Part shown: positions 1-64,000 of the stretch, one piece after another
Position numbering within the stretch: the first letter of the stretch is position 1
Layout of the letters: every line of letters starts with the position of its first letter
Source of the DNA: Cenococcum geophilum 1.58
Lineage: Eukaryota; Ascomycota; Dothideomycetes; Gloniales; Gloniaceae
DNA length: 64,000 nt
Assembly (NCBI GenBank): GCA_001692895.1
Contig: KV748302.1
Coordinates: 38,760-102,759 of the forward strand
Direction: 5' to 3'
Made by a program: the position numbers and the translations under genes
Notes under the pieces: generated by a model
Database searches by the model: none
Seen by the model: only the letters and a program-made list of their open reading frames with translations
What the model was told of the DNA's origin: nothing

Positions 1-490
1 TAAAGAAGCTCAATATAAGATACCTAGGTCCCTTCTAAGTTAAGGAACGAATTAGTAAGCTAGCCTATCGTCTCTAGCTACCCCTATCTATAGCCCATGT
101 GCATCTAGTGTTTTATATAAACCTACTAGAGCCATAGCATAGACCACTACTAGAAAAGAACTTCCGTCTAGGTCTAATTAAACACCCTAAAGTGGTGGGC
201 GAGCGGTACGAGGTTAAAGCTATACTACGCCATAAGTCTATTAAGAACAAGCTTCAATTTAAAGTTAAATAGCTAGGCTAGCCCGCTAAGAACTCTATAT
301 AGGAACCAGAGGATTACCTTAATTATTGCAAAGATATTCTAAAAGAATATTAGGACTAAGGTCCACAATCTATAAGTCACAGAAAGCGCTCTAATACTAT
401 AGTGTCATTACAACCTATAAAGAAAGCTTGTAAAAAGAGTAAATAGGTTAAATCGGATATGAAACGGATAGGCTCCAAAAACTATAGGGA
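1..490 (+). pseudogene. pol: Chromovirus pol 3' end: integrase C-terminus plus chromodomain
   Basis: This is the 3' end of a Ty3/Gypsy chromovirus polyprotein; the rest lies before the window. From about 188 to 360 one frame reads PKVVGERYEVKAILRHK, then LQFKVK-stop-LG, then EPEDYLNYCKDILKEY. This is a chromodomain (YEVEAIL, FKVKWLG and WEPEDL blocks) with its tryptophans turned into TAG. It is followed by a short basic tail (SHRKRSNTIVS) to about 490. In chromoviruses this domain directs integration to methylated-histone heterochromatin. Element limits are uncertain; the LTR at 2748 may be its 3' LTR. The domain call is firm and the link to that LTR is inferred. Confidence 0.75.
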
Positions 491-741
491 TAGGGCTACG
501 GCCTAAGGCAGGACAGGTCCTTAGCCTTTTCACGTACATAGCATAGAGTTGATAGGGCATTTTGCTAGAATTGCATTCCCATTCATTAATCTATACTAGG
601 AACATTGTTCCTAGGGCTTCCAAGCCCTTTCTAAAAGCCTTACGAGGCCTTCTTAAGCACCTAATCGAGGTCCTTAATTGCTACTATATACAAGAACGAA
701 TCCCAAAAGTCTAAACCACAAATACCCAATCTGAAAAGCCA

Positions 742-1443
742 CTACGCCTCATCATCAGGAGTAGGATTAGTATCCATCGGGCTACTAAGTAATAGCTGAC
801 GAGAATAGGATCTAAATGCCTTAGTAGGCGTATAAGTAGGTATAAAAATAGGGGCAGAACGATAAGGTGTAGCTAAAGCAGAGACTCTTAAACGCTCAAC
901 ACTAATATTAGGTCCAAACCAATACCAACAAAGCTCTTGCGGCGTAAGCTTATAGTTAATAAAGACACGCTTAAGCCTAGAATAAATAGAGACGTTAGCT
1001 GGCTAGTACAGTCTAAAACCACCAAGACCTTGCTACGGCAACTATTAGTTACCTATCTAGTAGGTATCCGAAGGGTAACCTACCTAATAACGCATCATAT
1101 TATACTCTTTCGAAACTTAACGCGCATACACAAACTCCTTTCTATGGTAGACAGCAACCTTCTTCTTATCACCCCTATCCCTCACCCTATCCTCAGTATA
1201 CCAACCTTACTCTTATATCAGGCGTTACTGGCTAGCTTACTAGGAATTATGGGCAGTATAGATGGCCGTAGCATAGTCTTAAATTCGGCCAAGTCGTTTA
1301 GCATTTACGCTAAAATAAGAGAGAGCCCGGGCGATGTAGTAGTTAAGAACATTAAAGGAACGTCGCCACTCAGGCCCAGGCTATTAAAGCTTAAAGTCAG
1401 CAATGGAAATCTATTAAGAATAGAAAAGCTTACCTTAACGTAA
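742..1443 (-). pseudogene. Unrecognised degenerate coding remnant (C-terminal end)
   Basis: On the minus strand a frame is open from an in-frame stop at 1003-1005 down to the stop at 742-744. It reads through LTPQELCWYWFGPN and ends in MDTNPTPDDEA. The upstream stop is a TAG in a Trp context, so the frame probably began further up, towards 1440. The composition looks protein-coding and is less damaged than its neighbours. I do not recognise the family. The plus-strand open frame at 937-1443 overlaps it and looks like a shadow. Position 491-741 holds no feature I can support. Confidence 0.35.
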
Positions 1444-1779
1444 CTGCCGCTCTTAGTACGCATGCATTAATTACAAGGACTAAAGGTATTGGATCTAACG
1501 CAGTACGTCTTATTACAAGCCTCCAGAATCCTGTTATTAGATTTCTGGTCTTTTAAAGACATGTAGGCAAAATTATTTAGGTAGGACTAGTACTAGTTAC
1601 AAGTTAGCGGAGGTTGGGGTTCTATATACAAAGGTAGGGCTAGAATACGCTGTAGAATCTACTTAAAAGAGCAGTTAGCAGGAGAACGAAGAGGCATATT
1701 AAATTATTAATAGAAAAGAAGAAAATCTTAATAATATATCGAAGATACGTCTAAAATTGGACGAAGGTTAATAATAGGA

Positions 1780-2560
1780 AAGTGAGGTGTTGAGGAAAAG
1801 GAGCTGCTCGATAAGTAAAGGTGTCCTTATACTTCACCGTCCAATACCCTTCCGGTGAATAGCCGCAACCTTACCAATATAACTCCGTTACAATAGCGCT
1901 ATTTAGAAGGAAGGAAACACGCGTATAAGTTATTTAACCATCACTTCCTTACAAAAACTAACTACGCGGCCGGGGGAAGGCAATTAAGACGTTAAATTAA
2001 AGACGCATATAGGTTAAATTAGACCTAAAACGATACTATAGTATCAAAGAATAACGTTATAGACGTTCTTAACAATCGCATAATAGCTATAATTACTATT
2101 GCGAAATGTCCCTATTTGCTAGGCAGTAGAGCTACACCAAATATATGGCACAGAACTACTAGATTTGAAACCACATATACCAAATCTTAAGAGACAAGTC
2201 TCTTTAACTGACTAATTAATACCTTAACCGCATCTAATAGCCTAAGGGCAAATACGGAAGTAATACGTTAGTGACGCAGAGGATCATAAAAAAAGGATTA
2301 TAAGAAAGAATTATAGACTATATCTTAGCAGTTAAAGACGACGGCAAGCCAAGGCTTTATACGTTAAATCCCATACCAAAAGGTTCTACAGAACTATATT
2401 AGAACATTAAATTGCCTATAACACTCGTGATTAATTACAGACCGGCATAAAGGCTTGGAAGCAGAGTTATATAAAAATCCCTGTGTTAGCCTAGGTAGTC
2501 ACCGGCATACTTCCAGTAGACTTCTAATAGGTCTCCTAGCAATCCTCGCGTTTTTTCTCC
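1780..2560 (+). pseudogene. Unrecognised degenerate coding sequence
   Basis: Plus-strand frames here are protein-like with RIP-type stops. One phase is readable from about 1800 to 2160 (for example VIDVLNNRIIAIITIAKCPY) and another from about 2283 to 2500 (for example DYILAVKDDGKPRLYTLNPI), so at least one frameshift is needed. It lies between the chromodomain remnant and the polypurine tract at 2731. It could be an accessory region of that element or an unrelated insertion. No family motif was recognised. Position 1444-1780 shows nothing I can call. Confidence 0.3.
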
Positions 2561-2730
2561 AGTTACGTTTTTCCCTTATTAAGGTTTTTCAGGAGTTTAA
2601 AGCAGGGGTTAGATAGATAGATGATATACAGCGGCATACCAACACCTCTCCGATATCTCTCCGAACCTCTTCTGGGACGAGCCCTTATAATCTCCCTACC
2701 GTAAGGTAATGGCGATCGGGGGCCGACCGC

Positions 2731-2962
2731 AAGAAGGGGGGGGGTAATGTAAGGGATATTATTGCGGACACCTCGGGTTGCCCTCAGGACAACCCCTAGA
2801 CGCCCCTCAGATAGTCGCCGGTCACGTGCCGGAGGCACATGCCCGTAGTATATAGTCTCCACGATCCCAAAGGCCTTACCTCCTTAAGGATTCGTCTCTC
2901 TTACCAATCTATCCTGTTCCAATCGTGTCCTTATAGCCCCCTGTCTATAAGATCCCCTCACA
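2731..2962 (+). repeat. Polypurine tract and 3' LTR of a plus-strand LTR retrotransposon
   Basis: The run AAGAAGGGGGGGGGTAA (2731-2747) is a polypurine tract (the plus-strand DNA primer site) directly followed by TGTAAGGGATATT. The segment closes at CCCCTCACA (2962), so it has the TG...CA ends of an LTR of about 215 bp. It is richer in G+C than its surroundings and little touched by RIP. No matching 5' LTR is in the window. The short minus-strand open frame over 2563-2862 crosses the boundary and is probably spurious. Confidence 0.6.
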
Positions 2963-3590
2963 ATAATAAACTAGTTAGGTGATTATCTTTTCTTTTATAA
3001 GACCTTTAATGGCCTAGCGCGTGCGTTACTTATAGTTATAGTTAGCGTTATTAACCTTAAATCGGTTCTTAACTGCGGCTATTTACCAGTTAAAATGCTG
3101 TTAAGTAATACCGCTAATATTAGGTAGTAACTTCTTAACTAAGGCGTTAAGATTTAATTAGCGTATATATTTGCTACCTAACTTATACTCTTTACTAGAG
3201 AGGTAATAGGAGGGCTTTATTAAATTAATAATGCTCTATAAGTTCGCTATTTTCTTAGCTAGCTTATCTAGCTCCTTTATATTAGCGGTATTAGGTAGGA
3301 TATTAGTAACCTTACTAAGCTTCTATTAAGCCTAGACATATAAGTTAAACTAGTCTCTAGTATTTATAAATATCTAATTATTTTAAGGTTTAGAAGGTAG
3401 CTTAGATACTATTAGTATACTTCTAGCGGTTTTGTCTATATTAGATCCTAAGGCGTTCTACAGTTATATCGCCAGCGTATTACCGTTAGGTATAGGCATT
3501 AGTTTTCTTTTTAGAGGTATTATAGAAAAATTAAACCAGCTATCCTCCTAAGGGGATTAGTAAGGATTTAAATATAAGGTAAGGATATAG
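2963..3590 (-). pseudogene. Degenerate minus-strand coding remnant, possibly gag
   Basis: A minus-strand frame around 3130-3310 reads VTNILPNTANIKELDKLAKK and continues for about 50 codons with few stops. This resembles helical gag-type sequence but carries no zinc knuckle or other diagnostic motif. It lies just downstream, on the minus strand, of an LTR-like segment (3600-3775), which is where gag would be expected. The assignment is inferred from position. Confidence 0.25.
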
Positions 3591-3599
3591 ATAGGGAGT

Positions 3600-3775
3600 C
3601 TAATAATAGAATAATAGGGTATATTGTATAGACAGAGACAAATCCTTAAGGGAAAAGGAGGAGTCTATATGCGGGGTAGGAAGGGTTTTCCCTAGGTATA
3701 TATAGCGCACATGCCTTATAGGCGAGTCACCCCTAAGTTGCTCTAGGGTCGCCTATACCTTACGGCTATATAACT
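3600..3775 (-). repeat. Diverged LTR-like segment in inverted orientation
   Basis: Read on the minus strand, this segment runs in parallel with the LTR at 2748-2962: CGTAAGGTA near the start, GGCATGTGC against GGCACATGC, ATATAGACTCC against ATATAGTCTCC, and TTAAGGATTTGTCTCTG against TTAAGGATTCGTCTCTC. It therefore looks like an LTR of a related family in the opposite orientation. Its exact ends cannot be set because the terminal TG and CA are not preserved. Confidence 0.35.
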
Positions 3776-3801
3776 ATCTACTTAGGTTTTACCTAATATC
3801 T

Positions 3802-6146
3802 AACGTCTAATTTAATATTTTTATTTAACTATCTGTTTATAAGTAATACGCTATTAATATTACTGCGTAAACTTCTTATTCCGCTAAGAATACCTCCTAA
3901 AATGCTACTATAAATCTTAGATCTCTATCTAATATAATTTAACTTAATACTTCGTGTTTTATAAATACTTCTTTAATATAGATTCTAGTGACGTCTTCTG
4001 CTAAGATTTCTTCTATATACGTTATAAAGTAGCCCTATTTAATTAACTTATCTACTATTATAAGGATTATATTATACTCCTATCTAGTAATAAGATCTCT
4101 TAACTTTAGCAACTTAATAATAAAGTCCTATGCTATAATCTCCTATAGTCTTTCTAATATTTTAATAGGTTATAGCCCTCTATATAGCTTATACCTTATT
4201 AGTTTATTCCTTTAGCAATCTAAATACTCTTTTATTACTTTTCTAGCAATACCCTAGATTCTGTTAATAATATATTCTTCTTAAAGTCTTAACACTAAGC
4301 CTATTACTCTGTTGTGTCCTTAAGTTATTCCCTTATAGAAATCTTCTATAAAATAATCTACGATGCTCCTTAGGATATACTTTACTTCTTAATTTTTATA
4401 TATATCTATTTATAGATCTCCAATTTATACTTTTAAAATCCTTTATACCTAAAAGCTTTCTAGTATCTTATAGACTCTTCCTAGTTTATTATCCTCTTAA
4501 GTTGCTACTAGCTTAGGGTAATTATATCTAATTAATCCATCGTTATCTTTGCGTAGTATTACTCCTAATAGTTTCTTATCATTTTACAGTTTAGCCTTTC
4601 TGCTTAATACGTCTACTTTTACGTTTTTAGTTCCTTTAGTATACTAAATCTTAAAATAGCATTTTATAAGCATCTCTACCTATCTAACTTATCTTTAGTT
4701 AAGTTCCTTTATTATTAGGAACCCCGTTAAGTTTTTATAGTCTATCTTAACTATAAATAATTTCTTTACGCTTTATAAGAATACTCTCTATTTCTTAAAT
4801 ACTATAACTATCCTTAATAACTCCTTATTATAGACGTTGTAGTTTAGTTCTAGTAGTATTATTTTCCAACTATAGTATACTACTAGGTACTATATATTTT
4901 TGTACTTCTATAGTAAATATACTCCTAGTATAAAGTCTAATATATCCGTTTTTATAAGCGTGTCTAGTTCTGGTTAATGGATTTTAAGAATTAGCTTCTA
5001 AGTAAATAACTCCTTAAGTTCCTTAAATAGCTTCTTCTACTTACTTTATTATACCTATAGTTCCTCTTTCTTTATAAGCCTAGTAAATAGTATAATATTC
5101 TTTAACCATTATACTATAAACCTTTTATAGTAGTTGCAAACCTCTAAAAATAACCTTAACTACGTTATATTTTCTAATTCATACTAACTTACTATAGCTT
5201 TAATCTTCTTTAGGTCTATACTAATATAACCTAGTTTAATAATAAATCCGATAAAATTGGTCTTCTTAGTAAAGAACTCGTATTTTTTAATTACTACTAG
5301 CATCTATTTTTCTTATACTCTCCTTAAGACCTATTTAATGTATTCCCTATATTCTTCCTTAGTTATTAAGTAGATAATATTATTATTAAGGTATACTATA
5401 ATAAACTTATTAAGGTATTCTCCTAATATACTATTAATTCTCTTTTAAAATATTACTAGTGCATTTATTAATTTAAATTATATAACTAATAATTTATATA
5501 GTCCTTCTTTTAATCTAAAGGCTGCCTTTTATTTATTGCCCTCCTTAATTCTAATCTAATAGTACGCCTATCTTAAATCTATCTTCGTAAAGATTTATAC
5601 ATTACCTATCCTATTTTAGAATTCGCTAATTAAGGGTAAAGAATATCTATCCTTCTAAGTAATGCTATTTAACTATCTATAGTTAATATATAGCCTACGT
5701 TTCCGTTTTTCTTTAGTATAAACAGTACTAGATATCCTACTAATAACTACGATAGTCTAATATATCCTTTCCGTAGGGTTTCCTAGATAAACTCTTTAAG
5801 TGCTCTTAACTCCTCTTAAGTAAGCTTATATATTAGAAAGAACCTTAAACTTATTTCTAGTTCTAACTCTATTTTATAGTCTTATACTATATAATTTACT
5901 AGCTTTTTATTTTCTAGGCTCTATAGTTTTTTTACTATACTTATAGTATTTCTTTAGTATATAACTTAAGCCTTGCTTAGTCTCTTTATATATTGCTCCG
6001 ACTTAGTACTATACCATTTTAGTTTATTATCGCATTCTACGGCGTTAAGTATCTTTAATATTAACCTAACCTATAACCTAATTAATCTTTAGATTGTACT
6101 CCTATAACTAAAGTATACTTAATATTACCTTATCCCGTCCTAATAG
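3802..6146 (-). pseudogene. pol: Element AD, 3' half: chromovirus pol (integrase part, RNase H, RT)
   Basis: This is the 3' half of a minus-strand Ty3/Gypsy chromovirus of the same family as C (9211-27410) and B (56300-63545). It aligns base by base with B from about 58450 to 60900. Reverse transcriptase lies at about 5250-5800. The YLDD box reads YLNN near 5385, the RIP-type Asp-to-Asn change. RNase H follows at lower coordinates. The integrase is truncated: homology stops at about 3802 and no 3' LTR is present. At 6146 the sequence stops inside the protease-RT linker and resumes at 42029, because element G inserted there. It is among the most heavily RIP-damaged copies of the family. Confidence 0.8.
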
Positions 6147-6411
6147 TGTAATAGGGTAAATTAGCCCACTAGATTTAATATCTAGATTAGGTATAGTCTA
6201 GGGGGTATATAAACCTTCCATAGATATATAGATTAGTCTATAGCCCCAGAGTTTCTAATAACTTAAATAGGCTTAACGGATAGACAGAATATACTCTTTT
6301 CTTCTCTTCTTACGGACTGCTTTCCTACTAATTTTTACTAACTAACTACGACCGACTGATAGACTGACAGCACCGTAACTTCTTGTCTGGAGAGAGACCT
6401 TCCCTTTTATA
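6147..6411 (+). repeat. Element G 5' LTR (265 bp)
   Basis: It starts TGTAATAGGGTAAATTAG and ends CTTCCCTTTTATA, where the right copy has CTTCCCTCCTACA, so the terminal CA has become TA. It contains a GACT/GACTGA-rich microsatellite stretch near 6330-6370 that accounts for the 9-bp length difference from the right LTR. The solo LTR at 57071-57326 shares the 3' end pattern. I found no tRNA-type or self-type primer site directly after it. Confidence 0.85.
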
Positions 6412-6855
6412 TACTTTATGGCATTCCATATAGGGACAACGGCAAGCTCTTTAGATTAGAAGTCTAGTGCTATATATATAGGAGACGTATAGGAACGTGC
6501 TGCAGCCATAAAAGGACTAAAAACTGTTAAGTCACCATTACCGGAAGCCGTTAAGTCACTAATAGGTGCGGGAATTAAGTACAGAACTATTAGTAACATA
6601 CGCGCAGGTATTACCATTATTAAGATAAGTTAATAATACTTTTGGAGATTATTATCTAAGACCTATAGTAGACGGAATAGATAACTAGGAGTGGGAATAC
6701 AAGTATAGGGTACAGCAGAATAGAGGATAAAAGAGAGGGTTAGGATGTATTAGGACCAGTAAAAAGAAGTCTTTAATTTTTTATTTACTATATTTATAAC
6801 GGTCTATATAATTCTTCTAGCATTTATATAAGCCTCCCTTAAATTTATAAAAGTA

Positions 6856-7601
6856 ATGGCGATAGAACCGATAAAGGGAATACTAGGGATGCTAGGCCTA
6901 TTCTATAATAACGGCAGAGAAGGAAGTAGGCAGCTTATTAACCTACAAAGTTTTTCTAACTTAGAGGATGCGGTATTAGACCTAACTCCTATAATATCTA
7001 GAACTAATAACCTTTAGTAAAGAGAGGATAAGAACTAGGAGGTTAACTTACTTATTTTAGGAGAAACTACTAGTCCGTTGCCTTATAATAAACTATTAAT
7101 AAAACAAGATAAGGTATATGTTGTAGCCCAGCCTATACTAGCTCTAGGGACTCTAGTAACTTCTTACTTTATAGGATAAAACGTATTGTAATTTATTAAA
7201 CGGTATAAGCAACTATGCATTCGGCACTGTATTATAAATAATAAGAAGTATTAAAGACTTCTAGAATATTATAATTATTAAATAGGGACCTAGATCTAAA
7301 GTCTGCCTAAGTTTATTATTAGTAAATAGATAAAACTTATAAGAAAGCTTCAGATAGACTACTAAGGAAGTAACTACTTTTAATAAGTTAAGACGGTAGA
7401 ATTCTTAGAAGTGTATATANTNTAGTATAGNAATAACCNANCTAGTAGTATACGCNAGTACTNNAGATAATTTANACTNATTTNCTAGAAGGTTACTAAA
7501 GCTAGTAATTTAGAAAACTGTAAATAAGGATACTAGTTTACAAAAGGACTCCTATTTAAATATTAAAAGTATACTATAACTAAGACAGGAGCTAACCCAG
7601 A
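6856..7601 (+). pseudogene. gag: Element G gag, N-terminal part
   Basis: The ATG at 6856 opens MAIEPIKGILGMLGLFYNN and the frame runs on with Gln/Trp-to-stop changes (for example at 7016). It is the first coding frame after the 5' LTR and so the presumed capsid precursor, although no major-homology motif is seen. About 445 bp of untranslated leader precede it (6412-6855), in which I see no further feature. Ambiguous bases cluster at 7419-7483. The frame is broken at 7602 by element K and resumes at 9057 and then 27416. Confidence 0.6.
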
Positions 7602-7788
7602 TGTCACAGTACGTGCGGACTGTCAAGGTACGATGTACGAGGTGACTGTATATGATTGACAAACGATGTCGTGTGAGGATCTATGTAGGAGGTGAGGCGG
7701 TATATATACNNGTCGCTCAGGGGTCAGGTCCGTGCTCATGCATACGCGTACACGAGCCATAACAACGCGTCAGGTCAGTGCCGTGACA
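7602..7788 (-). repeat. Element K LTR, 3' copy
   Basis: This is the 3' LTR in the element's minus orientation. It differs from the 8875-9056 copy by a 5-bp insertion near 7751 and a handful of substitutions, so the insertion is fairly recent relative to its RIP-damaged host. Confidence 0.85.
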
Positions 7789-8082
7789 GTACATCCCTCC
7801 CCAACAAGGCGAGCTCCTGTGAGCCAAGTGACGGCAGTAAAAACACAGAGATAAAAAAAAAAAGATATATATATCCTCATCCTTCCAGTCCTTAAAGGTT
7901 CTCGTCCTTCCAGTCCTTAAAGGTCCTCGTCCTTACAGTCCTCGGACCCTCCTACCTATATCCCTACTACATCGCTCTCCGCTAGTGCTCGTCTCGAGCA
8001 CTAAATAAAGCCGAAGGCGGAGGGGTAAAACAGAGGAGACGAAAAAAAATGTAACCGCAGGGCGTAATTTTGCGGATATTGA

Positions 8083-8292
8083 CACTCGAAAGGCTCGGTT
8101 ACGGAGATCGAGGTTATTGCGTAGACTCGAAAGGCTCGGGGTACGGAGATCGAGGTTATTGCGTAGACTCGAAAGGCTCGGGGTACGGAGATCGAGATTA
8201 AGGCGTAGACTCGAAAGGCTCGGAGGTTACGGAGATCAAGGTTAAAGTATAGGCTCGAAAGGCTTGGGGTACGGAGATCGAGGTTAAAACGT
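8083..8292. repeat. Tandem repeat, about 5 copies of a 42-bp unit inside element K
   Basis: The motif ACTCGAAAGGCTCGG recurs at 8083, 8124, 8167, 8209 and about 8252 (spacing 41-43 bp), each followed by TACGGAGATCGAGGTTA with small variations. The last copy is the most diverged. Confidence 0.85.
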
Positions 8293-8399
8293 AGATTCTT
8301 ATCGCGGTAAACTTAAAGTATATCGTTGTCGAAGACGAAGACGGAGACGGAGACGGGGACGAGATCGGTAACCCATAGTCTTACACTGTAATCAAGACA

Positions 8400-8690
8400 C
8401 GAGGACATAGCCCGCAGGGTGTCTCCCTGCAGCCGGCTTGGAAACTCAGGACGGAAGCAGTAGCTAGGAACAGACTCGGAGACGGAGAAGAGATCAGTAA
8501 CCTATAGTCTTACACTGTAATTAAGGCACAAGGAACATAGCCCGCAGGGTGTCTCCCTGCAGCCGGCTTAGAAACTTGGGACGTGAAGCAGTAGCATGGC
8601 TAGAAACAGACTCGGAGGACACTACAGTCAAAACATAAGAGACATAGCCCGTAGGGTGTCTCCCTGCAGCCGGCTTGGAAACTCGGGACG
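8400..8690. repeat. Three dispersed copies of a hairpin-forming repeat inside element K
   Basis: The palindrome GCAGGG-TGTCT-CCCTGC occurs at 8414-8430, 8544-8560 and 8651-8667 (the last has GTAGGG). Each is followed by AGCCGGCTTGGAAACTC within a longer repeated unit of about 50 bp. The six-base stem is intact in two copies. Confidence 0.8.
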
Positions 8691-8862
8691 TGTAGATATA
8701 GAGAGGAGGATATCGGCTCGGGTACTCGAATAGATTCGACAGAGATTTTACTAGGTCGCATTGACGTGGAACGGGGGTAAGAATCCCGCCCGGGGTAGGG
8801 TCGAAGCTTTGGACGTAGCTTTGGAACGGTGGAAACAAAGCCCTACCGGGGGCGTATAAGAT

Positions 8863-8874
8863 GACACGACATAC
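8863..8874 (-). promoter_or_regulatory. Element K candidate self-priming primer-binding site
   Basis: Read on the minus strand, the base pairs just inside the 5' LTR are GTATGTCGTGT. ATGTCGTGT (8864-8872) is complementary to ACACGACAT, which occurs once within K's own LTR. No tRNA-type TGG site is present. This matches the arrangement of Tf1/sushi-type elements, where the 5' end of the mRNA folds back to prime reverse transcription. Confidence 0.5.
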
Positions 8875-9056
8875 TGTCACAGTACGTGCGGACTGTCAAG
8901 GTACGATGTACGAGGTGACTGTATATGATTGACAAACGATGTCGTGTGAAGATCTATGTAGGAGGTGAGGTGGTATATATACACGTCGCTCAGGGGTCAG
9001 GTCCGTGCTCATGTATACGCGTAGCCATAACAACGCGTCAGGTCAGTGCCGTGACA
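8875..9056 (-). repeat. Element K LTR, 5' copy
   Basis: This is the 182-bp 5' LTR in the minus orientation. Its first 15 bases (TGTCACGGCACTGAC) match the LTR start of the element at 25376-27045, and its end (CTGTGACA) matches that element's LTR end; between these ends the two LTRs differ. Confidence 0.85.
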
Positions 9057-9210
9057 CCGGATAAATAAGAGTCTTTTAACTTTTACCTATTAAAGAGGGC
9101 TATAGAAGATAGGCTTAATTCGCATAAGGGCGTAGACTACTTATTAATAATAAACCCTAAAGAGTAAGGTCTTTATTAGCTGGTTAAATAATTCCGTAAA
9201 TAGTAGCCGG
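9057..9210 (+). pseudogene. gag: Element G gag, internal fragment
   Basis: This is a 154-bp slice of G between insertions K and C. It continues the sequence before 7602 and is continued at 27416, as shown by the TSDs at both junctions (CCAGA/CCGGA and GCCGG/GTCGG). It is too short to carry a motif. Confidence 0.6.
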
Positions 9211-9631
9211 TGTTACGGACGCTTTAAGTACAATATAATAACTACTTAGGGAAGAGTTAGAAGAAGCTAGTTAGTTAATTTAGGTATAGTTTAAGATAGA
9301 ACTAGTAGAGCTATATAACAAGAAATAGTAACTAAGGTTATATAATATAATCTATAGAATCTATAGAATCTATATAATCCGTAACAGAGCAGATAAAGTA
9401 TACGTACCTTATATATAAAGGGGATTTCTTAGGAGTATAGTTGTGTATTTAAAGGACCACAGTCCCTACCTAAATAGTTCTCTCCTTTATAGTAAATCTC
9501 AGAATATAATTAGAGTTAATCTATTAGGCAACCACTCTACTAGTTATTATTACGTTATTAACTTCTTATTTACCTATATACCCAGCCTACTAATAAGTCC
9601 ACTATAGTTCCTACTACAAGGCTTCGTTATA
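9211..9631 (+). repeat. Element C 5' LTR (421 bp)
   Basis: It starts TGTTACGGACGCTTTAAG and ends AGGCTTCGTTATA; the other LTR ends TTATTACA, so the CA terminus became TA. A TATATAAAGG-like TATA box lies at 9411-9421. The LTR recurs at 25315-27410 (interrupted), 56300-56720 (minus) and, as a half, 45210-45420 (minus). Confidence 0.92.
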
Positions 9632-9632
9632 T

Positions 9633-9646
9633 ATTTACTACTAAGG
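9633..9646 (+). promoter_or_regulatory. Element C candidate self-priming primer-binding site
   Basis: ATTTACTACTAAGG lies one base inside the 5' LTR. Its complement CCTTAGTAGTAAAT matches CCTTTATAGTAAAT in the middle of the LTR (about 9497-9510) at 12 of 14 positions. There is no tRNA-like TGG site. The match is AT-rich, so it is weaker evidence than in the two small elements. Confidence 0.35.
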
Positions 9647-9659
9647 TTATAGTATTAAC

Positions 9660-11797
9660 AAAGTTAAATAATATACCACTAAAAGCACCAGCCACAACGC
9701 CGTCAATAGCAGCAACTATATTAAGATTAGGTAATAATACCAGTATAGCAGAGAACACTAACTCTTAGCTAGTTACTATTAAACAGTTATAGGAAATAGT
9801 TAATTAATTAACGGACAATAACAAGATACTTAAAGAAAGGATTAGTAGAATTAGAGCAGCTAAGGTTAAGTTACTATCTATTAAAAGATTCTTAAAAAAG
9901 AAGTTAAAGCTTAAAGGATTCCTTATATAAATACACTTTAAAGTTATATAAGAAGGAGTTAAACTAGGAACGCCTATAAATTAAGTTACTTACGCAGGAT
10001 TATTCTTAACGGGAAGGGCACTTAAGTAGTTTTAACCTTACCTTACGGAAATATAAGAATATAGTATAATAACCACCAACCAGAAGGTCTGGTATATATT
10101 CTTAAGTTAAAACAGGTTTACGGAACGGTTAACGTAAATATTTAGAGACCTAGAGGCAACCATAATAGTAGAAGGAAAGCTTTAAAACCTAGTATAAAAA
10201 ACTTCAGAAATTAAGTATACAACGCAGTTTTAAATATTAGCAATATAGGTTAAATGGAATAATAAGGCGCTTATAGCACAGTATAAGTAAGGACTTGAGG
10301 CAAAAGTCTAAAATATAATTATTTTAATAGAAGATGCGGATACTCTTAGGAATTTAATTAATTAAGCAATTAAGATTAATAATAGGATCTACTAAAGAGA
10401 GCAAACTAAAAAGGATTAGGATAGAGTTCCACAGTTATATAAAGCGCAGAGTATGTAATAATAAAGTTAAAGCTAAAAACTATAGTATAGCGCAAAGCTA
10501 ATAGACCTAAGTAGTACTAAAGAAAAGAAATAAAATAAACAACTATAGAAACCTAGAGGACAAGGATTAAGTAATTAAAGGTTTAAAAAGCAGAGGCTAA
10601 ACCAGAAATCTTAGCAGTAGAAGATATTTAGGCGGACTCCATAACAGAAAAAATAGTTTAAAGAAGGAGCTTATATAAATTGTAGAAAATAGGGTTATTA
10701 CGTTAAAGACTATAGAAGTAGTTAGAGTTACTATATAGTAAAAGAAATAAAACTAGTAGAAGATATATATATATAAAGGGATAATAGTGCACTATAAGGA
10801 ATAAAAGAATATTTAATTAACAGTTTTGCATTTTATTATAATAATGTATACCAAATTTATAAGGACGCTAAGTATAGCGTAAGCTATTAGCTATAAGAGC
10901 TATACTTAGCAGAATATAGAGAAACTAATAAACTAGTTTGCAAATTAGATATTAAGAACAATAAATTTAATATAGGCAAAACATTCCATAATAATAAGGT
11001 AATAAAAGTAGCTTACTAGGAGTATATAGACCTTAGAGATATTATATAAGAGGTAGAGAATAATTCCACTACAGAATAGGGAACATTAGTAGGGATTAAG
11101 ACCCCACTAGATATAATGTCTATCGCTTTATAAAATATAAGAGAAGTAAAATAGCGAACTACTTCGGTACTTAATAAAGGCAAAAGGCTAAAAGCTTAAG
11201 ATTCTTAAGACAAGATAAGGCAAGCTTAAGGACCCATAATAGATAATAACCAATAGAGCAGAGTAATAGCTTAGTTTAGTAATATACGAATAAGCTTAGG
11301 ATAAAGTTTTCTAAAGATATAAGACTCTTAAGACAAGATAAGTAAAATTTAAAACTCTTAAGACAAGATAAGAACACTAGTAAAGCCTAGTTAGACTAAG
11401 GCTAGAGCTAAGCTTAAGATAAAAGCAAGCTTAGGATTAAGAATTCTATAGGACTAAGATTTTTAGAAGTAAATAAGAACTACTAAAGAAATTACGAGTA
11501 GAATTTAGCAATAGGATCAAAATATTAATACCAAAATTAAGAAGCAGGAAAACTTTAAGGATCTATCTATAAGACGCAAACTGAAAGAAATCATAAAAGA
11601 ATTTAGACGAAGAATTATCGTATAGTAAGAACAGAAACTAAATAAGAGATCTAGCATATTAGGACGTATAAGGGATAGAGCACTAGTATAAAGAATTACT
11701 AATAGGTCTAGAGTAGGCATACTAAGAGCTAAGTAACTTACTAAACTGGAAAACAAAGAGGATCTAGGAATCTCTACTAAGTTTAAAGAATAATATA
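9660..11797 (+). pseudogene. gag: Element C gag and gag-pol linker (before the 11798 insertion)
   Basis: This is the capsid/nucleocapsid precursor, broken by many Gln/Trp-to-stop changes. The capsid-like part (about 9890-10320) includes YAGLFLTGRALKQF and similar hydrophobic blocks. A CCHC zinc knuckle (RNA binding) is recognisable at 10672-10713 as YINCRK-stop-GYYVKDY, with two Cys and the His turned into Tyr. It is followed by a long charged linker. Within it a segment encoding D-S-stop-D-K-like peptides repeats three times (ACTCTTAAGACAAGATAAG near 11200, 11325 and 11355). The minus-strand open frame at 11517-11756 is a shadow. The linker continues after the insertion at 12832. Confidence 0.75.
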
Positions 11798-12819
11798 GTA
11801 GTAGTTCTTTAATTAACGTCTGATACGGATCCTATTTTGGCCCACACAGACTACTCCGTCACAGGGGGGAAAACTTATAATTTACATGAAGAAAACCCTG
11901 CAGTTGGGGGAGGAAAAACCCTATGAGCAGCCTCAGTAGGATGAAAAACCCTAATTTGCTATATTTGCACGTAGCAGCGGCCCTACGGGCCTACTGCACG
12001 TCCTCCTCCTTAGATGTTTTGAACTTCTTGGGAACTACTACTTTCTTCTCTAGCTTATTAAAGCTAGGGTTTACTACGTCCTAGCTAGGCCTTACTAATC
12101 AATTGCTGTGTCTTATTGTCTCTTTATGTCCTATATCTTGCCCATCCCCTATATACTATCTCTTATATAGACCACTACTATATACGCCTTACCTCCTCCC
12201 CCCTAGAGCCATTAAAGGCGTAAGGGGAATTTATCTATTCTAACTACCGTAATACTAATAAGCGAGCGGGATATTATGTTGTATTTAGGTATTTTTTATA
12301 TCTAAGCCCTAGCTAGGCCCTTTCTAAGAGTTACCACTCCGTTAAAAGGAGATAGGGAAAACCATGGGTCGCAATCTAAGCTGCTAGGTAGTATTTAGTA
12401 GTTAAAAACGGCGAGTAACCGTATGCTTCGCGGGCGACTGCCTTAGGGGTTAGAAGGAGCCGTATATTTGCTCGTTCGTTTATTTACTTATATACTCGTT
12501 TATCCGTTAATATAAGGTTATTAATGCTTTCTATTAGGGGCTAAGGGATGTTTTTAAAAGCTATTTATCCACGTTAGATTATATAGGTGCTTGGTAGGAG
12601 AACTAGTGGCTATATTATAAAGGGGTACCGTTAGTAGTGGTTTTCGAGATCTTACTATCCCATGTGAAAACTTTTTACTACGCCCCACGACGCATATAAC
12701 CACCAGGTCCTACTTATACGCGCTGTATAACATCTCTGCGTTAGCTCTGGGTCTGAACTTTAAAGACCTAGGTTCGTAGCCGTCACCACGTATAGGTGCA
12801 GAATCTGTTTTCGACGGCC
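11798..12819. mobile_element. Unclassified 1022-bp insertion with 12-bp target duplication
   Basis: Copies B and AD run straight through this point, so the insertion is certain. The duplication AAGAATAATATA flanks it (11786-11797 and 12820-12831). A long duplication without terminal inverted repeats suggests target-primed retrotransposition (LINE/SINE type), but neither end has a poly(A) tail. The insert is G+C-richer than its host and not obviously RIP-damaged. It includes AAAACCCT repeats (11890-11970) and an imperfect palindrome around GGCCCTACGGGCC (11981-11993). Near the right end TAGCTCTGGG and GGTTCGTAGCC loosely resemble Pol III A and B boxes. No coding frame was recognised. Confidence 0.7.
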
Positions 12820-12831
12820 AAGAATAATATA

Positions 12832-15800
12832 TAAAAGGCTATTATAACGCAGTAATAAGAAGATACTTCCTTATAGATAAGCCGTATACACTCTAATAGC
12901 TATACTAAAAGTAGTATAGATAGCGACACAATAATAAGTGAAAAGATTTCTATATATAGTTAGATAAATAAGTTATCTAAGACTACCCAATTATAAAAAA
13001 GGCCATAACTTATATTAAAGGAGCCTTAATTATAATGTTAAAGGATTTAAAGGAACGATTAAAGGACTAGAGAAGTAAAAGACGTATCTTAGTACCTATA
13101 AACAAAGTTATAACGTTTAGATTAACATAGTAAAGGTTTAAACTTAAAAATAAAAATAAGTTAAGAGTTAACCTAAAGCACCTAGTATACTATACGCTAT
13201 TATAGATTGCATGCGTAGATAATATATATAAGATGCATAAGAATTTAAAGAATTTTTTTTAGAAATACTCTATAAGAATATATTAGGCGCTAGAGGAGTA
13301 ATAGTATAGGAATGCTAAATATATACATAGATAGCATTTAACGGAAGTTTAAGAGTTAGGAGACTTAATACTTTAACTAGGAAAATTCCTTATAAAAGAA
13401 TACTTAGACAGATAATAGTAGTAGGAATACCTAGAAAACACGTATCTATAGTATATTAAAGATAAAAAGCAAACTAAGTATTAGCTAAAGAGTAAGCTAA
13501 GTATAATAGGATTAAACAGCTAATAGTAAAAAAAAAGTGGAGGCCCATAGGACTAGAGGGAGCTAGTAGTAAAACCTTAGACCCTTAAAGGAATTTAAGG
13601 ATAACACCTAAATTTATAAGTTAATTGGCGAGATTAACAGTTTAAAGCGCTAATAGATAGTAGAGTAATGCGAAACTATATCTTACTAGTAGTAGTTAAG
13701 AAAATAGGATTACCTTATAGATAAAAGGAGCAATCTTACCTATTAGTTACAATTTTAGGAGATCTAATAGCCTATAAAAGAGGCATTATTAATCTTAAAA
13801 CAGAACCTATTTGGATAATTATTAAAGGAAAACGGATTAAAATATCTTTTAGTATCCTACTATTAGGACGGGATAAGGCAGTATTAAAAATGCCTTAGTT
13901 ACAAAAATATAACCTAAAGATTAATTAGATTATAGGCCAGGTTAATATTAAAAATACTTAATACTATAAGATATAATAGCAAACTAAGTTAGTATAGTAC
14001 TAAGTCGGAGCGATATATAAAGAAACTAAGTAAGGCTTAAGTTATATACCAAAAAGATACCATAAGTATAGTAAAAAACTATAGAGCCTAAAAAGTAAAA
14101 AGCTAGTAAATTATACAGCATAGGACTATAAGATAAAGTTAGAACTAGAAATAAGTTTAAGGTTCTTTTTAACCTATAAGCTTACTTAAGAAAAGGCGAG
14201 CGCACTTAAAGAGTTTATCTAAGAAAACTTACAAAAGGGATATATTAGACTATTGCAGTTATTAGCAGGTTATCTAGTACTATTTATACTAAAAAAGAAC
14301 GGAAAATTTAGATTATATATTAACTATAGGTAGTTAAATAGCATTATATAAAAGGATAGATACCCTTTACCCTTAATTAGTAAAATCTAAAATTAAATAG
14401 GTAATATGCAAATCTTTATAAAAATAGATCTAAGATGGGTATACTATTAGATTAGAATTAAGGAAGGCAATAAATAAAAGGCAGCCTTTAGGTTAAAAAA
14501 AGAACTATATAAACCATTAGTTATGCAATTTAGATTAACAAATATACTAGCAATATTTCAAAAATAAATTAATAGCGTATTAGGAGAACACCTTAATAAA
14601 TTTATTATAGTATACCTTAACGATATTATTATCTACTTAATAACTAAGGAAAAACACGGGGAATACGTTAAATAGGTCTTAAAGAGACTAAAAAGAACAA
14701 ATGCTAGTAACAATTGAAAAATACAAGTTCTTTATAAGGAAGACCAATTTTATTAGATTTATTATTAAACTAGGTCATATTAGTATAGACCCAAAGAAGA
14801 TTAAAGCTATAGTGAGTTAGTAAGAATTAGAGAATATAATATAGTTAAGGTTATTCCTAGGGTTTTATAACTACTATAGAAGGTTTATAGCATAATAGTT
14901 AAAGAATATTAAACCATTTACTAGGCTTATAAAGAAAGAAGAACTATAGGTATAGGGAGATAAATAAAAGAAGTTGTTTAAGAAACTTAAGGAGTTGTTT
15001 ACCTAGAAGTTAATTCTTAAAATCTATTAACTAGGGTTAGATACGGTTATAGAAATAAACGTATTAAATTATACACTAGGAGTATATTTACTATAAAAGT
15101 ATAAAGATATATAGCATCTAGTAGTATACTATAGTAGAAAGATAATATTACTAGAGTTAAACTATAACGTCTATAACAAGAAGTTGTTAGGTATAGTTAT
15201 AGTACTTAAAAAATAGAGAGTATTCTTATAAGGCGTAGAAAAACTATTTATAGTTAAAATAGATTATAAAAACCTAACGGGATTCCTAATAATAAAAGAA
15301 CTTAACTAGAGGTAGGTTAGATAGGTAGAGATACTTACGGAATACTATTTTAAGATTTAGTATACTAAAGGAACTAAGAATGCAAGAGTAGACGCACTTA
15401 GTAGGAAGGCTAAACTATAAAACGATAAGAAACTATTAGGAGTAATACTATACAGAAATAAGAATAGATTAATTTAATACAATTACCTAAAACTAGTAGC
15501 AACTTAAGAGGATAATAAACTAGGAAGAGTCTATAAGATACTAGAAAGCTTTTAAGTATAAAGAATCTTTAAGGTATAACTAGAGGAATAGTTAGAGCAT
15601 CTAAAAGAAGAAATACTGTATAAACACAGAGAAGCAAAGTATATCCTAAGAAGTATAGTAAAGCATTTTATAGAAGATTTCTATGAGGGAATAACTTAAG
15701 GACACAATAGAGTAATAGGCTTAGTATTAAAACTTTAGAAAGAATATATTATTAACAGAATCTAAAATATCGCAAGAAAAGTAATAAAAGAGTATTTAGA

Positions 15801-16995
15801 TTACTAAAGAAATAAACTAATAAGGCATAAGCCATATAGAGGGCTATAACCTATTAAAATACCAGAGAGACTATAGGAGGTTATATTATAGGACTTTATT
15901 ATTAAATTACTAAAGTTAAGAAATCCTATTACCGGATAAGATTATAACGCGATCTTAATAATAGTAGATAAGTTAACTAAATAGGGCTACTTTATAGCAT
16001 ATACGGAAGAAATCTTAATAAAAAATATCGCTAGAATCTATATTAAAGAAGTATTTATAAGACATAGAGTACTAAGTAAGATGATATTAGATAGGGATTT
16101 AAGATTTATAGCAGCATTCTAGGAGGTATTCTTAGCAGAATAAGGGGTTTAAGCAGCAACTTCTACTATATATTACCCGCAGATAGATAGTTAAACGGAA
16201 AGATTAAATTAGACACTAGAATAGTATCTAAGGCATTATATTAATTATATACAGAACAATTAGGTATCGCTATTACTAGTTATATAGTTTATATACAATA
16301 TAACACTATAGGAAGGAATAGGCATATTACTATTTAAAACAAATTATAGATATAAGCTAAAATTATTATTATTACTATAATAAGCAAAGAAAATAAGTAG
16401 TATAGCTAAAGAAAGAATAAAGACGTTAATAAATCTTTATATAGACCTTATAGAATTAGTAAAGAAAGTATAAAAGAGAATAAAAAGGTACTATAATGCT
16501 AAGAGATCTAAGGGACTAGATCTTAAGAAGGGAGATAAAGTATAGCTACTACATAAAAATTTCAAAAGTTAATAACTAAGTAAGAAGTTAAACCACGTTA
16601 GACTAAGACCTTTTAAAATTATATAGAGGATTTTACTAGTTACGTTTAAGTTAAACCTACTAGCTAGGATAAAGATCTACCCTATATAGTATATTATAAT
16701 ACTAGAGCCAGCATATGGGAATATTAAGCTATTAGTTTATAAAGCAGATATATATAGAGGATAAAAAGAAGATAAATAGCAAGTTTTAAAGATTGTTGGT
16801 TATAAGGACGTTAATAATAAAATATAATATTAGGCTAAGTAGATAGGCTATAATAAGACTACCTAGGAACCACTAGAGAATTTAAAAAATACTATAGGAA
16901 AGGTATAGGAGTATTAGAAGAAATTAGGTTAGGCAGTATCAATAAAAAAGGATCGCTAAAAAATAAGTTACCTAAGGGGGACCTAAGAAGAGTAG
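12832..16995 (+). pseudogene. pol: Element C pol: protease, RT, RNase H, integrase, chromodomain
   Basis: The gag-pol linker continues to about 13600. The protease reads ALIDSRVMRNYILL at 13647-13690, with Gly of DSG turned into Arg. RT spans about 14200-14800 (LFILKKNGKFRLYINYRQLN; YLDD reads YLNDI at 14613-14627), followed by RNase H. Integrase spans about 15850-16650, with VDKLTKQGYF (first Asp), LDRDLRF (second) and SQTERLNQTLEQYLRHY (Glu). A C-terminal chromodomain at 16780-16935 reads VLKIVGYKDVNNKIQYQAK then GYNKTTQEPLENL, with Trp lost. Stops fall where Gln or Trp is expected. It is interrupted at 16996 by E and its last 629 bases resume at 24686. Confidence 0.88.
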
Positions 16996-17325
16996 TGTAA
17001 GAGGCTAGCTTAACCGGAACGTATAATTATCTAATTAACAGTGTCACCGGTAAGTAGAAGGTAAGTCAAAAGTACGTTAAAGGTAAGTAGAAGGTAGAAT
17101 AAGTTTTACGTATTAAAGGACAAATGCTTCTAACTACTTCTATTTAGAGACTAATCGCTAGTTCTTCTTTAGAGGGGAACTAGCTTCCTATATATTCCTT
17201 CTAAGACGCTAGTAAAACCTTTTACCCCTAACCTGTCTAACTATATCTTTTGGAACATAGATAGGACATAGATAAAACCTTTTACCGTCTTATCGGATAT
17301 ATACCTCCTAGGGGATTCCGTTATA
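16996..17325 (-). repeat. Element E 3' LTR
   Basis: In minus orientation it starts TATAACGGAATCCCC (ancestrally TGTAACGG) and ends GCCTCTTACA. It is preceded on the minus strand by TAAAAGGGGAGGTAA (17326-17340), a clear polypurine tract. Confidence 0.9.
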
Positions 17326-17639
17326 ATTACCTCCCCTTTTAGGGTTTTAGTTCTTTAAGACTTCGCCTCTACTAAGCTTTTATAGAGTTTCGGCTAAAAC
17401 CACTAAGGAAACCCTTAGTAGAAAGGTACTCTATAATGCGACTTATTACTAGCTCTTTACTAGCGCAGAACTTTACTTTATCTTTTATTTCTTTACTCTT
17501 CTCCCACCCTAGCTCCTTATAGTGCTTTTATAATAGGATTTTAATAATAGTAATAAAAATTTAGTGGGATTTACCTCTCTAATTTTGGGAATTTGTTGTA
17601 AATAGATCTGGAGGTTATCCGGTGTAACGCGTTAACTAA

Positions 17640-18760
17640 CTATTATCCCCATTTACCTAAATGGGCTTTAATAATAACGTCTTTTATTTTAATTTCTTTC
17701 TATTTATAAGTTGTTATCTCTTCCTTATCCTTCTATTAACAACACCATTCGTCTTATTCTTAAATAGGCTGTTTTTATTACATTTTGCCTTTTAGCTTCT
17801 ATATCTCCAGCCGTACTTTTATTACTACCTTATTATTTTTTCTTAACGCGTTTATAAGTAATAGGATCCCTACCTTATCTTTTTATAATAATGCTAACTT
17901 CTTAGAGTATTCTCTTATAATGGCTTATGGTCCTTCTACGCGTCCCTAAACCGGTAGCAGTGTCATTTCTCTCCTAGTGATGCCCTAGACAGCGTCGGTT
18001 GCTCCTACGGTAGTTTCCCTAAAATACTATTGTTGCTACGTTTATGCTCCTACGTAGGATCCTTTCTACGTCTGTAAGATACCTTACTTCGGCAAAAATA
18101 AATCTAAGTGCTTTTATTATTGTAGTAGGAGAAAGACCTGCGTTCTAGTATTTCCCATTCCGTCCTATTTTAGATTTCGCTAATTATACTAAATCCCTGC
18201 TGTCTATATATATAAGACTTATAGGCTCTAACGCGCTATCTAAGATTTCTGCTAATATCCTAATAGTAACAGGCGGGGATAGAAGGTGTCTTCCCTTACT
18301 TGCAAACTCTTTAATTTAATAAGGGTTTCTACTACTATAGAGATATAATGTTCTTAAATATATAGTGTCTAAAAGCGTATATGCAAATAGCTCGTCCTTA
18401 TTAATAATAACATTTATACTCTTACGCGGGCTACTTTAGCTAGGTAAGTTTCTCTAGTAACTTACTTAGGAACTATACTAACTTCTTTAGCTAACGTCTC
18501 TTTAATCCCTACTTAGACGCTAATTTAGAACCTAGGGATACTAAGAATAGCGATAAAGGTTAAGATAAACGTTCTCCTTACTAGTTTCCCGCCTGTGCTA
18601 GTCCTTCTAGTACCTATTATTCTAAGAAGAATATTAGTGGAAGTACTAATGCTTCTAGGGATAGAGAAGCTAATAATACTGTTAATAATAACGTTAAGAT
18701 GGAAGAAGAGGCTCCTATTACTACTACTAGTATTTAAGTTATTACCTAACTCTTTCCTTT
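17640..18760 (+). pseudogene. Antisense coding-like region between E pol and its 3' LTR
   Basis: Opposite to E's genes, a plus-strand frame reads from about 17880 with a cysteine cluster: YYCCYVYAPT, then DPFYVCKIPY, then SKCFYYCSRRKTCVLV (about 18027-18160). Phase changes occur, and a Ser/Thr/Asn-rich stretch (KNISGSTNASRDREANN) follows at 18630-18690. Stops are RIP-type. A minus-strand frame over 18020-18170 (LSPTTIIKALRFIFAEV) is also open, so strand assignment is not settled. The Cys spacing suggests a metal-binding or capsid-type protein but no named family was identified. E's pol ends at about 19330, so this lies in a non-canonical 2-kb extension. Confidence 0.3.
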
Positions 18761-19329
18761 TTCTTATAAAATAGCTTTATATAGTGCCTCTTAGGTGCCT
18801 TTAGGATGCCTTATTATTGGGAATTAACTTTATACTTTAGGGATGCCTTTATTTTAAGCTTTGGTGACAATCTATATAAACGTAGTGTACTACTATAATC
18901 CCCATATATAATAAATAGGTGGTGTTCCTATAGGTGCCTTATAATTCCTTATAATTTCTAATTCTTTATAGGCTGTCCTTTTGCTCCTCTTTATACTATT
19001 AACTTTACTATATATCTTTAGTGCTAGACCAGATACTCTCCTTTTATCCCTAAAGGGGTTTTTTTTAAATCCCTAAGGCCTTTTCTTATATTACTACTAC
19101 TTATTTTTAAACAGCGTCTTCTTTAGACAGTATCCCTAGTAATTCTCCTGTGGATTTTATAGGCTTCCCCTTACAGGATTCTAGGATCTCTATTATAATA
19201 GCAAAACGTTTCCGTTTTTAATACCTATACTTAATTCTATAGTTTTAATTTATGGGGTCTTCCCTATTACTTTACTTATAGTATATCCGGAACTATTTCT
19301 AAATCTTTACCTTTAGTTCTTAGGAAGGT

Positions 19330-22300
19330 TTTAATTGCAGCATTGCATCCTAGCTAAAGGTACTCCTTAGGTTCCTAACTGTTATGCGCCTAAAAGTATC
19401 CTTCCTAATAAACTAAAAATTCGCGCTTCTTTTGGCGCCATTTTTAGTCTAAAATGTCTTCTATATTCCATTCCAGTTCCCTATTAATTTTACTAGGTAG
19501 GGGCGGTTCTGTACTATCTCTTCTCTAATATAGCTCTAGTAAGGAAACATAAAATATAGGATATATTAAATAAGATTTTAGTAATTCTAATTTATAGGCT
19601 TAGTTTCCTTTAGTTTTCCTAACTATTTTAAAGGGTCTGAGCTACTAGTAATCTAGCTTCTTCTTAATGCGTTTTATTTGGATATTTTTTATAAATAGTA
19701 AGACTTCGTCTCCTATCTCGAATTCTTTTAGCATATGTTTTTTGTTATAGTACCTTTTTTATATAGCTTAGGCGTCTAGCAAGTGCTTTTTAAGTTCCTC
19801 TCTGCAAATTCTTATTTGCTTAATTCTTTTAGACGCCGCTAGTGCCTCTCTTTTAGGAATAATGTCCTTAACGTTCTAGGGGTTATTTACTTTTACCCTA
19901 AACAATACTTTATAAGGGGTTATTTTTATACTGCTGTAGATGCTTATATTATATACATGCTACGCTAGAGCTAACCACAATATCTAATTATCCTGTTGGT
20001 AATTAATATAGCAGTAGAGGTAGTGTTCTAATAACGTATTTAGACGCTCTATTAGCCCGTCTGTTTATAGGTAAAAGGCAGTACTTATCCTTTACCGTAT
20101 TTTTAATAAGAGATAGAATAAAGACTAAAATATACTGTTAAATACGGTACCTCTATTAGATATAATTCCCCTTAGCGTACTAAATAAGAGCCACCGTTTT
20201 AAAAACAGGTCTGCTAGTTTTACTACTATAATTGTTATTATAACAGTAAAGTATTCTAAAAACTTTGTATACCTATTAATAATTACTAGAATAGCGTTAG
20301 CAACCTCTTTAGTTCTTATTTTAGAAGGGGGTAAGCCTATAATAAAATCCATTATTAATTCTAATATGGGTCTCTACGAAATAGGAAGCACTAATAACTC
20401 GCTGTATAGGCAATACCTAGATACCTGTATCCTTTAGCACGTATTATACCTTAATATATAGTCCTTAACCTCTTTAGACATTCCGTCCTAAAAGTATTTC
20501 CTTTAAATGGCCTTAAGGGTTCTATTAGCACCGTAGTAACCCCTAAAAGGGTTGTTATAAAAGACCTTTAAAATTTTATCTTAAATCGCTTAGTCCTTTA
20601 GGATATATATAGCATCCTTAAAGCGTAATAAACTCTTTTAGTCTTGCTACTACAGCTTCTTAGTAACTTTAGCTAAGTTAGTCTTTACTATATCTTTCTA
20701 CCTCTCCCTAAAGGCGAAGGCGTCCCTTTATTAAGCTTAAAGAAGAAGATCTAGAAAGGTTTTATATAGATTACTTACTTTTATTTTGCCTACCGCCATT
20801 ATAGACTTAAGGCGTAGCATAAGACGTTTTAAACTATTAGTGCTAGTAGACTCTCCTACCGTTGTGTAGTATGCCATGCTGTGAATAGGTATCTTACCTA
20901 TTCCCCTTAGATCTAAAAACTCGCAGCTAATACGCTGTTAAGTTAAAGGTGCCGTAATACCTCTAGTATATCCCGTAGAATTCTCGCTAATTCTAGGGTA
21001 CGCTAACTTTATAACGTCTGCTTAGTCTATAACCTAGTCTATAACTATATCCTACGGCTCTACAATTGTGTCGCTTTATAGCTATATTGCTAGGACCTCT
21101 ACCCTACTATGAAATTCTATAGTTTTAGGGAAAGAGTCTTCTTTCTTCCTAAGTAAATTTTACAATGTAGGGATTATTTCCCCTATGCTGTCCTGGATTC
21201 TCCCTATCTTATAATCCGGACGTCTTAACAACCTATTAATAGGATTTGTCTTTCCTAGGCGGTACGTAATTTTAAAGTTGTACTAAAATAGTGCCTCTAC
21301 CTATTTTACTTATCGACTACTTAATACCTTTATAGTTATAAAGTATTCTAGGTTATTATAGTCTGTAAAGACTTTAATGGGATAATTACTTCCTATACAA
21401 TAATATCGCCAGTGCTTTATTGCTGCGACTATTGTAAGTAGCTCCTAGTTATGCGTTATATAACGCTGCTTTATAGGGGTTATTTTTCTTAACTAAAACG
21501 CCACAGGATGCTATTCTCCGTCTTTTAATTAAGATATAATTGCCCCTAGGGTAAAACCGGATATATCCGTTTTAAGGTATATATATAGCTCCTAGTAGAA
21601 GTGTATTAGGATAGGCGCCAATATAAATAAATTCTTTAACTAGTCTATTGCCTACTTAGCAGCTTCCCTAAATATAAAGAGTCCTAACTTCTTGCCATTC
21701 TTAGATCCTTTTAGTAGATTGGTAATTAGGAGTATTACTTATAAATAGTAAATAATAAACCTTTAGTAGAAGTTTGCCGTACCTAAGAAAACCTATACTT
21801 CTCTAAACGTTATAGGGTATAGCTATTCCCTAATAGCGTCTACCCGGCTTTTCTCTATTAATACTCTGTTAACGCTAATAATAAAGCCTAGAAAATTAAT
21901 GCTAGTAATATAAAAAGAGCATTTTTTTAGGTTTATGTAGAGCTTATATTCCCGCAGTCTTTCTAGTACTATTTATACGTGGTACGTATATACTTCGTAG
22001 TTATTAAAGTAGACTATATATATTGTATCTAATAGGCCTAACAATGCCTTATTAATACAGGCCTAAAATATTGCTAGTGCGTTAGTAAGCCTAAATAGCA
22101 TTACTAGGTACTTAAAGTGGCTATACCGTGTTTAGAACGCCGTTTTCCACTTATCGCTAGCTTTAATCCGGATTTAATAGTATATATCTTTTAGATCTAG
22201 TTTTATAAATATTTTTACGCCCAATAGCCTATTAATAAGCTCCCCTATTAAGGGTAGCGGGTAGTAATTCTTTATAGTAATCCTGTTAAGCGCCTAATAG

Positions 22301-22450
22301 TTAATATAGAGGCGAAGGGTCCCGTCCTTCTTTAGTATAAATATAATTGGTGCCCCTACTAGGCTTATAGAGGGCCGAATCTATTTTTCCTAAAGATTGT
22401 CTACTATATACTAACGTAATACGGCTAGCTTGTTTTCTAATAAGTTATAT
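19330..22450 (-). pseudogene. pol: Element E pol: RT, RNase H, integrase, chromodomain
   Basis: RT (about 22400-21900) reads APIIFILKKDGTLRLYINYQ, FIKLDLKDIYYQIRIK and HFKYLVMLFRLTNALAIF. The catalytic YxDD is YFNN at 22001-22012, both Asp turned into Asn. RNase H follows at about 21500-21300. The integrase core is the one clean stretch (20125-20352): MDFIIGLPPSK, ILVIINRYTKFLEYF (first Asp read as Asn) and IISNRGTVFNS (second Asp also Asn). The chromodomain at 19330-19475 reads IEDILD, KKREFLVY-stop-EGY and NS-stop-EPKEYL. This is the standard chromovirus order. All three catalytic centres examined are eroded in the RIP pattern, so the enzyme is dead. Confidence 0.88.
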
Positions 22451-24350
22451 AGTAGTCTAAAAGGAGGTTGCTTATCCCTTATATTTATCTTATGCTTAAC
22501 TAATATAGGGTTAGGTAAGGTTTGTGCAGCCTCTTTACTAGAAACCTCTTCTAGGTCCGTATATTCCTACGGAATCTCTAGTTTTTTAACTGCGTATAGC
22601 CGGACATCCAAAAATAAATACCCTATATCTTTATTCTTGGGGTTAAGAGTAGTATATATGGCATATGCCTACCCTTCTTCTTATATATAGCTTAGGAAAG
22701 TCTTTTAATTCTTAACTATAATGCGCGATTAAGACTTCTGGTGTTAATATAAGGCTAAAGGCTAATTAATATCTAGGTTGACTTAGTAAAGCCATAGGTA
22801 TTCTAAAATAAGGTTATACCCCTTAATTTCTGCGGCGCAGAAGCGTATCTCCTACGTGTCCTATAGACCATTACGGTCCTAGCTAGCAACGGGAAATATC
22901 TATTCCCTATAGTACGGAATCTAGTAGCCTCTAATACTTTAAACGGTGCGTACCTATAAGCCGCTAAGGTCCAAATCTAATTCTTTTACTAGTAATTAAG
23001 AAATAAACCCTATACTCGCGCCGCTATCTATAAGGCAGTCTCACGTTACCTATTTATTATTAACTTAAATAGAGACAGGAATAACCATATAGTAGTTTAC
23101 TCCCTCCTTCTCTTACTAGCCTAGTGTAAGGGAGTAAAGATCTACTAGGCTGTCTCTTTTCCCAATTAAGCTAACTCTTGCTTTTTTTACTAGTAGAAGC
23201 GGCTTATATAGCCCTTCTTACCGCAGTTATAACAGGTACGTGTCTCCCGGTTCCCTTCCTACGGATTAGGTCTCTGCCTATTATTATTTTAGGGTTAACC
23301 AGCGTTGCTCTAGGGCTATAAGGCCTACTTACGTTATCCTTCTACAGAGCAGTTAGGTTAAAATCTGCCCCTATTATTAAAGCTAGGTCTAGTCCTACGC
23401 TCTTTATTATTAGCGTCTCGTTCCTTTCGCTTACCTAAGTAGTCTCTTTTAGTATTTTTAATCCAAGTAGCTTTAGAGATAAGCTTTTTTTAAGAGGTAA
23501 GAATTTTGCCCTTCTTTTATATAGCCTGTTAAATCTTAGGTTATAGCTTAGCGAGTAGCTAGTGAAGTTATATAGCGTTATCCCACAGATCTAAGTAGGG
23601 TATATTATCTTCTAGTTCTTCTAAGTAGTTTACAAACTAGACCATAGTCTAACTATCCCGCTATTTGGCGTTGTGGTATTACTGGTTATAGTCTATCCCT
23701 TAATTAGTAGGGTCTTAGACCTAATTAACCAACTAAGTCCTAAGTTTGCTAAATTTAAGGGGTATAGTAAGTTTCTTCTTATAGCGTGTCTATGAACTCT
23801 TAATAATACCACGTAGGAAGGTAGAAGTAATTAATGTCTAATTATACTTATTAGAGTAACATTTTAGATCTAGCTAAAACTTAGTTTTATATTAATAGAT
23901 AAAACGATTATAATTCCGAAGACTATTACTATAGTACTTATTAGGTTCCTTTATATAGAATTTAGGTTTTTCTAACATTATAGTATAGTGTGGCGTTACC
24001 CCTTTGAGTCCGCTTCGTGTTTAGGGTGTCTATACTTCCCCTAATTATCCTTATAATTATTCTTAGTAGTCTTAATATGCTTATTTTAATTATATCTCTA
24101 ACTCCTTTATTTTTTATAGGGTCTTATATAGCGACCGCTCTAATAACTTCCCAGCGGTAATCGTTCCTAAGAGTCTCGCAAAGTTAGATAGACTAGCCGT
24201 GGCTTCTTTATAGGAAGAGGGAATGCGCTCCTCTGGGGAGACTCTTTAAGCCTCTTATAGTAAGGGCGTTACTTTATAGGGTATAGGAGTATAGTCCGAT
24301 ATTATTAATTAATAGCCGTACGTTCCTAACGGATTGTAAGTAATTAGAAT
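22451..24350 (-). pseudogene. gag: Element E gag and protease
   Basis: The aspartic protease motif IDSGASIGFI is intact at 22999-23031 (DSGAS at 23014-23028). Upstream on the minus strand, a zinc knuckle reads CYNCGKKGYISRFY at 23193-23234, where His and the last Cys became Tyr. The gag capsid region extends from about 23400 to 24250. The 5' LTR begins at 24351. The plus-strand open frame at 22430-22690 is a shadow. Confidence 0.75.
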
Positions 24351-24680
24351 TATAAGAGGCTAGCCTAACCGGAACGTATAATTATCTAATTAATAGTGTT
24401 ACTGGTAAGTAGAAGGTAAGTTAAAGATACGTTAAAGGTAAGTAGAAGATAGAATAAGTTTTATATATTAAAGAACAAATGCTTTTAACTACTTCTATTT
24501 AGAGACTAATCGCTGGTTCTTTTCTAGAGGGGAACTAGCTTCCTATATGTTCCTTCCAAGACGCTAGTAAAACCTTTCGCCCCTAACCTATCTAACTGTG
24601 TCTTTTAGAACATAGATAGGATATAGATAAAACCTCCTACCGTTTTATCGAATATGTATCTCCTGGGGGATTCCGTTATA
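24351..24680 (-). repeat. Element E 5' LTR
   Basis: This is the 330-bp copy of the repeat at 16996. The differences are mostly C/T or G/A transitions, as expected when RIP acts after insertion. Confidence 0.9.
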
Positions 24681-24685
24681 AGCAG

Positions 24686-25314
24686 TTACCGAACTACTTA
24701 GATCTATTTTTTTATTACTAAGTTCCTATAAACCTTATTTTATAAGTTTCTACTCCTTAAAACGGACCTTTTTATAAACCTTCTTAAGACGGATTAACCG
24801 AGCGGACGCTATAAGATAAGACTTAAGTGCCTGTTACTAAGCATTATAAGAATAATAAAGTTCCGCTAGGGTAATAGACAGTTTATTATCTAGCCGTATA
24901 GCAGTAGATTAAACATAAAACCTTAAGATAAATTAATTAAGGAACCAGACAACTATTAAGAGTAATAGGTCGCGTATATTTAGCATTAAAGATGGAGCGA
25001 ACGTTACAGGACAAATAAACATTCGCTTTAGTGCACTTTAAGTAAAAGGACGGTTATTATAAAGATAAACTCGCCAATATAATATAGACTAACCCCTCTT
25101 TTAAACAACAAGAATATAAAAACGGCATAATCTTACTAAAAGATAATATTATAGTAATAGTGTAAGTATAATAAACGGTTAAAGAAAGAGAAAAAGCTTT
25201 AGGTATAATAAACAACGATATTAACCAAATTAATTAGATAGATATTACACCTCTAGTAAATAACTTAGAGATATTTCGGATCTTTAAAAATAAAGATAAA
25301 AAGGAGGGAGACAG
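24686..25314 (+). pseudogene. Element C pol 3' tail, 3' untranslated region and polypurine tract
   Basis: This is the continuation of C beyond E, colinear with copy B (minus, 57640 to 56721). It encodes no recognised domain; the chromodomain ended at about 16935. The purine run AAAAAGGAGGGAGACAG (25298-25314) directly precedes the 3' LTR start and serves as polypurine tract. Confidence 0.7.
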
Positions 25315-25375
25315 TATTACGGACGCTTTAAGTATAATATTATAACTACTTAGGGAAGAGTCGAAAGAAGCTAGT
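25315..25375 (+). repeat. Element C 3' LTR, first part
   Basis: These are the first 61 bp of the 421-bp LTR (TATTACGGACGC, ancestrally TGTTACGG). It ends in CTAGT, the target duplicated by the small element that follows. The remaining 360 bp are at 27051-27410. Confidence 0.9.
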
Positions 25376-25577
25376 TGTTACGGCACTGACGCGCGTAACC
25401 TGGATAGGGCCTAGTCAGGGGGGTTCGCTTACGTCTTGGCTCCATGTATATAGACGTGTCCTTTCCACGACCTTCTTCTTCTCCTCATCTTGATATCCGG
25501 GTCAATAGACTACCAATTGTATAGGCTTGCATACGTTCTACGGCGCTCGTGCCTTGATTAACTGAGTCGCTGTAACA
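25376..25577 (+). repeat. TRIM-like element 5' LTR
   Basis: This 202-bp LTR contains ATCTTGATAT at 25487-25496, the exact complement of the sequence lying two bases past its end (ATATCAAGAT, 25580-25589). Confidence 0.9.
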
Positions 25578-25592
25578 TTATATCAAGATCCC
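25578..25592 (+). promoter_or_regulatory. TRIM-like element candidate self-priming primer-binding site
   Basis: ATATCAAGAT (25580-25589) follows the 5' LTR with a 2-bp gap. It pairs with ATCTTGATAT in the middle of the LTR over 10 bases without mismatch. It does not start with TGG and so does not look like a tRNA 3'-end site. This is the geometry of Tf1-type self-priming. Confidence 0.55.
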
Positions 25593-26020
25593 TCAACCGA
25601 TCGCAGGCTGTTGTATCCCAGGTTAAAGAAGCCCTGTGGCCTAGGGTAGTTAATGGGTAACGGAGCCCTATATACTAGCAGGCAAAGGAAGGAAGGAGAG
25701 CCTAACTCCTATAATAAAGAAGGTAGGAGATGTATACTCTGAGATAAAGCAGGAATTATTATTATTGAAGCCCTACAATCGTAGGAATTATTAAAGTTCT
25801 ATAATCGTAGACACACTTACTGTGGTCCTATGGTGGCTGGGTATAGAATCCCTACACTTATAGGTACCCTCCCTTATATTCTCTTCTTTTTTTCTTTTCT
25901 CTCTACTAAATGGCCGCCTATGCTATGGGGAAGCACGTGCCGAGTAGTAACCTCTTTCCGACCGTACGAACTCGTTGACCGACCGAGCAACGCGTATATC
26001 TGTCAACCGAACGCGTGTGC

Positions 26021-26065
26021 CTACCTACCTACCTACCGATCGATCGACCGATTAACCGACCGTAC
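26021..26065. repeat. CCTA and CGAC microsatellite in the TRIM-like element
   Basis: Short runs of CCTA at 26021-26036 pass into CGAT/CGAC/CCGA repeats. They give rise to the low-complexity open frames on both strands here. Confidence 0.7.
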
Positions 26066-26529
26066 GTCTCTCTATCGGACGCTTGCACCGTACTGCTACC
26101 TAAATAGTCCTTTTTAATGGATACTGAGCTACGTATACTGTGAGGAACGAAATCGGTTGATACTGAGACTAGTGCTATATATTGGCTGCGAAGAATGACC
26201 CCAACTAATACTGAGTTGTACAAGCTGCGAGGAACGAAATCACCAGGACTATCAACGCTGGCATCACTCTGCTATTAACTACCAATCGTGCCGATATGCA
26301 TACAATCCATATACTTGACAACAGTAGCGCCAATACGCCTGCTACTACGACCTGACTACAACTGTGCCGATACGCCTACAGTCTTCTGACCGTACGATCG
26401 TGCCGTTACGCCTGCGATCCACGACTTTCGCTTGCATCGTACTGCTACAAACCAATCAATCGATAGCCCGAGCTCTACGTTTGACCTGCTATCACAAGAC
26501 AACCGATAGACGAGCTCTATGCTCGACCA

Positions 26530-26765
26530 CTATCGACTTCCGCTGCTCTGCCTGCAGCATTACACCCGAACACAGCTGCTCCTACCTGCAGCTAAACCTT
26601 AATTCGACCACTACTGCTCCTGCCTGCAGTACCACAATTGACTTCTGCTGCTACGCCCGCAGCACTACGATCGACCCTCGCTGCTCTGCCTGCAGCATTC
26701 TAACTAACACTCGCTGCTCTGCCTGCAGCATCTCATCGACTACTGCTGCCCCACCTGCAGCAAAT
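26530..26765. repeat. Array of about seven GCTGC...GCAGC hairpin units
   Basis: Variants of CTGCTCTGCCTGCAGCA occur near 26533, 26577, 26617, 26648, 26680, 26713 and 26741, spaced about 30-45 bp apart, just upstream of the polypurine tract. Most units can fold on a GCTGC/GCAGC stem. Translated in one frame they give repeated CSACSI-like peptides, which is more likely a by-product of the repeat than a real protein. Confidence 0.75.
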
Positions 26766-26843
26766 AACTACAACTGTACAAGAGGTAGAAGACAAGCACC
26801 TAAGAATAAAGCTTGAGGGCAAGCTTTTTTAAAGGGGGGGTAA

Positions 26844-27045
26844 TGTTACGGCACTGACGCGCGTAACCTGGATAGGGCCTAGTTAGGGGGGTTCGCTTAC
26901 CTCTTGGCTCCATGTATATAGACGTGTCCTTTCCACGACCTTCTTCTTCTCCTCATCTTGATATCCGGGTCAATAGACTACCAATTGTACAGGCTTGCAT
27001 ACGTTCTACGGCGCTCGTGCCTCGATTGACTGAGTCGCTGTGACA
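26844..27045 (+). repeat. TRIM-like element 3' LTR
   Basis: This is the second 202-bp copy. It starts right after the polypurine tract and ends in TGTGACA, followed by the duplicated CTAGT. Confidence 0.9.
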
Positions 27046-27050
27046 CTAGT

Positions 27051-27410
27051 TAGTTAATTTAGGTATAGTCTAAAATAGAACCGGTAAAGCTATATAATAA
27101 GAAATGGTAACTAAGGTTATATAATATAATCTATATAATCTATAAGATTTATATAATCTGTAATAAAGTAGGTAAAGTATATATACCTTATATATAAAGG
27201 GGATTTCTTAGGAGTATGGTTATATATTTAAAGGACCACAGTCCCTACCTAAATAGTTCTCTCCTTTATAGTAAATCTTAGAATATAATTAGAGTTAATC
27301 TGTTAGGCAACTACTCCACTAGTTATTATTACGTTATTGACTTCTTATTTACCTATATACCTAGCCTATTAATAAGTCCACCGTAGTTCCTACTATAAGG
27401 CTTTATTACA
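27051..27410 (+). repeat. Element C 3' LTR, second part
   Basis: These are the remaining 360 bp of the 421-bp LTR, ending CTTTATTACA with the CA terminus preserved. G sequence resumes after the duplicated GTCGG (27411-27415). Confidence 0.9.
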
Positions 27411-27415
27411 GTCGG

Positions 27416-29400
27416 CTATATTAAACTAGAGAGATGCTACTCTTCGGCCGCCCGTAGTCTCTTAGCTAAATAAGTTAGTAAGTGCCTATTAAATAACCTA
27501 AGAGATAAACCCTAAGCTGGAGAACCTTACTAGTTAACTCCGGAAGCTTAATCTTAGGATAGTTAAATTAGTAGGCGTTATATCATTAATGCTGTTCCTT
27601 AATAGGATTTGCTAAGACCTAATATAGTATATATAGCTCCTAAATAAGGCGTTAGCGCATTAGGAATAAGCAGGTTTATAACTAATAATAAATAATAACA
27701 GACTGCTACTGTCCTATAAGAGGGCGTTATAAGAGCGATATAAGCTAGGCCTAGGAAGGTATAGAGGACTAGGAAACCTTAGTATATACTAGGTATAAGC
27801 TAAGACGTATTATAAAAATAAAGGCCCTTATTATTTTATTAACTAATACCTAGAGCTTTAAGAACTAGTTAGCTGGGGGTTCCTATATATAAATAAGAAT
27901 AACCAAATCTATACTAAAATATGTTAGCGCCTAGGAAATCTACTCCCGTATTTACCGAGCAATAATTAAATTTAGTTCTTTAAAGACTAGCTAAGGTAAA
28001 ATACAAATATTAATCCTAATATAATGGCGATAGGCATCTAACTAAATATATTTTTAGTAGAGCTTATAGAAAGTAATAGCGCTAAAAGTAAAGAAGAGCT
28101 CGGCAAGTCCTAGGAAGATATATACTAAGTAGAGTTAATATATATTAATTTAGTAGGAGTAGTAACCTAGTTATAGCCTATAATACGGTTATATAATCTT
28201 AGGAAGCTAAAAGGAGATATAAGAGTAATAAAACTATCTTTAAAACCGATTAATTTATAACTAGCAATAGTTTAAAATATATAGCTAGAAGGATATATTT
28301 AAATCGCACTATAACTATAGTAGTAGGCTTCCTAATTACTAGTAAATAATAAGGAGACTAACGAAATGGACTATACTAAATAGTTAAGAAGAGAAGTAGA
28401 GTAAGGAACGAAAGTAACCATAACTACTAAAGTACCGCGACTAAAGCCGGTTAGGATAATAGATATACTAAAAGGGAACGTCCTAAGCCTAACCGTAATA
28501 GTGGATAAGATCTTATTAAAAACTATTAAAGTTACTATTAGTAACTGCCTCGTGTATATGCCTAAAGTCGTAAGGTTATTCTTTAAGCCTCTCCTACTAC
28601 CTTTCATAGAGCATTACCGATAAAAGTAAGAGGGTGTTAAGGTATCTATATCGTTGGCGTATTTAATGTTTTATGCTAATTAAGCTGGCCTAATAACTAC
28701 GGAGGTAAACTAGATTAAACAGGAAGCAGGATTTACTTAGTTTTAATAATAATATCTAAAGGTAGAAGCACAGATAGGAGATAAAAGGGTTAAGTGCTTA
28801 ATTAACTCTGGAGCGGAGCTTAACCTTATTAAGGAAAGTGTGGCTTTATAATATAGCTTACCGATATTAAGTCTGCCTCTATAGTTATAAGGTATATATC
28901 TAATGTTTATAAATAGGACTTAGTTTAAGTTTATTAGATTAGTATATATAGCCCCTATAGTTATAGGGGACGTCTTAATATCTATAACTTTTATTACTAT
29001 AGGAGAAATGTTATATAAGGTAATAATTAGTAAGCTATAGTTAATAAGGGCTAAACTAGTAACGTAGCAAACCATAATAGGCTAGGTATTTTATATTATT
29101 TAATTAAAAGATGGCGGAGTTAAAATAAGGTTCTTAATATCCTATAAGGATATAATATTCCTTAAACTAAATAAAGGAATTAATATAGGTAGTAGTTTGG
29201 GAAATATATAACTGGTATAACCGCTAGGATTATATCTAGGGTTACTTATAACCTAGTGTATTAGAATAAGGAAAATACTAAGGACGGAAAGGAGGGAAAT
29301 AAGGTATGACTTTAATAAGGACGTTTGCTATTTTAGATATCCGCTAAATAAGGCTATTAATAGGAAAAAGAGTATAACGCTAGATAGAGAGAGCTTAATA
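27416..29400 (+). pseudogene. gag: Element G gag C-terminal part and aspartic protease
   Basis: G's coding frame resumes here. The protease active site reads CLINSGAELNLIKESVAL at about 28795-28848. The family form is DSGAE; Asp was changed to Asn at 28804-28806 by a TpG-to-TpA event. Between 27430 and 28770 lies a RIP-damaged gag-type region with no zinc knuckle that I can see. The minus-strand open frame at 28371-28607 is a shadow of this frame. The polyprotein runs on into RT without a clear boundary. Confidence 0.75.
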
Positions 29401-30718
29401 GCAAAGCGTTAAAGGAAGTTCTAAAGAAGTACTTAGGAGGAAGGCAGAAGCTAGTGTTTAAAGTAAAGGCTAGATCCCTTATATATTAAACGTTAAAGAT
29501 AACAGATCTATTTATAATATAAATAAAAGACTATAAGAGTAAAGCCCGATAAAACACTATAAGTGTAGCAACTGCGTATCAATAAAAGGTAGAGAAAGTC
29601 TGCCTAGTTAATTTGTTAGTACTAGATAGAACGGTTATAGGAGGTATAATAAAGTAGTAAGAAGTAGCCTTACGTTGGTAAAAGGCGTTTATTTAAGGGT
29701 TGCCCCTTAGTCCATATAATTATTTCCTTAAGCCGCGGTATACTAAGCTAGCCTATAGTATATGGCTAAAGCTAGAATAATTAGAGCGTATAATTATAGG
29801 GGACCTTTAGCTAAGAGAATGAGAAATCTTTAAGGCTATATTATTTAATTAAGAAGAGGCTCTAGTATAGGAGTTCTCTAAAATGGGCTGTATTAGTAGA
29901 GATATAACTCTACTATTAAAGATTAAGACTGTACTGTATAAAGTATAGTAAGTGCCGAACTTTCCTATACTAAGGGCCCTATAAGGGGAAGTGATAAATA
30001 TATTACGAGAATAACTAGCTTAAGGGACTCTAGAATATTGCGAAAGCCTATATAGAAATTTATAGTTTCTTATAAGTAAAAAGGAATATAAAAAGTACCG
30101 GCTAATTAATGCGGCGATAAATATTAACTAAGTAACTATTAGGGACGTAAATCTGCTACTATATGCTAATAAGTTTTCTAAGGAGTTTGCGGGGTGTAAA
30201 GTTATATCTTTAGTAGACTTCTTCTCTAGATATAACTAATTGGAGCTAAATATAGAAAGCAGGAACCTAATGGCCTTTATAATATCTCTGGGACTTCTAT
30301 AATAAACAATGGTACCTATAAAAGAAATAAATTCGGTAGCCTAGTTTATAAGGACAATTACTAAAATTTTAGAGTAATATATCCTATACTATGCCTTACC
30401 GTTACTAAATAATATTACAGTAAAAGGACTATAGATAATATATAATGGAGAAGAAAGCCTTTTAGGCGTGCATAGATATATCTTAGAATATATTATATGG
30501 CTAAACGGAGTACTTATAGATTTGGAATGAGCTAGGTATATAATCTTAGGCGTAAAGTCTTATTTCTATAAGGACAAGATTATAGTAGTTAGTTACTACT
30601 ATAATAAAAAGGGACGATATCCGGAAGAGTTAAAAGTTATAAAGATTATTTACTAGAGAGACTGTAAAGACGTTATATCTACCTAAGTATTCCTAGGAGT
30701 TGTTATATATTACTAAAT
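29401..30718 (+). pseudogene. pol: Element G reverse transcriptase (before the MITE)
   Basis: From about 29940 the frame reads ALREVINILREQLAQGTLEY, FLVSKKEYKKYRLINAA, ISLVDFFSRYNQLELN and ITKILEQYILYYALPLLNNI (some stops are read as their Gln/Trp precursors). This is a Ty3/Gypsy RT of the type whose catalytic box is FLDDI rather than YxDD. Both Asp codons are now AAT (30408-30413). The sequence is cut by a MITE at 30720 and resumes at 30848. Confidence 0.8.
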
Positions 30719-30719
30719 A

Positions 30720-30847
30720 ACGTAGGTAACAGGGTTTTGACGGTGTGATGAGTTTTAATGGTTTTAAGGTTTCCTATACAAACTTTGTCTGTGTCCTCTC
30801 GCTTAAAGTTTTGATGTTCAAAACCGTCAAAACCCTGTCACCCACGT
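30720..30847. mobile_element. MITE (128 bp) with long terminal inverted repeats, TA target
   Basis: It begins ACGTAGGTAACAGGG and ends CCCTGTCACCCACGT, flanked by TA on both sides, within G's pol. The inverted repeats extend through GTTTTGACGG. A second copy lies at 59667-59812. TA duplication and short length suggest a Tc1/mariner-type non-autonomous element. Relative to the other copy, 18 bp are deleted near the right end and RIP-type changes are present in the left repeat. Confidence 0.88.
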
Positions 30848-32840
30848 TATAGGTAAAAGACTTTATAATAAAGGCAGAGCCAATCTTCTAGCTGCTATAA
30901 GTAAATGTTCCGTTTGTATAGGGTATAGAGCAGATAGCCGCTATAGAGACTCTAAAGTATATAATTACTACTATATCCACATTAGTTTAACTGGATTATA
31001 GTAAGGGGGCTAGGCTAATTATTCTTGCTGTTAACGGATATAAGAATAGATAGGGATGCGGTCTTATATAACTGGATATATAAGGTTATCGCTACCTATA
31101 TTAATATAAGAGCGGTATTTAATCTTAAGTAAAGTAGAAGTATAATTTAGGAAAGCTTAAATATTGGGCATTACTATATGTATTAAAGAAGTGTCGAGTA
31201 TACCTATATGGCGTCTGCTTTACGGTTAAGATAGATATAAATACCTTAGTTGCGTAGCTAAATTATACTGCTACTAATCTATTAGGAGCCTTAATAATAT
31301 AATAGCTAGTATAGATCTAGCTATGGGACTTTAATATTAGATATATACTAGGGAAGAAGAATAGCCTAGCTGACGGACTGTTATAATAACTACTAGATAG
31401 AGAACGGCCTAATAAACCAACTAAGGATATTAAAGAATTTATTAACTATAAGCTGAGTGCCTTAAAATATATGGCTAGCCTAGTTAAAATAGAGGTGGGT
31501 CTACTACTAGAGGACTTATATTTAGAGGAATTTTAGAAGATTGCGAAGTAGTTAGTAACCTTATAACGTCTAAAAGGAATAAATACTAAAGAATTTAAAA
31601 GATTTAAATAGTATACGCTAAAGTTCCTAGTACGTAATTAACAGCTCTTCCGCTAATAGTTAAAAAATATACTAATGCGGAGAGTAATTAATAACAAGAA
31701 TACTTAGCGAGAGATTATTAAGAGCCTTTATAATTAGAGTGGATATTATAGACAAAAAGGGACGTATTAGAGAGTCTTAAATTAATATTAGTGGCTAGGA
31801 CTATAGGATCAGATATTATAGCATATTAAGTCATACCTATAATACTAGGGGCGGTAGTTAGGATAGAAAGAAGAAGTAATATACCCTATATAGGAGTCTA
31901 CTTTATAGTAACAAGTAATAGTAAATATTATATTTATGCTAATAACTTATCTTAGATTCCGATACCTAGCTACTACTTAAGAATATATATCTAGATGGGT
32001 AGAAGCGCAAGCCCTTTAGAAAAAGGATATAAAAAGTGTAGCGAAGTTTTTCTATAAAAATGTCATCTGTAGATAGGGAGTATTTAGACAGCTTTCTATA
32101 AATAGTAATGGAGAAAATGCTAATATAACCGCTGCGCTTACGGAGCTTTACAATATTAAAAGGGTTATAGTTTCCGTATATTACCTATAGGGGTAAGGCT
32201 TAATAGAGTGAGGTTATAAGCCTATAGTAGACGCTTTAGCAAAGATAGATAGCTTATAGCTGGATAATCTTTATACCGTTTTATGGCCAGATAGGACTAC
32301 TATTAAGCGGCCTACAGAAATAATACTAGTAAAAGTTATATACGGATATAAGTATATCCTTCCTATTAAACTCTATATACCTACTTAGTAAACGCTGCCT
32401 TAGTAAATAGTCCGGACTACTATAAAGCTACTAGCACTTTATATGAAGTAGTTTAACTAAAGAGATATAAATATAAAAGAGGCTATTACGCGTATAAGAC
32501 GGCTAAGGGTAGCAAATAAGGAGTACTTTAATAATACCTACCATATTCGCTAGGACGGATTTAAGGTTAGAGATATAGTTATACTTTATAACACACAGCT
32601 TAAGTAAAACTATTCTAGCAGTTATAAATTGGATTTAAAGTAGCTGGGCCCGTTTTATGTTTGTAAGAGTTACCCTTATAAAGAATAGTATTTAATTAAG
32701 GATCTTAATAGTATGCTATTTTGCAATTAAATTTTAGGGAATAGATTAAAGAGGTTTTACTAATAATAGATATCTAAAGTCCGCTAGGAGGATAGGCCTA
32801 ATTAGTTAGGCGGAACTATACTATAAGAAATAATAGTAGA
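30848..32840 (+). pseudogene. pol: Element G RNase H and integrase
   Basis: RNase H lies near 31010-31400 (ILAVNGYKNRQGCGLIQ, with DG read as NG; YILGKKNSLADGL). The integrase core spans about 31910-32240: FRYLATTQEYISRWVEAQAL, FRQLSINSNGENANI, VYYLQGQGLIERGYKPI. A DE residue pair is preserved at the Glu of GQGLIERG. A C-terminal GPY/F-like module reads YKLDLKQLGPFYVCKSY and NRLKRFY (32620-32770). No chromodomain was found, which separates G from C and E. Confidence 0.8.
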
Positions 32841-32975
32841 GCTAAAACCTAAAGAAGATGTTATATAAGATCTACTAGTATTACAACGCCGCGTAGTTTA
32901 AGAAGTGCGTATTCTAGAAAGATCGTTTAATAGAACTAAGTATGAAATATTTAACTAGGGGATAGTTAAGTTCTA

Positions 32976-32990
32976 AGGTGGGGGAGGGGA
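32976..32990 (+). promoter_or_regulatory. Internal polypurine tract between pol and the extra ORF
   Basis: AAGGTGGGGGAGGGGA is followed directly by TGTAGATAAC, the layout of a polypurine tract and an LTR start. The true 3' tract of G is 3.3 kb further on (36298-36310). It may be a relic of an older LTR boundary or a second priming site. Confidence 0.4.
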
Positions 32991-33186
32991 TGTAGATAAC
33001 AGCTGTGTAATCTATTTATTTACTGTATTTCCTAAAGCTTTTTCTATTACGCGTTCTTATTTGCTTTTTTAGTTAGGAATCTAATATATATTAACAGTAA
33101 GGTAAGGGTAGAAGAATGTTTACGTATAACTATCTAGTATTATTTACTGCAAAGATATTAGCTTTACTTACCGCCTTTACTAAGCT

Positions 33187-36100
33187 AATAGCGATTTTCT
33201 ATACCAGGTATAGAAAATTATAATTAGTTTATTTAATAATTAGAGCCGGCAGAACTCCATACCGCCGCCTAAATTTAGTAGACTATTTAGATTAGGAAAC
33301 CCTATTTAAAACTTTACCTTTTTACCTTTAATAAACCTTAGAGACAGTTATAATTATCTAAAGTATAAACTAAGTAAAATTAAGAATAACGGTATGCTTA
33401 TTATATCTTTATTTAGTAGACTATTAGTCCTCTATAAAGGAGCTAAGTGATAAATTAGTAACGTCCTAACGGAAGTTAGATGCTTTGCGGTTAATCGGCG
33501 TTAAGTAGTGCTTATTTAAATCTATAATGAGATTTTGCTCTTATAAGAAAACTACGCAGATACGGCTAGTGTAGTAGTTAATTTTATTAACTAAGATAAC
33601 GGACTATAAGCATCTTTAAGAAAGGACGCATTTATGTTAATCTTTAAGAATATTTCTAACATTAGTAAAATAGCTAAAGATTAGAGAAACTAATATAATA
33701 AAGCTAGAGAAACTATCTAAAAGACCTAGGGATAAGATATTTTTAACGGACCGCTAAAATACGTAGTCTTCTATAACTTCCTCTCCGCCGTCTAAAAGCT
33801 TAGAATATACCTACTTTCTAAAGTTATAGTAAGAGTTAATAAACCTCTAATTAATAGGCTCGAATATTTAGGACGTAGTATTAAAAATATTACTTAACTA
33901 TAGCTAATTAATTTTGCGCTTGTATCTAAGATATTAGAAAGGGTAATATTAGGCTAGGTGGTAAAAAAGTATAGTTTAGAAAGACACTTAACTGGCTTCC
34001 TTATTCCAAATAAGGACTTACTACTAAAAAGTAGGAGACTGACTACTATAGGACTAGAGGCTATTAATATCGGAATTAAATAAGTAGGAGAGAGCTTAGC
34101 TCTCGCACTGCGAATATATTTATAGCATGCTTCTAACATAATAAATCCCTTAGCCTTTTAGCCATTAACACCTATTTAAGGAGGAGGCGTTAGTATTATA
34201 CTAAGTCCGTCCTAATAAGGATCGCCTATATTAGTTAACTTACCTTTATTATCTATAAATAAGAGCATTCTTGTAGCTAGAACGCCTGTTAGCTCGCCCC
34301 TATAGCTGCTAGTATCTTTATTAAAAAGGAATCTAAAAAGGGGGCTAACGATTGCTTACCCGGAAGTAGGAGGGCTAGGAGTAAAATTAATGTTTAATAA
34401 GAATATTATTAAGCTAGGAGATAATATGAAGTATATTAAGGAGGCTATAGATACTATAGCGGTACTCCGTGCAAAATGAGGATGTAACTATAAGGATAAT
34501 ATATTAGCGCATTTTAAGACGTCCCTAAATTAAACTACTAAAATTAAACTAATAGAGGTTATAAATCTCTTACGCAGCTAGTATAGAGCGGCTGGTTCTA
34601 ATCTAGAGATATATAAGGTTTGCTAGATACATACTTAAGTAATAGGAGGACGTATGGGTTTGGCAATAAAAGGTCTAAACTATACCGCACTATGTTATAA
34701 ACTCCGTTTAATATATTACGCTTATAACTACCTTAGCACTATAAAGACCAATTCTACTATATACTCTTAGTTTAGAAAGGCTTATAGACCTTTAGTTCCG
34801 TTTAATTCCTTAAGACCATATAAGTTTATTTATAACTTAGCGCTAAGGTTTTCCTATAATAGAGAGGCTTTACTTAATCGGATAATGTTACTAAAAGACT
34901 AAGAAATATGGCAGTGAGAAGGATCCGTAATTTTAAACATATTTAGATAGTAGTAGGATTCTAGTATCTTAATAATAATTAACAAGGAAATGCGTATATA
35001 CCACTATTATTAGCGTCTAATTAATAGGCGGCTAAACTATAGCTAGTTAAGAACGATGGTTTATGGTCTCTACTAATAGCTAATAAGACAGAATCCTTAG
35101 TATTATTGTCTCTATTACGCTCTTAGGCCTAATAGTTAGTGGCGACTTATTTCCTACCCTTATTATATAAAATTCGCGGTTAAAGGAGACTCTATAGCAT
35201 TCTGCTATATTAACATTAATATTCCCTTACTCCTTAAAAGTAGACGCAGTGCCAATATAACCTAAGGAAGCATTTCTCTGGATAATAAGACTAAGGATAA
35301 CTGCATAATTGTTTTACCCAGTATATATTATTACTTAGAATTATAGTGGGCAGATTTTAATGCGCGAGGATTAACTAAGGGCGACGGATTTATGTATAAA
35401 ATCTTGGACTATAACTAGACTATTAAGGATGTAGAGAAATATGTAACTAACTAGGTAGCTTAGCTATATAAGAAAGGAGATATGCGTATAACTATACCTT
35501 ACCTTCCTTATAGAGTAAAAGGACCTTTAACTAGGACCTAGCGAACAATACTGCTATAGTTCGTTAGTATTTAAGATAATTATAATAACCTTAAGATTAT
35601 AGAAGGAGGAACCTAGGCAGAGCTGGTAGATGTATACTAAGACTTAAAAGCGCCGCTTTATACGCTATCTAGACATACCAATCTTTACAGCGTAATCTTA
35701 TACCGCTTCCCTACTATAGTTAAACTTATAGCTACTAGCGCCTTATCTAACGCTCTTCTAGGTAGACGGTAATAGGATTCTCTGGCGGTAATTTAAGATT
35801 ATAACCTTTTTCTTAATAGGAATAGAAACAAAGTTAGGAAATAGATATATTCCTACCATTTTAGGGCTGTTAAAAACTATAAGGATGCGTTTTAGCTTAT
35901 ACGTACAACTAAAATAGAGCGCTTTAATAGCCGCTTATACTTCTACTACATTAATAATAAAATCGATTCTTTAACTGTTGCAGTAAACCTAAGTAGAGTG
36001 CCCCTAGTTATTATAGAAGGATAAAGCTATATAGAGCTGCCTAAAGAATTATAGGATAGAACTAAGTAAATAGAAGGACGCGAAAGAGCTATATTATCTA

Positions 36101-36315
36101 AGAGCCGCTAGTCTAATACCTCTTATACTACCCCGCTAGGCGGAGGTAAGTGGTCTTATTTAACCAGAACGGAGTCTCCTCGCTTACTATCTTGGGTTTA
36201 TGGTAAGGGTAAGGAATATATACGGTCACCTACTACGCCTTTATTTTAAAGATAGGGAGTTTTAGAGTTTTAGAAGTCGTTAGGGGACAACAACTTAGGT
36301 AGGGGAGGTATATAG
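33187..36315 (+). pseudogene. Element G extra ORF (about 1040 codons), 2OG/Fe(II) dioxygenase-like
   Basis: One phase is readable from about 33187 to the LTR edge with only RIP-type stops and no frameshift, so a single long protein lay between pol and the 3' LTR. The start is unresolved. The C-terminal half shows a double-stranded beta-helix oxygenase order: GDSIAFCYINININIP-like block at 35185-35223, where Tyr (35206) and Asn (35212) sit at the places of an HxD pair; DNCIIVLPSIYYYLE; then MRITIPYLPYR (35482-35514), with Tyr at the expected distal His; then TRT-stop-RT (35530-35547), supplying the 2OG-binding Arg. CAC/CAT-to-TAT and GAC-to-AAC are RIP changes. TET/JBP-type enzymes are one candidate family. 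The family call is from memory of motif order, not a search. Confidence 0.6.
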
Positions 36316-36339
36316 TAGGGTAAATTGGCCCACTAGATT
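36298..36339 (+). repeat. Element G polypurine tract and 3' LTR, first part
   Basis: TAGGTAGGGGAGGTA ends at 36310 and the LTR starts TATAGTAGGGTAAATTGG (36311), matching TGTAATAGGGTAAATTAG of the 5' LTR. The last 12 bp (GCCCACTAGATT, 36328-36339) are duplicated at 41790-41801 by the LINE insertion. The extra ORF's stop codon falls inside the first bases of the LTR. Confidence 0.85.
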
Positions 36340-36639
36340 ATTTATTTATTTATTTTTATATCCATTGTATTGTACTACGTACAATACTACGCATGTAGCC
36401 TCTGGGCTATGGCGCTATAGTTCTATATATATAAATCCTTTCTAGGCAGCTTAATATGTACTAGTAACTATATCCTAGTAGTTTATAAACCTCTAAACTA
36501 GAGGTTTACCGCTCCCTAGTAAAATACTAGGTTACGACAACTATTAGGTAGTATTAAAACAGTAGGAAAACGGTAAAAGAAACGGTAAACGAATCCTAAC
36601 GCCTGCCCCTGTACATTTTATAGTTTATTTCTATCCTTT

Positions 36640-39600
36640 TGCTTACTACTGTCTATTTACTAGAAGTCTACCTCCTTCTAAAGCTTCTGCTTCCATTAGC
36701 CACTTTCTAGTAGCTATTTCTGTCTTACTTAGGAATAGGAAAAGCGCCCTTCTTCCTTTCTTTGTATAAAAGAGCTTCTTTAAGGAGAGAGAAGAACTTA
36801 GTTGTCTTTGTATTTCTTTTTTCTCTTCCTTATATAGTCTGCATTCTAGTAATAGGTGCTTAGAAGTCTATATAGCTCTACAGTCCTTAAAGCATCTACC
36901 TTCTTTATCCTTCCCTATTGTCTTAGAGAAGGATTTAAAGAAGCCTTTTNNTAGTTTTAGTTNANANAAAGCTNATTNTAACCTTTTAGGATATTTATCC
37001 TTAGGGGCTTTAAGAGATAAAGAGTAGTTTCCTCTAGAGATCCTAGTATAGTATTTTCCTTTATTTTTTTTCTGTTGCTAGTTACTTTTCCACTATTCTA
37101 GTATTTTTTCTCTTACTGCTCTCTCTATATAGGCTAGGGATATATAAGAAGATTGTATTTTCTTCTAGAGAGGCCCTTTTTAGCTAGCTTATCTGCTATT
37201 TCGTTTCTATAGATTTCTAGGTGGCTAGAAACCCAATAGAAGTTAATAGAGATATTCTTACTAGCTAGATAAGAGCAGCTTTGTGTAATTTTAAAGACTA
37301 GTTCTTATCCCCCTGTAAGAGAATTAAGCTATAATTTTTAATAGCTGCTTGGCTATTTATAAAGATATAAACTTATTTCTCTTTTAGTCTTTATTGTTTT
37401 AGATATTCTAGGGCCTTATAGACTATATAAAGTTCTGTGTCTATAATTTCCATATAAGGCCCTAGATTCCAATTTGTTGCGTATTTAATCCTATTTCTCT
37501 CCCCTATTTTATATACGGCCGCTATACTTAATTTACTATCTTTAAAGCCGTCTATATAGTATATATCTACTAGATCCCATTCTAGGGATTCTTATAAATT
37601 TTCTACTAGTCTTAAATGTTCTTATACAGCTTCTTTTTTACTACCCCTAGAGATAGAAAANAATGCAGAAATAGGGGGAGACCACGGTTTTTGCTAATCT
37701 AGAGAGATTCTCTCTATTTTCNAATTTTGAATTAGTTGCTGGACTCTAGAAGCTAGAGATAGTAGTTAAGTTTTTGGCTGTAGAAGGTGTCTTATAGTAG
37801 AGTTTCTAGGGCTAGAACTAGAACTAGAACTAGTTACTAGTTCCTCCCTATCCTTATTAATCTCTTTTATATAGGCCTTCTTAATTGCGTGGTTTTCTTT
37901 AAATTTTAGGATTCTTAATGTATAGCTATTGCAAAGCTTTTTAAATCTAATTTTAGGAGGAGGGATAGAGGCCTCGATTTCTATAGCTTACGTAGGAGAT
38001 CCTCTAAACGCTCCTAAAACTAGTTTTAGGGCCTCATTTTGTAGAGATTGGTACCTAGCTAGTAGGTAGTCTCTAGATTTGCTTTTCCACTAGCATTATA
38101 TTCTATAGTTTGCTATAGTAGTAACGCAAGCTATATAGAGCTGTTGTAGAGCTTATAGAGATAGACCTCTTTGTGTATTACCTAGTCTTCTAATTAAATA
38201 GAAGGCTGTTTTTGCTTTAGATTTTTATTTCTACGTGTTGTTTAAAAGTAAGCTTAGAGTCTAGAAATACCCCTAGCCACCTAACTAGGGGTTTAGGGGA
38301 TATTTCTATGTCTCCTAGCTTTAGCCCTTCTCCTATAGTGGTACGCTTACTATAGAAGTGTATAAGCTCTGTTTTGCTAATATTAAAACTAATAGCAGCT
38401 TCTTTAGCTCTAGATATTAGCTCTAGCGCTATTCCCTCTAGCTTTTTATAATTAGATTTAGCTGAGTTCGAAGTAACCGTAATTGTAAAATCGTCTATAT
38501 AGCTAAGGGAATAGGCTCCTTCTGTCTGTAGGCTGCAGATATTGCGTATATATAGTAGAAATAAAATAGGGGATATAGGCGAACCCTATAGTATCCCTAT
38601 TTCTATTTCTACCTTTTCTTATATTTGTCCATTAAAGTAAAGCTATAGCTTTCTATTGCTAAGGAAGGTAGCTACTTATTGCGTAAACGCTATAGGTAGC
38701 CCTAGTTCCTTATAGATAGATAGAAGCTGGTTTGCGGAGACATGGTCGAAGGCCCCTTTTACGTCTAGAAATAGCGTAGTAGCTATTCTTTGTCTGGCTT
38801 TTTTCCTATTATTTTTAGACTGGATATTATTTAGGAGTAGTAGGACTGCGTCTATTGCGGACCGCTGTCTTCTTCCTCCTAGTTGCGAGTCTTAAAGTAA
38901 GCTAGTAGTACTAGCTAGATATCCTAATCTAGTAGTAAAGATCTTCTCTAGAGTCTTTCCTAAGTAGTTTAGTAAGGAGATAGGTCTATAGGACTTTGGT
39001 AGAGAGTAGTCCTCTTTATTTACTTTAGGGAGAATAACTCCTTAAGCCTCTCTTTAGACTTTTGGTTAATAACCTAGGGTAAATAGGATCCTATAGATTC
39101 TATATAGAAGATCTTCTATAGTAGGGTAGGCCTTTTATAGGATTGCGAAGGATAGCTTATCTGGCCCTAGAGCTTTTTTATTAGAGCTAGAGAAGATTGC
39201 TTATTTAACTTCCGTCTTCTCTAGTTCTGGCCATTCCTATTTACTATCTATAGTATAGTTCTTCTACTCTATAAAGCTAGTAAAAGAAGGGGGTTTAGGA
39301 AATAGAGTAGTAATAAAAGCTTTATACTGTTCGTTAAAGCTTTTTACTAGTCTTGTAGTCCTATCCTTGCTATACTATAGACTAGGAATTATTTATAATG
39401 TTTTCTCCTTTGTATATTTTAGGGCAGTAAAGATCTCTTTTTTCTATGCCTTTTCTAGGAAGCTATTCTAGCAATTGGTTTTAGCTTTTCTTATTGCGTA
39501 GAAGTATTGGTTTTTAGCTTCCTTATAGGCTTCTAGTCTTAAACTTCTAGTAGGTTGTTCTTCTTAAAGTCTTCCTAGTTTTGCCATTTTTTTCCTTTTC

Positions 39601-40746
39601 TGTAGAAGCTCTGTATTCCACTATAGTTTAGAGAATTCGCAGGTTCTAGATCTAGGGATAGCTTTCTCTACTACTAGCTTAATACAGCTAGTAAGATCTA
39701 CAACTAGATTATCTGCTAGCGTACTTATACTTCTATCCCTAAGTCTATACGAATCCTCTAGAGAGGCTAAGGGACCTTTTTCTCCTATCTCTATATAGGG
39801 GGTTTCTCCTACTAGTTTTTCTAGTACTAAGATTTTTGCTTCTAGTTTTAGCTCTTAAACTAGTTCTACTAAAGAAGTAGAGAAGAGCTCCTAGTTTGCC
39901 TTTTTTATAGAAAACGGAGTTTCTTAAAGAGGGTTTAGGTATCTTTGCGTCTCTCTAGTAAATAGAGAGAAGGCTATAGTCTTGTGATTAGATCCTATTT
40001 CTTCTATTATAGTCCAATTATCCCAGGTATTTTCTTAAAAGTTTCCTAAGTAAAAGGCTAAGTCTATAATAGATTTTTCTCTTATATTAGATCTATAAAA
40101 GGTCCCTTCTTGTTTATCAGAATTTAGTAATTGGTAGTTGTGTTTATCCAACCAATCTACTAGTTCTTTAGCCTCTCTAGTTAAGTTCCTAGCTAGTGCG
40201 TTCCACCTTATATGGTATAGGTTATAGTCTCCTACTAGTATAAAGGGGAGGCCTATTTCTAGTTCTAGAATAGCCCTAGAGATAGTAGATCTACTATTAC
40301 TTTGGGTTCTAGAGTTCTCGTCTAGTTATCTCTCATTGTAGATATTAAGCAGTAGAAAATTTCTCAAATTGGCCATAGATTTCTAATGCTATAATATCTA
40401 TATCTTTACAGATATCCTCTCTGTTTCTATATTGTAGGATACTAGAACTAGTTTTCCTTATATAGATAGCTACTTTAGGGCGAATAGCTAGATTGCTAGG
40501 GAGGATAAGGTTAAATGCAGGATGTGGAATAGAAAAGTAGGATCCTTTTTGTCTATCTTTCCAGGTACTAGGTTCCTGTACTAGGATAATATCTATTTTT
40601 CTCCTAAATCCTATTTCTAGTAGGGTTTGCTATACTTCTTATCTTTTTCCTACATTATGTTGTATAAAGGAGATTTCTCCTCTAGCTTTAGAAGCTAGGG
40701 AGATTTTTTCTTCTTCCTATATAGAACCTTCTAAGTATATACTCAT
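36640..40746 (-). pseudogene. LINE ORF2: APE endonuclease, RT, RNase H
   Basis: The start is taken at ATG 40746 (MSIYLEGSIQEEE), followed by the APE-type endonuclease opening ISFIQHNVGK and IDIILVQEPSTWKD. RT motif A reads FLDVKGAFDHV (about 38740-38771) and the catalytic YIDDF is intact (YIDD at 38490-38501). RNase H, typical of the Tad/I group, lies at about 37570-37180 (MEIIDTELYIVYKALEYL). Scattered stops of RIP type break the frame but it is less damaged than the LTR elements. The 3' UTR is about 36640-36380. Ambiguous bases occur at 36949-36978, 37661 and 37722. Confidence 0.82.
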
Positions 40747-40759
40747 TGGTATATTAACT

Positions 40760-41789
40760 TAGCTGCTTTAAGAGACTGGCAGTCTTTACTGGTAGCAAAG
40801 TGTTTTTCTTTACAATTAATGCAAAAAGGGGTAGTATGTTCGCAAGGCTTACCTATTATATTACAACTCGAATAGGAGTGGTCTTTAGATAGGTATACTG
40901 TTGCACAAAACTAACAGGCCCTTATAGAGCATCTATCTCCTATATGGCCAAATTTTTGGCAGCTTATACACTGTGTAGTAGGAGAGACCTCTAGGTATTT
41001 AACTACCTTAGTAGCTACCCCTGCAATTAGGATTTCCTTCTATTTAAGGATTTTCTGTCTTTTCTCCTCATTTTCTATAGTAAATACTATAGAGCCGAAC
41101 CTAGTTTGTGGATTATATCTCTTTGCCCTAGAAGAGATTCATTTAGGTTATCCCTGTATCCTAATAGGATTAAAGGTCTCTATTTCTTCCTTTAGAAGTT
41201 TAGAACCTCCTTCTCCTAGGAAAGGGGGGATAGGGACGCTATAAGCTACTATTTAAGCCCAGGGCTCTAGTTTTTGTTCTCTTTTAAAGGAGAAGCAGCT
41301 AGACTAGACTTCTTTATATTTAACTAAAAAATCTGTATTATATTCCTCCGTTGTTATAAGGAGAATATTCTGCTTTTCTCTAGTTCTAGCTATAGAAGCT
41401 ATAACTGGCTTCTCTATTTACAATTTGGACATAAATCGTTAATTGATTGTATTCCGTATAGAGAAGATATCTAGAGGCTGGTCCTTTTGGTCTATAACTA
41501 AGACTAGTCCTCTTTCTTATAGCTGCTTCCTTTTCCCTCTAGTAGAGGTAGGGCTTATAGAACTAGTAGTGCTACTAGTTGCCTTACTAGTAGGGGGAAT
41601 TAAGGAGGTAGGGGGTAAAGAAGAAGAAGAAGAGGTNGTAGAGGAAGGAGGAGACGACGATGAAGAAGAGTAAGTAGAAGAAGAGAGGCCCTTTTTTAAC
41701 TTTTCTGCGTAGGTTTTAGGGGCTACCTCCTTACGGAGGGCTCTTACTTCTTCTACTAGTTCTTTTAGGATATCTGTCTCCTGTTTTTC
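40760..41789 (-). pseudogene. LINE ORF1, nucleic-acid-binding protein with zinc knuckles
   Basis: The N-terminal part reads ETDILKELVEEVRALRKEVA (helical), then a Ser/Thr/Pro-rich stretch (41600-41700, with one ambiguous base at 41638). A CCHC knuckle CISCQKFGHIGDRC is intact at 40929-40970, followed by further Cys pairs (CQFC, CNIIGKPCEH, CINCKEKHF) to about 40800. ORF1 proteins coat LINE RNA. The apparent start at 41795 is a GTG inside the target duplication, not a native start: the 5' end is truncated. A plus-strand open frame at 41443-41673 is a shadow. Confidence 0.75.
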
Positions 41790-41801
41790 GCCCACTAGAT
41801 T

Positions 41802-42028
41802 TAATATCTAGATTAGGCATAGTTTAGGGGGTATATAGGCCTTCCGTAGATATATATATTAATCTATAGCCCCAGAGTTTCTAATAACTTAAATAGGCTT
41901 GACGGACAGACAGAATACACTCTTTTCTTCTCTTTTTACGGACTGCTTTCCTACTGATTTCTACTGACTGACTACGACTGACTGACAGACCGTGACTTTT
42001 TGTCTGGAGAGGGACCTTCCCTCCTACA
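41802..42028 (+). repeat. Element G 3' LTR, second part
   Basis: It continues the LTR from the LINE target duplication to CCTCCTACA (42028). With 36311-36339 it totals 256 bp. AD sequence resumes at ATAGTAAGATATT. Confidence 0.85.
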
Positions 42029-45000
42029 ATAGTAAGATATTAAAAGATATCTTAATTTGTTTTCCTTTAATAGTTATTTAAATAGGTCCTATTTTAAGGT
42101 TAATAACCCCTCCTTTATAGGTTATTAAATCTCCTAAAATTGTAACTAATAGGTAAGGTTACTTTTTTTATCTATAAGGCAATCCTATTCTCTTAACTGC
42201 TACTAGTAAGATATAGTTCCTTATTACTCTACTATCTATTAACGCTTTAAACTATTAATCTTACTAATTAACTTATAAATTTAGGTGTTATTTTTAAATC
42301 CCTTTAAGGGTCTAAGGCTTTACTACTAGCTTCCTTTAGTTTTATAGGCCTCTACTTTTCCTAACTATTAGCTACTTAATCCTATTATACTTAGCTTACT
42401 CTTTAGCTAATGCCTAGTTCGCTTTTTATCTTTAATATACTATAAATATATATTTTTTAGACATTCCTACTATTATTATTTATTAAGGTATTTTTCCGTA
42501 GAGAATTTTTTTAGTTAAAGTATTAAGTCTCCTAACTCCTAAACTTCTACTAAATGCTATCTGTGTATATATTTAGTATTCCTATACTATTGCTCCTTTA
42601 GCGCCCAATATATCCTTATAAGGTACTTCCAATTCTTTTCTTTTAGATTCTTATATATATCGTTTATATATATAATCCATAATAGCGTATAATACGCTAA
42701 GTGCTTTAGGTTAACTCTTAACTCGTCTTTATTTTTAAGTTTAAACCTCTATTATATTAATCTAAACGTTATAACTTTATTTATAGTTACTAAGATTTAC
42801 CTTTCGCTTCTCTAGTCCTCTAACCGTTCCTCTAAATACTTTAATATTATAATTAAGGCTCCCTTAATATAACTTATAGCTTTTTCTATAATAAGGTGGT
42901 CCTAGATAACTCGCTTATCTAACCACATATAGAAATCTTCCTACTTATTATTATGTTGTTGCCTATACTACTTTTAATATAGCTATTAGAGTATATACGG
43001 CTTATCCATAAGAAAGTATCTTATTACTATATTATAACAGCCCTTTATATATCGTTCTTTAAACCTAGTAGGGATTCCTAAACCCTCTTCTTGTTCTAGT
43101 TTAGTAAGATATTTTGCTTTTAGCGTGCCTATCTTAGGCCTATTAGTTATTCTTTATATAAGTGCTCTATCCCTTATATAACCTAGTATACTAGATCTCT
43201 AATCTAGTTTCTATTCTTACTATATAAGGATTCTCTATCTAAACTCCTCTATAGTTTCTTTTGTCTTTTACCTTATAAGTAAATCCTTAAAGTCTTCTTA
43301 CTTCTTAATCTTAGTATTAATTTTTTTAATAGTCCTTATTTATATATTAAAATCTTAGTTCTATAGAACTCTTAATTTTAAGCTTGCTTCTTTCTTAAGC
43401 TTAGCTCTAGCTTTAGTCTAACTAGGCTTTTGTAGTATTCTTATCTTATCTTGTCTTAAGAATCTTATACCTTTAGGAAACTTTATTCCAAGCTTATTCG
43501 TATATTATTAAACTAAGCCATTACTATACTCTATTGGTTATTGTCTATTATAGGTCCTTAAGCGTGCCTTATTCCTTCTTAGGAATCTTAGTTATCTCTT
43601 ATCTCTTTTTAAGAATCTTAAGCCTTTAGCTTTTTACCTTTATTAAGTAGTAAGCTAGCACTAGTAGTTATTTACTTACTCAATCCTTTTTTTTAAACGT
43701 TTCTTCTTCCGTCTCGCAAAGCAATAGATGCCGTATTTAATAGTGTTATAATTTCCATTACTAACCCTTACTCTATAGTAGTTTTTGTCTTTACTTCTAT
43801 TATAACTTCTCTAAGGTCTATATACTCCTAGTAAGCTACCTTTATTACCTTATTATTACTAAATATTTTACCTATATTAAATTTATTGTCCTTAATATCT
43901 AATCTATAAGATAGTTTGTTAGTTTCTCTAAACTTTAATAATTTTGGCTCCTATAGCCAATAGCTTACGCCATACTTAGCGTTCTTATAAATTTGGTATA
44001 CGTTATTATAACAAAACGCGAAACTCTTAATTAAATATTCTTTTGTTTTTTATAGTATACTATTATCCCTCTATACGTGTGTATTGCCTACTAGTCTTAT
44101 TCCCTTTACTATATAGTAACTCTAACCAGTTCTATAGTCCTTAATAAAATAACCTTATTTTTCACAATTTATATAAGCTCCTTCTTTAAACTATTTTTCT
44201 TGCTATAGAGTCCGCCTAAATATCTTTTACTGCTAAGATCCTTAGTTTAGCCTCTGCTCTTTAGTCCTGTAATTACTTAATTCTTAACCCTTAGGTTTCT
44301 ATAATCGTCTATTTTTATATACTTTGGTACTACTTAGGTCTATTAGCTCTGCGCTATACTATAGTTTCTAACTTTAACTTCATTATTGCGTACTCTACGC
44401 CTTATATAACTATAGAACTTTATCCTAACCTTTCTTAGTCTATTCCTTCTAGTAGATCCTATTATTAATCTTAATTACTTAATTAATTAGTTCCCTTAGG
44501 GTATCCGTATCTCCTATTAGGATAATTATATCCTAGACTTTTACTTTAAGTCCCTATTTATATTTTGCTATAAGCGCCTTATTATATTATTTAACCTATA
44601 TCACTAATATTTAAAACTATATTGTATACTTAATTGTTAAAGTCTACTATGTCAAATTTTAAAGCTTTCTTTCTGCTGTAGTGGTCGCCTCTAGGTCTCT
44701 AAATATTTCCGTTAGTTATTCTATAAACCCGTTCTAACTGGCAAATATATATTATACTTCTTAGTTAGTAGTTACCATACCGTTTTCCTATATCTCCGTA
44801 AGATAAGGCTTAAACTACTTAAGTGCCCTTCCCATTAGGAATAGTTCTGCGTAGGCTATTTAGTCCATAGCTGTTACTAGCTTTACTCCCTCCTATATAA
44901 CCTTAAAGTGCATTTACGTAAGAAATCTTTTAAGCTTTAACTTCTCCCTTAAAAATTGCTTAATAGATAGTAGCTTAATCTTAGCTGCTCCAATCCTATT

Positions 45001-45209
45001 AATCCTTTCTTTAAGTATTCTATTATTATCTCTTAATTAATTAACTATTACTTATAACTATCCGACTGTAACTAGCTATAAGTTAGTATCTGCTATATTA
45101 GTGTCGTTACCTAACCCTAAGGTAGTCGCTGCTGTAGACGCCGTTATAACTACTACTTTTAGTAGCATATTATTCGACTTTATTAATACTATAACCTTAG
45201 TATTAAATG
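42029..45209 (-). pseudogene. gag: Element AD, 5' half: protease, gag-pol linker, gag
   Basis: It is colinear with copy B from 60905 to 63545 and beyond. The protease reads ALIDSRVIRNYIL near 42220-42255 (Gly of DSG changed to Arg, as in C). The long charged linker covers about 42300-44100, including the CTTATCTTGTCTTAAGAAT repeats near 43440-43560. The zinc knuckle lies near 44150-44200 (YINCEK-stop-GYFIKDY, with Cys and His turned to Tyr). Capsid-type sequence runs to about 45150. The 1.02-kb insert of C is absent here, which shows it was gained by C alone. Confidence 0.78.
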
Positions 45210-45420
45210 AATAACAAAGCCTTATAGTAGGAACTACGGTAGACTTATTAATAGGCTGGGTATATAGGTAAATAAGAAGTTAATAATAATAATATAACTA
45301 GTAAAGTAGTTGTCTAATAAATTAACTCTAATTATATTCTAAGATTAACTATAAAGAAGAGAACTATTTAGGTAGGGACTGTAGCCCTTTAAATATATAA
45401 TACTGCGCTTAAGAAATACT
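45210..45420 (-). repeat. Element AD 5' LTR, truncated to about half
   Basis: It aligns with the 421-bp LTR of B and C from its inner end (AACAAAGCCTTATAGTAGG) as far as CTTAAGAAATAC. The outer half is missing and the sequence that follows is unrelated, so a deletion or replacement removed it. Confidence 0.8.
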
Positions 45421-46430
45421 AAGTACGTTAGTACGTTAAATAATCTTAGTATATAACGTTCCGATAGATCTTATAAATCCCACGTTCTGAACTCGTGGCG
45501 TGACCCACTACGTAACTTAGTTACCCCTCGTCCCATAATTTAACTAATTCTAGCACCTCCCATACTTCCACTACTAGTCCGTTTATATCTCTCCTTAGTA
45601 GTGCTACTACTGCTAATATAAGATCCGTAATAGCTAGACTATATTATTTAGTTCTACTAAGTCTATCTTAAAGGGAGAGCTTTAGAGTAGGCTAAACTAG
45701 TTTACTAAATCTGTCTTAAAGGGAGAGCTCTAAAGTAAGCTAGAAAATCTAGGGCCTTACTACTACCACAACACCTACTAATTTAGCTTTTAGAACTAGC
45801 TAAGTTTATTAGATTTAGCAGAATATATATCCTCTGCCCTAGTATACTACCTTATTCTAAATATAGAAACCAATAAGCCTAGGCTAAAAGGGTTTTAATC
45901 TAATATATTATAGCTTTATAGATAATAGCTATAGTTAGTATAATAATAGGAAAGTAATATTAAATTTAATTAAGAATAAGGAGTAGTATATAAAGTTTAT
46001 AATATATACTCTAGGCTTTAGTATAGAGGAGTTAGTAGAGTTTTTAGTAAGAAATTAGGTATAGAACTTTCTATACTCTTCTATAGGATAACTATAGCCT
46101 TTTTATTATATATACTAGCTTTTAATTTACCTTTCTTTCGGCCTATATCTGCTACTTTTAGTAGCTACCTTTTAGCTATATATATATGCTATACTAATAA
46201 AGTTAAATACTTATAGTATATCATTGTCGTAAGGAGAGCAAGAAAGGTCTTATGCTTTTAGAATATATTTTAAGATAGCTAGGATATTATATTAAATTAT
46301 ATAAAGAAGTGTATATAATTTACCTTACTAACCCTTTAATAGCTTTAAAGTAATCTTTATTTATTATTTAATATATACTATTAATATAAAAGAGGTAGAT
46401 GGCTCTAAATACAATTATAGTTACTAAACG
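45421..46430. other. Unassigned AT-rich stretch with a short tandem duplication
   Basis: No coding family is recognised. Two adjacent copies of a unit of about 47 bp containing TCTTAAAGGGAGAGCT occur at 45655-45742. The first 100 bp are somewhat G+C-richer (CCCACGTTCTGAACTCGTGG at 45480-45499). Confidence 0.5.
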
Positions 46431-46899
46431 CGTAGGCTGCGCGTAGGCTGCGTATTAAAAAAACACGATATAGACTAGTCGGTCAAGTTGCCAAATACCC
46501 TTAATTACGCGCTAATTGCGTTAACTACTAACCATTGAGGCCATCGATAGGGGGCAATATTTTGCCAACATAGTAGGGAGATAGGATATTTTATGCTTAA
46601 TAACGCGTCAAGCAATAATACGGCTGTAGATTTGGTGCTTAAAGCGCTCTATTTAGGGGGTTATTAGAAAAGTAGCGGAAATGTTATTAACTGCGGTATC
46701 TTAGCTATATAGTTAACCTCTATATATAGGCGTTCCTTTTAAGTAAGAAGGCAGATACTATACTGGAGAAGCTTGAGCTAGCTTATAATAGGCATTAATT
46801 TAATTTAATCGCGAAGATCTAAAGGAAGTAGGGCGCTCTTAAATGTCTATATAATATTATAGTATATCTAGATATTAATATAGCGTTAGGAGGAGTTTT

Positions 46900-48240
46900 A
46901 GAGGATTCTAGTTAGGGGTAAGTGGTTAGCATTTAACATGCTTAAGGTAAGCGTATAGGCTTTAGATTAGATTTTATAATATTCGCCACCTAGTAATATT
47001 AAATTATACGGGTTTAATTAGCCACGGCCTCAGATTTTATAATATCCGCCCTATAGTTATAATATTCTCGCACTATAGTCATAATATTTAACTTTTTACT
47101 AACTTCTCTACTAGCTTATTTAAAGCAATATAACTTAATAGAATTTACATTTCAGCTCTATTATATAAGCTATTAATTATAAGTCCTATATATAATAATT
47201 CTGTAAAACCTATATACTAAAACTTAGCGAGGGTATTAAAAACAATTAACTTACTAACCGTTATTGATTTCTGGTTAAAAAGCTCTTCTCTACCTTTTAA
47301 CCATTCTATATAGCTAAGACTATAAGTATATACTTTACTACTAGTTTACTACTATAGATTGGCTTCTTAACTATATCTATAACGCCTAAATTAACTTTTA
47401 GAGCTTTCTATTAAATATAGCAACTATAAAAATGTACCTATCTTAAGGCAGCAGCCTATACATTATAGGAGAGGTATAAGAAGTACTATAAGCTTATAGA
47501 TAATAGCGCCGTATACTATACTACGCAGGTGCTTTTTATTAAATAAGAAGTAGTAATAGTTTTACTAGAGATTTAATTATGATAAGAATAAGATAAAATG
47601 GCTTAGTGGTAATCTTAAGGATTTAGAGAATTACGGAATTTAGGGCCTAGCAGAGAACCTTTAGCTGGAGGATTATAAGGGCAAGTATAGTACTCCCGTA
47701 GTTATTAAGCTTTTACTACTAATAAGCTTTATATACAGTAAGACATTAGTAGTCTAGAAAGCTATAAGTAGATTAAATTAATACCTTTTAGTAGAACTAA
47801 CGCCTACTATACCTATATTAAAATCGACCCGAAGAAAGTTAACAACCCTTTAGCTCACCAGAATAGCCTCTACCTCTTATAGCCCGATTTTACTTAATTC
47901 GCCTATAATATACTAGCTATACCATTAATAAGCGCTAAATATAAACGTGTATTTAGTTCCTCTAAGTACCTTATTACTAACTCATAAAACCGCCTTAAAG
48001 TCAATATTACTAAAGTAAATAAGTGCTTTAAGTCCTAGTTTAGGTATCCTTAAGTAAAGGTCTCTATAAAAGGCGTAGATCCTAATATTAATAAGTAATA
48101 TAAGGAAGAAGCTACTGCTAAGGCTGCCACTAAAGAGAAGGCTAAAGTAGAAGATAACGCGGTAGTAAATATATAAGAAGTAGGTAAGTAGGAAGATAAA
48201 GAAGATAAAAATAGTTATAAGGATAGTAATAAAGAATATA
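46900..48240 (+). pseudogene. hAT-family DNA transposase, C-terminal part
   Basis: One phase is readable from about 47440: AAAYTLQERYKKYYKLID, and near 47840-48050 NNPLAHQNSLYLL, then ILAIPLISAKYKRVFSSSKY, LITNS-stop-NRLKVNITKV, NKCFKS-stop-F. The last blocks are the hAT dimerisation domain (LSIP.MSAE.ERVFSS...NRL...CL.SW). A Lys/Glu/Asp-rich tail follows to about 48240. Stops are at Trp, Gln and Arg codons. The N-terminal BED/DDE part before 47400 is too damaged to mark. The inverted termini were not located. AACCGGTTTTAGAACCGG at 48494-48511 may belong to the 3' subterminal region. Confidence 0.72.
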
Positions 48241-48633
48241 AGGAAGATAAGGAAGCTAATAGCGACATTATTAATATACGCTTATTAACGACTAAGCTGC
48301 TTTTTAATACTATGCTAAGACTAGTAATAGTAAGTCGGCACCTCTTATTAATTCGTTAACTATTAAACTAGCTACTAATATCACTCAAGCTATATAGGTC
48401 CCTAAACCGTTTTATAACTTCTCTCTTAAACTCTTCTACTACTTTATACTCTACATTATACTTAAATATATACTATTTTGTAGTTTATTTAGTTAAACCG
48501 GTTTTAGAACCGGTTTAGACCTTAAATTTAATTTAATAATTAGTTTTAAGGCAAATTCCAGAACCGATCTAAACCAATTATATTACTATTAAGAAGCTAA
48601 CTACTTAAAATAGAATCCTTATATTAAGTTAAC

Positions 48634-48741
48634 TAGGAAGAATTTATGTATATATATAATTATAATGCTATAGCCTAAAGGCTATATGCGAAGTATCGTA
48701 CATAGTATAATACTATGGATAAAATTTAAAATAAAAAAAGG
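48634..48741 (+). mobile_element. LINE 3'-end fragment (about 105 bp)
   Basis: It matches the 3' UTR end of the LINE family seen at 54640-54762 (GGATTTATGTATATAGAACT, CATAGCC.A.AGGCT, GTA.TATAATAC) and ends in an A-rich tail (AAAATAAAAAAAGG). It is severely 5'-truncated, or a related element's tail. Confidence 0.6.
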
Positions 48742-51700
48742 CCCAATATTAGCAGTATATAGAGCCTTAGGGATCGTTTGGTTATAAACTAACTTCTTCT
48801 CAAATAGTAACCGTCCAGGCGCGGACGGTTGGGGCGCCAATCCCAAAATGGCTTAGTATACGCGAGGTCTTAGCGCCCAAGATAACTTCACTCTTAATTA
48901 ACCACGTTGACCTTTAACACCTTATCGCTTAATTAATAAGTAAATATCTAGTAAGCTAGAGCTTTATATTAGCTATATATATTATATACTAACTTATATA
49001 CTAGATTTTTAATCTAATAGCTTTTATAGAGCATCTAATATATCTCCTAAGTAAGTAATTTTTTAAGTTATATAATTTTTATATATTTTTAGAAAAAAAA
49101 AGGCCTTTAGAACTATATTTTTAAATTTATAAAGTTTTCTTTTTTCTTTTCTTAGTTTTATATTATACCACTTACTAGTTTCTTAATTATTTCAATATAT
49201 TAGCTTTAAATTAACGTTTTAAAATTTTTTTTTTTTTAGAAAATTTGTTTCTTAGTTTTATATTATACCGCTTACTAATTTCTTAGTTATTCTAATATAT
49301 TAGCTTTAAATTAACGTTTCCAATTTTTAAAACTTTTTAGAAAATTTGTTTCTTAGTTTTCTACCCTATTAATTACTTAATTATTGGATTTTCTAATATC
49401 CTAGGCTTCCTTTCTTGCTAGAAAGATTTATTTAATATATAGCCTATTACTTTATTTACTAATATTTTTTCTAAGAACCATTTTAAAATTTGGGTATTAG
49501 ATCTGCTAGTACTGCTATAATTACTACTACTAATAAGGCAGTATATAAGAAAAGATAGTTATTAGAAAAGCCCTTAAAGGTATATTTTTTTCTTAGTAGC
49601 TCTAAGAATATACTAATTCTATTTAGAAGTAACAAGATAAAGACCTTAAGGAGAAGTTAAGGTAAGAAAGATTATATTTTTTCTTGGTTTTTTTTAATAT
49701 TTTAGGGCTGGCTTCTAGGGACATAAAGACGTAGATCCTAGATACTATACCTACCGCATCTAGAATATAATAAGTTTTTCGCTATTTTTTAGACAAAAAA
49801 TAACCAATTTAATATTTTTTAACATATGCCTAAAAAGGTAATTAATAGTACTAAGGAACGTAATATACTTCCTTACGGCTGTAACTACGAAGTATATTAT
49901 TAAAAATTCTAATAATAGTAATATAATTTCTTACTTTATTTAGGAATCTATTTTAGAGCTTTAATATATAAAAAAAGGGCTTTAGGAGGTAAGAAATCTA
50001 GGTTATTTTTATATATTTTAATAAAACCGACTTTTTTTTAGGGAAATTCCAACCTTAATAAAAATGAGAGAATACCTAAGGCCTTTAGCAGATATAGATC
50101 TTACCTTCTTTCCTTTTTTAAGATTTTTTTTTGTACTTTCTTAGTTAATAAGGTATTTAATTCTCATTTTTTAATATTTTTTATTTTTTAAGTAAAATTA
50201 ATTAACTTCTTGGATTTTCTAATAAGATGCTTATTATTAATGGTGTACGCGTTACTGCCTTAAAGAAGGTTTTAAAAATTAAGTCTAAGGGTAGTCTTTA
50301 ACTAGGTATATAAAATAGCTTATTTTTCTTAAAATTTACTAATAATCTTACTAGCTCCTTATAAATTTCCAGAAGATTCTAATTCTAATTAGTAGCTAGA
50401 TATTCTTAGTTATACTAAGAATATAGGGTTTTTTTGTCTTTTTAGTTAATTATATATTGCCTTAGTTTATTCTAAGAAAAACGTCTTAGATTTTCTAAGA
50501 TTTCTAAAGGATTTTTCTATATAATCTGTAAAATAGAGTTTCTTTCTCTAGTGTTGGAGGTTATTAAGAATTTTAATACCCTCTTTTGTTTCCTTAGATA
50601 TTCTAATAAACCTCTTTGGTTTATGGCACTTATATAGGATTATAGTGCCTAAGTAGTCTCTTAAATTTTAGAGAATTACTTAATATAAAGTCTTAAATTT
50701 CTTTAAATAAATTTTATTTATATAAAGCTATAGTAATTAAATATAAGCAATAGGGTTATAATATTTTAGAATATTAAAATTCTACTAAATACCTAATTAT
50801 AGGTAAAGTATTATTAGAATAGTATAAAACTTTATTTTTAGATAAAAAAGGCTTTATATTAATATTTTATAGCATTTTAGAAGCTAATTACTTATTAATT
50901 AACCTTAAAATATCTTTATTTAGTATTATATTATAACTTAATCTATTTAGCTCTTTTTTATCCTCTTCTTATATAAACTATATAATAACCTATTAAGAAT
51001 TATTTCTAAGACCCTTATAGTATCTTATAAAGTAATAGCATAAGCTATAGTAAAAGAGTTCTTTTACTACTTTTAAAGCTACTATATAGACTTTTTATTT
51101 ATTTTCTTAATAATATAATTATTTATAACCACTAACTCTAGCATACTACTTAGTCTTTTTTACTATTACCTTAATAGTAATAAACTTACGATATAATTGC
51201 CTAATAAAGAAANCTTTAAAATAACCCTAATAGAGTTTATATAAGCTTTAAAGNACTATAGAAACNCTTTCTATNAATAATATATACCCTAATTTAGTAT
51301 TAGTAGAGNTATATATAGTATTTTCTAGTATATAGCCCCTAAAGCTAGATTATAATAAATAAATAAGCCCCTAACCTTAATAACCTTAATTAAATAGCGC
51401 GCCCTTTAAGAACGCGTCCTATAAACTATATAAGCTATAAAATAAACCTAGTAGGTACTATAGAAATAATCTCTTAATATATATAAAGAGTATACTACTA
51501 TATTCTCCTTCTTTACTACTGTAATTATAACCCTTTAGATAGCCTTTATTATATTAGTATAGCTTATCTAGACTTAAGGAACCTAGAAATAATATACTAT
51601 TAGCGCCTCTAAAGGTCGTAATAATAGCTATAAAAAGTGGACCGGCATCTATAGGTCCGCTTTATATATATATATTACTACTACTATTCTTATAATGCCC
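48742..51700. other. Very AT-rich unassigned region
   Basis: Long T runs and TTTTTCTT tracts, stops in all frames. A tandem repeat of period about 100 bp occurs at 49149-49356: TTCTTAGTTTTATATTATAC starts at 49149 and 49249, with a partial third at 49350. A G+C-richer island at 48785-48900 (GTCCAGGCGCGGACGG) stands out. Ambiguous bases occur from 51213 on. No gene family is recognised. It could be an older repeat taken beyond recognition by RIP. Confidence 0.4.
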
Positions 51701-52620
51701 TAAGCTATAAGATAAGTTACCTATAAACCTATAGAAGTAATAAGATTATAATCTATATAGGCGACGCTGCTAACTATAAGGAAACCTTAAAGTAGAATAG
51801 CTAAGCCTTAGTATATAAGCTTTAAGCTATAGGACCCCTAGATACCTATAAAATATAGGGCTATAAAGAAGTTATAGAGTAGTAATATTNGGGTNTACGT
51901 TATNGATAAAGATATAAAAGATAGGTTACTATAAGAAATNGGGTAGATAAAGGTCCTAGGGCGCTCTACTATACTAGCTATACCGCTAGTACTAATANAG
52001 GTCTACGNGGTACCTATAAGCNTNACNATTTAGGGNCTAGGGGTAAAGTAGATAATANAGGATATTATAANGTAGAATATACTATAGCGGGGCTTATAGT
52101 AGAAAGGCTAGCGTAGAAAAGGCTAGAAAAAGTCTAGACGGGAAAAAAGGTTAAATTATCGCTTATTATAGGCGTATAGTTAAAAGAGATAGTAAATACG
52201 CTATTTAATTAGGGCCTTTTCCTAGAAGAAGACTACTACCTAGTTATAAGGTATAAGACGACATTTCTAGTAACGTAGTACTTTAAATACTAGGGCTTTA
52301 ACTATATAGCTAAGAGCTATAAAAGAGAGACTATAAGGTATAAAGTAGGGCGTATAGTGTTAAGCAAATATAGTAAGAGAAGCCTATAGTAATTAGAGCC
52401 TTTACGCTAATATACTACGCTGATATCTATAAGGCGCCTATAAGCGGATAGTAGTTATAANTATAGTATAAGATTACTACTAAAGAGGCCCTATAATAAA
52501 CTAAGAAAAGAAAGCTAAAGGAGATAGCTATATAGGAGAGTACTATATAGGTAGAGGAGGTCCCCTAATAGGTTAGCTGGCTATAGATTATTAAGAAGGA
52601 AAAAGGCTAAAAAAAACCCC
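51700..52620 (+). pseudogene. Old LINE ORF1 with a fully eroded zinc knuckle
   Basis: At 52279-52320 the frame reads YFKYQGFNYIAKSY, the CCHC knuckle CFKCQGFNHIAKSC with all three Cys and the His changed to Tyr. A second spoiled Cys cluster follows to about 52400. Many ambiguous bases lie between 51890 and 52070, so the N-terminus cannot be fixed. It precedes an ORF2 with endonuclease, as in Tad-like LINEs, and is of a different, older copy than the LINE at 36340. Confidence 0.65.
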
Positions 52621-53589
52621 TCTAATTTAAGTCTTAGTAACTTAGGAGCCTCTATTAAATATAAAGCTTAAATTAAAGTAGAAGTAGAAGCCTAGATTTA
52701 AAGAGAGGTATTTAAAGGCTTTAAAACTATATTATAAGGGAGTAAACAGACGCTAAAGGGTACTAACTTAGCTAACTTAGAGGGTAGTATAAATCTCTTA
52801 TATTAGGATACTAAAAACTACTTATAATTATATAGTATAATACTAGTAATACTAGTAATACTAGCTATCTAGGAGCTATAATAGAAGGATTAAGGAAATA
52901 TAATATATATTATAAAGTCTTACTATCTAGTATATACGGGAGTTGGTAATATAAGGGTCTATTTCTATATAAATAAGTAGGCGCCTATATACTACTTAAT
53001 AAATAAATATATAATTAAGCTAGAGGGCTATAAGCGGACTATTTAAATTTATAATATTTATAACCCNTAATAGATAAATAGTAGCCTTTATATACTACTG
53101 GAACTACTAAGAGCTAAAGGAGAATATATACTATTAGGAGATTTTAATCTATACTACCCCTTTTAATAGGGTATAGTAGTAATAAGCGCTAATAATATGG
53201 CGGATAACCTTATCTATACTATAGCGGCAGCTAGCCTAAGCCTAGCTACTAAGGTAGATATAAAGATATAGGTAAAGGGTATATTAAGGAGTACGCTAAA
53301 TTTAGTATATATCTCCCCTTAGATTACTAATAGGCTACTATAAAGTTAAAGGTAGAATTATTAGTATATAGAGTATAACTACTTTTTTATTACTATAGAA
53401 GTAGATATAGAGGCGCTAAAGGGGCCTTTACTACCTAGGAAACTGCTACAGAAGAAGGCTAATTAGAAGGTAGTATAGAGTAAGCTAAAGGGCTAGCTCT
53501 AGTCTTTATATAGTTTCCTATATAATATAAAAGACGAACTAGACGCGTTAATAGAGGCTATATACTAGGTAATTAAGAATACTATAATA
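52621..53589 (+). pseudogene. Old LINE ORF2, APE-type endonuclease domain
   Basis: The endonuclease is marked by YILLGDFNLYYPF (about 53126-53163; family GDFNLHHP), MADNLIYTIAAASL and STLNLVYISPQITNRLL (about 53290-53340). The His after GDFN is Tyr. The frame continues toward RT until position 53589, where a younger LINE inserted. It continues at 54778. Confidence 0.72.
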
Positions 53590-54762
53590 GGAGAGAGAAA
53601 TAGGATTAAATATGCAACAAATTGGAATCTAGGGCCCTATATGGAAATTATGGACGCAGAGCTTTATGCAGTCTATAGGGCCCTAGAACACCTAAAACAA
53701 TAAAGACTAGAAGAGAAACAGGTTTATATCTTTATAGATAGCCAAGCGGCTATTAAGAGATTACAGCTTAATTCTCTTACAGGAGGGCAAAAACTAGTCT
53801 TTAAAATTACGCAAAGCTATTCCTATCTAGCTAGTAGGAATATCTCTATTAACTTCTATTAGGTCCCTAGCCACCTAGGAATTTACGGAAATGAAATAGC
53901 AGATAAACTAGCTAAAAAGGGCCTCTCTAAAAGAAAAATATAATTTTCTTATTCTTCCCTAGCCCACCTAGGGAAACAAGCAAGAGAAAAGATACTAGAA
54001 CAGTGGAAAAACAATTGGCAACAGAATAAAAGCAAAGGAAAACACTATACTAGAATCTGTAAAGGAAACTACCCTTTCTCTTTTAAAGCTACTAAGGATA
54101 AATATCCTAAAAAGCTATAATTAGCTTTCTTTCAACTAAAACTAGGAAAAGGCTTCTTTAAATCCTTCTCTAAAATAATAGGGAAGGATAAAGAAGGTAG
54201 ATGCTTTAAGGACTGTACCGCGGTATAAACCCCTACGCACCTCTTACTAGAATGCAGACTACATTAGGAAGATAGAAAGGAAATGCAAAGATAAATAGGC
54301 TCTTCTCTCTCCTTAGAGAAGCTTTTTTGTACAAAGAAAGGAAGAAGGGCGCTTTTTCTATTCTTAAGTAGGACAAAAATAGCTACTGGGAAGTGGCTAA
54401 GAGCAGAAGGATCTCTAGAAGGAGGCAACTCCTACTAAAGTCCTAGTAGATAGACCATAGAAAGCAAAAGGACAGAAATGAACTATAAAAAGGACAGGGA
54501 CAGGCGTTAGGATTATTTATAATTTTATTCTAATTTTTTCTTCTATTTTCCTATTGTTTTCTTACTACCTAGTATCTTATTAGGAAGCTGTAAATCCCTA
54601 GCTTAGGGATTTATAAACTACTAGGATATAGCTACTAGTACATATTAAGCTGCTTAGAAAGGATTTATGTATATAGAACTATAGCGCCATAGCCTAGAGG
54701 CTGCATGCGCAGTATTGTACGTAGTATAATACAACGGATATAAAAATTAAAAAATTAAAAAA
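53590..54762 (+). mobile_element. 5'-truncated LINE copy carrying the RNase H domain
   Basis: It is flanked by a 15-bp duplication AAGAATACTATAATA / AAGAATACTATAGTA (53575-53589 and 54763-54777; one G/A difference). It ends in an A-rich tail. The coding part (53590-54440) reads GPYMEIMDAELYAVYRALEH, VYIFIDSQAAIKRLQ and ISINFY-stop-VPSHLGIYGN, then EIADKLAKKGL: a nearly clean RNase H domain with its Asp and Glu positions kept, plus a Cys/His C-terminal part. The rest is 3' UTR. It matches the LINE at 36340-41789 and is far less mutated than the host LINE around it. Confidence 0.88.
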
Positions 54763-54777
54763 AAGAATACTATAGTA

Positions 54778-56299
54778 AAGATAGTACCTAGCGTATAGCC
54801 CTTACTATAAGCCTTTAAAGTGTAGTTAAAGGAATATATAGAGAAGATAAAGGAAACCTAATAGGTCTTCTAGGCGTAAAAGGCTTCTTAGTTAATACTT
54901 AACTAGATTAATTATAGAGTTATATATAATAAGAAGAAAATGGTAATATAGTAAGAGGCTAATAAACTATAGAGGTATACTATTAAGAAGTTAATAAACG
55001 ACCCTAAAGGAGTGTAGAGAATAGTAAAATAGGCGTATATAGCGGATAGGAAGCTAAAGGCCCTACTATAGTTCCCTTTTATTAGTAGACTAGAAGAGAA
55101 GACCTTATACTATAATAATAATAAAATAGCTACTATCTTTATAAAGTAGTTCTTCCTATTACCTATAGAGGCGGACCTTAGTAATATACTAGGTTTTATA
55201 TACCTAGAGCTATAAATAGTAAAAAAAAGTAGTTAAGGAAAAGGATATTATTACAGCCTTAAGGGGGCTTACCNCTAATAAGGCCCTAGGCCTAAAGAAG
55301 GTTACTAATTAATTCCTTAAGATATATAGAGAGTAGCTAGCCCTAGTACTAGCTAAGCTCTTTAGTAGCTATATAGTAATTAGATATTACCTAAAGCCGT
55401 TTAAAAACTCTATTATAGTAGTCCTCTAAAAACTATAAAAGCCGTTCTATATTATAGTAAAGGCCTACTAGCTAACTACGCTACTTAATACTATTAGGAA
55501 ACTACTTAAGAGAATAGAAGCCGGCCAGATATTTAGAATTATAAAGGAGATAGGTATACTACTAGCTAGTTAAATAGTAGTAAGGCTAGGGCGCTTAATA
55601 TAGATAGCGCTAGAGCTACTAACCTAATAGGTATATATAGTATAGAGGAGTAATTTAAGCCTAATGGCTTTATTACTTAGCCTTAATATTTCTAGGGCCT
55701 TTAACTAAGTCTTCTATAAAAGAATAATCTATAATATAAAGGCCTAGGCTATACCCTACTAGATAGTATAGTTTATAAAGTCCTTCCTTAAGGATTAAAT
55801 AATAACGCTCTTAATTANAGGATATATANTATAAATAATATAGANAAATACTAGNATACNNTAAGGCTTAGCGCTATTACTAATNCNATTNCTCTNCTTT
55901 ACNTATACGCTTCTACTAGAGCTATAAGGGGGCACTACTATAGCGTTTAGGTTTATTAATAACTTTAATATACTAATATATAGTAAAACTATAGAGGAGA
56001 ACTATAGAGCCTTAGAAATGGTGTATAAAGTATATATAGTATAGACACACTAGTATAGGGTAGTATTTACCCCTAAAAGGTACTACCTTACCTACTTTAT
56101 AAGAAGCTATAAGAAGTTTAATATAAAGGCCTTAGTTAATATATATGGCTTTATAAAAGGACTAGTTAGTAACCTATGCGTACTAGGAGTATATATTAAC
56201 TTAAAGCTTAAATAGGGACTATATATTAATATTATTAAGGTAAATATAGTTACCTAAATAGCCGTACTAACCTAGCTTATAGCCTTTATATAGAGCGCC
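54778..56299 (+). pseudogene. Old LINE ORF2, reverse transcriptase domain
   Basis: The continuation of the frame interrupted at 53589. It reads NDPKGVQRIVKQAYIADRK (about 54995-55055), then motif A ALLLSLNISRAFN-stop-VF near 55665-55710 (family LDISGAFD, Asp to Asn) and IKSFLKD near 55770-55800. The catalytic box is FINNFNILIYS (NN at 55958-55963, from FVDD/FADD). Ambiguous bases occur at 55274 and 55817-55903. It breaks off at 56299 where copy B's LTR begins. Confidence 0.78.
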
Positions 56300-56720
56300 T
56301 ATAATAAAGCCTTATAGCAGAAACTACGGTAGACTTATTAATAGGCTAGGTATATAGGTAAATAAGAAGTTAACAACGCAATAATAACTAGTGGAGTGGT
56401 TGCCTAATAGATTAACTCTAATTATATTCTAAGATTCACTATAAAGGAGAGAACTATCTAGGTAGGGACTGTGGTCCTTTAAATACACAACTGTACTCCT
56501 AAGAAATCCCCTTAATATATAAGGTACGTATACTCTATCTGCTTTATTATAGATCCTATAGATTATATATATTATATAGATTACGTTATATAACCTTAGT
56601 TACTATTCCTCGTTATATAGCTCTATTAGCTCTATTCTAGACTATGCCTAAATTAACTAACTAGCTTCTTTTAACTCTTCTCTAAGTAGTTATAATATTA
56701 TACTTAAAGCGTCCGTAATA
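56300..56720 (-). repeat. Copy B 3' LTR (421 bp)
   Basis: In minus orientation it starts TATTACGGACGCTTTAAG and ends AGGCTTTATTATA. It is the same length as both C LTRs and inserts into the old LINE after GCGCC. Confidence 0.9.
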
Positions 56721-57070
56721 CTATCTCCCTCCTCTTTATCTTTATCCTTAAAGATTTAAAATATCTCTAAGTTGTTTACTAGAGGTATAATATCCGTCTA
56801 ATTAATTTGGTTAATATTGTTACTTATTATACCTAAGGCTCCTTCCTCTTCCTTAACTACTCGTCGTGCCTACACTATTACTGCGATACTACCTCTTAGT
56901 AAGATTATACCGTCTCCATATTCTCGTTGTTTAAAAGAGGGGTTGGTTTATATTACGCTGGCGAACCTATCTTCATAACAACCGTCCTTTTACTTAGAGT
57001 GCACTAAAGCGAATATTTATTCGTCCTATAACGTTCGCTCTATCTCTAATGCTAAATATACGCGACCTAT

Positions 57071-57326
57071 TGTGGTGGTGTAGATTAGACGTCGCCTACT
57101 GTCTTGGCATTTTCCTATATTTATAGAGCCTTCGGCTTCCTTCCTTCTTCCCTCTATCATATATCTATCACGACCTTACCAGTTACCAGAAATACACTCT
57201 TTTCTTTCTTTCTTACTGACTGTTCTACTGACTGATTACGACCGACCGACCGACCGACCGACCGACCGATAAACAGACAGATAGCACTGTGACTTTCCTA
57301 TCTTAGAGAGGTCGTACCCTCCCACA
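57071..57326. repeat. Solo LTR (256 bp) related to element G
   Basis: TGTGGTGGTG...CCTCCCACA is flanked by CTAT on both sides (57067-57070 and 57327-57330), a 4-bp duplication like that of G. Its 3' part (ACGGACTG-like run, GACTTTCC, GAGAGGTCGTACCCTCC) parallels G's LTR end. A (CGAC)n microsatellite lies at 57240-57268. It has little RIP damage compared with copy B around it. C at 24960 shows the empty site (CTATTAAGAGTAATAGG region). Confidence 0.8.
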
Positions 57327-57330
57327 CTAT

Positions 57331-59666
57331 TACTCTTAATAGTCGTCTAGTTCCTTAATTAATTTGTCTTAAGGTCTTGTGTTGAATCTACTACTGCGCA
57401 GCTAGATAGTAAACTATCTTAAGCCCTTACTAAACTAGAACGTTCTTATAATGTGGAGTAAAAGGCTCTTAAGGCCCGTATCGCGGCGTCCGCTTAGTTA
57501 CTCCGTCTTAAGAAGGTTTATAAAAGGGTCCGTTTTAAGGAGTAGAAACTTATAGAATAAGGTTTATAGGAACTTAGCAATAAAAAAACGGATTTTTTTC
57601 TAACTAAGAAGGAAATAGATCTAAGTAGTTCGGTAACTGCTCTTCTTAGGTCCCCCTTAGGTAATTCGTTTTTTAGTAATCCTTTTTTATTAATACTACC
57701 TAACCTAATCTCTTCCAATACTCCTATACCTTTCCTATAATATTCTTTAAATTCTCTAGTAGTTCCTAGGTAGTCTTATTATAGCCTATCCACTTAACCT
57801 TATACTATATTTTATTGTTAATATCCTTATAACTAACGATCTTTAAAACTTACTATTTGTCTTCCTTTTATCCTTTATATATATCTACTTTGTAAACTAA
57901 TAGCTTAATATTCCCGTATGCTAGCTCTAGCATTGCGATATGCTATATAGGGTAGATCTTTATTTTAGCTAGTAGGTTTAACTTAAACATAACTAGTGAA
58001 ATCCTTTATATAATTTTAAAAGGTCCTAGTCTAATATAATCTAACTTCTTACTTAGTCGTCTACTCTTAAAATTTTTGTATAGTAGCTACACTTTATCTC
58101 CCTCCTTAAGATCTAGTCCCTTAGATCTCTTAGCATTATAGTACTTTTTTATTCTCTCTTATACTTTCTTTGCTAATTCTATAAGGTTTACATAAAGATT
58201 TATTAACGTCTTTATTCTTTCTTTAGCTGTACTACTCGTTTTCTTTACTTGCCGTAGTAATAACAATATCCTTAGCTTATATCCATAATTTGCCTTAAAT
58301 AGTAATATGCCTATTTCTTCCTATAGTGTTGTATTATATATAAACTATATAACTAGTAATAGCAATACCTAATTATTCTATATATAATTAATATAATGCC
58401 TTAAATACTGTTTTAGCGTCTAATTTAATCTTTCTATTTAACCGTCTGTCTGCAGATAATATGCGGTAAAAGTTACTACTTAAACTCCTTACTCCGCTAA
58501 GAATACCTCTTAAAATGCTACTATAAATCTTAAATCCCTATCCAATATAATCTTACTTAGTACTCTATATCTTATAAACACTTCTTTAACATAGATTTTA
58601 GCAATATCTTCCGCTAAGATTTCTTCCGTGTATGCTATAAAGTAGCCCTATTTAGTTAACTTATCCACTATTACTAAGATTATATTATAATCTTATCCGG
58701 TAATAGAATCTCTTAACTTTAGTAACTTAATAATAAAGTCCCATAATATAACCTCCTATAGTCTCTTTAGTATTTTAATAGGTTATAGCCCTCCGTATAG
58801 CTTATGCCTTATTAGTTTATTCCTTTAGCAATCTAAACACTCCTTTATTACTTTTCTTACGATATTCTAAATTCTGTTAATAATGTATTCTTTTTAAAGT
58901 CTTAACACTAAGCCTGTTGCTCTATTATGTCCTTAAGTTATTTCCTTATAGAAATCTTCTATAAAATACTCTGCTATACTTCTTAAGATATATTTCGCTT
59001 CTCGATTCTCGTATATATCTACTTATAAATCTTTTAGCTATGCTTCTAGAATTCTTTATACCCAAAAGCTTTCTAGTATCTCGTAGACTCTTCCTAGTTT
59101 ATTATCCTCTTAAGTTACTACTAGTTTAGGGTGATTGTATCTAATTAATCTATCCTTATCTCTGCGTAGTATTGCTCCCGATAGTTTCTTATTATTTTAT
59201 AGTTTAGCTTTTCTACTAAGTATATCTGCTCTTGCATTCTTAGTTCCCTTAGTATACTAAATCTTAAAATAGTATTCTGTAAGTATCTCTACCCATCTAA
59301 CCTATCTTTGGTTAAGTTCTTTTATTATTAGGAACCCCATTAGGTTCTTATAATCCGTCTTAACTATAAATAGTTTTTCTGCGCCTTATAAGAATACTCT
59401 TTATTCCTTAAGTGCTATAACTATACTTAATAACTCCTTATTGTAGACGTCATAGTTTAACTCTAGTAGTGTTATCTTTCTACTATAGTATACTACTAGG
59501 TGCTATGCGTCCTTATACTTCTATAGTAAATATACTCCTAGTGCGTAGTCTAATACGTCCGTTTTTACAACCGTGTCTAGTCCTAGTTAATAAATTTTAA
59601 GGATTAGCTCCTAGGTAAATAACTCCTTAAGTTCCTTAAATAACTTTCTTTATTTATCTCCCTACA
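57331..59666 (-). pseudogene. pol: Copy B pol: integrase and chromodomain, RNase H part
   Basis: The chromodomain lies at about 57716-57870 and is colinear with that of C. Integrase spans about 58000-58900, RNase H follows to 59666. The open frame 57518-57718 (minus, MEEIRLGSINKKGLLKNELP) is the tail after the chromodomain, preserved because this copy is less mutated. Stops remain at Gln/Trp codons elsewhere. The MITE at 59667 separates it from RT. Confidence 0.78.
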
Positions 59667-59812
59667 ACGTGGGTGACAGGGTTTTGACGGTGTGATGAGT
59701 TTTGACGGTTTTAAGGTTTCCCATACAAACTTTGTCTATGTCCTCTCGCTTAAAGTTTTGATGTTCAAAACCGTCAAAACCCGTCACACCGTCAAAACCC
59801 TATCACCCACGT
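59667..59812. mobile_element. MITE (146 bp), second and fuller copy
   Basis: ACGTGGGTGACAGGG at the left and CCCTATCACCCACGT at the right form inverted repeats that extend for about 45 bp with few mismatches (GTTTTGACGGTGTGA shared). It interrupts copy B at a TA (C keeps the empty site near 14950). The right flank is TA and the left flank CA. The interior (CATACAAACTTTGTCTATG) has no coding capacity. Confidence 0.88.
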
Positions 59813-61300
59813 TACCTATAGTTCCTCTTTCTTTATAAGTCTAGTAAACGGTTTAATATTCTTTAACTATTATACTATAAACCTTCTATAGTAGTTGCAA
59901 ACCCCTAAAAATAACCTTAACTGCATTATATTCTCTAGTTCTTACCAACTCACTATAGCTTTAATCTTCTTTAGGTCTATACTAATATAATCTAGTTTAA
60001 TAATAAATTTAACAAAATCGGTCTTTTGTGTAAAGAACTCGCATTTTTTAATTGCTACTAGCATCTATTCTTCCTATAGTCTCCTTAAAACCCATTTAAC
60101 GTGTTCCCTATATTCTTTCTTAGTTATTAAGTAGATAATAATATCGTCGAGGTATACTATAATAAACTTATTGAGGTATTCTCCTAATACACTATTAATT
60201 CGTTTCTAAAATGTTACTAGTATATTTGTTAATCCGAATTATATAACTAATAGCTTATATAGTCCTTCTCTTAACCTAAAGGCTACCTTCTATTTATCGC
60301 CTTTCTTAATTCTAATCTAATAGTACGCCTATCTTAGATCTATCTTTGTAAAGATTTGCGTATTACCTATCTAATTCTAGATTTCGCTAATTAAGGGTAA
60401 AGGATACCTATCCTTCCGAGTAATGCTGTTTAACTATCTATAGTTAATGTATAACCTAAGTTTTCCGTTCTTCTTTAGTACGAATAGTACTAGATAACCT
60501 GCTAATAACTGCAATGGTCTAATATATCCCTTTTATAAGTTTTCTTAAACAAACTCCTTAAGTGCGCTCGCCTCCTCTTAAGTAAGCTTATAGGTTAGAA
60601 AGAACCTTAGACTTATTCCTAGTTCCAACTCTATTTTATAGTCCTATACTATATATTTTACTAGCTTTTTACTTTTCAGTAACCATAGCTTCTTACTATA
60701 CTTATGGTATTTTTTTAGTATATAACTTAAGCCTTGCTTAGTCTCTTTATATATCGCTCTAACTTAGTACTATACTAGCTTAGTCTACTATCGTATTTTA
60801 CGTTATTAAGTATCTCTAATATCGACTTAACCTATAATCCAATTAATCCTTAGGTTGTACTCCTATAACCAAGGTATTCCTAATATTGCCTTATCCCGTC
60901 CCAATAGTAGGATATTAAAAGATATCTCGATTCGTCTTCCTTTAATGGTTATTTAAATAGGTCCTATTTAAGATTAATAATCCCTCCTCTATAGGTTATT
61001 GGATCTTCTAAAATTGTAACTAATAGGTAAGGTTGCTTTTTCTGTCCATAAGGTAATCCTATTCTTTTAACTACTGCTAGTAAGATATAGTTTCGCGTTG
61101 CTCTACTATTTATTAGCACTTTGAACTACTAATCTTGCCAATTAACTTATAAATTTAGGTGTTGTCCTTAAATTCCTTTAAGGGTCTAAGGCTTTACTAC
61201 TAGCTCCCTCTGGTCCCGTAGGCCTCTACTTTTCCTAACTATTAGCTACTTAATCCCGTTATATTTAGCTCGCTCCTCAGCTAATACCTAGTTTACTTTT
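59813..61300 (-). pseudogene. pol: Copy B pol: RT and protease
   Basis: RT spans about 60500-59850; its catalytic box reads VYLDDII with YLDD intact at 60143-60154, unlike C (YLND) and AD (YLNN). The protease lies near 61095-61135 (ALINSRATRNYIL, with Asp to Asn and Gly to Arg). At 60895-60905 the sequence CCCAATAGTAGGATATT is the empty site of element G. Confidence 0.82.
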
Positions 61301-63545
61301 TGTCTTTAATATACTATAGATACATATTCTCTAGGCATTCCTACCACTATTATCCGTCTAAGCATTCTTCCGTAAGAAATCTTCCTAGCTAAAGTATTAA
61401 ATTTCCTTCCTTTTAGACTTCTGCTAGATGCTATCTATGCATATACTTAGCATTTCTATACTATCGCTTATCTGTTATCTAGTATATCCTTATAGGGTAT
61501 TTCCAATTCTTTTCCTTTAGATTCTTATGCATCTTATATATATTATCCACGTATACAATCTATAATAGCGTATAGTATACTAGGTGCTTTAGGTTAACTC
61601 TTAGCTCGTCTTTATTCTTAAGTTTAAACCTTTATTATNNTAATCTAAANNTTATAACTTNGTTTATAGGTACTAAGATACATCTCTTACTTCTCTAGTC
61701 CTCTAATCATTCCTTTAGATCCTTCGACGTTATAATTAAGGCTCCTTTACTATATGTTATAGCCTTCTTTATAATTAGGTGGTCCTAGATAACTTATTTA
61801 TCTAACTATATATAAAAATCTTCCCACTTATCATTATATCGCTGCCTATACTACTTTTAGTACAGCTACTAGAGTATATACGGCTTGTCCGTAAGGAAGT
61901 ATCTTCTTATTACTACGTCGTAACAGCCTTTAGTATGTTATTCTTTAAACCTAGTAGGGATCCCTAGATCCTCTTCGTCTTCTAGTTTAGTAAGCCACTT
62001 AGCTCTTAGTGTGCCTACCTTAGGCCTATTAGTAATTCTTTATACTAGCGCTCTATCCCTTATACGTCCTAATATACTAGATCTCTTATCTAGTTTCTAT
62101 TCTTACTATGCGATAATTCTTTACCTAAATTCTTCTATGGTTTCTTTTGGTTTATATTTTATAAATAGATCCTTAAAGTCTTCCTACTTCTTAATCTTAG
62201 TATTAACACTTCGATCTTTAGGCCGAACACTATATTCCCTAGTAAATCTTCTAGGTCTATATATCTATCTCCTAGTCTAATTGTTATTTATACTATAGAT
62301 TCTCTAATCTATAAGAAAGCCTCTTGCTTCTTATTTATAGATGTCCTTATTTATACTCTAAATTCTTAGCCCCGTAGGATTCTTAATCCTAAGCTTGCTT
62401 CTATCTTAAGCTTTACTCTAGCCTTAGTCTAACTAGGCTTACTTAGTGTCCTTATCTTGTCTTAAGAGTCTTAAATCTTACTTATTTCGTCTTAAGAATC
62501 TTATACCTTTAGGAAACTTCGTCCTAAGCTTATTCGTATATTGCTAAACTAAGCCGTTACTCTACTCTATTGGTTATCGTCCGTTATAGGTCCTTAAGCT
62601 TGCCTTATCTTATCTTAAGAATCTTAATCGTCTTATATCTCGTCTTAAAAATCTTAAGCTTTTAGCCTTTTGCCTTTATCGAGTGCCGAAGTAATTCGCT
62701 GCCCTACTTCTCTTACGTCTCGCGAAGCGATAGATATTGTGTCCAGTAGGGTCTTAATCCCTACTAATATTCCCTATTCTATAGTAGAATTATCCTCTAC
62801 CTCTTATATAACATCTCCGAGGTCTATATACTCCTAGTAAGCTGCCTTTATTGCCTTATTATTATAAAATATTTCGCCTATATTAAATTCATTATCCTTA
62901 ATATCTAATCTGCGAACTGGTTCGTTAGTTCCTTTATATCCTATAGGTACTAGCTCTTATAGCTAATAGCTTACGCCATACTTAGCGTCCTTATGAATTT
63001 GGTATACGTTATTATAACAAAACGCAAAACTTTTAATTAAACATTCTCTTATTCCTCGCAGCGTATTATTATCCCTCTATACGTATATATCGTCTACTAG
63101 TCTTATTCCTTTTACTACGTAGTAGTTCTAACTACTTCTATAGTCTTTAATATAATAACCCTATTTTCTGCAATTTATGCAAGCTCCCTCTTTAAACTAT
63201 TTTTCTTACTATAGAGTCCGCCTAAACGTCTTCTGCTGTTAAGATCCCTAATTCGGCCTCTACTCCTTAGACCTCTAATTACTTAATTCTTGTCCTTTAG
63301 GTTTCCATAATTTCTTATTTTATTTCTTAGATTCTTTAGTACCACTTAAGTCCATTAGCTCTGCGCTATACTATAGTTTTTAACTTAGCTTTAGTTGTTG
63401 CGTGCTCTGCGCCTTATATAACTATAGAACTCTATCCTAGCCTCTCTTAGCCTGCTCCCTTTAGTAGATCCAATTATTAATTTTAATTACTTAATCTATT
63501 AACTCCCGTAGGGTGTCCGTATCTTCTATTAGGATAATCGCGTCC
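61301..63545 (-). pseudogene. gag: Copy B gag-pol linker and gag
   Basis: The charged linker (61300-62700) contains several TCTTAAGAATCTTA / CTTATCTTGTCTTAAG repeats near 62450-62660. The zinc knuckle lies near 63150-63200, with partial loss of its Cys/His. Ambiguous bases are at 61639-61661. The empty site of C's 1.02-kb insert is at about 61940 (minus AGAATAACATACTAAAGG). The plus-strand open frame 62011-62280 is a shadow. It is cut at 63545 by a LINE. Confidence 0.75.
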
Positions 63546-64000
63546 TTTTTTTTTTATTTTTTTTTTTTTATATCCGTTGTATTATACTACGTATAATACT
63601 GCGCATGCAGCCTTTAGGCTATGGCGCTATAGTTCTATATACATGAATCCTTTCTAGGCAGCTTAACATGTACTAGTAGCTATGTCCTAGTAGTTTATAA
63701 ATCCCTAAACTAGGGATTTACCGCTTCCTCGTAAGATACTAGGTTGCTAATAACTATTAGGTAGTGAGAAAACGATAGGAAAATAATAGAAAAAATTGGA
63801 ATAAAATCCTAAATAATCCTAACGCCTGTCCCTGTCCTTTTTATAGTTTATTTCTGTCCTTTTGCTTTCTATAGTCTATCTACTAAGACTTTTAGTAGGA
63901 GTTGCCTCCTTCTAGAGATCCTTCTGCTCTTAGCCACTTCCCAGTAGCTATTTTTGTCCTACTTAAGAATAGAAAAAGCGCCCTTCTTCCTTTCTTTGTA
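63546..64000 (-). mobile_element. LINE 3' end, runs off the window
   Basis: It starts with a T-rich tract (A-tail on the minus strand) and then follows the same 3' UTR as 36340-36700 (GTATTATACTACGTATAATA, CTTTCTAGGCAGCTTAA). From about 63850 it enters the ORF2 C-terminus. It inserted into copy B gag; the other duplication lies outside. Confidence 0.85.

What the first reader, a model, noticed from the sequence alone, without database searches (positions are those of the whole stretch)
33187..36315. A dioxygenase-like gene of about 1040 codons carried in the env position of a Ty3/Gypsy element
Seen: one reading phase runs about 3.1 kb from just past pol to the 3' LTR, broken only by RIP-type stops. 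Its C-terminal half has GDSIAF-CYIN-IP, then DNCIIVLPS, then RITIPYLPYR, then TRT-stop-RT. Known: double-stranded beta-helix 2OG/Fe(II) oxygenases use HxD, a distal His and an Arg; CAC/CAT-to-TAT and GAC-to-AAC are RIP changes. Inference: the ancestral protein was an oxygenase, possibly of a DNA/RNA-modifying (TET/JBP-like) type. An LTR retrotransposon carrying an enzyme that could alter methylated DNA would have an obvious counter-defence role. I know of TET/JBP genes linked to fungal DNA transposons, but not as the third ORF of a Gypsy element.
Basis: partly seen in the sequence, partly recalled or inferred. Interest (0 to 1): 0.9.

Follow-up and report, generated by a model that had tools for sequence, protein, structure and literature searches.

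The report
Oxygenase gene inside fungal Gypsy retrotransposon
A very abundant, now mutation-riddled jumping gene in a fungal genome carries an extra gene for an iron-dependent oxygenase, an enzyme type that other mobile elements use to edit chemical marks on DNA or RNA and that they may use to escape silencing.

Summary
The finding holds up. The frame at 33187-36315 is real: it is the third gene of a high-copy Ty3/Gypsy-type LTR element, between pol and the 3' LTR; the coding part is about 33403-36255. An intact 950-aa relative (P0001, JGI) aligns to it without a gap (59% identity), and 362 of 392 differing residues fit C>T/G>A (RIP) change, against 18% on average in shuffled controls. The predicted fold is a confident jelly-roll, closest by Z to DUF1479/phytanoyl-CoA-dioxygenase-type structures (about 21). 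"Oxygenase" is supported; "TET/JBP-like" is not. The end of pol is joined to the gene in 19 of 19 fetched copies, and six copies with complete LTR pairs show 4-bp target duplications, so gene and element move together. Every copy scored is broken by RIP. Best guess, unproven: it altered a nucleic-acid or chromatin mark for the element's benefit. Parallels: TET genes in fungal DNA transposons and an ALKBH5-like gene in orchid Gypsy elements. No fungal retrotransposon with an oxygenase turned up in my paper searches.

The parts
27410..36348 (+). Remainder of the Ty3/Gypsy-type element (5' part with the 5' LTR missing, 3' LTR cut after about 38 bp)
   Evidence: Shared boundaries with other copies; LTR pairs at 90-95% identity in 7 of 10 fetched copies, about 265 bp in six and 129 bp matched in the seventh
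30090..30420 (+). Reverse transcriptase region (approximate, transferred from the C22 copy)
   Evidence: RVT_1 E 0.021, below the curated cut-off, in L023, mapped through
30733..30847 (+). About 115 bp absent from the 16 other fetched copies that cover this point; shifts the pol frame in this copy
   Evidence: Alignments of 9 copies and 7 copies jump from 30719-30732 to 30848
31021..31260 (+). RNase H domain of pol
   Evidence: RT_RNaseH PF17917 E 1.6e-4 (22.2 bits, cut-off 24.8) in the window; 7.4e-6, over the cut-off, in the C22 copy
31915..32190 (+). Integrase core (approximate, transferred from the C22 copy)
   Evidence: rve PF00665 E 0.0012, below the curated cut-off, in L023, mapped through
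32977..32995 (+). Purine-rich run plus TGTAG at the end of pol, resembling the element's own polypurine tract/LTR start; possible relic of an older 3' LTR junction
   Evidence: Present, with RIP variants, in the 8 other copies printed; the resemblance is by eye
33403..36255 (+). ORF3: 950 codons plus stop, PhyH/DUF1479-type 2OG/Fe(II) oxygenase, broken by RIP stops in this copy
   Evidence: relatives and predicted fold
34483..34632 (+). Invariant CxC ... CxxH (C361, C363, C407, H410 of P0001), probable zinc site in a basic module
   Evidence: 38 of 38 relatives; median pI 9.9 over 38; window reads C, Y, C, H
35206..35214 (+). HxD iron ligands (H602, D604); window reads Y and N
   Evidence: H 37 of 38, D 36 of 38; window codons
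35509..35511 (+). Distal iron-binding His (H703); window reads Y
   Evidence: 37 of 38
35539..35544 (+). Arg pair (R713, R714), candidate 2-oxoglutarate-binding Arg 10-11 residues after the distal His; window reads stop and R
   Evidence: R713 37 of 38, R714 36 of 38
36298..36310 (+). Polypurine tract
   Evidence: Directly before the 3' LTR in the window and in 6 other copies printed
36311..36348 (+). Start of the 3' LTR, truncated
   Evidence: LTR begins T(G/A)TAGTGGTG or close variants in copies with a pair; homology to the other copies ends at 36339-36348

Best explanation
This is a high-copy Ty3/Gypsy-type LTR retrotransposon whose third gene encodes a roughly 950-residue 2-oxoglutarate/Fe(II) oxygenase of the PhyH/DUF1479 branch: an N-terminal helical part, a basic Cys/His (probably zinc) module, and a C-terminal jelly-roll enzyme domain with HxD, His and Arg. 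Shown here: the frame, its place inside the LTR-bounded mobile unit, its conserved catalytic residues and its predicted fold. Inferred: the protein was made from the element's RNA, bound nucleic acid or chromatin through its basic Cys/His module, and oxidised a methyl or related mark so that the element was silenced or mutated less. It would thus work like the TET genes of fungal DNA transposons and the ALKBH5-like gene of orchid Gypsy elements, but with an enzyme from another branch. My estimates: oxygenase gene of the element 0.95; enzyme useful to the element rather than a passenger 0.75; substrate a nucleic-acid or chromatin mark 0.45.
Against: No substrate evidence of any kind. By Foldseek E-value the first matches are small-molecule enzymes (EvdO1, proline hydroxylase H11, SnoN), with DUF1479 from rank 4. 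P0001 alone scores below PhyH's curated cut-off (17.1 against 22 bits), and 6 of 10 relatives scanned singly had no match at E <= 0.01. Only the Cys/His module is basic; the enzyme domain has a median pI of 6.5 and the N-terminal part 7.8. Despite the gene, the element was heavily mutated by RIP: each of the 48 copies scored carries at least 33 stops. The genomic context of the relatives could not be read, so it is not shown that they too sit in retrotransposons. Four of 40 pol copies showed no ORF3 at the place read and were not settled.
Confidence: 0.5

Rival explanations
1. Passenger or metabolic enzyme: a host PhyH-type gene was captured between pol and the LTR and was copied along with the element; it acts on a small molecule or protein and gives the element no specific counter-defence.
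For: Solved structures with the same fold include amino-acid hydroxylases, EctD and antibiotic or alkaloid tailoring enzymes. The purine-rich run plus TGTAG at the end of pol looks like an older LTR junction, as if the gene had been added downstream.
Against: The family is large, diverse and catalytically conserved. In this genome all 48 scored of 334 candidates for P0001 and all 54 scored of 232 for P0003 are RIP-broken; no intact host gene was among them. The gene is kept in all 19 fetched copies.
Confidence: 0.3
2. One reading: a TET/JBP-type 5-methylcytosine oxygenase in a retrotransposon.
For: Same superfamily and metal-binding pattern; TET genes occur in diverse fungal DNA transposons (PMC12730594, passages and section 4.2 read).
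Against: 0 of 38 relatives match Tet_JBP at E <= 1 while 15 match PhyH; best structural neighbours by Z are DUF1479/PhyH-type. A different branch could still oxidise 5mC.
Confidence: 0.07
3. The protein is a catalytically dead binding scaffold with an oxygenase fold.
Against: All four catalytic residues kept in 35 of 38 diverse relatives.
Confidence: 0.05
4. Chance open frame in AT-rich, RIP-mutated DNA.
For: The frame has 87 stop columns in nine copies.
Against: Gapless 950-residue intact relative, and 362 of 392 differences in the RIP direction.
Confidence: 0.01

Closest known systems
TET/JBP dioxygenase genes of fungal DNA transposons and Helitrons (PMC12730594; passages and section 4.2 read)
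   Same: 2OG/Fe(II) oxygenase superfamily, carried by fungal mobile elements, suggested there to counter methylation or C-to-T hypermutation
   Different: Those are DNA transposons; [quoted passage not shown] The enzyme here belongs to the PhyH/DUF1479 branch, not TET/JBP.
ALKBH5-like 2-ODD ORF2 of Phalaenopsis orchid Ty3/Gypsy elements (PMC9289625; abstract, passages and section 12 read)
   Same: An extra oxygenase ORF in a Ty3/Gypsy element, with HxD...H; shown there to demethylate m6A in RNA in vitro
   Different: Plant host, 25-kb elements, AlkB family (PF13532), nested among plant AlkBH5 homologues. Here a fungal element of roughly 10.6-10.8 kb, another oxygenase branch, no close intact host gene among the scored matches, substrate unknown.
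DUF1479 / PhyH-type oxygenases (YbiU 4rgk, GIG2 of Candida albicans 6akz)
   Different: 12-13% identity; the aligned range leaves out the N-terminal part and, for most rows, the Cys/His module; no DUF1479 match by sequence in 38 relatives.
[quoted passage not shown] passages read); its reference list also cites Boty-like elements of Botrytis cinerea with the antisense gene brtn
   Same: Extra gene in the same place
   Different: The word oxygenase does not occur in that paper's main text; brtn, by the cited title, is antisense.

Membership tests
Ty3/Gypsy LTR retrotransposon | Pair of LTRs flanking the unit that contains the gene | tested here: met
   Pairs in 7 of 10 fetched copies, about 265 bp in six, 129 bp matched in the seventh; none found for C4, C29, C95 in the fetched range; the window copy itself lacks the pair
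Ty3/Gypsy LTR retrotransposon | Target-site duplication | tested here: met
   4 bp, read by eye, in 6 of 6 copies with two complete LTRs
Ty3/Gypsy LTR retrotransposon | Pol domain order RT - RNase H - integrase | tested here: met
   RVT_1, RT_RNaseH and rve in that order in the C22 copy; RT_RNaseH is over its cut-off, RVT_1 and rve are below theirs in this RIP-mutated sequence
2OG/Fe(II) oxygenase superfamily | HxD...H iron triad and 2OG-binding Arg | tested here: met
   All four in 35 of 38 relatives; in the 9 genomic copies examined D604 and H703 are mutated in all nine
2OG/Fe(II) oxygenase superfamily | Double-stranded beta-helix fold | tested here: met
   Predicted model and 152 solved chains at Foldseek E <= 0.001
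2OG/Fe(II) oxygenase superfamily | Fe(II)- and 2OG-dependent turnover | not testable with these tools
   Needs protein
PhyH (PF05721) | Score above the curated cut-off | tested here: inconclusive
   P0001 17.1 against 22; of 10 others scanned, P0071 34.2, three at 17.7-18.8, six no match at E <= 0.01; 15 of 38 match at E <= 1
DUF1479 | Sequence match to the family | tested here: not met
   Not among the 20 families reported at E <= 1 for 38 relatives; resemblance is structural only
TET/JBP (Tet_JBP; 2OG-FeII_Oxy_6, name recalled) | Sequence match to the family | tested here: not met
   Not among the 20 families reported at E <= 1 for 38 relatives
AlkB / ALKBH5 type | Sequence match to PF13532 | tested here: not met
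   Not among the 20 families reported at E <= 1 for 38 relatives
Retroviral env-like ORF3 | Transmembrane or fusion glycoprotein features | not tested
   Not run; the fold assigned is an enzyme

The most novel reading that the evidence does not exclude
A widespread lineage of fungal Ty3/Gypsy retrotransposons encodes its own oxygenase, from a branch not known to act on nucleic acids, that removes or rewrites cytosine or other marks and so blunts RIP and methylation: the retrotransposon counterpart that the TET-transposon literature reports as missing.
Probability: 0.25. Interest if true: 0.93.

Novelty: new variant of a known kind. Interest (0 to 1): 0.72.

Why it matters
Fungi silence repeats by methylation and by RIP, which ruins them with C-to-T mutation. 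DNA transposons there carry TET enzymes, and a 2025 study (PMC12730594, passages and one section read) found none in retrotransposons. A retrotransposon with an oxygenase of another branch would mean that the same strategy may have arisen more than once, and that a branch known mostly from small-molecule chemistry (recalled, and seen in the titles) may include nucleic-acid or chromatin enzymes. Intact relatives in public data make this directly testable in vitro.

Tried and rejected
Direct Pfam and PDB searches with the window frame or with nine RIP-mutated copies found no meaningful family: RIP hides it until an intact relative is used. The first alignment, A1, had three minus-strand loci in the wrong orientation; replaced by A2. 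No relative in viral contigs or in bacterial and archaeal genome contigs. PDB by sequence with P0001 and with A3: nothing meaningful. A third database search, with A3, gave only P0001 and one fragment, P0075 (candidates capped). Tet_JBP in the own genome: none, but the control rang nowhere, so this shows nothing. PhyH in the own genome: 8 matches without inner stops, none at a place listed. No TET or AlkB chain among the 50 rows shown in each; that does not exclude kinship. The N-terminal part was not folded alone, so no claim is made about its fold. Host name: only a guess from size (177.2 Mb here; PMC5023957, passages read, gives 178 Mb for Cenococcum geophilum); not tested. Ten paper searches (one search was on the possible host, the other nine on this question) listed no fungal LTR retrotransposon with an oxygenase; the passages found in PMC3248453, PMC10799480 and PMC4469406 mention none. 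Only open-licence papers are held, and listings were cut to the best rows.

Full report
What is there. The window lies in contig C127 of a 177.2-Mb genome of 162 contigs. The frame 33187-36315 (+) is open apart from scattered stops. DNA of this stretch matches 39 other places in the genome (41 rows, one of them the window's own and one place in two rows; 1,017 first-look candidates, 40 scored, so a lower bound), at 83-89% identity and mostly over the full length. I fetched ten of these copies with flanks and later nine more: 19 of the 39.

The element. In the ten copies, homology to the window begins at 27410 where the copy reaches that far, and ends at 36339-36348. Comparing each copy with itself shows LTRs in 7 of 10: about 265 bp at 90-95% identity in six, and a 129-bp match in C22, whose 5' LTR seems incomplete; no pair was found for C4, C29 and C95 within the fetched range. 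The LTR begins TGTAGTGGTG and ends CACCACTACA, or close RIP-type variants of these; reading the flanks by eye, all six copies with two complete LTRs have a 4-bp duplication (C41 TTAC, C16 ATAG, C3 ATAG, C1 GTAT, C72 GTAG, C19 CTAC). So LTR, internal region with pol and ORF3, and LTR moved together, as a unit of roughly 10.6-10.8 kb (C41, C16, C19). The window copy is a truncated member. Pol domains were found with stops read as X: RT_RNaseH in the window (E 1.6e-4, just below its cut-off), and RVT_1 (0.021), RT_RNaseH (7.4e-6) and rve (0.0012), in that order, in the C22 copy. The end of pol is joined to ORF3 in all 19 fetched copies, C72 with a small insertion at the junction.

The frame is coding. 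In nine indel-free copies, the ORF3 frame has 19 all-stop columns against 50-85 in the five other frames, and 228 of 245 sense cells in mixed stop columns are TGG, CAA, CGA, CAG or CGG. Of 895 variable columns 440 are A/G and 426 C/T. Direct family searches with the broken frames gave nothing meaningful. A profile of nine copies found one intact protein, P0001: 950 aa, JGI, 17 member sequences. It aligns to window codons 73-1022 with no gap, 558 of 950 identical. Of the 392 differing residues in the window, 362 can be reached from P0001 by C>T or G>A only, 7 only in the reverse direction and 23 by neither; shuffling the differing residues 200 times gives 18% on average, 23% at most. The eight other copies behave alike (282 to 387 RIP-direction differences, 3 to 7 reverse, 17 to 21 other). 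ORF3 is therefore a RIP-degraded version of a P0001-like gene at 33403-36255.

What it encodes. A search with P0001 gives 74 proteins at E <= 0.1, itself included; 9 rows name an organism, 8 of them fungi (ascomycetes, from recall) and one the moss Sphagnum balticum, possibly a fungal contaminant. I aligned 38 of the 74. H602 is kept in 37, D604 in 36, H703 in 37, R713 in 37 and R714 in 36 of 38; H602, D604, H703 and R714 together in 35, the exceptions being P0033, P0063 and P0074. The spacing of the distal His and the Arg pair (10 and 11 residues) fits 2OG/Fe(II) oxygenases (recalled). A CxC...CxxH set is kept in 38 of 38 inside a basic module (median pI 9.9, 38 counted); the enzyme domain itself is slightly acidic (6.5) and the N-terminal part near neutral (7.8, 33 counted). 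Pfam PhyH matches 15 of 38 at E <= 1, best 4e-08; P0001 is below the cut-off, and of ten others scanned singly one is over it, three are below it and six have no match at E <= 0.01. No Tet_JBP, AlkB-type or DUF1479 family was among the 20 families reported (HMMER's filters drop most weak matches). The AlphaFold2 model (mean pLDDT 77; enzyme domain mostly above 90; low confidence at 1-4, 211-356 and 865-950) matches 152 solved chains at Foldseek E <= 0.001; by E-value the first are EvdO1, proline hydroxylase H11 and SnoN, with DUF1479 protein 7twe at rank 4. By VIA-align's Z the first are 4rgk (YbiU, 20.9), 7twe (DUF1479, 20.8), 2csg (19.5) and 6akz (GIG2, DUF1479, 19.4); then a drop to about 16 and below for GriE, EctD, proline hydroxylase and others. 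Among viral models the best four matches are phytanoyl-CoA dioxygenases of giant viruses and phages.

Host genes. In the own genome every one of 48 scored matches to P0001 (334 candidates) has at least 33 stops, and every one of 54 scored matches to the more distant P0003 (232 candidates) has at least 16. No intact host homologue surfaced, within the limits of those scored sets; a search with P0034 never ran. The eight PhyH matches without stops in the genome lie at other places.

How it may work. Shown: a catalytically conserved oxygenase family, part of a mobile LTR element that multiplied widely and whose scored copies were then broken by RIP. Inferred: a conserved enzyme in a selfish element should serve the element; a basic Cys/His module suggests binding to nucleic acid or chromatin; oxygenases in other mobile elements act on methylated bases (ALKBH5-like enzyme of orchid Gypsy, m6A in vitro, PMC9289625) or are proposed to (TET in fungal DNA transposons, PMC12730594). 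The likeliest role is therefore interference with silencing or RIP, but a small-molecule or protein substrate is not excluded. That the copies are RIP-mutated does not settle the matter: copies seen today are those the host caught.

A hint on origin: a purine-rich run followed by TGTAG stands at the end of pol (32977-32995) and resembles the polypurine tract and LTR start after ORF3. It may be the old 3' end of an ordinary Gypsy element to which ORF3 was added. This is by eye only; a central polypurine tract is another explanation.

Novelty. Extra oxygenases in mobile elements are known, also in a plant Gypsy lineage, so the kind is known. [quoted passage not shown]

Noticed in passing
window 25376-27048: A roughly 1.67-kb unit with 205-bp direct repeats at both ends (97% identical), GC near 50% and a weak RIP signature over 26001-27000, inserted in a longer repeat that is uninterrupted near other copies; many matches in the genome, the best other near-full-length one at 95%. 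Looks like a younger non-autonomous LTR element; its 150-aa ORF (26364-26816) has no Pfam match.
   Followed up: partly
window 30733-30847: About 115 bp between RT and RNase H of pol present in the window copy and in none of the 16 fetched copies that cover this point.
   Followed up: no
window 33138-33275: Part of the spacer between pol and ORF3 also occurs outside the element near two of the ten copies (C41 inverted, C1 direct) and holds a palindrome at 33181-33231; possibly a small embedded repeat.
   Followed up: no
window 32977-32995: Polypurine-like run followed by TGTAG at the end of pol, resembling the element's true polypurine tract and LTR start at 36298-36315.
   Followed up: partly
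P0024: One relative is filed under the moss Sphagnum balticum; a fungal contaminant or a transfer.
   Followed up: no
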